Positions 1 through 49,822 of a DNA stretch of 49,822 bases are shown here, piece by piece (the stretch's first letter is position 1; the number at the start of each line of letters is the position of its first letter). Both the position numbers and the translations under genes were made by a program. The notes under the pieces are model-generated. The model was given only the letters and a program-made list of their open reading frames with translations. It was not told the origin of the DNA and ran no database searches. This DNA is from a virus: positions 1 to 49,822 of IMG/VR virus record IMGVR_UViG_3300037502_001368. One strand, written 5' to 3'.

Positions 1-76
1 GCCCCCGGCCCCCGGCCCCCGGCCCCCGGCCCCCGGCCCCCGGCCCCCGGCCCCCGGCCCCCGGCCCCCGGCCCCC
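1..76. repeat. (GGCCCCC)n heptamer tandem repeat at window edge
   Basis: Eleven C5 blocks separated by GG form a perfect 7-bp tandem repeat that starts at the first base, so its true length is unknown. The complementary strand reads (GGGGGCC)n and satisfies the simple G-quadruplex pattern many times over. It could be a real repeat, the end of a linear genome, or an assembly or sequencing artefact at a contig end; the sequence alone cannot decide. Confidence 0.9.
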
Positions 77-293
77 GCCGATTCCAGGCGGATTCCCGGA
101 CACCGTACCCGAAACTTTCTTTCGTCGAATAGTGGGCCTTGAACCTGCGTTTACGCGATACTGAGGCTCGCTTTCCAAACTTTCTTTGTGCGCTAGCCGT
201 GCGTCCCCAGACGTGCCGCGATACCCGACCGGCACCGGGGCGGCGCACTAAGGCGACGCGCACCGGCTAACCTCCCAACCTTGGGGTCATACC
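77..293. other. Non-coding leader before the first gene
   Basis: I see no convincing gene in this 217-base stretch. It contains an 11-bp direct repeat, AAACTTTCTTT, at 112-122 and 177-187 (65 bp apart), which could be paired protein-binding sites or promoter parts. No clear sigma70 -35/-10 pair was found. Confidence 0.4.
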
Positions 294-530
294 ATGCCAA
301 ACCGTTACCACGCCCACATCGACGGCGATACCGTCGCAATCTTTCGGGATCTCGGCAAGGGCTACCGCAACCCGTTGATCGCGACGTACAGCGACGCTAA
401 CCCGGCGGATTCGCTCTACCGTTGGGTCTTTGATGCGGGCTACGATGCGGAAGAACGGGAAGCGCGTTGCGCCGCCGCCGCCGCCGCAATCGCCACTTGG
501 AACCGCGCAGCCGATCGCGTGCAAGCGTGA
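294..530 (+). CDS. Hypothetical protein, 78 aa
   Basis: A small soluble protein of unknown function. The first half mixes charged and aromatic residues (starts MPNRYHAHIDGD); the second half is Ala/Glu/Arg-rich and probably helical. The ATG at 294 follows a weak TTGGGG ribosome-binding sequence. It opens a run of six small rightward genes that share overlapping ends, which suggests one operon ending at the terminator near 1938. The stop overlaps a GTG that could start the next gene (GTGA at 527-530). No motif identifies a role, but gene spacing supports its being real. Confidence 0.6.
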   Translation: MPNRYHAHIDGDTVAIFRDLGKGYRNPLIATYSDANPADSLYRWVFDAGYDAEEREARCAAAAAAIATWNRAADRVQA

Positions 531-658
531 CGGGGCCGGCCCTAGCCGTGGGCCTAGCCGTTGCGTCCGTCCTATCCGCATGGGTTGGACCCGAAGTAAC
601 GATCCACTCAGTTACGCTTGTGTGTAGTCTCGCCTTCCTGTTTACTTTCGTGGGGTGA
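527..658 (+). CDS. Small two-helix membrane protein, 43 aa (GTG start)
   Basis: The frame opens with GTG at 527, overlapping the stop of the preceding gene as GTGA, and stops at 656-658, three bases before the next ATG at 662. The product is almost entirely hydrophobic: two predicted membrane segments (about residues 3-20 and 25-42) with a short WVGPE turn between them. No separate strong ribosome-binding site is seen, so translation probably depends on coupling to the upstream gene. Small hairpin membrane proteins of phages are often holins, lysis modulators or superinfection factors, but nothing here picks one. The perfect fit between two genes is the best evidence that it is real. Confidence 0.5.
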   Translation: MTGPALAVGLAVASVLSAWVGPEVTIHSVTLVCSLAFLFTFVG

Positions 659-661
659 ACT

Positions 662-1285
662 ATGACGAAACCGAAGACTAAGGTTCAAACGGAATCCCTT
701 ACAGACGTTGCAGCCTTTCGGGCTACGCTTGCCGAACGTGTTCAAGCGTACGTCAACGCGGATCGCGACGTAGAATCCGCCACCGACAAGGGGGATCGGG
801 ACCGGGCGCTGTCGCGACGCCGACACGCTACGACGCGCCTTCGGTCGCTTGTGGCGGATACCGTCGCGACGTTGGAGGAAGGGGTAACCCTTTCGGGAGG
901 CTACCGTGCAGCGTTGCATGACGCGCGCAAAACCCTAGGGGCTAAGGCGGCGCCGCTTGTGGACGGACTGCCCGTCGCGACGGCTAGGGAATGGGATCCC
1001 ATGGCGGTTTACCGTTGTCCTTCGTGCTCGCACGTTGGGCTGGCCGTTGACGATTTCGGTGCTCGCTTGGACCCTATGCGTGTAGCCGTCGCCGACGTCG
1101 CGACGTTGCGTGCGCTTTGGCTGGATCCCGAACACGGACTAGCGCCACGTCAGACTATGCGGATCGCTTCGGACGTCGCACGTCCCCATCCCACGGATCC
1201 CGATAGTGTGTACGTTCTCAGGCCATATCGGCAATCGAATTGCAATACTTGCCGAACCCTAGCCGCGCGCAAACGTGCAGAATGA
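662..1285 (+). CDS. Hypothetical protein with split CxxC zinc-ribbon-like motif, 207 aa
   Basis: The ATG at 662 follows a GGGGTGA ribosome-binding sequence. Residues 1-100 are charged and predicted helical, possibly coiled coil. Two CxxC pairs (C119/C122 in CPSC and C194/C197 in CNTC) flank about 70 residues, an arrangement compatible with a structural zinc site. No enzyme signature is visible. It lies in the small-gene operon and its stop overlaps the next ATG (ATGA at 1282-1285). Nucleic-acid binding is possible because of the zinc-ribbon look and the basic C-terminus (RKRAE), but that is inference. Confidence 0.6.
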   Translation: MTKPKTKVQTESLTDVAAFRATLAERVQAYVNADRDVESATDKGDRDRALSRRRHATTRLRSLVADTVATLEEGVTLSGGYRAALHDARKTLGAKAAPLVDGLPVATAREWDPMAVYRCPSCSHVGLAVDDFGARLDPMRVAVADVATLRALWLDPEHGLAPRQTMRIASDVARPHPTDPDSVYVLRPYRQSNCNTCRTLAARKRAE

Positions 1286-1383
1286 TGCGACTAGCCGGCG
1301 CATTAGTCCGACTTGCTGTAGCGTTAGCCTTTATCGGCTTATTGTCCTGCAACCCTAGCAATACAATCACAAGCGAGGTTTAA
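1282..1383 (+). CDS. Very small predicted lipoprotein, 33 aa
   Basis: The ATG at 1282 overlaps the preceding stop (ATGA); a second ATG follows at 1285. The product has a textbook lipoprotein signal: an Arg after the two Met, a hydrophobic stretch from about Leu4 to Leu21, and a lipobox ending GLLSC at Cys23. After cleavage only 11 residues would remain (Cys23 to Val33, polar). The stop at 1381-1383 lies just before the next ATG at 1386. Known phage lipoproteins this small include outer-membrane spanins and superinfection-exclusion factors; no i-spanin partner is evident next to it. The sequence strongly supports the signal; function is unknown. Confidence 0.6.
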   Translation: MMRLAGALVRLAVALAFIGLLSCNPSNTITSEV

Positions 1384-1385
1384 CC

Positions 1386-1628
1386 ATGAAGAATAACGAC
1401 GTTGCACGCGCGTGGTCGCGTTCCATTCCGGCTAAGGCCGGAAACCTTTGGACCGACGGTTGTAATCTGTATTCCTATCGCCTTCGGATCGGGTATACAG
1501 AGCAAAACACGGGTAGAAAGGTAGTTCTAACCTATCGTGCCCCTAACGCTTTCCATTCCGTTACCACGTCCAAACACGTCAACCTTGCGGCCCGTTACTC
1601 TGACACTTTGGAGGTTCCTAATGCATAA
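1386..1628 (+). CDS. Hypothetical protein, 80 aa
   Basis: The ATG at 1386 sits directly after the small lipoprotein gene, with a GAGG-type ribosome-binding sequence (AGCGAGG). The protein is basic and rich in Tyr, Asn and Thr with alternating polar and hydrophobic residues, suggesting a small beta-rich fold (for example KAGNLWTDG and YRLRIGYTEQ). No family is recognised. Its last codons overlap the next gene by 8 bp (ATG at 1621, stop 1626-1628), which supports both genes. Confidence 0.6.
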   Translation: MKNNDVARAWSRSIPAKAGNLWTDGCNLYSYRLRIGYTEQNTGRKVVLTYRAPNAFHSVTTSKHVNLAARYSDTLEVPNA

Positions 1629-1932
1629 CCATAACGACGTGCAATACAGCGCAGTCACCCTTAAGCGACACACTATGAACGCATGGTACGCCTATTCCAT
1701 GCAAGCCAAACAAGCCAACGTGCCACTTGACGTTGGACTAGTTGAACAAGTTATCGCCATTCTAGGCGAATCGTTGGAGGTTTACCGTTACGTCAACGAC
1801 ACCACAAGCCCCGAAGGTCTGTCTACTTATGCGGACTCACTGACTAGACACTCTGCAAGGCTCGCTGAATACTTGACAGACGCTTACCGCACTCTCGGGT
1901 CAAGTATCCGAGAGCAACTAGACAGTAAGTAG
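1621..1932 (+). CDS. Hypothetical protein, 103 aa
   Basis: I chose the ATG at 1621 because it overlaps the preceding stop and follows a good TTGGAGG ribosome-binding site; a longer frame from 1537 would run through the upstream gene. The protein is largely helical (two long amphipathic stretches, residues 20-50 and 60-95), with no cysteines and no known motif. It is the last gene of the left operon and is followed within ten bases by a terminator hairpin. Function unknown. Confidence 0.6.
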   Translation: MHNHNDVQYSAVTLKRHTMNAWYAYSMQAKQANVPLDVGLVEQVIAILGESLEVYRYVNDTTSPEGLSTYADSLTRHSARLAEYLTDAYRTLGSSIREQLDSK

Positions 1933-1937
1933 ACACT

Positions 1938-1972
1938 AAGGGGACACACCGTCGCAAGTGTGTCCCCTTTAT
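1938..1972 (+). terminator. Rho-independent terminator
   Basis: A perfect 12-bp stem (AAGGGGACACAC at 1938-1949 with GTGTGTCCCCTT at 1958-1969) closes an 8-base loop and runs into TTTAT. It begins six bases after the stop of the last gene of the left operon, so it should end that transcript. Confidence 0.85.
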
Positions 1973-1985
1973 CTTGTCAAGGCCC

Positions 1986-2013
1986 CGTGACAAATCGTGA
2001 CAATTCGTGACAA
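1986..2013 (+). repeat. Three direct repeats CGTGACAA, 10-bp period
   Basis: CGTGACAA occurs at 1986-1993, 1996-2003 and 2006-2013, exactly one helical turn apart and all in the same direction. Such phased short repeats are typical of operators or iterons. They lie between the left terminator and the Ntn-hydrolase gene. The core TGACA resembles the TTGACA boxes found in pairs in other gaps of this window. Confidence 0.7.
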
Positions 2014-2229
2014 CCCGGAGGGGGGTACCTGAACGCCTGTTCAGGGGGGGTCTACAGCCTTAGGGTGGTGAACCGTCAGATACCGATCAACAAAACCACC
2101 TCGGGCTTGCGTACGGCGGCCGAACGGTCTAAGATCAGACCAACCCAGTGGGGTCTTGCAAAAATCTGACCAGATCTCCAAATAAAAACATAGGGGGTCG
2201 GATCAAAAATCCAGAGCGGGGGGGAGCCC
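2014..2229. other. Non-coding region upstream of the Ntn-hydrolase gene
   Basis: No gene is seen. Two hairpins are visible: CCTGAAC/GTTCAGG with a GCCT loop at 2028-2045, and GGTCT...AGACC at 2127-2142. A short A-rich tract lies near 2180-2190. A promoter for the gene at 2230 is likely here, but I could not assign -35/-10 boxes with confidence; TTGCAA at about 2156 followed by CAAATAA is only a weak candidate. Confidence 0.35.
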
Positions 2230-2952
2230 ATGTCCGTAGTGTTGGGAATCGAGACGCCGAAGTTCGTACTGATCGCCTCAGACAGCCAAGCCACCACCGC
2301 CAACGGGATCTTGATGTCGTCCGGCAAGTTGATCGCCGTCGGGCCGCACGCCGTCGTCGGGCTCGTCGGTACGCTGCACTGGCAGAAGTGGGCCATGAAC
2401 GATCTCTCGGAGTCCCAGCCGGAGTACGGTGCCGACGAAGACGCGCCGCGCCCTATCGGCCTCTCGGCCCACCGTTCCGCCGACTTCCGCTGGCTCCTCG
2501 ACAACATGCCGGAGGACGTGGGAGGGGACGAGCACTGTGCCGCGATGGCGGCTACCGCGCACGGGGTCTACCTTATCGACGGCGCGGGCGTGGTGCCTGT
2601 CATGCCTCACGACTACGATGGGCGGATCAAGACCCCCGTCGCTATGGCCGCCATCGGAAGCGGGGCCGACTTCGTACTCGGGTCCGTCCTCGCCCACCTC
2701 GCGATCCTCAGCCAAGTAGAAACGGACTACGACGACCCCACGTTCCTCGTCAACGCCGTGTCGAACGCCCTTTCCACGGCCTACCGTTTCGACCCTTCGT
2801 GCTCTGGGCCGATCAACTTCCGCCTGTTCACCAAGTCCCCCGACCTCGCCGTGGGCTCGGACCCGTTCTCGGACGACGGCGCGGACGATACGTTCTCGGA
2901 CGAGGAGGACGACGACACGGACGACGACACGGACGAGGAGGACGTCCACTAG
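2230..2952 (+). CDS. Proteasome beta/HslV-like Ntn hydrolase with Ser nucleophile and acidic tail, 240 aa
   Basis: The ATG at 2230 follows GGGGGGGAGCCC. The protein matches the 20S proteasome beta/HslV fold through its length. After Met removal the first residue is Ser, and the spacing to the family's Asp17 is exact (SVVLGIETPKFVLIASD). A Lys follows at mature position 32 (SSGK, one residue shorter than the usual Lys33), then VVGLVG, a GSG at 143-145 of the precursor (AIGSGADFVLG), and DPSCSG at 188-193, equivalent to the Asp166/Ser169-Gly170 region. All catalytic parts are therefore present, with Ser replacing Thr1. The last ~30 residues are a run of Asp/Glu. No HslU-type ATPase is encoded nearby. 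It could be a free peptidase or amidase, or act in virion maturation; substrate unknown. Family assignment is confident, role is not. Confidence 0.8.
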   Translation: MSVVLGIETPKFVLIASDSQATTANGILMSSGKLIAVGPHAVVGLVGTLHWQKWAMNDLSESQPEYGADEDAPRPIGLSAHRSADFRWLLDNMPEDVGGDEHCAAMAATAHGVYLIDGAGVVPVMPHDYDGRIKTPVAMAAIGSGADFVLGSVLAHLAILSQVETDYDDPTFLVNAVSNALSTAYRFDPSCSGPINFRLFTKSPDLAVGSDPFSDDGADDTFSDEEDDDTDDDTDEEDVH

Positions 2953-3024
2953 GGCGTCCCCGTCCCGGTCCGTCCCCCGGTCCGTCCGGCCCCGTCCCCC
3001 GTCCCGTCCCCCGTCCGTCCGGCC
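2953..3024. repeat. C-rich degenerate repeat with G-quadruplex motif between convergent genes
   Basis: The gap between the Ntn-hydrolase stop and the stop of the leftward 79-aa gene consists of variants of CCGTCC and GTCCCCC. On the minus strand, 2990-3012 reads G4-5 and G3 runs separated by two-base AC loops, a canonical quadruplex pattern. There is no ordinary hairpin-plus-T-tract terminator, so this element may stop or stall the convergent transcription units. That role is inference. Confidence 0.7.
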
Positions 3025-3264
3025 CTAGCGGCCGGGGAGGGCCACGGCCTTGAGGCGGGGGCGGTTCGACGGAACGGGCTTGAGGGCGTCCTCGCCGAAG
3101 TGGAGCCGGAGGCCGGCGGGGGTTTCTACGGTGTACATGATCTTCCCGCGCCGCGCCACGGCGGGCTCGCTGACGGTGCAGTCGTACGTCCAGCCGCGCC
3201 CGTTGCGGGCGTCTACGCGGTCGCCGACGGCGAAGCGGGGGGTAAAGTCAACGGTGGTCTTCAT
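3025..3264 (-). CDS. Small SH3/KOW-like protein, 79 aa
   Basis: The ATG at 3264 follows AAAGGA on the minus strand. The sequence (FAVGDRVDARNGRGW, then short beta-strand-like segments and a basic end) looks like a small SH3-type barrel of the kind seen in KOW-like domains, often involved in RNA or protein binding. It is the last gene of the leftward cluster 3025-4849. There are no catalytic motifs. The fold suggestion is based on pattern only. Confidence 0.6.
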   Translation of the reverse strand: MKTTVDFTPRFAVGDRVDARNGRGWTYDCTVSEPAVARRGKIMYTVETPAGLRLHFGEDALKPVPSNRPRLKAVALPGR

Positions 3265-3279
3265 GGTGAGTGTGTCCTT

Positions 3280-3639
3280 TTAGGGTGAGTCTTCTACGGT
3301 TTTGGGAGACCCATAGATCTCCACGATTGCGGTACGGGTCGCCCATCCAAGGGCGATCTTGGTGTCGAGCGGGTAGTTGGGGTACAGATCTAGCGCCGTG
3401 TGTCTGCTCGTGGCCGGGAACCCCCGCGAGGCGATGTTCTGTTCCACGGCCGCGTACAGGTCCGGCGCCCTCGGATCGTTCTGGAGGGCCACGAGGGCCG
3501 CCACGGGGTCCGGCGAGAGATCGAGCACGAGGAGTGCGGGGATCTGGGCCGTCTCCGGCACAGGGTAGCCCAGCCACTTCTCCACGCGGGCGTGCAGCGC
3601 GGGGCGGAGCGCGTCGGGAACGCAGGCAAGGGGGATCAA
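3280..3639 (-). CDS. Hypothetical protein, 119 aa (TTG start)
   Basis: The frame is open further upstream, but that part is an Arg/Gly-rich shadow of the preceding gene. I place the start at TTG 3639, which overlaps the TGA of the upstream gene (stop at 3636-3638) and has GGAGG just before it. The product (LIPLACVPDALRPALHARVE...) is mostly helical with one aromatic stretch (WATRTAIVEIYG). No family is recognised. It forms part of the closely packed leftward cluster; the non-ATG start makes the exact N-terminus uncertain. Confidence 0.5.
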   Translation of the reverse strand: MIPLACVPDALRPALHARVEKWLGYPVPETAQIPALLVLDLSPDPVAALVALQNDPRAPDLYAAVEQNIASRGFPATSRHTALDLYPNYPLDTKIALGWATRTAIVEIYGSPKTVEDSP

Positions 3640-3860
3640 GCCTCCTCCACGGGCTGCACCATCACGGGCGGCATGTACGCGGCGTCCTCCCCCGCCTCGG
3701 ATACGCGGAGGTGGACCCAATCGCGGGCCTCCGCCTCGGAACCGAACCGCCGGCTTGCGAAGTCGAATCCGAGCACCATACGGACGGTCCCGGTATCCCA
3801 CTTCCCGGCGGGGCGGACGGCGCCGTCGAACGGCAGAACGGCGACGAGTCGGTAGGTCAC
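3636..3860 (-). CDS. Hypothetical protein, 74 aa (GTG start)
   Basis: GTG at 3860 overlaps the TGA of the upstream gene (GTGA), implying translational coupling. The small protein has a beta-alpha-beta look: MTYRLVAVLPFDG, then FGSEAEARDWVHLRVSEAG, ending in acidic residues. No known motif is seen. It is sandwiched between two overlapping genes of the leftward cluster, which is the main support that it is translated. Confidence 0.55.
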   Translation of the reverse strand: MTYRLVAVLPFDGAVRPAGKWDTGTVRMVLGFDFASRRFGSEAEARDWVHLRVSEAGEDAAYMPPVMVQPVEEA

Positions 3861-4210
3861 ACGGCACCCCCCGCCTTCTGGCGCTCCGCCCAGAGGAGAC
3901 GGACCACGGCGTCGATCTCCTCCTCCACGTCCTCGCGGCTAGGGTTTGGAGCGGTCACGACGTCGGAGGTATGGTTCAGCCAGCCCTGTGAGACGACACG
4001 CTTGATCCAATCCACCGCGCAGGCGACCCCCGCAGGCTCGTATAGATCTACGCTCGCGTCTTCGTAGTCGAGCACGAAGGTATGGGCATCGTAGTCGATG
4101 CAGCAGAGCGTGCGGTGATCGTACTGGTATACGAGCCCACAGCGCCCTGCGCGGTCTACGACCGGGAGTCCGGCGGTGGCGATTCCGAGCATGTCGGTTA
4201 GACGAGCCAT
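3857..4210 (-). CDS. Hypothetical protein, 117 aa
   Basis: The ATG at 4210 shares its A with the upstream stop (TGATG) and has GAGG nine bases upstream; a GTG one codon earlier is also possible. The N-terminal half is beta-rich with aromatic and acidic residues (LVYQYDHRTLCCIDYDAH), the C-terminal half is helical and acidic (REDVEEEIDAVVRLLWAERQ). No family is recognised. It is the third gene of the leftward cluster. Confidence 0.55.
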   Translation of the reverse strand: MARLTDMLGIATAGLPVVDRAGRCGLVYQYDHRTLCCIDYDAHTFVLDYEDASVDLYEPAGVACAVDWIKRVVSQGWLNHTSDVVTAPNPSREDVEEEIDAVVRLLWAERQKAGGAV

Positions 4211-4524
4211 CACTTCTTACCTCGGGTCTTCTTGGGTTTGATCTTCTTCACGGGAGTGTTGGGGTGGACAGGGGTATTGTGTCGGACAGAGGGATCAAAG
4301 AAGACTTCTCGGTCCTGTGAGTACTCGTACGCCATGTTGAGGGCGCGGTCCCGCGAGCGGGTAGGTTTCTCGATCAAACCCCTTCGGCGCCAGATCTTAG
4401 CACCGTCGGACTTCCTGTTGTGCGTTTCGTACACGGCTGGTTGGAAGTAAGGGTAACCTCCGATGGGGACGCGCACAACGCTCACGACGAGATCGGGTGT
4501 TGTTTCGATGGCGGTGTCGGTCAT
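4210..4524 (-). CDS. Hypothetical protein with basic Lys-rich tail, 104 aa
   Basis: The start is placed at ATG 4524 (MTDTAIETTPD), two bases from the stop of the upstream lipoprotein gene and with GGAG upstream; the longer frame beyond that is antisense-like shadow. The central part has Tyr/Trp-containing segments (GGYPYFQPAVYETHNRKSD, then AKIWRRRGLIEKPTRS). The last 12 residues are almost all Lys, Pro and Arg (KKIKPKKTRGKK), suggesting nucleic-acid or membrane-surface contact. Function unknown. Confidence 0.55.
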   Translation of the reverse strand: MTDTAIETTPDLVVSVVRVPIGGYPYFQPAVYETHNRKSDGAKIWRRRGLIEKPTRSRDRALNMAYEYSQDREVFFDPSVRHNTPVHPNTPVKKIKPKKTRGKK

Positions 4525-4525
4525 G

Positions 4526-4849
4526 TCACATCTCCACAGAGGGCGCGAAGCCCCCGACATCGGCGAGGTTGTTGTCGCACCATACGCCCGAAGCGTCGAT
4601 GTTCTGGAGAAGGACGTAGCACTGCCGGCCCTCCGAATCGTAGAACACGCACAGGCGGGCGTTCGGGGTAACCGCGTCACCCATGTCCACGTCAATGATC
4701 CCCTCGCAGCGGGCCTCGACCACGGGCGGTGCGCCCGGAGCCGGGAGCGCCGGCGCAGCGGTCAGCGTGCGGCACCCAAACAGAACCATCATCAAGGCCA
4801 TCCGGCGCCACATAGGCACGGGGGACAGCGGGCTAAGCATACGAAACAT
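4526..4849 (-). CDS. Predicted lipoprotein with four extra cysteines, 107 aa
   Basis: The ATG at 4849 is preceded by GAGGAGG. The N-terminus has two Arg (WRR) and a hydrophobic stretch ending in a lipobox LFGC at Cys26, then a Pro/Ala-rich linker. The mature part (about 82 residues) has four further cysteines spaced to form two disulfides (ARCEG, RLCVF, RQCYV, VWCDN), as expected for a protein exported to the periplasm or surface. It is the first gene read leftward from the divergent control region, so it is probably strongly expressed or early. Known phage lipoproteins often block superinfection; that role here is inference. Confidence 0.6.
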   Translation of the reverse strand: MFRMLSPLSPVPMWRRMALMMVLFGCRTLTAAPALPAPGAPPVVEARCEGIIDVDMGDAVTPNARLCVFYDSEGRQCYVLLQNIDASGVWCDNNLADVGGFAPSVEM

Positions 4850-4925
4850 CGGACCTCCTCGGTTGTGCGGTAGTCTAAACCACCGCCGCCGCACAGGCAA
4901 CCTAGCGTCCAACCAAACAGGCGCC

Positions 4926-5184
4926 CTTGACAGCCTCTTGACAACTCGGGCCGTTCCGCGAACTCGTCCCCAGCCGATAACGTTGAATAATGCTTTATTT
5001 GTTCTATACCAAGAGAACTACCAAGTTCTACTATATATTTATTCTCTTTTCTCCCGGACCGGGAAGGTGTGGGTGCGTGATAGTGGGCATTGGTCCGTTA
5101 TAAGAAAATAAAATAAAACTATATTCAACATTCGCGGCCAGAAACGAGTTTCCAAAAACGCGAAAGTGTCAAGAGGTTGTCAAG
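4926..5184. promoter_or_regulatory. Nested inverted-repeat control region around an AT-rich core (possible origin or divergent promoter)
   Basis: Two arms face each other. Left arm, plus strand: CTTGACA-GCCT-CTTGACA (4926-4943), AACTCGT (4961-4967), GTTGAATA (4982-4989). Right arm, minus strand: CTTGACA-ACCT-CTTGACA (5184-5167), AACTCGT (5150-5144), GTTGAATA (5129-5122). The spacers are 17/16 and 14/14 bases. Between the arms lies the most AT-rich DNA of the window (ATATATTTATT near 5033; AAAATAAAATAAAA near 5105). Each arm points towards the gene on the far side of the core. No consensus -10 lies 17 bp after the TTGACA boxes. It separates the leftward cluster from the rightward virion module. 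Confidence 0.75.
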
Positions 5185-5301
5185 AGCCCCCGTACGGGCT
5201 TGCGCCCCGTGCTGGGACGTGGTATCGCACGCGGGCGTACGCTTGCGCGGCCGTGTGGTGGCGTGGGGCTATGGCCGTGTTATGCTTGGCTGGAGGTAAC
5301 G
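5185..5301 (+). other. Leader of the virion module with short hairpin
   Basis: This is a GC-rich non-coding leader before the portal gene. AGCCC...GGGCT at about 5187-5202 can form a short hairpin right beside the regulatory repeat. The portal ribosome-binding site TGGAGGTAAC lies at 5291-5300. An in-frame extension of the portal frame back to 5200 exists, but it is Arg/Gly-rich and has no ribosome-binding site. Confidence 0.4.
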
Positions 5302-7710
5302 ATGGTCCGTAAGCGTCTGCCGTATGTCGATGGGATCTACAACACCCTGACGGGGGTTGGTGCGGGTAAGGATACGTCCTTCGACGTTCTCGGGACGGGC
5401 GTGCTGGATTACGTCCGCCTCCGGGAGATCTATCGCCACGTCTCTTACGCCCGCCGTGCGTGTGATCTCCCGGTGGAGGACGCCACGTCCAAGGGCTACA
5501 CGATCCCTCTTGAGGACGGTGCGAACGACGCCAAGTCTGTGGCGTGGCAGAACGAGCAGCGGCGGCTCAAGTTGGATCTGAACGTTGTGCAGCAGGCGAA
5601 GTGGGCGCGGGCGTTCGGTACGGCGTACTTGCTCCTGATCACCGAAGATGGATCGACGCCGGACAAGGCGCTCGACTTGGGTAGCCTCAAGCGGATCAAT
5701 CAGGTCGTGTGTCTGACGGCGGACGAGTGTCGTGCGGATTCGTTCGGTTTGCTCTCGGGCATTGGCGAAACGTTCATGGATCCCGTGTACTACCGGACTT
5801 ACCTCCCGACGTTGGTGCGTAACGGCTTGGCGGAGATCCCTTCTGGTTGGGCCTCGGCGTTGTCGGGGACGGATAAGATCCACCACACGCGCATCATTCG
5901 CATGATCGGCCGTGAACTGACCCGTGACGAGATTCTCGGGCATTGGACGGAAGGCGACTCGATCATCCAAGCGATGTTTCGTGAACTGGCTCAGGCGGTT
6001 GGGGTGGACAACGCGGCGGCGATCCTTGCGGCCGAGATGAAGTTGGACGTGGTGAAGGTTCCGGGCCTCGACGCCGTGGCGGCGTCAGATCAACGCGAGG
6101 CTTTTGAGGAACGCATGTCCCTACTCAAGCGGGGCAAGTCGCTGCTGAACATGATCATCCTCGGTCGGGACGAGGAGTTTGAGAGCCGTCAGGCTCCTGT
6201 TTCTGGATTCAAGGATCTCGGGCAGCAGGCGAAGGACGCACTGGTGGCGGCCACGGGCATCCCGGAGCCGATCCTGTTTGGCAAGGCTACGAGCGGCATG
6301 GCCGGAGAGACGGGGATCGAGGGCGAGACGTACATGGGTCTGCTGAACACCCTGTGGCGCTTCCGCATCACGCCGGTGTACGAGCGGCTGTACACTGTGA
6401 TCCGCGCTCAGAAGGCAGGACCGTACGCCGGCAACCATAGCGTGCAGTTTGAGGTCCATCCGGTCCCGCTGCGCGAGGAGCGCCCCAAGGACGTCTGGGC
6501 ACGCCGTTTGATGCAGGCGCAGATCGACAGCATGTACTACGCCGGCGGCATGGGGCCGATCCCCAAGGAGTACTTGCAGGAGCGATTCAAGGCCGCCGGT
6601 GGGTGGACGTTCGATCTGCCTCCGTACGACCCTAGCGTCTGGCCGACGGACATGCCGGAGCCCACGGGTGGTGGCGGTGGAGAAGGCGCCCCGGAGAACC
6701 CGAACACGTCGTCGCCCAACACGCAGGGCAAGAACGCGCCGGGGCAGATGCCGCCAGATCCCCTCAAGGTGGCTACACCTAGCCTCGGTGGCGCGGCGGG
6801 CGTCGATGCGCGCCCCACGAGCACCAACACGGGCCTCAGCCGATACGATGCCGAGTTCCCGAACCCAACCTCGGAAGATCGAAAGCGGCGCTACAAGATC
6901 CCCGAAGCCGTCAAGAACAACGCCAAGAAGGCGATCGAGTGGAAGGCGGAGTACGGAGAGGCCGTGCAAGGCGGTATCGACACGGGCTGGCGGCGTGCGC
7001 GCCAACTCGCCACCGAGACGTCTATCTCCGGTCAGGACGTGATCGAGATGGCGGCGTGGTGGGCGCGGCACCGGGAGACGTCCTCTAGCGTCTCGCCGGA
7101 GTGGAAGGACGAACCTTGGCGCGACAACGGGTGGATCGCCGGCCTTATCTGGGGCGGCAACACGGCGGACGAGTGGGTGACGCAGGCGCGGAGCGCGATG
7201 GGTCGCACGGACGCGGAGCCGGTCTGTCCGATCGAGACGCAGGACATCGAGGCCAACCTCGCCAACCGCCAGACGGCGATCGACAAGGCGCATTACGGCC
7301 CCGCGAATCCGAACGAGCCGGGGGACTACTGGTCTGGTAAGGCCGATCGTATGAACGCCTCCGTCGAGGAGGTGAGCGACATGAAGTGCGGCAACTGTGC
7401 GTTCTTCAACGTCAGTGATCGCATGGTCGGGTGCATCGCCAAGGGCGTTGGCGAGGATGCGTACGACGTGATCGAGGCCGGCCAGTTGGGCTACTGCGAG
7501 GCGTTCGACTTCAAGTGCGCCGCCGAACGGACGTGTGACGCTTGGGTTGTCGGTGGTCCGATCCGCGAGGACGGTACAATGATCGACAGCGAGGTCGTGG
7601 CGGACGTTCTGTCCGATCTCCACGAGGCTGTAGCCAACGCGGAAGCACCGACGAAGGCCAGCATCATGGACATGATCCTCAAAGCCATCAGTAAGGTGAT
7701 GGGGGACTGA
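5302..7710 (+). CDS. Portal protein (DUF1073-type) with C-terminal extension and Cys-rich domain, 802 aa
   Basis: The ATG at 5302 follows GGAGGTAAC. Residues ~1-470 match phage portal proteins of the DUF1073 family: the head-vertex ring through which DNA enters and leaves. Typical segments are YARRACDLPVEDATSKG, WARAFGTAYLLL and ATGIPEPILFGKATSGMAG. A Gly/Pro/Asn-rich linker follows (about 480-540), then a helical domain (KIPEAVKNNAKKAIEWK, RARQLATETSISG, IWGGN) of the sort found as separate phage head-region proteins. A Cys-rich segment comes next (CGNCAFF ... CIAKG ... GYCEAFDFKCAAERTCDAW), resembling phage HiPIP-like cysteine motifs. The protein is much longer than usual (~450-550 aa). No terminase gene precedes it in this window. 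Confidence 0.85.
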   Translation: MVRKRLPYVDGIYNTLTGVGAGKDTSFDVLGTGVLDYVRLREIYRHVSYARRACDLPVEDATSKGYTIPLEDGANDAKSVAWQNEQRRLKLDLNVVQQAKWARAFGTAYLLLITEDGSTPDKALDLGSLKRINQVVCLTADECRADSFGLLSGIGETFMDPVYYRTYLPTLVRNGLAEIPSGWASALSGTDKIHHTRIIRMIGRELTRDEILGHWTEGDSIIQAMFRELAQAVGVDNAAAILAAEMKLDVVKVPGLDAVAASDQREAFEERMSLLKRGKSLLNMIILGRDEEFESRQAPVSGFKDLGQQAKDALVAATGIPEPILFGKATSGMAGETGIEGETYMGLLNTLWRFRITPVYERLYTVIRAQKAGPYAGNHSVQFEVHPVPLREERPKDVWARRLMQAQIDSMYYAGGMGPIPKEYLQERFKAAGGWTFDLPPYDPSVWPTDMPEPTGGGGGEGAPENPNTSSPNTQGKNAPGQMPPDPLKVATPSLGGAAGVDARPTSTNTGLSRYDAEFPNPTSEDRKRRYKIPEAVKNNAKKAIEWKAEYGEAVQGGIDTGWRRARQLATETSISGQDVIEMAAWWARHRETSSSVSPEWKDEPWRDNGWIAGLIWGGNTADEWVTQARSAMGRTDAEPVCPIETQDIEANLANRQTAIDKAHYGPANPNEPGDYWSGKADRMNASVEEVSDMKCGNCAFFNVSDRMVGCIAKGVGEDAYDVIEAGQLGYCEAFDFKCAAERTCDAWVVGGPIREDGTMIDSEVVADVLSDLHEAVANAEAPTKASIMDMILKAISKVMGD

Positions 7711-8288
7711 TGCCTGTCCGCGAGGTTACGGCCAACGGTCGCCACGGATACAAGTGGGGGGAGAGTGGAGCGATCTACTTCTTCGACCCCGAATCCGAAT
7801 CAAGTCGAGAAAGGGCGCGGCGGAAGGCGGAGATCCAAGGCTGGGTAATAAGCGAACGCACCGGAGAGCGGTACGAAGATAAGCGATCGTTCACCGGGAC
7901 GGAGGCGAGCGAGCCCGCGCCCCCTAGCGATCAAATCAGCGGGAGCGAGACGAACAAGGCGGGAAGCGCGTCTACGACGAGGGGCGGGATCGAGATCTCC
8001 TCGGCCGCCGAGAAGGTGCTCCGGCAGTACCTAAAGACGATCCCCGAAGACAAACGCAAAGGCGTCTCGATCGGCACGCTGAAAGCCGTCTATCGGCGGG
8101 GCGCCGGCGCATACAGCGCCAGCCACGATCCAAGAGCATCTAGGACGGGCTGGGCGTTCGCCCGCGTCAAGGCGTTTATCCGCCTACTCAAGTCTGGACG
8201 CCCGGACAATCCGAAGTACACAGGGGACTTCGATCTGCTACCTTCGTGGCATAAGAAGTCTCCAAAGCAGCGCAAGGATACCCCATGA
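7710..8288 (+). CDS. DUF5824-like phage protein, 192 aa
   Basis: The ATG shares its A with the portal stop (TGATG). The N-terminal ~60 residues look like a small beta domain (GRHGYKWGESGAIYFFDP), followed by a Ser/Thr/Pro-rich linker. Residues ~105-185 carry a pattern seen in phage proteins annotated DUF5824 (LKAVYRRGAGAYSASHDP, WAFARVKAFIRLLKSG, DLLPSW). Function is not established; its position between portal and endolysin suggests a virion or packaging-associated role. Its end overlaps the endolysin start by four bases. Confidence 0.6.
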   Translation: MPVREVTANGRHGYKWGESGAIYFFDPESESSRERARRKAEIQGWVISERTGERYEDKRSFTGTEASEPAPPSDQISGSETNKAGSASTTRGGIEISSAAEKVLRQYLKTIPEDKRKGVSIGTLKAVYRRGAGAYSASHDPRASRTGWAFARVKAFIRLLKSGRPDNPKYTGDFDLLPSWHKKSPKQRKDTP

Positions 8289-9169
8289 CTGATCAAGACG
8301 CAATCAAGTACAACCAGAGATCTGCTAACGAGTTGGGTTGGACACCGGCTTGGTTTGGGGCCAAGGCGTTCGACACGGACTTGATCAAGAAGATCGTTGC
8401 GTTCCAAAAGGCCCACAAGTTGACGCCGGACGGGCTGTGTGGACCCACGACGTACCGGCACATCTTCACGGCACGCGAGGCGGGCAACGGCGTCGAGGAC
8501 GACGAGAAGTCGATCATCTACGCAGGCAAGCCGTTCCGCATCAAGTGGGACAAGGTGGTCTTGTGGAACGAGCCGAAGGGGCTCCGACTGAACACGGGGA
8601 CGTACACGCAGAACAGCATGTCTCGCCCAAGGCAGATCGGAATGTTCATCACACACTGGGACGTCTGTCTGTCTTCGGCGTCGTGTGTCAAGGTTCTGAA
8701 TGATCGTAAGGTTTCGGTGCAGTTCTGTATCGACAATGACGGCACGATCTATCAACTCGCTGACATGCAACATACTTGTTGGCACGCGGGATCTAGGGTC
8801 GTCAACGCCGCGTCTGTGGGTGTGGAGATCAGCAACGCTTACTCCACGAAGTACAATGATCTGTACGAGGAGCGGGGTTTCGGCCGCCGCCCTGTGATCA
8901 AGGGCCAGAAGGTCCACGGTAAGCCCCTCGGGGAGTTCCTCGGGTTCTACCCTGTGCAACTGGAAGCCCTCGCCGCACTCTGGGCCGCAGTACACGAAGC
9001 GGCGGGTGTTCCGCTGGAGATCCCTAGTGAGGGCCAGAGGGTGAGCACGGACGTGGCCTCCGGCAAGTTCAAGGGTTTCGCCTGTCATTATCACGTCACA
9101 GAGCGTAAGATCGACTGCGCTGGATTGGACATGCAGGCGGTGCTTGACAGGTCAAAAGGGTTATGTTAG
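8285..9169 (+). CDS. Endolysin: peptidoglycan-binding domain + N-acetylmuramoyl-L-alanine amidase, 294 aa
   Basis: ATG 8285 overlaps the upstream stop (ATGA). Residues ~15-60 are a PG_binding_1-type repeat (ELGWTPAWFGAKAFDTDL, FQKAHKLTPDGLCGP). Residues ~95-280 are an Amidase_2 domain, which cleaves the bond between MurNAc and L-Ala of the cell wall. Zinc-ligand candidates are H124 (ITHWD), H268/H270 (CHYHV) and C278 (DCAG); WHAG and VGVEISNAY are also typical. No signal peptide is seen, so release would need a holin. Its place inside the head-gene cluster, not beside a clear holin, is unusual but not unique. Confidence 0.9.
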   Translation: MTDQDAIKYNQRSANELGWTPAWFGAKAFDTDLIKKIVAFQKAHKLTPDGLCGPTTYRHIFTAREAGNGVEDDEKSIIYAGKPFRIKWDKVVLWNEPKGLRLNTGTYTQNSMSRPRQIGMFITHWDVCLSSASCVKVLNDRKVSVQFCIDNDGTIYQLADMQHTCWHAGSRVVNAASVGVEISNAYSTKYNDLYEERGFGRRPVIKGQKVHGKPLGEFLGFYPVQLEALAALWAAVHEAAGVPLEIPSEGQRVSTDVASGKFKGFACHYHVTERKIDCAGLDMQAVLDRSKGLC

Positions 9170-9227
9170 AGGATCTTGACAGCGCCCTTCGGGCGTGTTA
9201 CCTCGATCACGGAGCAACCCAAGGGAC
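9170..9227 (+). promoter_or_regulatory. Gap with TTGACA boxes and small hairpin
   Basis: A single TTGACA lies at 9176-9181, and another overlaps the end of the endolysin gene at 9144-9149 as TTGAC-AG-GTCAA, a small palindrome. GCGCCC-TTC-GGGCGT at 9182-9196 can form a 5-6 bp hairpin without a T-tract. This could be a weak promoter or attenuator ahead of the head genes. Confidence 0.35.
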
Positions 9228-10418
9228 ATGAAAATCGTCCGCGTTTACCGACAGGATCGGCTTGATGCAGATCTCTCGGCACCCGTTGAGGGTCCGGGCG
9301 GGGCGCTATTCCTTGAGGGCTTCGCGGCACGGCCGGGGATCTACCTCTACCGCAACGAGGACGGAAGTATCCGCCGGGAACTTGTCCCCCGCAGCCGACT
9401 CTGGGATGAACGTTCGATCGTGTCTCTTGGGCGCGCTCCCTTGACGTTGGAACACCCGCCCGTCTTCGTCACGGACGAGAACGTGCAACAGTTCGGCGTC
9501 GGCGACGTCGGCGACGAGGTGATCGAGGGTCCGGGCGGATTCGTCCGTGTACGCATGGCCGTGCGGACTCGGGCCGCCAAGGACGCGATCGCGTCCGGCA
9601 AGGTCCAACTGTCTCCCGGCTACATCGCGGAGATCGACGGAACGCCGGGAGTGGACCCGGAGTTTGGCGAATACGACGCCGTACAGGTTAGTCGTGAGTA
9701 CAACCATCTTGCGATCGTTGATCAAGCAAGGGGAGGCGAGGACTGTCGTGTCCGCGTTGACTCTCTCGATTGGACGATCTCGGAGGCCGACATGAAGAAG
9801 AAGGTCGATGCGGCGCACACTGAGCCGCCGATGAAGGACGCCGAGATGGCGGCCGAAGGGGAGATGCAGGCTGAGGAGCCTATGAAGGACGCCGAGATGG
9901 CGGCCGAAGGCGAGATGGCCGCTGAGGAGCCGATGAAGGACGCCGAGATGGCGGCCGAAGGCGAGATGCCTGACGATCCCTCGATGGAGGAGGAGCCCTC
10001 TATGGAGGCCCCCGGATGGTTCATGTCGTGGGCTAAGGAGTTCTCCGCAGCCATGCCGGACATGATCAAGGCCGCTATGGACGGCTACATGGCTAAGGAC
10101 GCCAAGCCGGAAGGCGAGATGGCGGCAGAGGCTAAGATGGACGGCGTTGACACCGATCGTATCGCGTGGTACAACGAGCGTAAGAGCCTAGCGGTTCGTG
10201 CGGACGCTCAAGGCGTTCGTTACAACGAGTCTGAGTCGAACGAGAAGATCGCCAACGCGATTCTCACCTCGTTCGGGATCAAGACGGACAATCTGGACGG
10301 TCGTTCTGTCGTCTCTATGGCGATCCAAATGCCCTCGACGGTTGTCAAGAAGACCGATTCCGATTCTGGTGTCGGTCAGATCGTTCCCCCAACTTCCTAC
10401 GGACCCAAGCGGGTCTGA
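9228..10418 (+). CDS. Prohead maturation protease (DUF2213-type) fused to scaffold domain, 396 aa
   Basis: I chose ATG 9228 (MKIVRVYRQDR), with AAGGGA upstream; an in-frame ATG at 9195 lacks a good site. Residues 1-~175 resemble DUF2213 phage proteases that process the capsid shell. Likely catalytic residues are H76 (LTLEHPP) and S129 (VQLSPGY), with H160 in REYNHLAIVDQARGG. The rest is highly acidic and Met/Ala/Glu-rich, including nearly three copies of a 17-residue repeat (PMKDAEMAAEGEM..EE), as expected for an internal scaffold degraded during maturation. A helical region follows. The order protease, decoration, capsid is the usual one. Confidence 0.8.
   Translation: MKIVRVYRQDRLDADLSAPVEGPGGALFLEGFAARPGIYLYRNEDGSIRRELVPRSRLWDERSIVSLGRAPLTLEHPPVFVTDENVQQFGVGDVGDEVIEGPGGFVRVRMAVRTRAAKDAIASGKVQLSPGYIAEIDGTPGVDPEFGEYDAVQVSREYNHLAIVDQARGGEDCRVRVDSLDWTISEADMKKKVDAAHTEPPMKDAEMAAEGEMQAEEPMKDAEMAAEGEMAAEEPMKDAEMAAEGEMPDDPSMEEEPSMEAPGWFMSWAKEFSAAMPDMIKAAMDGYMAKDAKPEGEMAAEAKMDGVDTDRIAWYNERKSLAVRADAQGVRYNESESNEKIANAILTSFGIKTDNLDGRSVVSMAIQMPSTVVKKTDSDSGVGQIVPPTSYGPKRV
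9828..9968 (+). repeat. 51-bp tandem repeat inside protease-scaffold gene
   Basis: Units start at 9828, 9879 and 9930 (the third is partial). Each encodes 17 residues beginning PMKDAEMAAEGEM. The copies differ by only a few bases, so the expansion looks recent, and copy number could vary between related phages. Confidence 0.85.
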
Positions 10419-10436
10419 TCCTTTTAGGAGACTGCG

Positions 10437-11618
10437 ATGAAGGATAAGTTCCATCAGCGCCCGCAGGACGTCACGACTTTCCGTGATCCGGGTTACGCTG
10501 GTCAGCCCCTCAAGGGCGATGCCTCGGAAGGCAAGGACGCGATCAACGCCTCCCCGGCGTTGGCGCATAAGGTCCGCCTCACCCCGACCCCTGCGGCCGG
10601 CGGCGAGACGTTTGGCTTTACGCTGACCCAGAGCGGCGAGTCGATCACCTTCTCGGCGACTGTCGCTGCCAGCGACAATACGGCCGCTGAGGTTACCGCT
10701 GCGCTCAAGACCGCGATCGAAGCCGACGCCGAACTCCTCTCTTGCGTCTACCCCGTGGACAACGCGGGCACGCTGGATCTGGTTGCGTACGTCCCCGGCA
10801 CTGATTCGGCCTTCACGCTTGCTTCGCTCGTCGGCAACCTCGCCCAGAGCACGCAGGCCACCGGCGCCGACGCGGTTGAGATCCCGTTCGGTCGTGCGGT
10901 TGTTGCGCTCGACTCGTTCTCCAGCGGTTCGGCCTTCGCTGCCAAGCAGGCCCGCGCCCTCAGCGACGAGATCTGCGCCCTGCCGTCGTCCAGCACCCTC
11001 CCGGCGAAGTCGATCGCGTTTGCGTTTGGCGGCACGTTCACCAACACCGACGTGTTCATCGTCCAAGGTTCCGTCAAGTACAACGGTCTGGCGATCCCTG
11101 TCAGCGCCTCGGCCAACGACTCGACCCTCGATGCGGTGGGTGCGGCCCTTGAGACGTACATTGACGCCCTGTCGCTCAGCATGATCGCTGCCACCTACAA
11201 CTCCAGCACCAACGTGCTGACGGTTGCGGCTTCGATCCCCGGTGTTGAGTTCGATCTTCACATCGCTATCGCAGGCACCTCGACCGTCACCCGCACGGCG
11301 ACGAACGAGGGATCGTTCCTCGACGCCAAGATGCTCGGTATTGCGCGCTACACGCACGACACCGACAGCGACGTCCTCGGCCAGTTCGCCACCGCGTACA
11401 AGCCGGGAGAGGGCGTCAAGATCGTGTCTCGCGGCGCGGTCTGGGTTGAGGTTGCCGGTGGTTCTCCGGCCGCTGGCGGCACGGTGTACGTCGGTACGGC
11501 TTCGGGCGAGGAGGGCAAGTTGTTTGCCGCTTCTGGCGCCGGTCGCTGCCCGTTGTCTCCGGCCAAGGCCGTGTGGCGCAAGGCGAGCGGTTCGTTCGGT
11601 CTGATCGAACTGCTCTGA
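10437..11618 (+). CDS. Putative head decoration/cement protein with duplicated beta domain, 393 aa
   Basis: ATG 10437 follows TTAGGAGACTGCG. It lies between the protease and the major capsid protein, the usual place of head decoration (cement) proteins. Two similar domains are visible: one around residues 45-135 (FSATVAASDNTAAEVTAALK ... VAYVPGTDSAFTL) and one around 205-285 (IPVSASANDSTLDAVGAALE ... VAASIPGVEFDLHI). The C-terminal ~100 residues (YKPGEGVKIVSRGAVWVEV, GTVYVG) resemble small beta-barrel cement domains. It is Ala/Ser/Thr-rich with one low-Cys core, like a surface protein. The exact family is uncertain. Confidence 0.65.
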   Translation: MKDKFHQRPQDVTTFRDPGYAGQPLKGDASEGKDAINASPALAHKVRLTPTPAAGGETFGFTLTQSGESITFSATVAASDNTAAEVTAALKTAIEADAELLSCVYPVDNAGTLDLVAYVPGTDSAFTLASLVGNLAQSTQATGADAVEIPFGRAVVALDSFSSGSAFAAKQARALSDEICALPSSSTLPAKSIAFAFGGTFTNTDVFIVQGSVKYNGLAIPVSASANDSTLDAVGAALETYIDALSLSMIAATYNSSTNVLTVAASIPGVEFDLHIAIAGTSTVTRTATNEGSFLDAKMLGIARYTHDTDSDVLGQFATAYKPGEGVKIVSRGAVWVEVAGGSPAAGGTVYVGTASGEEGKLFAASGAGRCPLSPAKAVWRKASGSFGLIELL

Positions 11619-11644
11619 TCCAACCCATTCTCTGAGGAAATACC

Positions 11645-12766
11645 ATGACGACTTTCCATCTGATCGGTGACGCCTTCGGGCCGTCCTCCGAGAACGCCGT
11701 CCGGGGTGCCCTCCGCCGCGTGCTGGGTGATGCCCGCACGGTGGCGGCGGCCCGTGGCGACGGTGTGGCCTTCGACCAGTTCGTGTCGGCTCTCGACAAG
11801 CACGTTGATTCGCAGTTCGCGACTCTCCGTGCTGACGGGATCGGCCCCACTGGCGGCGGTCTGGGCGCAGCCAAGTTGCGCCACGTCTACAGCGAGGTTC
11901 TTGAGGAGGAGCGTCCCCTCCCCAACGGTCTTGCGATCTTCCCGACCGACACCTCGGTCCCTCTCGGGGCCAAGGATCACGAGGTTACCCGCGTGTATGC
12001 GTCGGGCGAGGCTCGCGTCTGGCGCGGTGCGGGTTCGCAACTCCCGACCGTCAACATGGCGCAGGCCAGCAAGGTCTTCCCGGTCCGCTACTACGTCACC
12101 CAGATCCTCTGGGACGTGTTTGAGGATCTGGCGGAGAACGTTGCCAACATCGGCCGGCTCCAACTCCTCGCCCGCGCTGCTCGCGACGTCCTTGAGTCGT
12201 TCGCGAACCAGAAGGTCTGGTGGGGCGACGACGCCTCGGGGATCTACGGTGTTCTCAACTACCCGTGGGTTACCCGTCTGACCCTCAACGGCACGTTCGA
12301 TCTGGCCGCGAATCCGTCGGACACTGAGTCCTACGTTCGCGAGTTGGTGCGCCTCGTGTCGTACCCGACCCTCAACAGCAAGCAAGTGTTCGCTCCGAAC
12401 CGTCTCGCGATGGGCACGAAGATGCACGCTTTCCTTGCCGGTACGCTTGTCAAGACGGCCTCGGCCCTCACGCCGATCTCCCTTCTTGAGCGTTTCCTCG
12501 CGGCGAACCCCTACATCCGTTCCGAGTCGCAGATCGACATCTGCTGGGAACTCGACGATGCTTTCGCCTCCGGCGTTAGCGCGGTCGTCGCGTTCCGTCA
12601 AGATCGGAATACGGTCGCGAACGTTATCCCCGGTGGTGGGATTCAGACGCTTCCGATCGTGGACGAGGGCTTCGTCAAGTACCAGCCTATGTTCCTCGCC
12701 CACGGTGGTATCGTGATGCGCCGTGTTGGGGACGTGGTTGTCGGTCTGGTTGACACCTCCGCGTGA
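11645..12766 (+). CDS. Major capsid protein (DUF2184-like, HK97 fold), 373 aa
   Basis: ATG 11645 follows TGAGGAAATACC. Length and position (after protease and decoration, before neck genes) are as expected. The region KVFPVRYYVTQILWDVFEDLAENVANIG, then a helix ending in NQKVWWGDDASGIYGVLNYP, is characteristic of the DUF2184 group of HK97-fold capsid proteins, as is the C-terminal half with AFRQDRNTVANVIPGG and a final GGIVMRRVGDVVVG. It assembles the icosahedral shell. A strong hairpin follows directly, possibly to raise its mRNA level relative to later genes. Confidence 0.85.
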   Translation: MTTFHLIGDAFGPSSENAVRGALRRVLGDARTVAAARGDGVAFDQFVSALDKHVDSQFATLRADGIGPTGGGLGAAKLRHVYSEVLEEERPLPNGLAIFPTDTSVPLGAKDHEVTRVYASGEARVWRGAGSQLPTVNMAQASKVFPVRYYVTQILWDVFEDLAENVANIGRLQLLARAARDVLESFANQKVWWGDDASGIYGVLNYPWVTRLTLNGTFDLAANPSDTESYVRELVRLVSYPTLNSKQVFAPNRLAMGTKMHAFLAGTLVKTASALTPISLLERFLAANPYIRSESQIDICWELDDAFASGVSAVVAFRQDRNTVANVIPGGGIQTLPIVDEGFVKYQPMFLAHGGIVMRRVGDVVVGLVDTSA

Positions 12767-12779
12767 TCGACTAGCCGGT

Positions 12780-12831
12780 GACGGGGCGGGATAACGAAGG
12801 GGTAGCGTGATCCCGTCCCGTCTTCTACCCC
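12780..12831 (+). terminator. Competing hairpins after the major capsid gene
   Basis: GACGGGGCGGGAT (12780-12792) pairs with ATCCCGTCCCGTC (12810-12822) with one mismatch. Alternatively GGGGTAG (12799-12805) in its loop pairs with CTACCCC (12825-12831). The two cannot form together. There is no long T-tract, so this may be a partial terminator, a 3'-end stabiliser for capsid mRNA, or a switch. Confidence 0.5.
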
Positions 12832-12857
12832 AAACGCTGCCCCCTGAGAGATCATTC

Positions 12858-13136
12858 ATGGCTACCGAGACTGACGAGATTCGCGATACGGCGACGTACC
12901 GCGTTACCAACGCTACCGAAGGCATGATCGAACTTCCCGCCGTGGAAGGGGTTGAGGCTTCGCAGCGTATGCTTGGGACCAAACTCGACGAGCAGATCGT
13001 TGGGTCTAAGTCCTACGAGATCTCTGTGACCGGCAAGGTTCTCAAGAACCTGTTTGGTAACCGGATCTTTACGGCTCTGGTCGATCGCGGGGACATCAAT
13101 GTCCATCGTGGCCGGGTTCTGTCTCCTCGTCCCTGA
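12858..13136 (+). CDS. Small head-region protein, 92 aa
   Basis: ATG 12858 (MATETDEIRDTATYRV) has a GAGAG sequence upstream. The protein is beta-rich and ends with basic residues (NVHRGRVLSPRP). There are no cysteines and no known motif. It sits between the major capsid and the head-tail connector, so it may be a minor capsid or capsid-vertex protein. The assignment rests on position only. Confidence 0.6.
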   Translation: MATETDEIRDTATYRVTNATEGMIELPAVEGVEASQRMLGTKLDEQIVGSKSYEISVTGKVLKNLFGNRIFTALVDRGDINVHRGRVLSPRP

Positions 13137-13151
13137 TAGGAGTGGCCGTCA

Positions 13152-13532
13152 ATGTCTGCTGATTCTACGCTGATCGAAACCAAGATCGGAAGTATGGACG
13201 CAACATTGGCGGCCTTGCCGTCTGTGGATTTCTGGATCGAGGAGTCTATCACGGCGCACAACAAGGCCGCGTGGGGGAACGTCTACCACACGGCTATGGC
13301 GTGCTGGGTGCTGCACCATCTAACGATGTCCGCCCGCGAGGCGGGAGGAGGGGCCGGTATTGCCGGCCCTGTGCAGTCTCAACGCACGGGAGACGTATCG
13401 GTCACTTATCTCGCCAGCCCCGGCTTGAGCGGGATCACAATGAACGAGGGCGACCTCCCCGCTACGACTTGGGGACGGCTATACCTTCGTTATAGGGCAA
13501 CGAGAGCCGTCGGCCACGTCGGAGTGATCTGA
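13152..13532 (+). CDS. Head-tail connector (DUF4054-like), 126 aa
   Basis: ATG 13152 follows TAGGAGTGGCCGTCA. The sequence matches the small adaptor family DUF4054: a predicted helical bundle (AWGNVYHTAMACWVLHHLTMS), then AGPVQSQRTGDVSVTYL and a final WGRLYLRYRAT. Such adaptors dock onto the portal ring to start the neck. The next gene starts within its stop (TGATG), supporting joint expression. Confidence 0.7.
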   Translation: MSADSTLIETKIGSMDATLAALPSVDFWIEESITAHNKAAWGNVYHTAMACWVLHHLTMSAREAGGGAGIAGPVQSQRTGDVSVTYLASPGLSGITMNEGDLPATTWGRLYLRYRATRAVGHVGVI

Positions 13533-14302
13533 TGGCCATACCGGCGATAACCGCTGCCGCAAGAGTGGTGGGCGGCGTAGCCGCTAGAGTGCTCCAACGC
13601 CGGATCCTTTTCAACGCTATGAAAGATGCGTTCGGCGGGCCTAGTGGGCCGGAGACAGGTCCGGGCACAGCCCCAACGATCCAAGTAGGCGGCGTATTCG
13701 GGCGTATGAAAGGATCTGGATCGTTCTTTAGCATGGCTACTATGATGGACAACCTCAACAACGAGGTTTTGATCGGCATCAAGAAGTCTCACGAACACAC
13801 ACGCGGAGACGGTAGTACGATCCCGACGTGGCGCCTGTTCGGCATCTTGGAGTACGGAGCCCCCAACAACACGTTGTTTGGGCGTCCGGCCCCGATCCCT
13901 CCACGACCGGCGGTTACCAAACTCCTGCGTAAACGCAGGAAAAGCATCAACCGGCGCTTAGCCCGAATCGTGAAGCAGGCTGCCGTGCAGAAGATGCGTA
14001 AAGGACAGATCAAAAGCGAATACGAGCGTTTCGCCGCACAGGTGGTTAGCGAGATCAAAGAGTCCATCATCAATAGCAGAGAGCGGGCGAACACTATCGC
14101 ATGGCAGAAGGTTAAGGGGTTCAACTGGCCCTTGGTGCATGATGGCGATTACGTTGATTCGTGGACCTATCAGGTGATCAAACGCAGGCCCGATTCCCAA
14201 ACCTTGCGTAAGGCGCAAGAGGCGGATAGACAACTTCGTAAGATGCGTATCGGCCCCAACAACGTCTCGGGCGTAAATCGCTTCTGGAGCCAACTAGAAT
14301 GA
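13532..14302 (+). CDS. Neck/tail-completion protein (gpG/gp10-like), 256 aa
   Basis: The ATG shares its A with the upstream stop. A Gly/Ala-rich N-terminus is followed by WRLFGILEYGAPNN and PIPPRPAVTKLLRKRRK, which parallels the EFG...IPPRPF signature of virion morphogenesis and HK97-gp10-type proteins. The line WPLVHDGDYVDSWTYQV parallels their usual PLVDTGxLxxS segment. A long basic helical insertion (residues ~130-190) is extra. It probably joins head and tail or terminates the tail. Overlaps the next gene by four bases. Confidence 0.6.
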   Translation: MAIPAITAAARVVGGVAARVLQRRILFNAMKDAFGGPSGPETGPGTAPTIQVGGVFGRMKGSGSFFSMATMMDNLNNEVLIGIKKSHEHTRGDGSTIPTWRLFGILEYGAPNNTLFGRPAPIPPRPAVTKLLRKRRKSINRRLARIVKQAAVQKMRKGQIKSEYERFAAQVVSEIKESIINSRERANTIAWQKVKGFNWPLVHDGDYVDSWTYQVIKRRPDSQTLRKAQEADRQLRKMRIGPNNVSGVNRFWSQLE

Positions 14303-14685
14303 CTCCGATCATCACGAACGGCACGCTGACTCGATACAGACAGGCCGAAGGCGCCTACGATCGCGGTGTCTGGGTTCCGGGAGCGGAGACGAGCGCGACT
14401 TCGCTGGCCTCCGCACAGCCGGAACAGGGGCAGTTCACCAAAGACGCTGGATACGGAGATCGTTCAGCCGACTACATCAAAGTCTACGTCTCTGCCTCCT
14501 TCGACTTGCGGGGCGAAGACCAGTACGGAACCAAGGGTGCGGACGAGATCGAGCACACGGCTTTCCCCGGAAACCGCTACCGCGTGGTGCGCGTAAAGAG
14601 CCACCAGTTCTCCCCTATCCTAGCCCACACCCACGCCGTTTGTGCGCGCATCGACGAGGGGTCTGAGGAGGCGAAGAATGGGTGA
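14299..14685 (+). CDS. Putative head-tail stopper/adaptor, 128 aa
   Basis: ATG 14299 overlaps the upstream stop by four bases. The protein is beta-rich (YIKVYVSASFDLRGED, NRYRVVRVKSH), of the size and position of head closure or stopper proteins that plug the portal channel after packaging. No firm family match can be claimed. The last eight bases overlap the next gene start. Confidence 0.55.
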   Translation: MTPIITNGTLTRYRQAEGAYDRGVWVPGAETSATSLASAQPEQGQFTKDAGYGDRSADYIKVYVSASFDLRGEDQYGTKGADEIEHTAFPGNRYRVVRVKSHQFSPILAHTHAVCARIDEGSEEAKNG

Positions 14686-15235
14686 TTACAGCCGTATCGA
14701 CGTCTTTGAGGCGATCAGGCTTTGGCTTGAGGAGACGATCGACACCGACGACTTTGCGTGGTTCACGCCGGACACCGTATTGAACGAGCCGGTGAACGGT
14801 CCCCGTCCGTCTGGCCCGTACATGACGTTGCAGATGATCGTACACGGCGAGCGTATCGGTACGGGGGATGCAGGCAGACAGCACGACTTCCCTCAGCAGA
14901 TCGTTCAATCCGTTGTCCGTGTACAGGCGTTCGGACAAGACGCGATCGACGCTCTTGCAACGGCACTCGACTACATCTACCATCCAGACGTTCTTGAGAT
15001 CACACAGACTTATGGCTATGTACTATCGGACGATGGGATCGGCCTAGAGGACTTGACAGGTCTGTTGGAAACGGATATGGAGTCCAGAGCGTTCGTGGAC
15101 GTGATCTTGGGTTGCACGCGAGTCGGGCAACGTGTTATCACAGGAGTCGATACGGTCCGGGTGGATTACTCCGCCGACGACCTTGCCGAAGGCGGAACCA
15201 CACAGATCAACATCGACATGACCGTCGAGGAGTAA
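14678..15235 (+). CDS. Neck/tail terminator protein (LIC_12616-like), 185 aa
   Basis: I chose ATG 14678 (MGDYSRIDVFEAIRLWLEE) because it follows GAGGAGGCGAAGA and overlaps the upstream stop only slightly. The layout (N-terminal helix, GPYMTLQMIVHGERIGTG, then a strand-rich body ending NIDMTVEE) fits the phage neck terminator group often named LIC_12616, which sits just before the sheath gene in many myoviruses. It would cap the tail tube and join it to the head. Confidence 0.6.
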   Translation: MGDYSRIDVFEAIRLWLEETIDTDDFAWFTPDTVLNEPVNGPRPSGPYMTLQMIVHGERIGTGDAGRQHDFPQQIVQSVVRVQAFGQDAIDALATALDYIYHPDVLEITQTYGYVLSDDGIGLEDLTGLLETDMESRAFVDVILGCTRVGQRVITGVDTVRVDYSADDLAEGGTTQINIDMTVEE

Positions 15236-15236
15236 C

Positions 15237-16415
15237 ATGGCCAACGACATCCTTCTCAGCCACTCGGACACGATCAGCATCACCGTCTCGCTCGCGGCAC
15301 TCCCCGGAGCCGTTGCAGCGTTCGACAAGATCCTATTGATCGACAACAAGGCCAACAGCACCTTGGCGGGCTTCGGCTCGGAAGTGACCATCGGTAGCCA
15401 CGCATCCAAGTACGTCGAGATCGGCGCTCTGAGCGAGGCACAGGACGCCAATACCACCACGGCCGGTTCGGTTGGCACCGCCCTCCTCGCGGCGATCACG
15501 GCGCTTTTCGGCCATAGCCGTTCGCCCACCACCGTCGGGATCCTCGCAGTGGACACCGCTGGCGGAGATAACTACTCGATCCTCAGCACGCTGGACGATG
15601 CCGACCACTCGGATTGGTACTGCGTTGTTCCCGTTACGTCCAACATCGTGACGATCGCCGACATCGCCGCCGCTACGGTGGCCACCTCGGCCCGCAAGCG
15701 TATTGTGATCGCCTGCACGGACGATTCGGACGCGCTCGCCAGCACGGCGACGTGGGAAGCGGCGTTCGTGGACGGCAACGGAGATCCGCTTCCAGAGACG
15801 ACCCTCGACCGTATCCTGATGAACTACTACAACGGTTCGGGCGGCCTCAACAAGATGGCGGCGGCCGTGGCCTCGTGGGGCCTTTCCTACGATCCCGATA
15901 CGCAGTCTCTCCCGTGGACGTTCCCGGTTCCCGCGATCCCGAAGATGGCGTTCCCGGCCGGAACCACGATCACAACCGCCAAGAACAACCTCCGGGACAA
16001 CAACATTAGCGTTGCTCTGCCCCTCGGCGGTACGGACGTCTGGCTCGATCCGGGCAACTCGCAGTCTGGTCGCCCGTTCTACGCCCTCGTCTCGGCGGAT
16101 TGGTTTGAGGCGCGTATGCGCGAGGCTATGGCAGATCTCAAGGTCCGCTACGGCTCGCTCGGCCTCAAGTTGCCGCTGAACAGCGATGGGCAGCAGATCG
16201 TGCTTGCGCAGATCAATGCCATCTACGAGCGTGGCGTCAACGCCGGCCACTTCGTCTCTCGGGCTCAGGCGACTGCGCAGGGCAGCGAAGTGATCATCCG
16301 TGCAGAGGCTATCACCTCGACGGACCGCGCCAATCGCCGTCTCCGTTTCACGGTCCAGATCCCTATCCTCCTCGACGGACGACTGATCTCCATCAGCGTC
16401 ACCATCACGCAGTAA
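15237..16415 (+). CDS. Tail sheath protein (DUF3383-like), 392 aa
   Basis: ATG 15237 is two bases after the upstream stop. The Ala/Thr/Ser-rich protein follows the DUF3383 tail-sheath pattern: an N-terminal strand region (ILLSHSDTISITVSLAALPG), a middle domain with alternating strands (VGILAVDTAGGDNYSIL, DWYCVVPVTSNIVTIADIA), and a C-terminal part (ADWFEARMREAMADLKVRY, NRRLRFTVQIPILLDGRL) that makes the contractile lattice. The presence of a sheath followed by a tube identifies a myovirus. Confidence 0.8.
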   Translation: MANDILLSHSDTISITVSLAALPGAVAAFDKILLIDNKANSTLAGFGSEVTIGSHASKYVEIGALSEAQDANTTTAGSVGTALLAAITALFGHSRSPTTVGILAVDTAGGDNYSILSTLDDADHSDWYCVVPVTSNIVTIADIAAATVATSARKRIVIACTDDSDALASTATWEAAFVDGNGDPLPETTLDRILMNYYNGSGGLNKMAAAVASWGLSYDPDTQSLPWTFPVPAIPKMAFPAGTTITTAKNNLRDNNISVALPLGGTDVWLDPGNSQSGRPFYALVSADWFEARMREAMADLKVRYGSLGLKLPLNSDGQQIVLAQINAIYERGVNAGHFVSRAQATAQGSEVIIRAEAITSTDRANRRLRFTVQIPILLDGRLISISVTITQ

Positions 16416-16425
16416 GGAGACATCA

Positions 16426-16917
16426 ATGGCTAAGTTGGTCGCAGCCCCGCGCTTCTACAACTTCGCGAACGTCCACTTTTCGATCAACGGTGTCGTCCTC
16501 TCGGATTACGGCGACGACGGTGGTATCGAGGTTGAGTTCCCTACGACGGACATCATCGAGTCGATGGTGGGCGCGGACGGTCTTGTCCACGCCAACTACG
16601 TCAACGACAACCGTATGCGGTTGACGATCACGTTGCAGGCTCTCTCGGCCTCGGCCCAGTACATGCACAGCCTGTGGTACGCTTTCCAAGCGGCTATGGA
16701 GTCTACGGGCGTTCCGGCCCCGCTTGTGGTCGCGATGTATGATCCGGCCTCTGGGGAGCAATACTCCTCGGCCTTCGGATACTTCATCAGCGTCCCAGCG
16801 TTCAGCAAGGGCAAGGAGCAAGGCACCCGCGAGTACGTCATTGAACTGCCCTACGGCCGGGACGCTTCGTTCCACAACCCTGCCGATGCCGCCGTTCCCC
16901 CGATCCGAATCGGGTAA
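16426..16917 (+). CDS. Tail tube protein (DUF3277-like), 163 aa
   Basis: ATG 16426 follows AAGGAGACATCA. It has the size, composition and position of the inner tail tube of contractile tails. Typical lines are FANVHFSINGVVLSDYGDDGGIEVEF, split by a loop, and MRLTITLQALSASAQYMHSL, then GTREYVIELPYGRDA near the end. It polymerises as hexamer rings along the tape measure. Directly follows the sheath gene, as in most myoviruses. Confidence 0.8.
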   Translation: MAKLVAAPRFYNFANVHFSINGVVLSDYGDDGGIEVEFPTTDIIESMVGADGLVHANYVNDNRMRLTITLQALSASAQYMHSLWYAFQAAMESTGVPAPLVVAMYDPASGEQYSSAFGYFISVPAFSKGKEQGTREYVIELPYGRDASFHNPADAAVPPIRIG

Positions 16918-16959
16918 CTCGGCAAGGATCTTACCCCCATTTGAGTGGAGACTACCCCC

Positions 16960-17427
16960 ATGTCTGCTACGCCTATCCACACGTTTACGCTCCGAGATCG
17001 CGACGGTACGTCGCACGAGTACGTTCTCCGCGAGCACCCGACGGACCCCGGCCTTGAGGTTGTTGATCGTCTTCTGCAACTCGGCCTTGGACCGATCTTT
17101 CAGATGCTTATGGAGACGGTAAACCTGCCCTCCGATTTCTCCACGTTGTCGGCCGATAAGAAGGCGGAACTGTTCGACGAAGTGAAGAAGAAGGTGGACG
17201 TCGGTCAGATCAGTAAACAGGCTCTTGAGGGCTTGTCTCGCAGTGGCGGCCTCCGCGCCATCGCTCCGATGTTGCTGGCCTATTGCGATCGAGACGGCCA
17301 GCCCCTCAAGGACAAGATGCACTTCGCAGCCGCGTACCAAGCCAACTACGGCGAACTGATCGGTGCTTGCCAGAGGTCGATCTCGCACAACGGTTTTTTC
17401 GATCTACTTACTATTTCCATCGAGTGA
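16960..17427 (+). CDS. Tail assembly chaperone, short (G-type) product, 155 aa
   Basis: I chose ATG 16960 (MSATPIHTFTLRD), with GAGTGGAG upstream; an in-frame GTG at 16945 is an alternative. The helical protein sits between tube and tape measure, the universal place of tail assembly chaperones, which bind the tape measure during tail building. It ends SISHNGFFDLLTISIE. A T-TTT-TTC heptamer at 17394-17400, nine codons before its stop, would shift some ribosomes to the -1 frame and yield a longer product. Confidence 0.8.
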   Translation: MSATPIHTFTLRDRDGTSHEYVLREHPTDPGLEVVDRLLQLGLGPIFQMLMETVNLPSDFSTLSADKKAELFDEVKKKVDVGQISKQALEGLSRSGGLRAIAPMLLAYCDRDGQPLKDKMHFAAAYQANYGELIGACQRSISHNGFFDLLTISIE

Positions 17428-17702
17428 AGGACAGGGTAGATCAAAACAAAGGATCTGCCGATAACGTCAAGATGCGCCTGTCTTTTGGGGAGATAGAGAA
17501 GACGTCTGCGGTGGCAATCACAGACTCGTTGCGACTACGTTTGATCATTCACCCAGATCTACGCATGTCGCTAACGGACGCTAGACAAGCGTCTCTCCGT
17601 GAGTTAGTGATGTTGCATGGTGCGCTAGATCTTATCGACCATAAGAAGCAGGCGGCACAAGACGAGATGTCGAACAAGATCAACTCGATCCGCAAGAGGT
17701 AG
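16960..17702 (+). CDS. Tail assembly chaperone, -1 frameshift (GT-type) fusion, 247 aa
   Basis: The second frame is open from upstream of the slippery site to the stop at 17700-17702. After decoding TTT TTC at 17395-17400, a -1 slip continues CGA TCT ACT (RSTYYFHRVKDRVDQ...), adding 100 residues to the first 147. The added part is basic and helical and ends RKR, two bases before the tape-measure start. The only internal ATG near its start (17472) has no ribosome-binding site, so independent initiation is unlikely. This matches the conserved frameshift of phage tail chaperones such as lambda G/GT. Read as a joined frame, not one continuous frame. Confidence 0.75.
17394..17400 (+). other. -1 ribosomal frameshift site T_TTT_TTC
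   Basis: The heptamer is in the correct phase (TTT at 17395-17397, TTC at 17398-17400 in the zero frame) and joins the two overlapping chaperone frames. I did not identify a clear downstream pseudoknot by eye. Confidence 0.75.
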
Positions 17703-17704
17703 AC

Positions 17705-19342
17705 GTGGCATTACCCGGAGGATCTAGCGGATTGGCGGGTTCGGTTGTAAGCCTCGTGAACCTCGTCGTCCAAGTGCATAACCAAGATGCTATCGGGCGA
17801 ATGGCTGGAAGTTTCGGCAAGTTGCGTCGAGGCTTCCAAGAGTTCGGCGTCACCACGATCTTCTTGGATCGTTTGATGCAGTCATTCGGTCGAGGCTGGG
17901 AGGCGCTTACCCGCATCCTAAACGTAGACGACTTCACAGAGCAGGCGTCGAAACTCAACAAGATGTCCGCCGGCCTCGGTATGCAGTCCGATCAACTCAG
18001 TGCGTTCGTCGGCCTATCGCAAAGATACGGTGCGGAGATCAACGACGTACCAGACTTGATCGCTACAATGCAAGATAAGTTGATGGAGTTCGCCGACGGC
18101 AACAAGACTGTTGTGGACGATCTAAAAGGCACGAACCTACTGCCGGAGGACTTCGTAGGCAAGGGTCCGCTAGACAGGTTCTTGACGCTTGTGGATGGGC
18201 TCAAGAATCTCGACAGACAGACGAGATCTGCCGTTATGTCTCGGTTCTTCGGCGACGACGTGGCGCGTAAGTACGCCCCGCTTGCGGACCGTGGATCGAA
18301 GGCGATCATCGAGGACATGAAGGCTATGGCCGCCTCGGGCCAAGTATTGACCAAAGCACAGATCGAGATGGGGGAGGCAACTAGGACGTCTCTCGGCGTT
18401 CTCTCCGGCGTGTTTACAGGCTTCCGCAACAACATGACGCAATCCCTGCTGCCCGTGGTCAAACGAGCCGCAGAGGAGGCGGCCGTGTACATGGTAGATC
18501 TTGCGCGGGTTGCGGCGCAGCACTTTGACGAGATGTCGGGTATGTTCCAGCGCCTCTACACTTGGCTTACGGGACAGGACATCTTCAAGGGTTTGATCAC
18601 AAACGCGAACGACGCTTTCTCAGCTATCCAAGCCGCTATTCTGGGACTAGTCACGATGGCGCTGCTGTATCTGGCGCCATTGATCTACTCGGCCATGTCT
18701 TTCATCGCCGTGTGGGCGCTACTGGGTTTGGCGGCACAAGACTTCTACGTCTACATGCAGGGCGGCCCCTCTTTGATCGGAGACATGCTCAACAGCGGCA
18801 ACTCGTTCGTCTACACCTTCCTCGGAGGCATCTACGCGATCTACAAGGCCGTAGTGATGCTGGGAGAGGTGGCTTTTATGATGTTGAAGGAGATCCTACA
18901 GAGTCCACTGCTGCCTGTGTTCTTCGCCATGATCGTGGCCGCGCTCGGGTTCCTGCTGATGTCGATTACGGCCTTCTTCGGCGTCGTTTTCGCCTTCTTC
19001 CGCATCTTGAATACGATCATTCTGGGGGTTATCGGCGTTCTGGAGGTCGTTATCGGGATGATTGCTGCCATCTACGGCGCTTTCGTCAAACTGTTCTTTG
19101 GTGAGGTGGGGCAGGGTTTGCAAGACTTCGGTAAGGGTTTGACTAAGACGGGCGGAGGTAGGATCAAAAACCTATTTCAACAGGACATCTTCGCCGCTGG
19201 GTACATGCCGACGAACGGCAAACCGCCTACGCAGAACAACATCGTCGTAAACAATACCGTCAACTCGGTGAACGCCCCCCAGACGGCGCTGGCCATCATG
19301 GGCGACTCCGCAACTCGTATCGGCGACAAGGTGCGCGAATGA
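17705..19342 (+). CDS. Tape measure protein, 545 aa (GTG start)
   Basis: GTG 17705 starts two bases after the frameshift product stop. The protein is helical, with a Gly/Val-rich N-terminus, and its second half carries several long hydrophobic segments (residues ~305-345, ~360-385 and ~400-470, e.g. FFAMIVAALGFLLMSITAFFG) typical of tape measure proteins, which fill the tail lumen and are ejected into the host envelope. At 545 residues it is short; by the usual rule of about 1.5 angstrom per residue the tail would be near 80 nm. The C-terminus is Asn-rich (QNNIVVNNTVN). Confidence 0.8.
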   Translation: MALPGGSSGLAGSVVSLVNLVVQVHNQDAIGRMAGSFGKLRRGFQEFGVTTIFLDRLMQSFGRGWEALTRILNVDDFTEQASKLNKMSAGLGMQSDQLSAFVGLSQRYGAEINDVPDLIATMQDKLMEFADGNKTVVDDLKGTNLLPEDFVGKGPLDRFLTLVDGLKNLDRQTRSAVMSRFFGDDVARKYAPLADRGSKAIIEDMKAMAASGQVLTKAQIEMGEATRTSLGVLSGVFTGFRNNMTQSLLPVVKRAAEEAAVYMVDLARVAAQHFDEMSGMFQRLYTWLTGQDIFKGLITNANDAFSAIQAAILGLVTMALLYLAPLIYSAMSFIAVWALLGLAAQDFYVYMQGGPSLIGDMLNSGNSFVYTFLGGIYAIYKAVVMLGEVAFMMLKEILQSPLLPVFFAMIVAALGFLLMSITAFFGVVFAFFRILNTIILGVIGVLEVVIGMIAAIYGAFVKLFFGEVGQGLQDFGKGLTKTGGGRIKNLFQQDIFAAGYMPTNGKPPTQNNIVVNNTVNSVNAPQTALAIMGDSATRIGDKVRE

Positions 19343-20232
19343 TCAAGAACACCAGTGCATATGGTTGTTTCGTGATGGCGTGCCAGATCGAGGACGCCGG
19401 CTACCCGCAGATGTTCGCGCTGCCTTTCTTCTCTACGATCTCAGAGCAGTTGAGCATCACGAACAACGTAGCCAAGCACCCGCTGGATAACGGCCTGTTT
19501 GTCAACGATCATGTGAATCAGGAGCCGGACACGTTCGACGTTGCGTTCAACGTGTCCGAGATGCTGATCGGTGCAGAGGCCGTGTACGTTACTCAGTTCG
19601 TGGGACAAGTTAGGTCTTCGGACGTATACGAAACGCAGCGAACGGTAACCAACACGGACGAGACGGGGCAAGTTCGATCTGTCAGCGTCAATCTGCGCCG
19701 CAATATAGTCTATGACGAGGACGTGCTCCGCAACATGGTTGGCGAGAAGATCGCGGCATACGAGCGTGTTCTGATGCAGTACCGCAACATGAAGTGGGAA
19801 CTGAACACCACACGGCACGGTGTTCTGGACGACTACATGATCACTTCTGTATCCTTCAACGCAGGAGCCTCCGCGCAGTCTGTGGAGATCAGAATCAACT
19901 TTCAGAAGGTCCGCTTCGCCACGTCCAGTAACGTCCTGCTGCCTACGATCCCCCAAGCGGTCAAGGCAGCGGCCACTACGTCTACGAGGAGCCGTGGGGG
20001 TAGGGCGATTGGCGGCCTCCAGATGAAGAAGTTGGATCTCGGAGGCGGTTTCGATCTCAACTGGGATTTGGGTAACCTTATGCCGCAACTAGGCGCGGAA
20101 AGCCTTGCGCGCAAGTTGTACTATGGCAGTAGCGGATCACCCGGAGGCAACCCTCTGGCCACAGACGGGACGGGAACGTTCCCTGTGTCTATGCCAGAAG
20201 TGGAAGATCCACTTGCCGTCTCTCTACCGTGA
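19339..20232 (+). CDS. Baseplate/distal tail protein, 297 aa
   Basis: ATG 19339 overlaps the tape measure stop (ATGA). The N-terminal ~190 residues are beta-rich and include HPLDNGLFVNDHVNQEPDTFDV, split in the middle, reminiscent of Dit-like or LysM-gp53-like proteins that initiate the baseplate around the tube end (the idea of ligand-side orthogonal domains in many myoviruses). The C-terminal ~90 residues are Gly/Ser-rich and probably flexible. Position directly after the tape measure supports the role. Confidence 0.6.
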   Translation: MIKNTSAYGCFVMACQIEDAGYPQMFALPFFSTISEQLSITNNVAKHPLDNGLFVNDHVNQEPDTFDVAFNVSEMLIGAEAVYVTQFVGQVRSSDVYETQRTVTNTDETGQVRSVSVNLRRNIVYDEDVLRNMVGEKIAAYERVLMQYRNMKWELNTTRHGVLDDYMITSVSFNAGASAQSVEIRINFQKVRFATSSNVLLPTIPQAVKAAATTSTRSRGGRAIGGLQMKKLDLGGGFDLNWDLGNLMPQLGAESLARKLYYGSSGSPGGNPLATDGTGTFPVSMPEVEDPLAVSLP

Positions 20233-20241
20233 GGCTATGAC

Positions 20242-20583
20242 ATGGACGTATACTACTTCGACACGGAACTGCCTGTTTTCAGAGAAAGGATCCTACTCCA
20301 GCAGAAGGCGTACCTGTTCGATTTCGATTGGAACACGCGATTGTCGGATTGGCGTGTAACCGTTACCCCAGAGGGTGAAACAGAGCCGATCGCCGTAAAC
20401 ATGCGGGTGGGCGAGGGGTGTACCGTGTTCTTGACAGACGGCGCGGCTATGTTCTTCGGCAAAGAGCCGTATCAACAGAGCGCGCTAAGGGATTACACGG
20501 TGTTTATGATCACAGCGACTTTGGACGAGATCAATAGCGGCGTGAGCGGGTTCCAGAAAGATCCGCTGCCTGAGTTGGTGTGA
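20242..20583 (+). CDS. Small baseplate protein (DUF6983-like), 113 aa
   Basis: ATG 20242 (MDVYYFDTELPVFRERI) lies just after the baseplate gene, with GAGG upstream. It is beta-rich with strand pairs such as KAYLFDFDWNTRLSDWRVTV and a C-terminal acidic-helical end. Many myoviruses have a protein of this size and pattern (DUF6983) between the tape measure and the hub gene, where it acts in the central baseplate. Family match is moderate. Confidence 0.6.
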   Translation: MDVYYFDTELPVFRERILLQQKAYLFDFDWNTRLSDWRVTVTPEGETEPIAVNMRVGEGCTVFLTDGAAMFFGKEPYQQSALRDYTVFMITATLDEINSGVSGFQKDPLPELV

Positions 20584-20584
20584 C

Positions 20585-21469
20585 ATGGATCGTTCTCAGA
20601 TCTTCCGTGGCGATACGCTGTTCGGACGCAGCATCGTGTTTGAGATCGGAGAGAGCGGCGGAGAGGGCCGCCTTTTCAGCACAGATCAGGGTTTCGATCT
20701 TGAGTTCGATGTGATGTACGACTGTTCTGGCGAGCCCCCTAGTGCCTCCTGCACGATCTACAATCCGCCAAGAGAGTTCGGGTCGTTTATGCGGCGCGTG
20801 CAGTCCAAGAGTTTTGTTGGGATCAGTGCGGGCTACGGCAAGGACGTCACTAGGTTGTACGCTGGTAATGTCGTAAAGGATTCGATCAAGTTCGCTAAGA
20901 ACGATGCGGATTGGTCGATCTTGTTTGAGTGCCTTTCGGCGGGGGAGAAGTACCGTAACAAGATCTACTCTAGTGGCGATGCGCGGAGCCAGACGTTTGA
21001 GGAGGTATTTAGATCTGCCGCCGCTGCCGCAGAGGTAGAGGTCAAGGCGCTAGATCTAAGCGGCCTATCAAGCCAGACTATGCCACGCGGCAGGGTCTAC
21101 CACGGCCCCGCTTTTCGGTTGATGGATCAACTCGCCAAGATGGCCAAGGCGCAACTCGTTTTCGACGGCAACTCTGTGTCTCTTGTTCGCTATGATCGAG
21201 GACATAACGTGCTTGAGTTGGTGCCTCGGTTCACTACAGAGGACGGCACGCTTATCGGTTCTCCAGAGGAGATCGAGAAGGGTTTGAGCATCAAGGTGCT
21301 ATTGACCCCGGAGATCCTTCCGGGCCAGCAGATACAGGTCGAATACTTTGATCGTTTCGACGGAGCCATGCGTACGGCTCGTTTGATCGCTCAAAAGGTA
21401 AAGCATACGGGCAACAACACTGCCGGCGATTTCTGCACGGAGATCGAAGGCCGCCTCTACGAGAAGTAG
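20585..21469 (+). CDS. Baseplate hub protein (gp27/gpD-like), 294 aa
   Basis: ATG 20585 is one base after the upstream stop. The layout fits the baseplate hub family (T4 gp27, P2 gpD, Mu gp44): an N-terminal barrel with YDCSGEPPSASCTIYNPP, a middle domain with TFEEVFRSAAAAAEVEV, MDQLAKMAKAQLVFDGNSVSL, and a final barrel with LTPEILPGQQIQVEY. The hub trimer continues the tail tube and carries the spike encoded by the next gene. Confidence 0.75.
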   Translation: MDRSQIFRGDTLFGRSIVFEIGESGGEGRLFSTDQGFDLEFDVMYDCSGEPPSASCTIYNPPREFGSFMRRVQSKSFVGISAGYGKDVTRLYAGNVVKDSIKFAKNDADWSILFECLSAGEKYRNKIYSSGDARSQTFEEVFRSAAAAAEVEVKALDLSGLSSQTMPRGRVYHGPAFRLMDQLAKMAKAQLVFDGNSVSLVRYDRGHNVLELVPRFTTEDGTLIGSPEEIEKGLSIKVLLTPEILPGQQIQVEYFDRFDGAMRTARLIAQKVKHTGNNTAGDFCTEIEGRLYEK

Positions 21470-21477
21470 GAGGGCAA

Positions 21478-22095
21478 ATGCAGTCTTTTCTCCAAACCTT
21501 CCGAAACCTGATCAACGAAGACCTGTCCGATCTACACACCATGATGATCGCCAAGATCGTCAGCGTGAACATGGACACCTTACGGGTGGACGTGCAGCCT
21601 CTCGTCCGCAGGCCCAGCGTAAAGCGCCACAACGTAGAGATCACATACACCTCGCTGCCCACGCTGTTCGACGTGCCCTTGGCGTTTCCGAGAAGCAGTG
21701 TAGCCATGATCACGCACAAAGTGGCCGTTGGCGACATTGTGGAGATCCGTTTTGCTCAGCACTCACTAGACGAGATCCTTTCTGGCGATTCATTGGACGA
21801 GATCACGGCGCAGGACGTACGCAAGCACGCCCTACAGGATGCTGTGGCCGTGCCCATCTCGTTTGGCCCAGTACATGCCACCTCGGAGGGGGCAGATTAC
21901 GAGATCATCGCGGCTGACGTACGGATCGGGAACCCGTCTGTGTCTCAGTTTCTAGTGCGCGAGGACTTGCAGGACGTTATGGATACGATGATTGGGCAGA
22001 TCAACGCAGCCCTATTGGCCATCTCCACCAACGTGGCGTACACGCCGGTGTCCAACGTGATCGTACCTACAACAGTCAACCTAAAGGGGTCGTGA
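21478..22095 (+). CDS. Membrane-piercing spike protein (Gp138-like), 205 aa
   Basis: ATG 21478 follows AGTAGGAGGGCAA. Residues ~20-130 show the OB-fold pattern of the Gp138 N-terminal domain (MMIAKIVSVNMDTLRVDVQPL, divided by a loop, then DVPLAFPRSSVAMITHKVAVGD and VEIRFAQHSLDEIL). The rest is strand-rich and ends with a short helical and beta tip. Such trimeric spikes sit below the hub and puncture the cell envelope. No lysozyme domain is fused. The end overlaps the next start (TGATG). Confidence 0.75.
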   Translation: MQSFLQTFRNLINEDLSDLHTMMIAKIVSVNMDTLRVDVQPLVRRPSVKRHNVEITYTSLPTLFDVPLAFPRSSVAMITHKVAVGDIVEIRFAQHSLDEILSGDSLDEITAQDVRKHALQDAVAVPISFGPVHATSEGADYEIIAADVRIGNPSVSQFLVREDLQDVMDTMIGQINAALLAISTNVAYTPVSNVIVPTTVNLKGS

Positions 22096-22514
22096 TGGCC
22101 AGCGATGTTCTCCGCACGGGGGAAGACTACGATCTAAACCCCAGCGATGGGTATGTAGACGACGATACCGATCCCCGTCTAGTGGAGCAGCACGTCCGCG
22201 ATTCTCTCAACATGTTCCGTGGAGAGTGGATCTTCAACGGAACCTACGGCATGGATTGGCTTAGGATCAAGAGCAGCAAGTTGGATAACCTGACGTTTCT
22301 GGCCGCTGAGATCCGGCGATTCGTCGCAGCGATCCCCAACATGCGGAACGTAAACGTCGCCTCCACGGAACGCGAAGGGCGCTCGATCTCCATTACATTG
22401 ACGGGGCAGTACAACCGCGTACAACAGGACATCCGCGTCTATATCCCCCTTGCCGCCACCAGCAACGTGGGTTATAACGGGATGGCCCACGTCTACTTCC
22501 GTGCGCGGGGCTGA
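22095..22514 (+). CDS. Baseplate wedge protein (gp25-like), 139 aa
   Basis: The ATG shares its A with the spike stop (TGATG); a GTG one codon earlier is possible. The protein matches gp25/W-type wedge proteins: a stretch FRGEWIFNGTYGMDWLRI, a helix (FLAAEIRRFVAAIPNMRNV), then a strand pair ending the fold (RSISITLTGQYNRVQQDIRV). gp25 links sheath and baseplate and triggers contraction. Its place between spike and gpJ-like genes is standard. Confidence 0.7.
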   Translation: MASDVLRTGEDYDLNPSDGYVDDDTDPRLVEQHVRDSLNMFRGEWIFNGTYGMDWLRIKSSKLDNLTFLAAEIRRFVAAIPNMRNVNVASTEREGRSISITLTGQYNRVQQDIRVYIPLAATSNVGYNGMAHVYFRARG

Positions 22515-22547
22515 TGATCTGGTTAGTCTATATGGGAGGATCCATCC

Positions 22548-23786
22548 ATGCCTATGACGACTAACGGATACCGCCCTCGCAACGCCGGAGAGTGGTACGA
22601 ACTATTCAAGACGACGGCGGAATCGGCTCTCGCTTCGATCGGCAAGCCCGCCCCACGGTGGCAACCGCACGAGTTCCTGACGCTCCTGTTCTCGACCACC
22701 GCTATGGCGGTAGCGGAGATCGACGAGGCCGTTAGTGCAATCCAAGATGCCCGATCTATCTACAACGCTTCGGGAGCATACCTCTACGAACTGGCCACTT
22801 TGATCGGCGTTCGTGTAGATCCCGGCGCCGCCTCGTCGGTGACGCTTACGGTTGGGGCGTGGGGCACGGGTTCGGTGCTCTTGTCGAAGGGGTCACGCGC
22901 ACAGGGCGGCGGATCCACGGGGTTGTCCATCTGGGAAACTACGGACGACGTTTTGATCCCCGCTGGGGGAACGGCGACGGTCAGCGCACGGTGTACGGAG
23001 GTCGGGGCCGTGCAGGCCGCTTCTGGGACCATTACGCGGCGGATCTCGGGCACTACCGGCTGGGTTAGCGTCACGAACGCAGACGCAGCCTCTCCCGGCT
23101 ATGCGGCGGACACGGAGGACCAGATCCGCAGCAAGATCCTCTCCTTCAACAGCGTCGGATCCCGTTCTCCTCTGGCTCTCAAGAGCACGATCGAACGGGC
23201 TACGTCTGTCCGCAAGGCTTACGTCTACTTCAACGACACGATGTCCTCCGTCACTATGGGACAAGCCGTGATCCCCGCGTGCGGCGTAGCAGTCTGGATC
23301 TGGCCAGAAGCGATCCCGAATAGCGACAAGCAGCAGATCCTTCGCCTGATCTATGCTTTCAAGGACGGCTCGGCGGCCATCGCGATCCCGGCCAACTCCT
23401 CCGACGGCGCTTCCGGCGAGTTCGTGGGCGCCGACGGACTTGTGAATACGGTTGGGTACTTCTACGTCCAGCCGCAATACTTCAAGGTCAACGTCACGAT
23501 CACGGCATACGAAGGGACGGCTACGCTGGCTAAGGTATCCTCCGCCGTGCAGTCCGCCGTCTCCGGCTACTTCAACGCGCTCGGCCCCGGAGACGACGTA
23601 CGACAGAACGACATCATCGGCGCCGTGGCGTCGGTTATCGGCGTCGGTCGGGCTACGGTCACACTGGCCTACACAGATCCGGGCGACGACCCTACGAACC
23701 CTGCGAACTTCTCCGGGTTCAGCAACGCGGACAAGTTGATCAGCGTTGACGCCATCGCCACGCATTACCAGACTACGGTGGCGTGA
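22548..23786 (+). CDS. Baseplate wedge protein J-like (Mu gp47/P2 gpJ), 412 aa
   Basis: ATG 22548 follows GGGAGGATCCATCC. Residues ~60-110 carry the family pattern (AYLYELATLIGVRVDPGAASSVTL), followed by repeated small beta domains (VLIPAGGTATVSARCTEVGAVQAASGTI, in two halves) and an Ala-rich helix (SVRKAYVYFNDT). The C-terminus includes DDVRQNDIIGAVASVIGVG. The family forms the wedge arms that hold tail fibres. Length and position fit. Confidence 0.8.
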   Translation: MPMTTNGYRPRNAGEWYELFKTTAESALASIGKPAPRWQPHEFLTLLFSTTAMAVAEIDEAVSAIQDARSIYNASGAYLYELATLIGVRVDPGAASSVTLTVGAWGTGSVLLSKGSRAQGGGSTGLSIWETTDDVLIPAGGTATVSARCTEVGAVQAASGTITRRISGTTGWVSVTNADAASPGYAADTEDQIRSKILSFNSVGSRSPLALKSTIERATSVRKAYVYFNDTMSSVTMGQAVIPACGVAVWIWPEAIPNSDKQQILRLIYAFKDGSAAIAIPANSSDGASGEFVGADGLVNTVGYFYVQPQYFKVNVTITAYEGTATLAKVSSAVQSAVSGYFNALGPGDDVRQNDIIGAVASVIGVGRATVTLAYTDPGDDPTNPANFSGFSNADKLISVDAIATHYQTTVA

Positions 23787-24379
23787 TGATCGACTTCTCG
23801 CTCAAGCACATTGGGGATCATAAGGAGCGCCTGTTCGGCATGTTGCCGTCGTGGATGCGGTACAAGCCTGTGATCAGTGCCGTGGTCGAGTCGATCGGTA
23901 CGGTGCTCCAGTTCATCGAGGACGACATCTTCGACGTCGCCACCTCGGAGACGTTCGCATTGGCCCGTGGCTCGCGTCTGGATCAATGGGGCTTGATGTT
24001 CGGTGTAGGCCCTCGTCGGGGGATCAGCGAGGCCGATTACCGTCGTCTGGTGCAACTTGCGGCGCAAGCACGGCGCTGCACAGGCACAGAGGACGAGTTG
24101 ACCCGCCTATGGCAGACGGCTACCGCGCCTTCCACAGTGGAGTTCCGGCTCGCGATCCCCAAGTGTGTGGTGCTCACCGCGTGGCGGGACGCTTACATGG
24201 ATCCAGCCTATGCCCGTCGCGCAGCGGCCATCATCGGTCAGGTTGCACCTACCGGCGCCGTCGTGCTAGTAGAAGCAATCAACACGCGGTTTCTTGGCTT
24301 CTCCGGCCGTACCCGCGCACCTCTCGCGCTCCCGTTCGGATCGCGCAACTGGCCCGCACGAATCCACCCCACGAGGTAA
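23786..24379 (+). CDS. Baseplate wedge protein I-like (DUF2612/gpI), 197 aa
   Basis: The ATG shares its A with the upstream stop; a GTG at 23783 is one codon earlier. Characteristic lines are RLFGMLPSWMR, LDQWGLMFGVGPRRG and SEADYRRLVQLAAQARRCTG, as in P2 gpI and DUF2612 proteins that follow gpJ and tether fibres. The C-terminal tail (LGFSGRTRAPLALPFGSRNW) is Arg/Pro-rich and may contact the fibre protein coded next. Confidence 0.75.
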   Translation: MIDFSLKHIGDHKERLFGMLPSWMRYKPVISAVVESIGTVLQFIEDDIFDVATSETFALARGSRLDQWGLMFGVGPRRGISEADYRRLVQLAAQARRCTGTEDELTRLWQTATAPSTVEFRLAIPKCVVLTAWRDAYMDPAYARRAAAIIGQVAPTGAVVLVEAINTRFLGFSGRTRAPLALPFGSRNWPARIHPTR

Positions 24380-24382
24380 CCG

Positions 24383-25411
24383 ATGCCCGCACCCGCGAAC
24401 CCTTGGGCTTCCGATCCAAGCGCACAGATCACCCAACCCCCCGACGCTTATGTCGCGATCGGCTTCGTGGACAACGAGCCAATCTCCGCCGCGTACGTCA
24501 ACTGGGCGTTGTCGAACTTCTACGGCGTGAACCTGTGCGTTCAGCACAGCACGGGCGCGGAGATCTGCATCGACGACGACGGCGACGTCAACGTCGAATC
24601 GGGCACGGGGCGCACCCTGACGGCTGTGTCCGACACGGCGGTCAACACCACGGCCCCCAGCATCAACAGCCTGATCGACGGTGTGGGGACTTGGACTGTT
24701 GGGTTCGGTGTCGGAACGGCTGCGCTGATCGTCGAGGTCACTGCGGATCCATACGTCTACTTCGATGCGCAGGCAGATCGCCACCGCCTTTCATCTGTTG
24801 GCGGCGTAGATCTCTGGGTGCAGGCCACGCAGGACGGTCTGGAATCGTTCGTCGGCATGTTCGCAGATCAAGACCCGTTGCTGGGGCTGGCGTACCGCCT
24901 CGGCGCTTCGGCAACCTCCGTCAAGATAGACATGTCCCCTCGCACGGGCGGGTACACGCACTTGATCGCGAGTGGCGGATACTACCAGTTTGGCAATATC
25001 GACGTCAACACCAACACATTGACCTACGGCCCGATCTGGACTAGGCCCGTTCCTCTCGATCAAAGCGGCTCGCAGAACTCAACGGTCTGGCGTTTCGACG
25101 AGTTGGTTGTCGAGTATTACGACGGAAGCAACACGACGGAAGACTTCTACGTCAAGATCCGTAAGATGAACCGCACTACTGGGGCCGTTACGGACGTCGG
25201 TGGAACCACCACGATCAATCCCGCCAATACGGCGGCTTTCATCACGGTTACTGTCAACATCGACGTGGATGCGGAGTTGGATACATACACCTACTTCTGC
25301 GAGATCTACAATCAGGCGCATATCGACCACAGCGGCACTTACCATCTCACGGAGTGTCGTCAGGTATTCAAGCGGATCTCGCTCACCATGATCAAGTACG
25401 CAGCCGACTGA
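24383..25411 (+). CDS. Putative tail fibre/receptor-binding protein, 342 aa
   Basis: ATG 24383 lies three bases after the gpI-like stop. The N-terminus (NPWASDPSAQITQPPDAYVAIGF, broken by a loop, then EPISAAYVNWALSN) is of a kind often found at the start of phage tail fibres and attachment proteins. The remainder is beta-rich with many Asp, Thr and Gly residues and several strand-like repeats. Position after the wedge genes supports a distal tail role. Target receptor unknown. Confidence 0.6.
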   Translation: MPAPANPWASDPSAQITQPPDAYVAIGFVDNEPISAAYVNWALSNFYGVNLCVQHSTGAEICIDDDGDVNVESGTGRTLTAVSDTAVNTTAPSINSLIDGVGTWTVGFGVGTAALIVEVTADPYVYFDAQADRHRLSSVGGVDLWVQATQDGLESFVGMFADQDPLLGLAYRLGASATSVKIDMSPRTGGYTHLIASGGYYQFGNIDVNTNTLTYGPIWTRPVPLDQSGSQNSTVWRFDELVVEYYDGSNTTEDFYVKIRKMNRTTGAVTDVGGTTTINPANTAAFITVTVNIDVDAELDTYTYFCEIYNQAHIDHSGTYHLTECRQVFKRISLTMIKYAAD

Positions 25412-25421
25412 CGGAGATAAA

Positions 25422-26192
25422 ATGGCCAACGAAAGCACCTTTATTCGCGTCAACTCGGCCACCGAGTTGGCCTTCGGCCGCAACCCAGATCCTTCCTACT
25501 TCTTTGGGATGGATCTGGCGCAATACCCCGGAAGCACGGCAGGATCGGCCCCGGACAACCTCGGTATCGCCCTAGAGGATACCGTCACGGCGCAGATGTC
25601 GATTGCGATCCGAAGCATCGCGGGCGCCATCAGTGCGCTCGTTATCATCCCGGACATGGACGCAGCAACGACCTACGGCGTGGACGTGAACGGAACGATG
25701 TACAGCGACACGGGGCTCACGGCCCTCGGCGTCCTTACGTCACTCCGGGACGACATCAACGGCGATCATGCGGTCGATACAGATCCCAGCGCCACGATTA
25801 TCACCGTCCGCTATAACGGCGTGGATGTCTCGGCGCTTCTGATCTTTGCGTTCGGTGATCCGCCTATGACGCCTCCGGCGCTCCTCGTCGATGTCGCGGC
25901 CACTAGCGGTACTGGGACCATCGTGGGCTACGCAGATCCCCAAGACATTACTATGGACATCTGGCTCAAGCCCAAGTCGATCCTCGGAGCGGCCTTCCCG
26001 ACTCCGTGGTGCAACCCTGTCGGCGGTAAGGACTTGGTGATCGAGCACAACCTCACGGACCGTCTCGACGTGGCCGGTTACGACCGCATGGCCCTCCAGA
26101 TTACGAACTACACGGCGATCACTGGAATGGGCGCCGGCATCTTGCCCCTCGTCCATGTCTGGCTCGCCCCGTCCCGGTCTGAGGAGACGTGA
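25422..26192 (+). CDS. Tail-associated protein with decoration-like beta domain, 256 aa
   Basis: ATG 25422 follows GGAGATAAA. Residues ~80-150 (YGVDVNGTMYSDTGLTALGV ... ITVRYNGVDVSALLIFAFGD) echo the repeated domain of the head decoration protein at 10437-11618. The C-terminal part is beta-rich with Pro/Trp. The gene belongs to the fibre cluster; it could be a fibre segment, adhesin or tail decoration. No enzyme motif is seen. Confidence 0.55.
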   Translation: MANESTFIRVNSATELAFGRNPDPSYFFGMDLAQYPGSTAGSAPDNLGIALEDTVTAQMSIAIRSIAGAISALVIIPDMDAATTYGVDVNGTMYSDTGLTALGVLTSLRDDINGDHAVDTDPSATIITVRYNGVDVSALLIFAFGDPPMTPPALLVDVAATSGTGTIVGYADPQDITMDIWLKPKSILGAAFPTPWCNPVGGKDLVIEHNLTDRLDVAGYDRMALQITNYTAITGMGAGILPLVHVWLAPSRSEET

Positions 26193-27022
26193 TGGGCGCC
26201 GGGATCATCGGCCCCCGGTCCATCATCTACCGTCAGTCCTCCGGCGGAGCCGCGCCCGCGCAAGATCTCGGCACCGAGTGGGCGGCTCTGCGTACGGATT
26301 CTGTCCACTTTGACATTGGTAACGGCGTCGGGACAGACGGCTTCACACAAGACGAAAACGGGTGGATCGAGGCTACCGTCACGCACAGCACGACGGCGAC
26401 GGCCCGCAACGGGCCGCTGAACAGCATGTTGATGATGTCGTGGGATCTTGCAGATCCCGAAGACCCGACGTCCATTCTTCCCTTCTACGAAGGCAACGGG
26501 GACTACAAGGGGTTCTACGACGCCGAACTCGTGATCGAGATGGACATGGATGCCTTCCCAGCCTCAAGTGAGGAGGCGGCTCTGTTCGTCGGGTGGTGCG
26601 TAGATCCTCTGTCGCTGGACGAAAACGATTACAATAACTACAAGTTCGGCGGATGGCAATATAACACCAACTGGGAACTCAAGTCTTTCCGATCTACCAA
26701 CGCCGGAGAAACGATCGACAGCGAGTCGATCCCCAACACATTGTCGCCGCACTTCCAGATGCGCGTCGGATCTAACTTCCGCATGGTCCTATTTGCCCCT
26801 CTCGACGAGCAGACGTTGGATTACGATAGCCAGAACGGCATAGAGCCGCTGGTTTTCGGATCTAACTGGGCTACTGGGGCTTTCCCCCAGAAGTTCGGGA
26901 TCGCTATCGGGTCCAACCTCGCCTCTCAGGCTCCGGGGACGACCTACATGATCCGCTTCCGCCCGTGGTGGCGCCTTACGCATCGGCCTCGCGTAGACAA
27001 CACTCGCCCGCCTAACGACTGA
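26192..27022 (+). CDS. Putative tail fibre-associated protein, 276 aa
   Basis: The ATG shares its A with the upstream stop (TGATG). The protein has beta-sandwich character with many aromatic and acidic residues (ILPFYEGNGDYKGFYDAELVIEMDMDAF, interrupted by a turn; YNNYKFGGWQYNTNWELKSF). This resembles lectin-like or jelly-roll modules, but no family is certain. It is the last of three fibre-region genes and may bind the host surface. Confidence 0.5.
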   Translation: MGAGIIGPRSIIYRQSSGGAAPAQDLGTEWAALRTDSVHFDIGNGVGTDGFTQDENGWIEATVTHSTTATARNGPLNSMLMMSWDLADPEDPTSILPFYEGNGDYKGFYDAELVIEMDMDAFPASSEEAALFVGWCVDPLSLDENDYNNYKFGGWQYNTNWELKSFRSTNAGETIDSESIPNTLSPHFQMRVGSNFRMVLFAPLDEQTLDYDSQNGIEPLVFGSNWATGAFPQKFGIAIGSNLASQAPGTTYMIRFRPWWRLTHRPRVDNTRPPND

Positions 27023-27032
27023 CGAGGATCTT

Positions 27033-27719
27033 ATGGACGCCACCACGTTTATCGTCTCAGAATGGGTCGGTCAGGTTCCTCCGTGGGCCGCCGTAGCGAT
27101 CGTATTCCTTATGGGAGGGGCCGCCAAGGAGTTGATCAACGCCTTCCGGGACATCGGAAAGGCTTGGGTCTCCTCCAAGAAGCGCGCCGATTCTAGCGCA
27201 GATCGCCCCATCGACGTTATCGGCGACGTCCACACGACCTACACCCTCCTCAACGAGTTGTTGGCCAGCGTCACGGCCGATCGAGTGGTGCTTCTCCGCG
27301 CCGAGAACGGCGGAAACATCCCAACGATCGGCAAGGAACTGACCTCCTCGATCGTGTACGAGGTGTTCTCAGAGACTTCCCACGCGATCCGCGATACATG
27401 GCAGAAGCAGACGTTGGACGATGCCTATGTCTGGATGCTCAAGCACGTCAGCACGGATGGGTTCGTGGAACTTGTGACGGCGGAGATGCCTGATGGGATC
27501 TTGAAGACGCTCTACATGCGGCATAACGTGGTAGCCTCTCACGTTTGGGGAGTGTACTCTACGGAAGGGGCGTATTACTACCTAGCGATCGGCTTCATGG
27601 ACATCGCCAACGTGCCCCCACGTTCGGACGCCGCGTATCGAGATCAAGTCCGTGTTGCTGTTGGCAAGATCGGTGGGTTGTTTGATAAGTGGCACAAGGG
27701 CCGCAAGACCCGCGTCTGA
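27033..27719 (+). CDS. Membrane protein with N-terminal TM helix and GAF-like soluble domain, 228 aa
   Basis: ATG 27033 follows ACGAGGATCTT. One predicted membrane helix (about residues 14-36, VPPWAAVAIVFLMGGAAKELI) is followed by a linker and a ~150-residue domain. Lines such as DRVVLLRAENGGNIPTIGKELTSSIVYEV, broken by a turn, and YYLAIGFMD near the end look like the GAF/PAS-type sensor domains seen in a set of phage membrane proteins. Position at the end of the tail module suggests lysis control or virion-envelope interaction. The GAF reading is tentative. Confidence 0.55.
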   Translation: MDATTFIVSEWVGQVPPWAAVAIVFLMGGAAKELINAFRDIGKAWVSSKKRADSSADRPIDVIGDVHTTYTLLNELLASVTADRVVLLRAENGGNIPTIGKELTSSIVYEVFSETSHAIRDTWQKQTLDDAYVWMLKHVSTDGFVELVTAEMPDGILKTLYMRHNVVASHVWGVYSTEGAYYYLAIGFMDIANVPPRSDAAYRDQVRVAVGKIGGLFDKWHKGRKTRV

Positions 27720-27747
27720 TCTAAACTACACTACCCTCGGAGAGAAC

Positions 27748-29202
27748 ATGCACAACGGCTTTGATCCTCGCGAAATCGTCGAGGAGCACGGATTGGACCA
27801 ACTTGTCGGCCTGAGCCGTAGAGAGGTTACCCGCCTAACGGGCCTCGGATCCCACCGCGCCATGCAAGTGGTTCGCTACGTCCAAGACCACACGGACGAA
27901 GCCCTGAGCACGGAGTCGGACGATCTGGCCGCAGCCAAGGCGGACGCCTACACCTACTCGTACAACCAGATCCGAGACTCCTACACGTTCGTCTGGCCGG
28001 GGCGCGAAGACCGCCCGATGGTTCTTGCCGGAGAGATCGTTCGTTCGATGATCAACGATTACGTCGAGGACGGCGGCAATAAGCCGATGCACGACGTCGC
28101 GATCCGCCACGGCGTTACGCGGCGCGACTTTGAGAAGATCAAGACCGCCCTCGGCGTCACGAAGCGCCACGAGCCTTTCAGCCCGGAGGAGATCCGGGAA
28201 GCCCCGGAAGACGACCTGTTCGATCGCAGCATGGAGGCGAAGCGGCAGCGCCTCGCGGCCCGCGTAGATCGCGAGGAGTACCGCCAAGTCCGGGATAGCG
28301 CGGCCAAGTGGGTGGCGTTTGAGTCCCGCACGCTGGACCCGTTCGCAGAGAAGATCAAGGCCCTGCTCGGCGGAGATATTCCAGCGCGTGCGCTCCCGGC
28401 GAGGCTCCCCACCGACGAGTCCGTGATCGCCCACATCCACGCCTCGGATTTGCACTTCGGCGCGTACTGCGCCGCGTCGTTCGGCGGAGGCGGGGCGTAC
28501 AACCGCGCCGTGGCCCGCGAGCGGTTCCTGTCCGGCGTCTCGGAGGCGGCAGATCGCCTTTCCGGCCGCAAGATCCATTATGTTATTCTCGCTTGCGGCG
28601 GGGATATGGTCCACTCCGACAACGTACACGGCAAGACCACGAGTTTCCGGCACCAGATGGATCTGGACGGCTTGCCGGAGGAGATTCTGGTGGAGGCCAT
28701 CGACCTGTACATCCAAGGCGTCACGATCCTGCGTAGCAGGGGCCTCAAGGTACACGTCGAGGTGGTCCCCGGCAACCACGACTACTACACCTCGATCGCG
28801 ATGGGGAAGGCCGCACAGGTGGCTTTCCAGCACGATTCGGGCGTCACGTTCGGGAACCTTATCGCCCCGTTCGCGTACCACTACTTCGGCGACACGGCGA
28901 TCGTCATGCACCACGGCCACGGGCTGCACAAGGCGTCAGATCTGGCCGATAATCTCCACAGTTACAGCCGCAAGCACGGGCGCGGCTACCGCCACGGCTA
29001 CGCCATCACGGGCAATCTCCACCACATGAAGGTGGAGGAAGATCCGGGCATCGTTCTTCTCCAGCAACCCGCCCCGGTGGAGCCAGATCGGTACGCCGCT
29101 ACGAACGGCTGGACTACGGCGCGGCCCGCCATGATCGTGTACTGCTTCTCGGCCCGCGATGGGCTTCTCGATCAACACCACATCTGGTTCGACCGGAGGT
29201 AA
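27748..29202 (+). CDS. HTH + calcineurin-like metallophosphoesterase, 484 aa
   Basis: I chose ATG 27748 (MHNGFDPREIVEEHGL), with CGGAGAG upstream; the longer frame starts inside the previous gene. Residues ~15-140 have two helix-turn-helix-like segments (LVGLSRREVTRLTGLGSHRA and DVAIRHGVTRRDFEKIKTALG). From ~228 the metallophosphoesterase motifs appear in order: D234-x-H236 (SDLHFG), GGD at 284-286 with D291, GNHD at 342-345, HH at 388-389 and GNLHH at 422-426. The catalytic set is complete for a di-metal nuclease or phosphatase. Substrate unknown; DNA or RNA is likely given the HTH part. Its strong ribosome-binding start of the next gene overlaps its end. Confidence 0.8.
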   Translation: MHNGFDPREIVEEHGLDQLVGLSRREVTRLTGLGSHRAMQVVRYVQDHTDEALSTESDDLAAAKADAYTYSYNQIRDSYTFVWPGREDRPMVLAGEIVRSMINDYVEDGGNKPMHDVAIRHGVTRRDFEKIKTALGVTKRHEPFSPEEIREAPEDDLFDRSMEAKRQRLAARVDREEYRQVRDSAAKWVAFESRTLDPFAEKIKALLGGDIPARALPARLPTDESVIAHIHASDLHFGAYCAASFGGGGAYNRAVARERFLSGVSEAADRLSGRKIHYVILACGGDMVHSDNVHGKTTSFRHQMDLDGLPEEILVEAIDLYIQGVTILRSRGLKVHVEVVPGNHDYYTSIAMGKAAQVAFQHDSGVTFGNLIAPFAYHYFGDTAIVMHHGHGLHKASDLADNLHSYSRKHGRGYRHGYAITGNLHHMKVEEDPGIVLLQQPAPVEPDRYAATNGWTTARPAMIVYCFSARDGLLDQHHIWFDRR

Positions 29203-29204
29203 TA

Positions 29205-29543
29205 ATGCCGAGTGAACTCAAGGCTATCCTCGCACAACTCACCAAGATCCGTGGCTTCGCCGCCGGCCTCGTGTCGGGAGCCGTCGTCTCGGCCGTCGCC
29301 AGTTGGTTCGTTCTCGGGGCGCCGGAGGCTACGGTCCTCGCGGCGCTCAAGGAAGTCTCAGCCCAGTGTGTCGGCTACGTCGCGAGCGTCACGCCAGAGA
29401 TCGTTGACGCCGGCGTTGTTGACGAAGGTTCGGCTGATCAAAGCCCCGTCGATCTCGTCAACCCCGCTATCGGCGAGGTCGCAGAAGATGGGAATCTGGG
29501 GGCGCTCGATCTTGAACAGGACGGCACCAGCGGCGTGGAGTAG
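29205..29543 (+). CDS. Single-pass membrane protein, 112 aa, antisense overlap with dNMP kinase
   Basis: ATG 29205 has an excellent GGAGGTAATA ribosome-binding site directly after the upstream stop, so the start is well supported. A predicted membrane helix lies at about residues 17-40 (GFAAGLVSGAVVSAVASWFVLG). After a helical stretch the last ~45 residues are acidic and come from the strand opposite the 3' end of the dNMP kinase gene (overlap 29358-29543). Topology (short basic N-terminus, one helix, soluble tail) fits a spanin, holin modulator or pore component, but no motif decides. Confidence 0.6.
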   Translation: MPSELKAILAQLTKIRGFAAGLVSGAVVSAVASWFVLGAPEATVLAALKEVSAQCVGYVASVTPEIVDAGVVDEGSADQSPVDLVNPAIGEVAEDGNLGALDLEQDGTSGVE

Positions 29544-29894
29544 TTCGGCCTCGTTGGGAAAGCGCACGTCGGTAACGATCACGCTTTCCCCACGGGCGAG
29601 TAGCGGCTCGATCTCCGCTAAGAGGGTCTTCACCCAAACGTCTGGGTCGAGGGCCCGCTTTCCGTTGGCGTACTCGATCAAAAGTTCTCGGTACGTCCGC
29701 GTTTGATCGCCATAGTAGGGCTTATCTTTGTTGTCTTCCCACCACAGCATGTTGGCGGGCAGGCCGTATTTTCGTGACGTTTGGGCCTTGGGGATGTCCG
29801 CGAGCGCCTTCCGCCGATAGCCAAGCGTCTCAATGAAGTACTGAGCGAAGGTATCCTTGCCCGATCGCCTACGGCCTATAAGCCCGATCAGCAC
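29358..29894 (-). CDS. Deoxynucleoside monophosphate kinase, 178 aa
   Basis: This P-loop kinase would phosphorylate dNMPs to dNDPs for phage DNA synthesis, as T4 gene 1 kinase does. The Walker A sequence is residues 7-15 (GRRRSGKDT); VIVTDVRFPNEAELL is the family's downstream motif. Typical substrate-site segments include WWEDNKDKPYYGD and TYRELLIEYANGKR. The last residues (RTFVNNAGVNDLWRDAR) fit the usual C-terminal helix, so the frame is real to its end at 29358 although it overlaps a rightward gene by 186 bp. It starts ATG 29894 and opens the leftward module at its far end. Confidence 0.85.
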   Translation of the reverse strand: MLIGLIGRRRSGKDTFAQYFIETLGYRRKALADIPKAQTSRKYGLPANMLWWEDNKDKPYYGDQTRTYRELLIEYANGKRALDPDVWVKTLLAEIEPLLARGESVIVTDVRFPNEAELLHAAGAVLFKIERPQIPIFCDLADSGVDEIDGALISRTFVNNAGVNDLWRDARDVADTLG

Positions 29895-29897
29895 AGA

Positions 29898-30323
29898 TCA
29901 CTTCTTGTCTTTGCTGGCCAGATCTACGATCTCAAACACGGCGTACGAGATCTCAGAGAGAGCGTCCGCAAAACGATCGCGGGCCGCCGCACGGGGCGGG
30001 AGGCCGCCGTGCTTCTCGACGTTGAGGCCGAACACGACCAACTCGGCCAGCCCGGAGATCAGGCCATCGCGAGAATCCTCCGACAACTTGTTCCAGCCCG
30101 GAACGGCGTCCAGCATGTCAAGATTGCTTACGACTTGCCGGCGGACGGCGTTCATCTTGATCGGACCCTTGCCGATATTGGACTTCTCGGCCATCTTCAC
30201 GGCCTCGACCACGAGGGGGATGAGATCCCCAAGCCAGCGAAGCGGCGGCGGGAGGATGGCGCCAAGGAGCCCCTTGATTACCCCAGAAACAGAGTCTCCG
30301 ATGATCCCGTTAAAGATGCCCAT
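29898..30323 (-). CDS. Hypothetical protein with hydrophobic N-terminus, 141 aa
   Basis: I chose ATG 30323, with TAGGAG upstream (MGIFNGIIGDSVSGVIKG...). The first 40 residues are hydrophobic (GLLGAILPPPLRWLGDLIPLVVEAV) and may associate with membranes; the rest is helical and charged (DSRDGLISGLAELVVFGLN). It could be a holin-like protein, which would pair with the distant endolysin, but the hydrophobic stretch is broken by Pro and Arg. Function unassigned. Confidence 0.5.
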   Translation of the reverse strand: MGIFNGIIGDSVSGVIKGLLGAILPPPLRWLGDLIPLVVEAVKMAEKSNIGKGPIKMNAVRRQVVSNLDMLDAVPGWNKLSEDSRDGLISGLAELVVFGLNVEKHGGLPPRAAARDRFADALSEISYAVFEIVDLASKDKK

Positions 30324-30333
30324 GATCGTGCTC

Positions 30334-30792
30334 CTACGAAAGCGTAAAGTCTGGAGAATAGAGGGTAGGCTGCGCTCCGTTGATCTTAGCATAGAGCAAG
30401 TGTCCCGGCCACTCAAAGCGCGAATCGAAAAGACCTACGCGCTCCAGCAGCAAACACGCATCAGCGGCGGAGTAGGTGCGCGTGTGTAGCATCTCCGCGA
30501 GGGTTTCTGGCTGGCGCCAGATCCCGTCCGACATGATGCGAATGGTGCTGTGAATAAGATCGTCATGCACGGGGCCGCGAAGGGTGAGCGAGGTGATCTT
30601 GAACTTGGACCCTTGCGTATTGATCGAAAACCAACGGCTTTGCATGGCGTCCATGATCAATCCCTTGGCTGCGTCTGGCGTTAGGCCGTAGCGTCGGCAT
30701 AGGATCTGCATGACTTCGTTCATCGTGAACTTGCGTTTATGCAGGACGGCATCCATGAAGATGCTCACGAGGGGATAGAACTTCTCGTTCAT
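30334..30792 (-). CDS. Hypothetical winged-helix-like protein, 152 aa
   Basis: ATG 30792 (MNEKFYPLVSIFMDAVLHKR) overlaps the stop of the upstream gene (ATGA). The N-terminal ~90 residues look like a winged helix (KFTMNEVMQILCRRYGLTPD, RWFSINTQGSKFKITSLTL), followed by a second helical section (TLAEMLHTRTYSAADACLLLERVG). No enzyme motif is seen. A DNA-binding or regulatory role is plausible in this module but not shown. Confidence 0.55.
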   Translation of the reverse strand: MNEKFYPLVSIFMDAVLHKRKFTMNEVMQILCRRYGLTPDAAKGLIMDAMQSRWFSINTQGSKFKITSLTLRGPVHDDLIHSTIRIMSDGIWRQPETLAEMLHTRTYSAADACLLLERVGLFDSRFEWPGHLLYAKINGAQPTLYSPDFTLS

Positions 30793-31253
30793 GTTCGGCC
30801 TCTCGTTGCGTCTCGGAAACGTTTATAACAAGCCTCTTGGTCTGGATCAATATGCAAGAATACCATCCGGCACATCGCGAGGTGGAACTGATCTGGCCTG
30901 TTCCTGTGGTCTTCTGGCGAGTACAGCGGCGCCCACAGGTGCGTCTCGGGATCGTCCGGGCGGAAAAGCCAGCCGGCATCGGAGTCCCATGCCAACAGGT
31001 AGCGCATAGTGCCGCGTTGAATGTCGCGAGAATAGACGTATGCGTGTCGATCTGCATCCCAACGCCAGCGCAGAGCGTCATAGATCGGTGTGCCGTCGAG
31101 CGATAGCATGTTGAAGCAGATCTTCGCGATGCTCGTAGTGCCAAGAGCGTGCAGCAACATAGGGATGTACTCTTGCACAGATCTGCGCGACAGGCGCACC
31201 TCGATCAGTACCTTCTCTTTATCAGCCCCGTGGGCCAATCCTCGATCCGCCAC
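30789..31253 (-). CDS. Hypothetical protein, 154 aa (GTG start)
   Basis: GTG 31253 lies within the end of the resolvase gene (32 bp overlap) and has GGGAG eight bases upstream. The protein is mixed alpha/beta with many Trp, Tyr, His and Arg residues (YDALRWRWDADRHAYVYSRD, WLFRPDDPETHLWAPLYSPED). No recognised domain. It ends with ATGA overlap onto the next gene. The start could be a little further downstream. Confidence 0.5.
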   Translation of the reverse strand: MADRGLAHGADKEKVLIEVRLSRRSVQEYIPMLLHALGTTSIAKICFNMLSLDGTPIYDALRWRWDADRHAYVYSRDIQRGTMRYLLAWDSDAGWLFRPDDPETHLWAPLYSPEDHRNRPDQFHLAMCRMVFLHIDPDQEACYKRFRDATRGRT

Positions 31254-31698
31254 GTCCCACTCTCCCTGCCGCCCATAGCCCTAGAGCCACGGCGTCGTAG
31301 ACGTTGTGATCGTATCCGGCAGACTCGACGGGCGCAAGCATGGCGCGCTCCTCGTCAGTCAACACCGCATAGATCCTACGATGGTGGATCGGCTTAGGCA
31401 AGTTTCCTTTCCATGAAAACGGCTTAGTAAAGGAAACTTTGCCCCTAGATCTCTTTGCGTGGGCCTCGATGGAGGCCACCGTGGCGCGTAGGCGATCTAG
31501 ATCCTTATGCGCGGCCCCGAACGTGTCGTAGTTCTGGGGCGTCTCAATCATCCAGCGGGCTGCAACATCCGGTAGCAGGGTAGCCAGATCCCGCACGGTG
31601 GCGTTGCCACAAGCCACGAGTACGCCCTCGGCATACCTCGCCCACGCAAAGCCCCGTGCGGCGGGATCTATCGCTACGATTACGCCTTCGGCTCCCAA
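31222..31698 (-). CDS. RuvC-like Holliday junction resolvase, 158 aa (TTG start)
   Basis: The RNase H-like fold of RuvC is visible: AIDPAARGFAWAR with the first catalytic Asp, a second acidic residue in MIETPQNYD, and a C-terminal pair in DHNVYDAVALGLWA. Length (~158) equals other RuvC nucleases, which cut four-way junctions before packaging. No ATG is available near the N-terminus; TTG 31698 has GGGAGG eight bases upstream and overlaps the polymerase stop, so it is the best start. A 14-bp inverted repeat lies within the coding region at 31397-31443. Confidence 0.75.
   Translation of the reverse strand: MGAEGVIVAIDPAARGFAWARYAEGVLVACGNATVRDLATLLPDVAARWMIETPQNYDTFGAAHKDLDRLRATVASIEAHAKRSRGKVSFTKPFSWKGNLPKPIHHRRIYAVLTDEERAMLAPVESAGYDHNVYDAVALGLWAAGRVGRGGSRIGPRG
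31397..31443. repeat. Inverted repeat inside the resolvase gene
   Basis: GGCAAGTTTCCTTT (31397-31410) pairs with AAAGGAAACTTTGCC (31429-31443) with one bulged base and an 18-base loop. The stem is too long to be expected by chance in a 480 bp gene. It could form a hairpin in mRNA or, in duplex DNA, a cruciform. Confidence 0.7.
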
Positions 31699-33920
31699 GG
31701 GATAAGCCTCCCGTCTGCATCGTAACGCGCAGACGCCTCTTTGTACCACCGACGCATCAACGCGGGATCTGCGTCCACGGTGACGTCCCGGATGTAGGTT
31801 CGCATACCTTCGCGCATGATCGCCGCCATAGCGGGAGCCCATAGGTGGGCCGTCTCCTCCGGCCCCTCGGCGATCTCCTCGTCGTGGATGAACAAGACGG
31901 GACGCACTCCGTAGAGGTGCGTGCAGGCGTCCTCGATCTCCTGCTTCGACATAGTATGCCAGTACACGGTGGGTTGGGTCAAGATCTCGTATGCCTGCTT
32001 CGGAGGGAGATAGCACGCTACGGAAAGGCGCCAGATCGCCTCCTTGGCGCCGTCCGCCACGAGCCCTTGGAACCCCGTGTTGCAGCCGTCGCAATAGCCG
32101 CACGCGCCCCGCTGGCGGCCAGATCCAAACTGGGTGAACACGAATGACGGGGCGCTGGACAGAGCGTCGTTGATCAACGCCATATACTCCGGCCCTTCGG
32201 GCACCGCGCTCGACCACGTTGCGACGATATGGGCGGCGTATTGGAGGGCGATCTGCTGCCGCGCCTCGGGGTTATCCGTACGCTTACTGGGGTCAAGTTC
32301 TGCGGAGATTTCATACAGATCTACGCCCATGCCGGCCGCGTACGTCACAAGCGTACGAGCACCAAGACCTCCGGGGATCCCGAAGTTGGCGACCTTGGCC
32401 GCCTGTCGATACAGGGACTTTGCCTGTTTATAGTTGGGGTGTCCCTCCTTGAGCCAAGCGATCATCTCCTCGGTGGTTACGCCGGCGAGTTGGGCGGCGA
32501 CCGGGGCGTGGGCGTCGATGCCGGCGTTGATCGTGTCGCGTAGCGCGGACTTGCCGAACAACCAATAGTGGATCTGGGCAAGGCCCGCCAACTCCGCCGC
32601 CGCATAGTCCACCGAACAGAACACTTTACCCGGACGCGCTACCACGCACTCACGGAAACGGCCCTTTCTAGGCGGATTCTGAGCGTTGGTCCCGAACGAG
32701 GACGTGCGTCCAGACGCCACGAGGGGGTTGTAGTTGTAGGGCAGCAGGCCCGTAGTGCCGAGAATGGCCGGTTGGAGGTAGGTAGTACGCCACTTCTCGT
32801 AGTGCGCGGCCTCGCCCCAGCCCCGTAGTTCGGGGATCTCGCACTCCAGCAGCGTCTCGGAGTCCGTCTTGATCTGCCCCTCTGGGTATCGGCCGGACGG
32901 CTCGGTTACGGGTGCGGCGAGCCCCCGGCGCTCAAAGTCTTCTTTGATCAGGTTGCGCATATGCTTGGTGTCCTTGACGCCGTTGTTCCGCAACACTCCG
33001 ATGCGGCGCAGCCCTGCCGTAGCGTCTTCCAGCGCCTCCTCGATCTCCTGCTCCCACGTCGCGACAGTGGCGGGGTCTGTACGAACGCCCCACGCGGATT
33101 GAAGGTACAGCGCCAACGCGGCACGATTCTGGCGAGATTCGTCGATCACGCCCCCGTGGGTGGTGGTGATGGGGTCCAGCCCCTCGGACAAGCAAGGCGA
33201 GCCAATAGGGGCCTGTGCGAGCGCCACCATCATGGGGTACTCGGCGTCCCCCAGAGCGTAGTCGATGGCCGCTTGGGGCCATTCGCAGATCTTGAGCCCG
33301 TCTAGTTCGTGGTAGCGGAGACGCCAAGCGTCCTCGCCCTCCTTTCCCTCGACCGTGATGCCCAGACGGCGCTCCGTGCAGGCGGCCAAAGAGAACGACG
33401 GTGGCCTCCCCGTGGCGGGATCTGCGTCCAGCCACCCCTGCGCGATGGCGAGCAACTTCTCGCGGATCTGGGTATCGCAGACGCGGCCCTCGTTGTACGC
33501 ACGGAAGACGTGGTACGCGAACGTCGGATCTCTCCGCATGGCGTGCATAAGCACGGAGACGTCGAACACGAGGTTGTGCCCGACGAAGGTAACCTCGTTG
33601 TCGGGATCAAAAGCCCACCGCGCTACCTTCATGGTGCCTTTGCGATCGAGCAACGCTCGCCAGCCACGGGCGCCTCGCTCAAGGACGCCCAAGTCCTCGG
33701 AGCACGCCTCCGTGATCACACCGGGAACATCATCTCGGCCGGCCCACGACGAGCACACGAGGCGCATCACTCTGTTGCGGGTGTACGTCTTCTTCTTGCC
33801 ACGTTCGACGTACTCCACCATCGGCATACGGTACGTCTCAGTATCGAACGAGAGGCACCAAGGCGCCCGAATAAGATCGGTAGCCCCGGTGCCAAGGTCC
33901 GGCGGGTTCACTTCGTACAT
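31680..33920 (-). CDS. Family A DNA polymerase with 3'-5' exonuclease, 746 aa
   Basis: ATG 33920 follows AGGAGGACATC. The exonuclease domain has ExoI D26/E28 (SFDTET), ExoII with D120 (VGHNLVFD) and ExoIII Y221-x3-D225 (YALGD). The polymerase domain has motif A with D438 (CSVDYAAAELAG), motif B with R505, K509 and F513 (RQAAKVANFGIPGG) and motif C with HDE at 679-681 (FIHDEE). Phe513 at the motif B position usually Tyr/Phe in this family suggests discrimination against dideoxy nucleotides. A CGYCDGC cluster (607-613) precedes NTGFQGLVADGAK, a phage-type feature. No 5'-3' nuclease domain. It is the replicative polymerase of this phage. Confidence 0.9.
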   Translation of the reverse strand: MYEVNPPDLGTGATDLIRAPWCLSFDTETYRMPMVEYVERGKKKTYTRNRVMRLVCSSWAGRDDVPGVITEACSEDLGVLERGARGWRALLDRKGTMKVARWAFDPDNEVTFVGHNLVFDVSVLMHAMRRDPTFAYHVFRAYNEGRVCDTQIREKLLAIAQGWLDADPATGRPPSFSLAACTERRLGITVEGKEGEDAWRLRYHELDGLKICEWPQAAIDYALGDAEYPMMVALAQAPIGSPCLSEGLDPITTTHGGVIDESRQNRAALALYLQSAWGVRTDPATVATWEQEIEEALEDATAGLRRIGVLRNNGVKDTKHMRNLIKEDFERRGLAAPVTEPSGRYPEGQIKTDSETLLECEIPELRGWGEAAHYEKWRTTYLQPAILGTTGLLPYNYNPLVASGRTSSFGTNAQNPPRKGRFRECVVARPGKVFCSVDYAAAELAGLAQIHYWLFGKSALRDTINAGIDAHAPVAAQLAGVTTEEMIAWLKEGHPNYKQAKSLYRQAAKVANFGIPGGLGARTLVTYAAGMGVDLYEISAELDPSKRTDNPEARQQIALQYAAHIVATWSSAVPEGPEYMALINDALSSAPSFVFTQFGSGRQRGACGYCDGCNTGFQGLVADGAKEAIWRLSVACYLPPKQAYEILTQPTVYWHTMSKQEIEDACTHLYGVRPVLFIHDEEIAEGPEETAHLWAPAMAAIMREGMRTYIRDVTVDADPALMRRWYKEASARYDADGRLIPWEPKA

Positions 33921-33951
33921 GATGTCCTCCTACCGCACAGGTAACCGACCT

Positions 33952-34896
33952 CTACTTGGGGTCAATCAAGCCCAACTTGCTTTGCAACTCCTTGACTTCC
34001 CGCCCGGAAAGTTGAGAAGATCCGCAAGCGAGACGCAGCCTGAGCCGGTCCATATCGAGGTGGTTCTTGATCTCCTCCCACTCTTGGCGCGACAAGGTGA
34101 CGCCCCGCAAGCGGTAGTCCTCAAACGCCTCCCACGTCAACGGAACCCAGCGTTGCACGACCTCGGCGATAGCCTCGGCATACAGTCGGATCTCGTACTG
34201 AGCGTGGTCGTCCATGCGGAGCGACAGGAAGTGCAGGAGGTTGTGGAGATCAATCTTCCAGTACCATTGGGTGAACGTGCTCACAGGCAAGACGGTGCGA
34301 GCGATCTCCCTCGACACGGAGGGGGCGCTCTTGAGGTGCATCAGGCCCGATTCGTCGTTGATCAAGTCCTCGTAGACGTCAAACGCGGCGGTGGCGGATG
34401 CTGCCATCTTCCGTTGCGCCCGGAGTTGATCTCCCGGAAGGAGCGAGTCTCCGCGCCCCTGTTTGTTCTGCGCCGATTGGCCGGAAATGCACCCCGGTTC
34501 CGGGACGTAGAACTGGCGATCTAGGATCGAGTAGCGCGCCGAATACTCGTTGGTGCTCGACATGCGGTGCCTCAACCATTGACGGGCCACGAAGATCGGC
34601 GCCTTGATATGCAGTTTGATCTCGCACATCTCAAACGGCGTCGTATGGCGATGCCGCATCAGGTAGCGGATCAAGTTCCTGTCGTTGCTAACGCCCTTGG
34701 TGCCCTTGCCATAGGAGACGCGGGCCGCTTGTACGATCGCGGCGTCGTCACCCATGTAGTCGATCACGCGCACATGACCGTTACCAAGAACAGGACGTAC
34801 ATCAAACAGGAGATCTTCGACTTGGTTGACACACGGACGTCGGGAGGGTTGGGGCTCGGCGAGGAGTAGATCTTCGATTTCATGTTCATTCTCCAT
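33952..34896 (-). CDS. thyX: Flavin-dependent thymidylate synthase ThyX, 314 aa
   Basis: I chose ATG 34896 (MENEHEIEDLLLAE), with TTTGGAGGATCCT upstream. The ThyX signature RHR...S..EYS.RY is exact at residues 109-122 (RHRMSSTNEYSARY), and other family segments are present (ERLVxF region replaced by YLMRHRHTTPFEMCE; RTVLPVSTFTQWYWKIDLHNLLHFL near 220-245 in two parts). ThyX makes dTMP from dUMP with FAD, NADPH and methylene-tetrahydrofolate, and works downstream of the dCMP deaminase encoded at 49338. The C-terminal ~60 residues extend beyond the common core. Confidence 0.9.
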   Translation of the reverse strand: MENEHEIEDLLLAEPQPSRRPCVNQVEDLLFDVRPVLGNGHVRVIDYMGDDAAIVQAARVSYGKGTKGVSNDRNLIRYLMRHRHTTPFEMCEIKLHIKAPIFVARQWLRHRMSSTNEYSARYSILDRQFYVPEPGCISGQSAQNKQGRGDSLLPGDQLRAQRKMAASATAAFDVYEDLINDESGLMHLKSAPSVSREIARTVLPVSTFTQWYWKIDLHNLLHFLSLRMDDHAQYEIRLYAEAIAEVVQRWVPLTWEAFEDYRLRGVTLSRQEWEEIKNHLDMDRLRLRLACGSSQLSGREVKELQSKLGLIDPK

Positions 34897-34905
34897 AGGA
34901 TCCTC

Positions 34906-34940
34906 CAAAGAAAAGAGGCGGCCCACTTCCGTAGACCGCC
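34906..34940 (-). terminator. Leftward terminator with GGAA tetraloop upstream of thyX
   Basis: On the minus strand GGCGGTCTAC, loop GGAA, GTGGGCCGCC forms a 10-bp stem with G-T pairs (34940-34917), followed by TCTTTTCTTT. The GGAA loop is a stable GNRA tetraloop. It should end transcripts of the upstream gene before thyX, so thyX may also need its own promoter or readthrough. Confidence 0.8.
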
Positions 34941-34963
34941 CCTGAGTTTACCGCCTTACTCGA

Positions 34964-35629
34964 TCAGCCCAGCAAGCCGGCCTGTTGAGCGACCTCGGCG
35001 GGGATATGTCCCGCTTCGGCGGCAGAAGTCAACTCGGAGATCTGGCCGTCGTCCAACGGCTTGAACCGAATCTGGGTGTAGATCTTGTCGGCGTTGGCGT
35101 CCTTGCCCGGACGTCCCCAGACGTTGACCAGCACCAGCGTGCCGGCGCCGCCCTCGCCTTCGCCCTCCGTCCACTTCTCCATCAGCGTACCAACCAGAGA
35201 GTCGCGAGCGCCGATAAGCGCCTGCGTCGTGGCCTTGTCCAGAGACTTGAGGCCGTGGTCTTCTCCGGTCAACTCCACGAGGCGTTCGACGGCCTCACGG
35301 GCTTGCTCGTCTGCGAGCGGGATCCGGGCGAGGGCCGTGACAAGAGCCTTGAACTCCTGTGCGCGGATCGAGCCGGATTGGCCGGGGATCGACATGTCGT
35401 AGAGGTAGGTGCGCTCGTCACCAGCCTTGAGGCCGGCTTCACTGTCCGTGTAGACGCACGTCAGCGTGACGGGGACGATGTTCGCCTTCTTCTTCTGAGT
35501 CACCTTGATCGGCATAGCCTTGAGGACGAACACACTCTCACCGGCGTCGGTGGTGTGATCGAGGTAGAGGGTCTTGGCGTTGCCGCCATGCTTAGCCTTG
35601 GAACCAGCAGCACTATCGAAAAGGCCCAT
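34964..35629 (-). CDS. Hypothetical replication-associated protein, 221 aa
   Basis: I chose ATG 35629 (MGLFDSAAGSKAKHGG), which has GGAG eight bases upstream; an in-frame GTG at 35638 is the alternative. The first ~120 residues are beta-rich (FVLKAMPIKVTQKKKANIVPVTL, in two parts), the middle contains TLVLVNVWGRPGKDANADK. The protein is flanked by its own control region and a terminator, so it is expressed as a single unit, as abundant ssDNA-binding proteins often are. That role would fill a gap in the replication set, but there is no direct motif, and the acidic tail typical of SSB is absent. Confidence 0.5.
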   Translation of the reverse strand: MGLFDSAAGSKAKHGGNAKTLYLDHTTDAGESVFVLKAMPIKVTQKKKANIVPVTLTCVYTDSEAGLKAGDERTYLYDMSIPGQSGSIRAQEFKALVTALARIPLADEQAREAVERLVELTGEDHGLKSLDKATTQALIGARDSLVGTLMEKWTEGEGEGGAGTLVLVNVWGRPGKDANADKIYTQIRFKPLDDGQISELTSAAEAGHIPAEVAQQAGLLG

Positions 35630-35667
35630 TGGGCACACTCCATATTGGATGTCTTGGGGGGTAGTAA

Positions 35668-35745
35668 GTCAGCACCACGCTGACCCCCTCTTTATGGCAC
35701 GGCGCTCTTGAGAACGCCAGCCCATTCCTGTCAACCGTTTGTCAA
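35668..35745 (-). promoter_or_regulatory. Tandem TTGACA boxes and hairpin ahead of the 221-aa gene
   Basis: On the minus strand CTTGACA-AACGG-TTGACA lies at 35745-35729 (two boxes, 11-bp period). Downstream come GGCGTTCTCAAGAGCGCC (35718-35701), a near palindrome, CATAAAG (35696-35690), and a GTCAGC/GCTGAC hairpin (35684-35668). It most likely contains the promoter or operator for the gene starting at 35629. The -35-like box has no consensus -10 seventeen bases away. Confidence 0.55.
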
Positions 35746-35760
35746 GCCCTCCGGCGGCCC

Positions 35761-37446
35761 TCAGAGCCAAGTACCGTACCTGAGACGCTGGCGTTGTACG
35801 CCGGTTTCTTCAAGGTACTTCGCCGCCTTGCGGAGTTTGTGGAGCCGCACGCGCATCGCCCACGTCTGCTCCGGGAAGTCAACGTACACGGCATCCGCCT
35901 GCTGACCGGGGCGGTGGGTACGGGCGATCAACTGCTCGGCCAGTTGCGGTCCTTCCGGCGGCTCGATCAGGATGTTGTCGGCCCATGCTTGTAGGTTCTT
36001 GCCTGTCCCGTGCGCGTGGATGGATAGGGCGGCGTGCGGAACAGACGGCGCGGGCTCGTTCGTACCTGCCCCGTACACGGGGATGCCACGGGCGCTCAGG
36101 GCCTCCTCGATCGCCTTGGACGAGTACCAGAGCAAGCACCTATCTCGACTTTGCGCCATCTCAATGGCGTTCTCGATCACACCGTAGTCTAGCCAGATCG
36201 TCTCTCTGGACACGGAAACTTGTGGGCCGATCTCCTCCCACCGCTGCCACGCCCGGATCGTGTCTCGGTGCGCCCGCCCGTCCTTGCACGCCTCGATCAC
36301 AAGACTCGGCGAATCAAGTCCAACATACCCCGTGATGTACAGAAGTTGGCGGCGGAGGGCGCGGCCCCACTCCAGACGGGCGGCCAGCCACTCCTCGATG
36401 CTCGGACCGCCCTCGATGGCCGAATAGATCGGGCGGTAGTAGAAGCCGCACGACAACGTGATCGCGTGACGGTGCAAGTCCGACGCGGCCACGATCTCCG
36501 TACCGTCGGGCAACACCCACTCCTCCTTGAGACGCTTGAGCGCGTGCGTCACGGCCGCGTTGACCGGGGGGCGCCACGCTCGGAAGTAGAGCGAGGTGCC
36601 GACGCCGGCGTCCGCCGTGGCCACGACCCCCGGCACCGTGATCCTTCGCGCTGTATAGCCCCTACGGACGCGCTCGACTCCAGACGTATCTACGGCGCCC
36701 GACGCCGCCGCAAACGGCCTAGAGGGCCGTTCTGAGGGTTCTGGCGCGGGGGCTAGGGCCGCCAACGGGGCGAGGTACTTGATCGCCCCCGGAGCCGGCT
36801 CAGCGTCGTAGTCCAGCACGGTGGCCCACGTCTCCAGCGTGTGTCGATCTGTCGGAAGGAAACTGTACTCGCGGAGCACCATCTCGGAGAGATGCGCCAT
36901 GCGTTTGATCTGCTTCCCACTCAACGTGCCGCTGAGCACCACAAGGCGGGTGTCCGGGAATCCGACCATATAGTCGATCAGTCGGCGCGTCCGTGCTGAG
37001 TTAGGCTCCGCGAACTGATGCGCCTCGTCGATCACGATAAGGCGAGGCATCGCTTTTCGTAGATCTTCGCTGTGTTTCGGATGCGACAAGGTGCCGCTGG
37101 ACATGATCTTCGGCCAGTATCCCTCTGCTTCGGGGAACTTATGCTTCCAAGCGGCTAGATCCCTATGGGTCTTCGTCACTAGATCTGGCGGAACGATAAG
37201 GAGGCACTTGTCTCCGGGGATGCGTAGAACGTACCCCGCCAACAGTGAAGGGATCGTCTTACCGTGCCCAGCCCCGATCTCCCCGAACAACCCCTTGGGG
37301 GCCTCCATCGACTCCAGTTCCGCGAGGGCTTCGATCTGGATTGCACGCAACCGCCCCGCCAGCACGCTAGTGCGCTCCGGCAGAGGGCGCCCCTCCCACG
37401 ATCTGCGCGTCGGAAGGGCGAGGATGCGCGTCAGTTCACGCCCCAT
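35761..37446 (-). CDS. SNF2/SF2-type helicase, 561 aa
   Basis: ATG 37446 overlaps the primase-helicase stop by 11 bp. SF2 motifs: motif I EIGAGHGKT (57-64 region), DEAH box at 140-143 (VIDEAHQF), motif III LSGTLSG (~171-177) and motif VI IARTHRPGQQA near residue 510, the last typical of SNF2-like ATPases. A Pro/Ala-rich stretch (~232-260) separates the lobes. Such proteins translocate on DNA duplex and assist replication or recombination; they are common in phage replication modules beside primase-helicases. Confidence 0.85.
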   Translation of the reverse strand: MGRELTRILALPTRRSWEGRPLPERTSVLAGRLRAIQIEALAELESMEAPKGLFGEIGAGHGKTIPSLLAGYVLRIPGDKCLLIVPPDLVTKTHRDLAAWKHKFPEAEGYWPKIMSSGTLSHPKHSEDLRKAMPRLIVIDEAHQFAEPNSARTRRLIDYMVGFPDTRLVVLSGTLSGKQIKRMAHLSEMVLREYSFLPTDRHTLETWATVLDYDAEPAPGAIKYLAPLAALAPAPEPSERPSRPFAAASGAVDTSGVERVRRGYTARRITVPGVVATADAGVGTSLYFRAWRPPVNAAVTHALKRLKEEWVLPDGTEIVAASDLHRHAITLSCGFYYRPIYSAIEGGPSIEEWLAARLEWGRALRRQLLYITGYVGLDSPSLVIEACKDGRAHRDTIRAWQRWEEIGPQVSVSRETIWLDYGVIENAIEMAQSRDRCLLWYSSKAIEEALSARGIPVYGAGTNEPAPSVPHAALSIHAHGTGKNLQAWADNILIEPPEGPQLAEQLIARTHRPGQQADAVYVDFPEQTWAMRVRLHKLRKAAKYLEETGVQRQRLRYGTWL

Positions 37447-39814
37447 TGAGGAGCGCCTTGATCGCTTCGTAGGTCTTCTCGCTGCGATACGCTACGCGGG
37501 GCATATCGGAGATGATCGACAACGGAATCACGCTCCACGCCGTATTCTCGGCCCCGACCTCGGAGTCCTCAAGGCACACGGAGCGCAGCGTAGCACGGGC
37601 ATCTTGTGGATCTACGCCTTCCGCCTTGAGGCTGGAGCGCACGCCGGGATCTGACAGGAACGTAACGACGCGCACCAAGATCTGCTTCGTCTCTTGATCG
37701 AAGTAGGCCACGGAATCTTTGCGGTTCATGGCGATCTTGTCCGCGAGGAGCGCGAGGACGGCGCCGACGCTTCCCGAATAGAGCGCCCGATAGTGCCACG
37801 CCGTAGGAGTCCCCTCGACGCGGAAGCGGCTACCACGGGACAGGGGGACGTGGTTCTCGGAGATCCACGCGATATGCTCGCACAGGCGCCCCGGTTCTCC
37901 CGACGTCTTGAGCACCCAATCAGCGGTGTAGTCCCGACCACCGCGCTTACGGAGGAGATCAGCCGCAGCGTTGCCAACCCGGATGTAGCGGACGCGCTGT
38001 GTGATGGCTTCGACGTCATAGATCGTGCGCACGTCGTCAAGGCGCAGGGCGTCCTCGTTGTTGGCCGTGATCACCATGCGAAGGTTCCCGCGCAGCGTCT
38101 CGGCGTCCACGCCCTTACGCTCCACCTTATGCGTACTGTTGCCGACGAGCGATCGAAACTTGCCCGTGGCCGACTCGTTGCTCACCTCGTCGAGCCAGAT
38201 CAAGGGAGAGTTGCGGAGACGGCCGTTGAATCGGCTAACGGCCTCGTCGAACTCGACGTAGGTGCCACTGAGGAACTGGGCGAGCGCCTGAGCGATCATG
38301 GACTTGCCGGCGCTCGGAACGCCCGACAGGTAGAGCGCGCACAGAGGTTGATCGAACTTGAGGGCGAAGTGCAGCCACGAGAGGAGCCCTTCGCGATCTG
38401 CGCCAGCCAAGGCAGACAACCACTCGTTGACATCCTCGTGGTACGCCGGCGCGACCTTGACCCGCTTGCCGACGGGCAGGACCAGAGATCGGGAGCGGTG
38501 CGTGGCCTCGACGCGAGGGGCCTCGACGGTGAGATCGAGAATCACCTCGTCCACGAACGTTCCGTGGCTATTGAGTAGGTTCAACGTCGTAGATGCGCGG
38601 ATGCCGTACACCGCACCCCACAGGTCGATGAAGGCCGCCTTGTACGAATCGTCGTTACCGATGGGCTCGGTGTAGGTTCTACGCCCAGAATCCCAGATGT
38701 AGCGGGATCGGCCCCCGGTGTAGACGGATAGCGGGATCGGTCCCCACTCCGTCATTACCGTCTTCTGCGGCAGCACGTCGTGCGCGTCGTCGTCGGCGTA
38801 CTCTTGCGCCTCTACGATCCTCGACACCATGCTCCAAAGTTCGCCCACGGCCGTCTCCGGCGCGGTGTTGCCCTTGGTTGCGGCGGTAGCCGCCCGGAAC
38901 ATGGAGAACACGGCCAGCGGGGACGGGGACTCGCCCCGGACCTCGGAGTACACATCCACGAAGGCGTTGATCGCCCGGAAGGTGGTGCTATTGCGTTGCC
39001 CCTGAGCGTAGAACGGCTCGCCGGCGCGCAACTTCCCGATAAGCCCGTTCCAGCCTGCGCGGGCCATAGGATCTGCGAACTCCTTGACCACCTCGTCCCA
39101 ATCACTGTCGGAGATCTGTACGGCATCCGGGACTCCCGGAAGCGTGGCGGGGATAAGGGCTTCTCCGGGCGCGATGGTGGCGTCCGTCACGTTATTGATC
39201 CCACACTGGAGAGGTTGCCAGTGCTCCGGGATATGCAGGACAAACGTCGGATCTTGCCACGTCGGCGTGCCGTCTCGGATAACCTTGGGCATACGGAAAA
39301 GGCGCGTCCACTCCACCGTCGTTTCGTCCACCTCGACGTCCACGGAAGCCGTGGCGATCTTGGTGCGGACGTCCTGCACGATGGGGTTGGCAACCTGTCC
39401 GTACGCCACGGCCGGGATCGGGCGGGGCAGCATGAACACGATACGCACGCCACGGCGCGTAGTGAAGATCGCCGCGTTCGGGAACAGACGAGCCAGCAAC
39501 GAAACGTTGCGGATCGCCGTATCCGCGTCAGGCCACTCGCTGTGTTGGTGGCGATCAAGATCGACGAAGACGACCACCATCTTGAGCCGGTTCGCCACGT
39601 CTTCCATGCGAAGCACGTCCTTAGCCAGACGCGCACAGACGTCCTCCCCCTCGATCAAGTACGCCGCCCCGTGGGCATCGGTCGTGTACTCCATCTCCAA
39701 CGCGACACGGACATCAGTCAACGGGCTGATCTCCGTTGCGTCCGTAACCTCGGTGTCCCCACGCTTGCCCCATGCTGGCACAAACCGCGTACTGAAAACA
39801 GGGATCATAGCCAT
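37436..39814 (-). CDS. Primase-helicase (AEP/D5-like primase + SF3 helicase), 792 aa
   Basis: ATG 39814 follows GAGGAGGACAAAT. The N-terminal primase-like part has a D-x-D motif at 85/87 (VVFVDLDRH) and TTRRGVRIVFMLPRP. The C-terminal SF3 helicase shows Walker A GVPSAGKS near residue 500, Walker B LIWLDEVS and motif C LRMVITANNED. It would unwind the fork and make primers with the family A polymerase. The set lacks a DnaB-type helicase, so this is the likely replicative helicase. Next to the SNF2 helicase gene with an overlap, suggesting coupled translation. Confidence 0.85.
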   Translation of the reverse strand: MAMIPVFSTRFVPAWGKRGDTEVTDATEISPLTDVRVALEMEYTTDAHGAAYLIEGEDVCARLAKDVLRMEDVANRLKMVVVFVDLDRHQHSEWPDADTAIRNVSLLARLFPNAAIFTTRRGVRIVFMLPRPIPAVAYGQVANPIVQDVRTKIATASVDVEVDETTVEWTRLFRMPKVIRDGTPTWQDPTFVLHIPEHWQPLQCGINNVTDATIAPGEALIPATLPGVPDAVQISDSDWDEVVKEFADPMARAGWNGLIGKLRAGEPFYAQGQRNSTTFRAINAFVDVYSEVRGESPSPLAVFSMFRAATAATKGNTAPETAVGELWSMVSRIVEAQEYADDDAHDVLPQKTVMTEWGPIPLSVYTGGRSRYIWDSGRRTYTEPIGNDDSYKAAFIDLWGAVYGIRASTTLNLLNSHGTFVDEVILDLTVEAPRVEATHRSRSLVLPVGKRVKVAPAYHEDVNEWLSALAGADREGLLSWLHFALKFDQPLCALYLSGVPSAGKSMIAQALAQFLSGTYVEFDEAVSRFNGRLRNSPLIWLDEVSNESATGKFRSLVGNSTHKVERKGVDAETLRGNLRMVITANNEDALRLDDVRTIYDVEAITQRVRYIRVGNAAADLLRKRGGRDYTADWVLKTSGEPGRLCEHIAWISENHVPLSRGSRFRVEGTPTAWHYRALYSGSVGAVLALLADKIAMNRKDSVAYFDQETKQILVRVVTFLSDPGVRSSLKAEGVDPQDARATLRSVCLEDSEVGAENTAWSVIPLSIISDMPRVAYRSEKTYEAIKALLNGA

Positions 39815-39843
39815 ATTTGTCCTCCTCGACCCACAGGGGGGGT

Positions 39844-40317
39844 CTAGCGTTTCCTGCTCGACAGTCGCATAACCTCGGCCCGTTCCGCCGCCTGTAAACG
39901 AACTGTCAATCGACGTAAAGCAAGGTCCACGGCCCGTTTACGGCTTGGAACGTCCCCCCGCATACGACTGCTCAATGCCTCGGCGATGGCCGGCATAAGC
40001 ATACGCTCCAAAGAGACGAGCCGTTCCCGGCCCATGTTGTATACACGATCATTTTGGACGATGTAGTCCAGCATCTCCTTGATCCGGCCAATCAGTTTGG
40101 CCATCTCCACCTTGTCGTGATGTTGATCTAACGTACTCGTAAGTCGGCCGCCCGCCGCGTCCGCACTTATTGGGTGGCCCGTATTCGTCCACAACGTGCC
40201 GTCGTCCAGCGTGAGGATACCGTGCTCCTCCGCATCGACGTAGTGGATCGAAACGGGCCGCCCTGCTCGGACTACGGAGACGGCCTCCCCTACCTCAAAC
40301 GGCTTGATCTCCAACAT
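39844..40317 (-). CDS. Hypothetical protein, 157 aa
   Basis: I chose ATG 40317 (MLEIKPFEVGEAVSVVRAGRP), which has GAGAGGAAG upstream and overlaps the helicase stop (40295) by 23 bp. The N-terminal ~60 residues look like a small beta barrel (VSIHYVDAEEHGILTLDDGTLW, split by a turn); the rest is helical and basic (KLIGRIKEMLDYIV, ALRRLTVRLQAAERAEVMRL). Possible accessory protein of the replication set; no known family. Confidence 0.5.
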   Translation of the reverse strand: MLEIKPFEVGEAVSVVRAGRPVSIHYVDAEEHGILTLDDGTLWTNTGHPISADAAGGRLTSTLDQHHDKVEMAKLIGRIKEMLDYIVQNDRVYNMGRERLVSLERMLMPAIAEALSSRMRGDVPSRKRAVDLALRRLTVRLQAAERAEVMRLSSRKR

Positions 40318-41899
40318 CTTCCTCTCCATCCGCGCCAGCGGACAGTTCCAGAATCGACGCCAGCGGATCTGTGATGTTGCTGACGTAAACGAGACGGTTC
40401 TTTGCGCGGGTGATCGCAACATACGCAAGGTTGCGCTCTTGGGCAAGGTGCCACCCCCCGACCTTGCGGGCGGCCTTAGAGGGCATCTTCTCGGGCTGGA
40501 TCAAGTACACCGTGGGCCACTCCAACCCCTTCGACCTGTGAATCGTGGAGAAGATCACGCGGTCGCCTCGCAGTTCGTCGGAGAGGAGGCGGTTGCAGAT
40601 CGCCTCGATGTTCTCCAGCAGACGCTCGACGCTATCGAAGGGGATCTCGTTGTTCACCATGAAGGAGTAGACGGTCTGGGCCATCTCGACCTCCTCCAAC
40701 GCCTGAGCCAAAGCGAAGGGGCGATCTGACAGTTCTGCGTTGTACTGGCGCTGGAGCCGTGCAAACGCGCCCTGATCGCGAACGCTACAATCCCGGAAAG
40801 CAACATTGGTTTGGTTGATAATCACCTTCGACACGTCCCGACCCAGCATCGCACACGGCACGCCCGATTGAAGGCACAGCAAGGCGCCTTGCAACAGCGG
40901 AGCGTTGTTTCGACACAACACCACGTCGCCCGGAGACACCCGCGTCACGCAGAAGTCATTGGGCTTGGTGACGATCACTTCGCCTTCCTCGGCCGCCTCA
41001 GCGTACTGGATCTTCGGGACGATCCGCTGCGCCTCGCGCACGACGGTCTTAGGACAGCGCCACGTCGTCGTCAGATCGAATACCTTGGCCTTGTAGCGGT
41101 CCGCCATCACGTCGAAGGCGTCCACGCCGGCGCCGCGCCACCCATAGATGGCCTGCTGGGGATCTCCAACGAACAGGAGGCGTGTATTGCCGTTCTCCAT
41201 CAAGTGATCCAACACACGGAGTTGGGTGAGGTTCGTGTCCTGCGACTCGTCCACAATAACGTAGTCCCATTGATCCCCGTTCGTGCCGTCTCGGGCGACG
41301 TAGTAGAGCATGTCGTCGTAGTCGATTTTGGACTTAGATCGCGTCGTCTCGCGGAACAAGCGCATCGCGTTCTCGATAACGTAGTCCTCGGTGACACCTC
41401 GCGGGATCCGAATGTCGTACTCCCGGTAGATGCTTTCCCAGTTGCTACGCTCGTTATCGAGGAGCAAACCAAAAGCGAGATTCTTTGCGAGGCTGACCCC
41501 CTGCGCGATCGGCCAGCGAGCGCGGAAGTTCTTGATCCCGCTATCGGGGTGTTTCATCGCCGCGTAAGTCTTCGCGGTCCCCGGCTTGATCTCGTACTTG
41601 CGCTGGGCAAACAAGATCGAGTTGCAGTAACTATGGAACGTGTGGACTGTGCATCCACGAGGCGCCCTCGCTTGCAGTTCCTTGCGGATCTTGGCGTTGA
41701 ACGCCAACATCAACACACGTCCCTGCAACTCCTCGGCGGCGCGTACGATCGTGTACGTCTTGCCCGTGCCGGCCTTGGCCTCAAGGCCAAACGCCTCTCC
41801 CGGACCCGCCTCGCGGACGGCCGCGAGAAACGCCTCTTGTTCAGCCGTCAGCGGCCGGTCATTGTCTAGTTGTTTCTTGATCTTATCGAAAAGGGCCAC
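40295..41899 (-). CDS. UvrD/Rep-like SF1 helicase, 534 aa (GTG start)
   Basis: GTG 41899 has AGGAGGACACT upstream. SF1A motifs appear in order: Walker A AKAGTGKTYT (residues 41-50), motif Ia LMLAFNAKI, DESQD (VIVDESQDTN), motif III GDPQQAIYGWRG, motif V TIHRSKGLEWPTVYL, and motif VI YVAITRAKNRLVYVSN. It is shorter than UvrD (~720), as is usual for phage versions. It translocates 3'-5' on single strands and probably assists replication restart or recombination with the neighbouring RecB-like nuclease. Confidence 0.9.
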   Translation of the reverse strand: MALFDKIKKQLDNDRPLTAEQEAFLAAVREAGPGEAFGLEAKAGTGKTYTIVRAAEELQGRVLMLAFNAKIRKELQARAPRGCTVHTFHSYCNSILFAQRKYEIKPGTAKTYAAMKHPDSGIKNFRARWPIAQGVSLAKNLAFGLLLDNERSNWESIYREYDIRIPRGVTEDYVIENAMRLFRETTRSKSKIDYDDMLYYVARDGTNGDQWDYVIVDESQDTNLTQLRVLDHLMENGNTRLLFVGDPQQAIYGWRGAGVDAFDVMADRYKAKVFDLTTTWRCPKTVVREAQRIVPKIQYAEAAEEGEVIVTKPNDFCVTRVSPGDVVLCRNNAPLLQGALLCLQSGVPCAMLGRDVSKVIINQTNVAFRDCSVRDQGAFARLQRQYNAELSDRPFALAQALEEVEMAQTVYSFMVNNEIPFDSVERLLENIEAICNRLLSDELRGDRVIFSTIHRSKGLEWPTVYLIQPEKMPSKAARKVGGWHLAQERNLAYVAITRAKNRLVYVSNITDPLASILELSAGADGEEDVGDQAV

Positions 41900-41924
41900 A
41901 GTGTCCTCCTGTGCGGTTGCCCGT

Positions 41925-42209
41925 TCATATTACTCCGTACGGCAGGATGTCGCTACGGGTCTTGACATACGGTTTACAAGGTTCAAGGCTTAGAGTCTCG
42001 CGCTTAGATCGTAGAGCCGCGATTTCCTCGATCGTTTTGTACGTCGGCATGTCCCCGGTCTTTTCCGGCATAAGTCCGCGTACACACATCAACGCAGCAT
42101 ATGCCGGGACACGCAGATCTTGGATGATGGACCAAATGCCCTCACCCTCGATCATGTGCCTCCGGCATATCTCTTGTGCCGTTTCGCAAGAGACACGCGG
42201 CCTGATCAC
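41925..42209 (-). CDS. Small HTH-like protein, 94 aa
   Basis: GTG 42209 is the most upstream likely start after the stop of the nuclease gene (42247), but its ribosome-binding site (GGGAGG) is too far away, so an internal ATG (MIEGEGIW...) is also possible. The sequence SCETAQEICRRHMIEGEGIWSII and YKTIEEIAALRSKRETLSLE, each in pieces, suggests a helix-turn-helix. Its end contains a TTGACA-N5-TTTACA box in plus orientation (41962-41978), perhaps by chance. Function unknown. Confidence 0.45.
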   Translation of the reverse strand: MIRPRVSCETAQEICRRHMIEGEGIWSIIQDLRVPAYAALMCVRGLMPEKTGDMPTYKTIEEIAALRSKRETLSLEPCKPYVKTRSDILPYGVI

Positions 42210-42246
42210 TCTAGCCCGCGTGCCTCCCCGTTGGCTGTACGGCTCC

Positions 42247-44505
42247 TCAGAGAGCGCCACGCACCACCACGGCTCCAGCCTGCCGCAAGAGCGTAAGCAG
42301 ATCTGCCGAGACGAGCGGGTCGGTGCGCTCGACGTAGAACAAGCCCTTGGGCAAACCCTCGCGAGCGATGGCGTTCTGGATCTCAATGACGACGCGCTTC
42401 GGGCCGGTGTCGCCGTAGTTATTGAAGACCTCCCAAGGCATGTTGTGCTCGCTCTGCACACGCTGACCAACACGGCCGATCGCGTTCTGAACGAGCGGCA
42501 TGTCGCGGAGCATCGTAGGCTCCACGCCGGCACCTTGGATAGCGGCTTGGACAAGGATCATGGTCATGTTGTTGATCTCCAGTTCGGGGGCGACTTGCGT
42601 CTTTGCAGGGCGAGGGGCGGGCGTGGGGGCCGGGGCCGGGGCCGGGGCGGGCGTGGGGGCCGGGGCCGGGGCGGGCGTGGGGGCCGGGGCCGGCGTGGCG
42701 TTGTCTGCCCACGGCGCGGCAGCGTACGGGAGCGTAGTGCCGGAGACGCGCTCCGCGACTTGGTTGATGATCAGCATAGCCGTCTTTGTGTGCGGACGGG
42801 TGAACCCCTCACTACGCATGATCTCGACTACGTTGTCCGCGTCGATATGCCGATTCGCCGCGAGGTATCGGAACACCTTGTCGCACACAGCGTTGATGCG
42901 GACGTCCTTGTGGCCCCAATCAACAGACGTAGGTTGATCAATCTGCGGAACCGGAGGAGACAGTAGTTTGTCGATGCTGGCGATCTGCCAATCGAACGGC
43001 GTGCCGTCCTTAGCCCGTGGGGCGTTACGCGCCGCCGAGAGGGTAGCCACCGGAGCCCGCGCAGCCACGCGATCGAAACTCGCCGGCGTCTGGATGGCGA
43101 GAAGGGCGCGGACGGCGATGTCCAACTCCGGGTTGACCGGCTCCTCGACTTGCGGAGCGGGATCTGCCCCACCACTGACGGTCCCGACCTTGACGAGCAC
43201 GTCGTCCGTACTCGGAGATCCAAACAGGAGGTTGTCCACGGAGACGTTCGCCAGCGCAGCGTACTCCGTACCAGCGAGGGCTTCGGGATCTACGGCCGCG
43301 ATAACGGCGTGATGGTACTCCTCCGGCACTAGTTCCGAGTTGAGCACTTCGCGCATCTCGGAAACCGTAAGCGGATCTGACGGCGTGTTGACCTCGCGCA
43401 GCACGTCCGCCGCCTCGCGCAGCATGGCGCCGGAAACGAGGTGCGGCTCGACAGGGGCCGCATCCGGGGGGATCACGGTAACCGTGTCCGGCTTGCGGGC
43501 CGGGGCGGGCTTGGCCGGTTCGGGGGCGGGCTTAGCCGCAACAGTGGGTGGGGTAGGCGCGGAATCGGTACGACCCCGCAACTTTGAGAACAGTCCTCCT
43601 GACATGGGCGGATCCTCCTGTATGGTGTGCCCGTTACGAGCGGCGTCGAAGGCGTCGATCGCCGCGAAAAGACCTTTCGGTTTATGCGCAGTACAAGTGT
43701 CGGCGAACGGGCAGAGACGCCCATACGACCGGCACGCTGAGAGATTAGCACGAACATCGTCCTGCTGTGCAAGGTTACGCACACTTGACGCGACCTTGAC
43801 CATCTCGCGGGCGACAACACCTTGGCGCTCCCAGTGCTCCATGATGTTATCGTAGTCCATCCGAGTATGAACGAGGAACGATTGGGGTTTGACCCCCTTC
43901 TTGCTGACGTAGTGGTGCGTAAACAGCACGTCTCCGGGCTGGATCAGTCCGCCCTTCTGGAGCGCGGCAGCGTAGAGCAGCCCTTGCGCGTTCGTGGCCA
44001 ACTTCTCCGGCGTCGGCATCCACTTCTTCGGGTCCGACGACGTTTTGTGATCGAGGACGTGGCCCGTAACATCGTCCGGCCAATCGCCACAATGGTACGG
44101 CGCGGCGTCACCCGTGGCCGGCAAGTACATGTCGATCTTGCCAACGACCGCCATCGTGGCCTCGGTGTCGTCTACGATCTTGACACGAGGTAGCCAACTC
44201 TCCACGTTGTATGTTCCGGGGGCCGGCAGCATCCCGAACCCCGCGCTCGCCCGTGCGACGTGCTCCGCCGTGACGGACACGATCTCTCGGCCGTCGTTGT
44301 AGTCGCCCGGAGCGATGATCTCACCCGTTTGTAGGTACTTCTCCAGCACCAAGTGGACGGCCGTACCGAAGGCGAGAGACGGATCTGATGCCTCTTTCTG
44401 TTGCATCACCTTGGCGAACCACCAACGACGAGAACAGGCCGTGAACGCATCCGCAGAGGACGCCGAGAAGAAGATCTCGCGCCCGTCGATGTTCGTCGCC
44501 TTCAT
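42247..44505 (-). CDS. RecB-family PD-(D/E)XK nuclease with Fe-S cysteines and Pro-Ala linker, 752 aa
   Basis: I chose ATG 44505 (MKATNIDGREIFFSASS...), with GGGGAGAG upstream. Residues ~1-275 match Cas4/AddB-type nucleases: H51 (GTAVHLVLEKY), D125 (GKIDMYL), D152-H-K154 (VLDHKTSSD), QGLLYAAAL, and four Cys at 24, 258, 265 and 271 as in Fe-S-bound exonucleases. A long linker follows, then a repeated Pro-Ala stretch near residues 640-680 and a winged-helix-like C-terminus (AIREGLPKGLFYVE). The nuclease is far longer than its relatives (~280-300 aa). Likely role: end processing in recombination with the helicase next to it. Confidence 0.8.
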   Translation of the reverse strand: MKATNIDGREIFFSASSADAFTACSRRWWFAKVMQQKEASDPSLAFGTAVHLVLEKYLQTGEIIAPGDYNDGREIVSVTAEHVARASAGFGMLPAPGTYNVESWLPRVKIVDDTEATMAVVGKIDMYLPATGDAAPYHCGDWPDDVTGHVLDHKTSSDPKKWMPTPEKLATNAQGLLYAAALQKGGLIQPGDVLFTHHYVSKKGVKPQSFLVHTRMDYDNIMEHWERQGVVAREMVKVASSVRNLAQQDDVRANLSACRSYGRLCPFADTCTAHKPKGLFAAIDAFDAARNGHTIQEDPPMSGGLFSKLRGRTDSAPTPPTVAAKPAPEPAKPAPARKPDTVTVIPPDAAPVEPHLVSGAMLREAADVLREVNTPSDPLTVSEMREVLNSELVPEEYHHAVIAAVDPEALAGTEYAALANVSVDNLLFGSPSTDDVLVKVGTVSGGADPAPQVEEPVNPELDIAVRALLAIQTPASFDRVAARAPVATLSAARNAPRAKDGTPFDWQIASIDKLLSPPVPQIDQPTSVDWGHKDVRINAVCDKVFRYLAANRHIDADNVVEIMRSEGFTRPHTKTAMLIINQVAERVSGTTLPYAAAPWADNATPAPAPTPAPAPAPTPAPAPAPAPTPAPRPAKTQVAPELEINNMTMILVQAAIQGAGVEPTMLRDMPLVQNAIGRVGQRVQSEHNMPWEVFNNYGDTGPKRVVIEIQNAIAREGLPKGLFYVERTDPLVSADLLTLLRQAGAVVVRGAL
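42612..42697. repeat. G-rich tandem repeat coding for the Pro-Ala linker of the nuclease
   Basis: Plus-strand units built of GGGGGCC, GGGGCC and GGGCGT repeat several times, giving many G-runs with 1-3 base loops (quadruplex pattern) in the template of the Pro-Ala stretch. The composition matches the heptamer repeat at the left edge of the window. Confidence 0.75.
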
Positions 44506-44506
44506 G

Positions 44507-44722
44507 CTACTCTCCCCGGATGCGGTTGCGGCGTCCAAGGATCTTGTCGTACTCGACCTTACCGCCAAGGTTACGGACCAGATGGCGGATCAAGATACGC
44601 CTCTTTTCACGGGCTAGAGGCGCGGCTCCAGAACGTACTTGCTCGATAAGCGCAACGATCAAGAACTTCTCGCCCAAAGAGGTGGGCAGATCCTTGTACG
44701 GATCGAAGTCTTCGCGAACCAT
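44507..44722 (-). CDS. Small hypothetical protein, 71 aa
   Basis: ATG 44722 follows AAAGGAGGATAG. The product is a basic helical protein (LGEKFLIVALIEQVRSGAAPLAREKRRILIRHL, in two pieces, then GGKVEYDKILGRRNRIRGE). Its stop is one base before the nuclease start. No family is recognised; size and basic charge suggest nucleic-acid binding or an adaptor to the nuclease. Confidence 0.55.
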   Translation of the reverse strand: MVREDFDPYKDLPTSLGEKFLIVALIEQVRSGAAPLAREKRRILIRHLVRNLGGKVEYDKILGRRNRIRGE

Positions 44723-44757
44723 CTATCCTCCTTTCCTCGATCCCCCCGCGTAACGAT

Positions 44758-44778
44758 GCGCGGCGACAATGGCCGCGC
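44758..44778 (-). terminator. GC hairpin between small genes
   Basis: GCGCGGC (44758-44764) pairs with GCCGCGC (44772-44778) across a 7-base loop. No T-tract follows on the minus strand, so it may be a weak terminator or an mRNA processing signal. Confidence 0.35.
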
Positions 44779-44814
44779 ACCGGGGCGCAGGAGGACGGGA
44801 CGCCCAAAGAGAGA

Positions 44815-45231
44815 TTACCTCGACATCTTGGCCGCGTCAAGAGAATCGTGGAGGATTCCGACGATCATGGTCATAACGGCCCCAAGCAAGGCATATCGAA
44901 GGTCGATAGCCCATACAGTGCCCATAGCCCATACCGAGATGGCGGACACGATCGCGTTGGAGACATGTCTATGCGGCTCGTTCTTGATCTCAATAACGAC
45001 GCCCGATTTGGCCATGTCCAGATGCTTGATCGCCTCCTCGACGGTATCGAACTCCTCGGCAAAAGGCACGAACTTCCCCGACTGAATGACCGCCGGTTGC
45101 CACTTACCTCCGGGTTGTCGGATGCACGCCATGTTGTTCACGGGGGCCGCCACGTCACCGATCGACTCGATGCTGACAACCGTCCACTCCACTCCATCAC
45201 TGTAAACGGCACGATGCGATGAATCAGACAT
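44815..45231 (-). CDS. Membrane-anchored hypothetical protein, 138 aa
   Basis: I chose ATG 45231 (MSDSSHRAVYSDGVEW), which has GAG upstream and lies just after the stop of the preceding gene. The first ~90 residues are soluble and beta-rich (VEWTVVSIESIGDVAAPVNNM, in two segments); the C-terminus carries one or two hydrophobic segments (AIVSAISVWAMGTVWAI and ALLGAVMTMIVGIL, residues ~95-130). A membrane protein in the middle of the replication module is noteworthy; role unknown. Confidence 0.55.
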   Translation of the reverse strand: MSDSSHRAVYSDGVEWTVVSIESIGDVAAPVNNMACIRQPGGKWQPAVIQSGKFVPFAEEFDTVEEAIKHLDMAKSGVVIEIKNEPHRHVSNAIVSAISVWAMGTVWAIDLRYALLGAVMTMIVGILHDSLDAAKMSR

Positions 45232-45238
45232 GTTGATC

Positions 45239-45565
45239 TCAGTTAGCGACGTAGAGTCGCGCAGGGTTTCCATTTCCGTTGTGATGGCCCACGATCTCGA
45301 TGCTGCCTTCTGCGACCATAGCGGCCAACACGGGGCGGAGACGCATGGGCGGTATGCCCAACTCGTACGCCAAACGACGGGAAGTGATCGGGTAGTATTG
45401 TTGGTTGAGATGCGTCAAGATCGAAGCCTTGGTCTGCTGGACCGTAGCCCTGCGTTGATCCTTGGCGTTCGATACCTCGGGCATATTCACGCTGGCCTTG
45501 TGTCCCAAGAACCGCGCAATAGCCCGATCTTCTAGCGCGGCCAGCCAGTTAGGCAAGAGCCACAC
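45239..45565 (-). CDS. Winged-helix protein, 108 aa (GTG start)
   Basis: The start is uncertain: GTG 45565 overlaps the upstream gene's stop and has AAGGCG before it; an in-frame ATG at 45490 (MPEVSNAKDQ) would give 83 residues. The C-terminal ~60 residues form a winged-helix pattern (TKASILTHLNQQYYPITSRRL, then IPPMRLRPVLAAMVAEG and a wing ending ARLYVAN). It is probably DNA-binding. Belongs to a run of small winged-helix and zinc-ribbon genes. Confidence 0.55.
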   Translation of the reverse strand: MWLLPNWLAALEDRAIARFLGHKASVNMPEVSNAKDQRRATVQQTKASILTHLNQQYYPITSRRLAYELGIPPMRLRPVLAAMVAEGSIEIVGHHNGNGNPARLYVAN

Positions 45566-45752
45566 GGCGGCGCCTTGTGCCTGCCGAGAACATGAAAGGT
45601 CCGCTAGATCCGCAATCCTCACAGAAAGCACGATCATGGAAGACGGACACGTCATGGCCTCCGCAGTTTAGGCACAGATCCCACATCTCCTCCGGCGCCG
45701 GTTCTGGCATAGCAGGGGGGAGCCAACTAGGGTCTTGATCTTCGTTTCGCAT
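45549..45752 (-). CDS. Small zinc-ribbon protein, 67 aa
   Basis: I chose ATG 45752 (MRNEDQDPSWLPPAMPEP), with GAGGAGAACACC upstream; the longer frame overlaps the previous gene. A Pro/Glu-rich start is followed by CLNCGG and CEDCG (two CxxC pairs, 15 residues apart), a classic zinc ribbon. The basic end (AGTRRRRVALA) suits nucleic-acid or protein contact. Function unknown. Confidence 0.6.
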   Translation of the reverse strand: MRNEDQDPSWLPPAMPEPAPEEMWDLCLNCGGHDVSVFHDRAFCEDCGSSGPFMFSAGTRRRRVALA

Positions 45753-45762
45753 GGTGTTCTCC

Positions 45763-46218
45763 TCAGAACTCGTCGGGATAGTGAAGTGTAGCGTCTCGCA
45801 GCCGCGCCATGTCGGGCTCACGGTAGAGCAAGCCCTTGGACTCAAGATCTAGGACGACACGCCGGCCATCTGCATCAGAGAAGCCGTGTGCATCCCTAAC
45901 CTCTGCAAACTTGCAGCCCTTGGGATCTGCCGCCGCGACTAGCAGGATGTCCTCGATCTCGCTTCGCGTCCATTGACGACTCTCGCGGATCTGCTTGTCT
46001 CGTTCTCTGGCCTTGGCCCCCACGGCTTCAATGTTGTCGTAACGCGCCAACGCTGCGTCGGCACACGCGACACACACCCGGATATGCTCCGGCACCTTGC
46101 GGTTTGTGATCCGAAGCGAGATAACGCCCCGGCCCTCGTTGCACGCTTCGCGCAACTCGCAAAGTTCCGATACTACGCCGGAAGTGGCCATGATCTCTGT
46201 GAACCAACTCTCCTTCAT
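45763..46218 (-). CDS. Winged-helix-like protein, 151 aa
   Basis: ATG 46218 (MKESWFTEIMATSGVV) follows GAGGAGGAATA and its start overlaps the stop of the upstream gene (46218-46220). The first ~60 residues carry four Cys (SELCELREACNEGRG, RVCVACADAALAR); the C-terminal ~60 form a winged-helix-like unit (WTRSEIEDILLVAA, AEVRDAHGFSDADGRRVVLDLESKGLLYR in two parts). Likely regulatory or DNA-binding; no direct evidence. Confidence 0.55.
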   Translation of the reverse strand: MKESWFTEIMATSGVVSELCELREACNEGRGVISLRITNRKVPEHIRVCVACADAALARYDNIEAVGAKARERDKQIRESRQWTRSEIEDILLVAAADPKGCKFAEVRDAHGFSDADGRRVVLDLESKGLLYREPDMARLRDATLHYPDEF

Positions 46219-47087
46219 TATTCCTCCTCAGCCCAAGCAAGCAAGGTGTGGATCGCACATTCAACCTCCTCCGACACTGGAGGATAGGATCGAAACAGGT
46301 CTTTGATTCTCGCCTTGGTGTATTCCTCTCCGCCCTCTGGGGGAAGGCCGCGCACAATCTGGTAGATCCGCTGATTAGTGAGGTTGTACTTGGCAGACAA
46401 CTCCACACAAGTCAAACCGTTTACCCAATCTTTACGAATCTCGTCGTCCCTCTGGGGGTTGGACGGCCTGCCGCGACTGCGCTCAGGCATTAGATCGTTC
46501 GTTCTAAGGTACTCACGCAACGTGTTTATGCTCACGCCCATGCTGGCGCTGATTTCCGAGTATGCCTTACGTTGGGCGAGCATCTCCATGATCTGCGCGT
46601 GCTGCTCGTCTGTCGGCGTCCATACGCGGTGCCTCGGTAAGTCCCTGTATCGGTCCTCGCCCCGCAAGATCGACGCGATTCGATAGACGGCGGCCATGTT
46701 CGGAGCACCGAACACGTCGCACATGTCCACCTTGGGGCGAGATGCGAAGTTGGTTACGATCTCAGCGAGCGAGTGCCCTAGTTGATCTACCAGATACTCG
46801 TGTCCTAAGAAGCCCGGACGGTACACCGCAGCAAACAAAGCCTTACCGGGCTCAGTCGAGGTGATCGCCTGTTCCCAATAGTACTTGTCTGTGCGTTGCT
46901 TGTCCACGACCTTGCGGCCCGCCGGCGTCAGGAAGCCCTCGATCTGGGCATCCGTGAGCACGGAAACGTACCGGCGCGCAGAGACGAACGGGTGCTCCGG
47001 CGTCTTTGCCATACGGGCGATGGCGTCTTCGGGCGTGATCTTTACGCGCTCGGGTTCGGCAAACGTGCGGTGGAAGAAGGTTGACAT
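46218..47087 (-). CDS. Protein with two helix-turn-helix motifs, 289 aa
   Basis: ATG 47087 (MSTFFHRTFAEPERVKIT) follows AGGATCTAACG. The C-terminal ~130 residues contain two HTH segments: YSEISASMGVSINTLREYLR and CVELSAKYNLTNQRIYQIVRG. The first ~140 residues are mixed alpha/beta (ARRYVSVLTDAQIEGFL, FGAPNMAAVYRIASILRGED). It may be a phage transcription regulator of the sigma-like or replication-control type. Partner unknown; a control role fits the many small genes that follow. Confidence 0.65.
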   Translation of the reverse strand: MSTFFHRTFAEPERVKITPEDAIARMAKTPEHPFVSARRYVSVLTDAQIEGFLTPAGRKVVDKQRTDKYYWEQAITSTEPGKALFAAVYRPGFLGHEYLVDQLGHSLAEIVTNFASRPKVDMCDVFGAPNMAAVYRIASILRGEDRYRDLPRHRVWTPTDEQHAQIMEMLAQRKAYSEISASMGVSINTLREYLRTNDLMPERSRGRPSNPQRDDEIRKDWVNGLTCVELSAKYNLTNQRIYQIVRGLPPEGGEEYTKARIKDLFRSYPPVSEEVECAIHTLLAWAEEE

Positions 47088-47096
47088 CGTTAGATC

Positions 47097-47417
47097 CTAC
47101 GGTGCTTTGACCAGTGTGTTGCCCGATGCGCCAAGCGACAACGACAACAGGATTCTATTGTGGTCAATACGACCAAGTAGATCGAGGTTGACCCTATCCG
47201 CTTGATCGTCTAACCATTGGCGTACGCCGTTTGGGGCGCGGAACGCCCCATCAAAGATCGCAAGCGGGGCGTACTCCCCATCGCGCAGCCGTCCGATCGC
47301 GCTCTCGATGTAGAACGAATCGAACATGGCCGTCATACCGAAGACCACCTCAGTGATCTCCATCACGGCGGGGTCGCGCCAATCGACGCGGGCCGGACGG
47401 CTCCGAGTCGCCGGCAT
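47097..47417 (-). CDS. Hypothetical protein, 106 aa
   Basis: ATG 47417 shares its A with the upstream stop (TGATG); GTG 47420 is one codon earlier. The protein is alpha/beta (MEITEVVFGMTAMFDSFYIESAI, split; DGEYAPLAIFDGAFRAPNGVRQWLDD, split) with a Leu-rich C-terminus. No family is recognised. It lies in the small-gene run leftward of 48.9 kb. Confidence 0.5.
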   Translation of the reverse strand: MPATRSRPARVDWRDPAVMEITEVVFGMTAMFDSFYIESAIGRLRDGEYAPLAIFDGAFRAPNGVRQWLDDQADRVNLDLLGRIDHNRILLSLSLGASGNTLVKAP

Positions 47418-47773
47418 CACTTAGACACCCCGATATGGTTGTTGATCTTGACGATAGCCCGGAACAGTTCGTCTTGGATGTTGTCCTCACTCAAGTCGTC
47501 CGGGGGCTCGCCGATGATCTTGGAGAACCGTGCGTACATCTCCGCGATCTTCCACTCAAAAGCGTCCGCCGTGTTCTCGATATGGCGCGTAGCGGAGATC
47601 AGGCTGAACGCTCCGCCCAACGCAATAAAGGGCGCGTTGCTCGGTGCCGCCTGCGGGATCGTGATCGTGGACCCGTTGGCGTGACGGTAGGTGTTGGCGC
47701 CCCGCGCAAAAGACAGCGGGCTCCGGGTATAGCCGTGCTTCTTGAGGTAAGCGGCTCGTTGACGAGTGTTCAT
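47417..47773 (-). CDS. Hypothetical protein, 118 aa
   Basis: I chose ATG 47773 (MNTRQRAAYLKKHGY), with CAGGAGGACAAC upstream. A basic N-terminus is followed by a short strand region (NTYRHANGSTITIPQAAPSN), a Gly/Ala-rich helix (FIALGGAFSLISATRHI) and an amphipathic helix (WKIAEMYARFSKIIGEPPDDL). No family is recognised. Downstream of the tandem TTGACA box at 47847-47831, so possibly the first gene of a transcription unit. Confidence 0.5.
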   Translation of the reverse strand: MNTRQRAAYLKKHGYTRSPLSFARGANTYRHANGSTITIPQAAPSNAPFIALGGAFSLISATRHIENTADAFEWKIAEMYARFSKIIGEPPDDLSEDNIQDELFRAIVKINNHIGVSK

Positions 47774-47830
47774 GTTGTCCTCCTGTTTTGCATCTTCTAA
47801 CTGGGCGTAAGCCCCTGTCGAATGGTTGGA

Positions 47831-47847
47831 TGTCAAGCAAATGTCAA
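47831..47847 (-). promoter_or_regulatory. Tandem TTGACA-N5-TTGACA box
   Basis: On the minus strand CTTGACA occurs twice with an 11-bp period (TTGACA at 47847-47842 and 47836-47831). The first TGA doubles as the stop of the upstream 55-aa gene. It lies 58 bp before the start at 47773. No consensus -10 lies 17 bp beyond; TTAGAAGA at 47800-47793 is the nearest AT-rich element. Confidence 0.55.
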
Positions 47848-48011
47848 GGGTCTTCCGCGAACGCCGCGTCGATGCACTCCACCGACAACGGCACGGAACA
47901 CGGGGCTCCACCGAATAGCGGCGCCACTAATCCCCAGATCACGACCATGTAGGCGAGGGGCAAGAACGTGGCCGTAAGCCAGAACTCGATCTCGTTCTCC
48001 CGGCGCTTCAT
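47844..48011 (-). CDS. Small membrane protein, 55 aa
   Basis: ATG 48011 overlaps the upstream stop (ATGA). One hydrophobic segment of about 25 residues (WLTATFLPLAYMVVIWGLVAPLFGG, residues ~9-33) follows a charged start (MKRRENEIE). The C-terminus ends CIDAAFAEDP. Such single-pass peptides in phages may modify the envelope; no specific role can be given. Confidence 0.5.
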   Translation of the reverse strand: MKRRENEIEFWLTATFLPLAYMVVIWGLVAPLFGGAPCSVPLSVECIDAAFAEDP

Positions 48012-48298
48012 GTCCGCCCCCAACACACGCCGGCGTAGAACACCGCACGGGTGAATCGTGGGAGGTTTACCGTCTGGTGGTGGTCTGGTTGATTCCGATC
48101 AAACACGCTCTCGCGCAGCGTTGGAAGGGGTTGCTCGGACTGCACACAGGCGCCACAGTCCTCGCACTCGTACTTCCAGTACGGATCGTGCGGCTCAATC
48201 CGATGTTCGTCGAACATCTGCAACTGATTCGGATCGAACTCGACGAGCGTCGGTTCGGGCAAGATAGATCCACAAGAGAGGCACAGTTCGTAGTTCAT
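48008..48298 (-). CDS. Zinc-ribbon protein, 96 aa
   Basis: I chose ATG 48298 (MNYELCLSCGSILPEPT) because GGAG lies at a good distance; GTG 48310 is an alternative. Two CxxC pairs (CLSCG and CEDCG, about 40 residues apart) suggest a zinc ribbon. The rest is acidic, with His/Pro-rich stretches (EHRIEPHDPYWKYE). It belongs to the small-gene run at the right end of the leftward module. Confidence 0.55.
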   Translation of the reverse strand: MNYELCLSCGSILPEPTLVEFDPNQLQMFDEHRIEPHDPYWKYECEDCGACVQSEQPLPTLRESVFDRNQPDHHQTVNLPRFTRAVFYAGVCWGRT

Positions 48299-48342
48299 GG
48301 TGTTCTCCACAGGCAGGGATGAAGTTTTCGGGTAAGACTAGA

Positions 48343-48939
48343 TCAGTCCAGCATCGACGACTGCACGCCGAACATGGACCGGAGGCGGTACAGCGAGGAC
48401 GCCACGCGATCCCACTTCCACGACGGGGTTTCGACGAAGGTCATCTGCCGGCGGGACAGCGGCATATCGTACTTACGATCGCTCGGGTCCGCCGTCACCC
48501 ACGCCATAATCTGCTCGGCGAGGCCCTTGCGGAAGTTGGAGCGGAAAGCGCCCTTGTAGTAGGTCTTGATCAGTGGAACGATGTCGAAGACGACGTGGGC
48601 GTCAAGCGACAACAGCGCACGCTGGACGTTCTCGTCCCAGCGGGGATCGACGCCGGCGCCCCACAGGTACTTGTACTCGATATGGCGGAGGATCCACTCG
48701 GAGGCGCTAAGGAACTCAGGGAGTTGCACCTCGATGATCTTGTAGTGGTTGACCTCGACTTGCATGTCGTTGTCGTACGACACGCAGCGCCATACCGTCT
48801 CGTTGAGATCGTAGGTACGGCCCTTGTCCGTCGTGGCGATGTTGCCCTCGATAGACACGGCTTCGGCCAGCGGGGACACCGTTCCCCAGTTCTCGCCGTT
48901 TTCCACAAAGATGATGTTACGCTTGACGATGTTGACCAT
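48343..48939 (-). CDS. Hypothetical protein, 198 aa
   Basis: I chose ATG 48939 (MVNIVKRNIIFVENGENWG), with GGAGGACAAC upstream. Mixed alpha/beta, with a helical C-terminal half (YKGAFRSNFRKGLAEQIMAWV, in parts; WDRVASSLYRLRSMFG). The N-terminal ~80 residues are strand-rich (AEAVSIEGNIATTDKGRTYDL). No family is recognised. First substantial gene after the TTGACA box at 49043, so likely early in its transcription unit. Confidence 0.5.
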   Translation of the reverse strand: MVNIVKRNIIFVENGENWGTVSPLAEAVSIEGNIATTDKGRTYDLNETVWRCVSYDNDMQVEVNHYKIIEVQLPEFLSASEWILRHIEYKYLWGAGVDPRWDENVQRALLSLDAHVVFDIVPLIKTYYKGAFRSNFRKGLAEQIMAWVTADPSDRKYDMPLSRRQMTFVETPSWKWDRVASSLYRLRSMFGVQSSMLD

Positions 48940-48984
48940 GTTGTCCTCCTCTCGGGCCAGCACCTCGCCGCCCCGGTGAACTAC

Positions 48985-49048
48985 ATTTATCCCCGCCCTC
49001 CCAGACGTCCACCCTACAGCACAACTTATTTGGTAAAGCGGATGTCAA
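48985..49048 (-). promoter_or_regulatory. TTGACA-N5-TTTACC box with GATAAAT downstream
   Basis: On the minus strand TTGACA (49048-49043) and a degenerate second box TTTACC (49037-49032) are followed 40 bp later by GATAAAT (48991-48985), a spacing close to that in the divergent region near 5 kb. It precedes the gene starting at 48939. Confidence 0.5.
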
Positions 49049-49068
49049 GAGTCCCGGAGTGGCCGTTA

Positions 49069-49248
49069 TTATAGTTTGACCCTCGATTCTATAATAAGGC
49101 TTACCGCCGCCTCCAGCGTGGCGGCCTCCACGGCCTGATTCTCAAGCACGATCACCACGCCCTCTGGCCGGATCTCTATGTACTCGACTTCGATTCCTCG
49201 CGTCCATAGGCGGGCATACGCAGTCTCCACACATTCTTGATCGTACAT
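49069..49248 (-). CDS. Hypothetical protein, 59 aa
   Basis: ATG 49248 has GGAG seven bases upstream; the stop is at 49069-49071. The product (starting MYDQECVETAYARLW) is acidic with a strand-helix pattern (VEYIEIRPEGVVIVLENQ, then a helix EAATLEAAVSLIIES). Its last codons lie in an AT-rich inverted repeat (TTATTATAG/CTATAATAA at 49066-49074 and 49089-49097). It is the outermost gene of the leftward module. Small but well supported by the start signal. Confidence 0.55.
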   Translation of the reverse strand: MYDQECVETAYARLWTRGIEVEYIEIRPEGVVIVLENQAVEAATLEAAVSLIIESRVKL

Positions 49249-49261
49249 CTATCGACTCCGT

Positions 49262-49276
49262 GCTATCGTTGATAGC
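49262..49276. promoter_or_regulatory. Palindrome GCTATC-GTT-GATAGC in divergent gap
   Basis: A perfect 6-bp inverted repeat with a 3-base centre lies in the 89 bp between the leftward 59-aa gene and the rightward deaminase. Its position is that of a repressor operator for divergent promoters. No consensus promoter could be assigned. Confidence 0.4.
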
Positions 49277-49337
49277 GTGTTCGGCCTTAGCGGTCCCGCC
49301 GTTAGGCTTTCAGATCTCTGCACTCTGGAGTTGCCCC

Positions 49338-49796
49338 TTGAAGGACAAGCATATCGGTATTCGGATCTCCCAATGCGCCATGCTCGCCTCCGCGTCCCCC
49401 TGCCCACGCGCACGCTTCGGGGCCATGCTGATCGACCCAGAACGGAATACAGTGCTCGCCGATGGCTATAACGGCGGACCCCGTGGGGGCTCTGCTCTGT
49501 GCGGCGGATCTGTCTGCCTACGAGACGAAGGCCAGATCCCCTCCGGCGTCTCCGTCGAAGTCGGTTGCCACCACGCAGAGATGAACGTGATCTGCAACGC
49601 GGCGGCAAACGGAACGGCCACGAGGGGGGCGTGGCTTATCGTCACGGGGGAGCCGTGCTTTCTGTGCGCTAAACTGATCCATCACGCCGGCATCTCTAAG
49701 GTGCTCTGTGTTCGCGGGGGCTATGCCGGTGGATCTGCCGGTGTAGATTACCTACTCGACCACGGCGTCTCCGTGGAATACCAGAAGGCCGAGTAG
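49338..49796 (+). CDS. dCMP deaminase, 152 aa (TTG start)
   Basis: The zinc-site motifs of the cytidine/deoxycytidylate deaminase family are clear: HAE (GCHHAEMNVI) with the catalytic Glu, and PCxxC (EPCFLCAK). YNGGPRG, and the acid-rich start (LKDKHIGIRISQ), fit dCMP deaminases, which make dUMP for the phage ThyX. I place the start at TTG 49338, with GGAG seven bases upstream; a longer frame back to GTG 49260 exists but would encode an unrelated leader. It is rightward, alone at the right end; genes downstream lie outside the window. Confidence 0.8.
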   Translation: MKDKHIGIRISQCAMLASASPCPRARFGAMLIDPERNTVLADGYNGGPRGGSALCGGSVCLRDEGQIPSGVSVEVGCHHAEMNVICNAAANGTATRGAWLIVTGEPCFLCAKLIHHAGISKVLCVRGGYAGGSAGVDYLLDHGVSVEYQKAE

Positions 49797-49822
49797 ATCG
49801 GCCCGTTGGGCGGCGCGCTCGG

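Follow-up and report, generated by a model that had tools for sequence, protein, structure and literature searches.

A divergent Ser1 variant of the proteasome-like Ntn hydrolases encoded in a phage genome fragment

The window (the whole stretch of DNA analysed here, a virus record of 49.8 kb) carries myovirus genes for portal, endolysin, head-maturation protease (9195–10418, phrog_530), major head protein, tail sheath and tape measure, together with genes for an exonuclease, a DNA polymerase, a thymidylate synthase and helicases. Inside the head-maturation protease gene, self-matches delimit internal near-repeats of ~50–100 bases (9820–9969). We identified a solitary gene for a 240-aa protein, P0001, which is bordered by a terminator-like hairpin on one side and by a small convergent open reading frame (3025–3264) on the other. 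The features of the locus are as follows, with residues of P0001 numbered as in the mature protein (Met removed).

1938–1969, + strand: terminator-like hairpin between the P0001 gene and the upstream gene (weak basis)
2223–2226, + strand: probable ribosome-binding site GGAG, purine-rich, read directly from the sequence
2230–2952, + strand: gene for P0001, predicted proteasome-like Ntn hydrolase of 240 aa (open reading frame; phrog_1040, E = 2e-9; copy on the twin contig 99% identical)
2233–2235, + strand: codon TCC of Ser1, predicted nucleophile after Met removal (among 39 relatives, this column holds 37 Thr and 2 Ser)
2281–2283, + strand: codon of Asp17 (D in 39/39 relatives)
2326–2328, + strand: codon of Lys32, equivalent to Lys33 (K in 39/39 relatives)
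2368–2370, + strand: codon of Gly46, equivalent to the oxyanion Gly47 (G in 37/39 relatives)
2395–2457, + strand: acidic segment past the first helix, residues 56–76, with six D/E and one K/R, at the pore-loop position
2656–2664, + strand: GSG motif, residues 142–144, Ser129 region (first Gly in 38/39 and last Gly in 39/39 relatives)
2791–2808, + strand: DPSCSG motif, residues 187–192, Asp166 region, with Asp187 (Asp in 32/39 relatives)
2860–2949, + strand: acidic C-terminal tail, predicted to be disordered (18 D/E per 30 residues; pLDDT ~30)
5200–7710, + strand: portal protein, the downstream landmark (phrog_146, 6.9e-55; listed open reading frame, true start perhaps further in)

Upstream of the start codon the frame stays open for only ~12 codons, which hold no other start codon, and Met-Ser is therefore likely the real N-terminus, without a propeptide. 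The G+C content of the gene at the three codon positions (0.65/0.44/0.88) matches that of the phage structural genes. The region holds three terminator-like hairpins, as many as shuffled sequences have on average and thus no excess over chance. GC-rich simple repeats with GGCCCCC units occupy positions 1–80 of the window, and GC-rich units of the CCGTCC type follow the P0001 gene (2953–3030) in a stretch whose length differs in the twin contig.

This twin contig, IMGVR_UViG_3300035670_000552 (L051), carries the P0001 gene nearly unchanged; the two proteins differ solely in the acidic tail, where the twin has one residue fewer. Upstream of position ~2000 the two records diverge by ~20%, which places the P0001 gene in the conserved block that also holds the portal and head genes. 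The gene for the terminase large subunit is missing from the window and was found on the twin (L051:13713–15341, phrog_38) within a stretch of ~9.6 kb (L051:7244–16819) that sits between the right (49822) and left ends of the window, which is therefore an incomplete genome. No AAA_2 domain, as expected of an HslU-type partner, was detected in the window or the twin record, both of which are fragments, and neither record has a WhiB gene. The statement in the earlier note that a partner ATPase is absent thus holds for AAA_2 in these two records; it is tempered by their fragmentary nature, by a single weak, sub-threshold AAA match inside the primase/helicase open reading frame (37436–39814, window and twin) and by the possible use of host unfoldases.

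Fuchs et al. 2021 defined 22 new proteasome-like groups, of which PPH and AAH are found in many phages and CPH, PMI-4 and DAH in some, with Thr1/Ser1, Asp17, Lys33 and Gly47 as the catalytic residues of the family (PMC8665760). This published and widespread phage family (PHROG 1040) was overlooked in the earlier note, as were Gly46 and the precedents for Ser1. Sequence profiles, the conservation of the catalytic columns and a medium-confidence fold support the note's central proposal of a proteasome-like Ntn hydrolase with Ser1. In a search of an HMM library, residues 13–198 of P0001 matched phrog_1040 ('peptidase HslV family'), and the match to Pfam Proteasome PF00227 (E = 2.3e-4) fell slightly short of the curated cut-off. 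Scans for the N-terminal motif at the DNA level yielded at least 119 viral contigs in IMG/VR and seven matches in genome contigs, six of them Thr1 proteasome-like proteins; the same pattern shifted by one base gave four viral matches, none related. P0001 aligned end-to-end with a profile of 17 viral sequences in hhalign (P 3.9e-7, z 15.7 against shuffles). The first 25 residues had served as search key for the viral set and were hence dropped from both sides in a C-terminal test, which still gave z 8.5 (P 1e-4). Past residue 25, the comparison with the PPH phage proteins reached z 10.2 (P 6e-6), and that with WPH gave z 14.8 end-to-end and 4.6 without the N-terminus, the C-terminal helix of WPH being replaced by the acidic tail. 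Matches to archaeal proteasome beta (z 1.9 at full length, 1.0 in the C-terminal test) and HslV (z 1.5 and 1.1) were not significant. P0001 hence resembles side branches of the family from prokaryotes and phages rather than HslV or the beta subunit themselves, and the label 'HslV-type' of the earlier note is right at the family level only.

Other searches returned little. Searches with tblastn and BLAST against annotated phages and plasmids gave no useful relative even at E = 10, scans for peptide patterns in viral and genome contigs recovered the twin contig alone, and a PDB sequence search with P0001 returned unrelated matches only, mainly eS19. A scan of the viral contigs with the WPH profile found none. 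In a phylogenetic tree P0001 grouped with WPH against the phage set with 98% support on very long branches; as this grouping may reflect long-branch attraction, we do not rely on it.

Conservation was assessed on an alignment of 40 sequences, i.e. P0001 and 39 viral, PPH and WPH-like relatives. In precursor numbering, as used in the earlier note for this comparison, Asp18 and Lys33 are invariant (39/39). Thr is the nucleophile in 37 relatives; the other two, from Caulobacter phage CcrC3 (L020) and from the viral contig L058, have Ser. Among the sequences aligned, Ser1 is thus rare in the family but has precedents and is not unique. The note's placement of Ser1, of Asp17 at the exact family spacing, of Lys32 and of GSG was borne out, and Gly46 lies 14 residues past Lys32, the same step as from Lys33 to Gly47 in the proteasome. 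Its assignment of DPSCSG to Asp166/Ser169 is correct for the Asp; in a gapless alignment position 169 falls on Cys with a Ser on either side, off by one. Where it counted ~30 acidic residues at the C-terminus, the final 30 positions hold 18 D/E and the final 40 hold 19. The acidic tail is absent from every relative examined, and P0001 has further extra segments after helix 1, at about residues 121–131 and between helices 3 and 4. Judged by its sequence, P0001 is set apart by the rare Ser1, loop insertions of its own, the acidic tail and a single BLAST-detectable relative, the twin contig.

AlphaFold2 run on the single sequence gave a pLDDT of 37 and a model without any Ntn match. With six remote homologues in the alignment, one of five models was good (pLDDT 62, pTM 0.64, core mostly 64–88) and had the Ntn-type order of strands and helices, which is the outcome by which the earlier note had wanted its reading judged. 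Foldseek matched this model with probability 1.00 to BPH (5ovs, 1.4e-9), HslV (4ho7/1m4y) and proteasome beta, and also to viral HslV-like models. The alignment was made of real family members, so the model shows compatibility with the Ntn fold and is not independent proof. With medium confidence, P0001 is predicted to adopt the alpha-beta-beta-alpha Ntn fold, in which the insertion between helices 3 and 4 could be an obstacle to double-ring contacts. The acidic segment at residues 56–76 lies at the pore-loop position of the model, and a role as pore loop is suggested by analogy with PMC8665760.

The viral relatives are mostly 170–205 aa long (e.g. MTTLVGIQGPDFVVMAADSQITDND...) and have Thr at position 1 in 78 of the 80 listed; all four tested besides PPH matched phrog_1040. 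Downstream of the homologue, a large related group carries genes for a Cas4/RecB-like nuclease, WhiB and a DnaB-like helicase. The WhiB genes were confirmed by Pfam in three contigs (L055, L060, L094) and point to actinobacterial hosts for those viral contigs. In another group the homologue lies directly downstream of the portal gene within the block of head genes (L061:1490–3759, L076:52–1809, L078:7789–9696). A search for homologues of the L061 protein in 240 genomes of Alphaproteobacteria (the class of G007), run without a positive control, found none. One viral open reading frame (L108:11894–12493) has a proteasome-like start, MSCIVGIKTTEGVVLAADS, followed by unrelated cysteine-rich basic sequence, possibly a fusion or an assembly join. 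Gp30 of Gordonia phage Nymphadora (L054:27667–28536, 'hypothetical protein'; MTLVQ...SDRRLT...), found via the length of its BFVD fold match, looks like a distant member of the proteasome-like proteins and has copies of 99.7% identity in nine Gordonia phage records; it was rejected as a sequence relative of P0001, the similarity being no higher than that of shuffles.

Taken together, we estimate at about 0.72 the probability that P0001 is a divergent phage member of the proteasome-like Ntn hydrolases, near PPH, AAH and WPH, that works in the following way. Host methionine aminopeptidase would remove Met and expose Ser1, which would then attack an amide bond in partnership with Lys32 and Asp17, Gly46 serving as oxyanion donor. 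Lacking a propeptide and any recognisable unfoldase encoded by the phage, P0001 would most likely act on peptides or unfolded protein without using ATP. It may perhaps form a BPH-like ring whose gate would be the acidic loop; the acidic tail would then lie outside the ring as a putative docking or solubility element. P0001 is most likely an ATPase-independent threonine/serine-type peptidase. Going further, it might be a phage 'mini-proteasome', a stand-alone serine-type enzyme, distinct from its relatives in its nucleophile and steered by its acidic tail, that processes or degrades specific host or phage proteins without an ATPase, which we consider rather improbable.

The main rival on gene position is a role in virion morphogenesis, in which P0001 would be made with the late genes and would either trim or be packaged with a structural protein close to the portal vertex. 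The gene lies between terminase (on the twin) and portal in a stretch nearly identical in both phages, and the portal-adjacent homologues in the other viral group fit such a role as well. The phage already has a separate head-maturation protease, however, which weakens this explanation; the portal gene is 2.2 kb away with the convergent open reading frame in between, and the largest related group has nuclease, WhiB and helicase genes as its neighbours, which leaves a virion role unlikely, albeit with about one chance in five. The substrate could instead be a small-molecule amide, or the reaction a peptide ligation as in connectase, a proteasome-like protein that acts as a ligase (PMC8665760). 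The Ntn fold is common to many amidohydrolases and P0001 has its own loop insertions, but the profiles and folds that it matches belong to peptidase-type members and no metabolic gene partner was seen, and we hold such non-proteolytic chemistry to be distinctly improbable.

Loss of activity is given the same low likelihood as non-proteolytic chemistry. In this fold threonine usually makes a better nucleophile than serine, and Ser can stand in for Thr at reduced activity in this family, as in the T1S mutants of Thermoplasma and yeast and in Bacillus subtilis CodW/HslV. As Ser1 is, in addition, rare among the relatives, the activity of P0001 could be weak or lost, and a homologue whose Thr1 has drifted to Ser might bind, scaffold-like, instead of cutting. 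Against this, Asp17, Lys32 and Gly46 are all retained, CcrC3 and L058 share Ser1, and Ser1 is an accepted nucleophile of the family (PMC8665760). A chance resemblance of motifs, with P0001 no true relative of the proteasome, is largely refuted: the missing BLAST-level relatives in phages and plasmids, the sub-threshold Pfam match and the failure of single-sequence folding agree with it, but the phrog_1040 match, the profile scores (z 15.7 and 8.5) and the invariant catalytic columns beyond the search motif reduce it to a few chances in a hundred.

P0001 is a real, divergent Ser1 variant of a family whose phage-encoded members are already published and common. No function was found for the new proteasome-like groups (PMC8665760), and none is recorded for the phage homologues in the literature searched; P0001 adds natural variation to this family. 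Among proteins in which Thr1 is nearly fixed, a member that has Ser1 and a tail of its own offers a natural test of the effect of the nucleophile on this fold. The frequency of such genes in WhiB-carrying phages makes the question of function approachable with isolated phages. The 2021 survey reported no Actinobacteria-specific phage with AAH (PMC8665760), a gap that the WhiB-linked viral set may fill if its members are AAH.

Among the known systems, HslV differs from P0001 in that its profile match is not significant and HslU is absent from both phage records. BPH, HslV and proteasome beta nevertheless appear to share the catalytic layout and, as far as the model goes, the predicted fold. In BPH the pore loop is long and acidic and no unfoldase is known (PMC8665760), as proposed for P0001 with its acidic loop at the pore position; more generally, no AAA+ partners were found to co-occur with these groups (PMC8665760). 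The PPH proteins, for example those of Klebsiella phage FKP3 and Caulobacter phage CcrC3, are, like P0001, phage-encoded, without a propeptide or known AAA+ partner and equipped with the same catalytic columns; the central GSG region is the best match, and CcrC3 PPH shares Ser1. PPH is, however, only ~140 aa long, with a shorter stretch ahead of Asp17 and no helix 2, whereas P0001 has 240 aa, the full 17-residue spacing, the acidic tail and an extra segment at the place of helix 2. WPH (probable members L026, L031 and L032) is cellular, has Thr1 and is longer in its C-terminal part, yet its motifs DPNCGG and IGSGAAY are similar to DPSCSG and IGSGADF in P0001. The viral set of 170–205 aa, which is probably the AAH type of PMC8665760, differs in its nearly universal Thr1, shorter loops and lack of an acidic tail, and shares with P0001 the full-length N-terminal layout, the GSGxxFxLG motif and a profile alignment from end to end.
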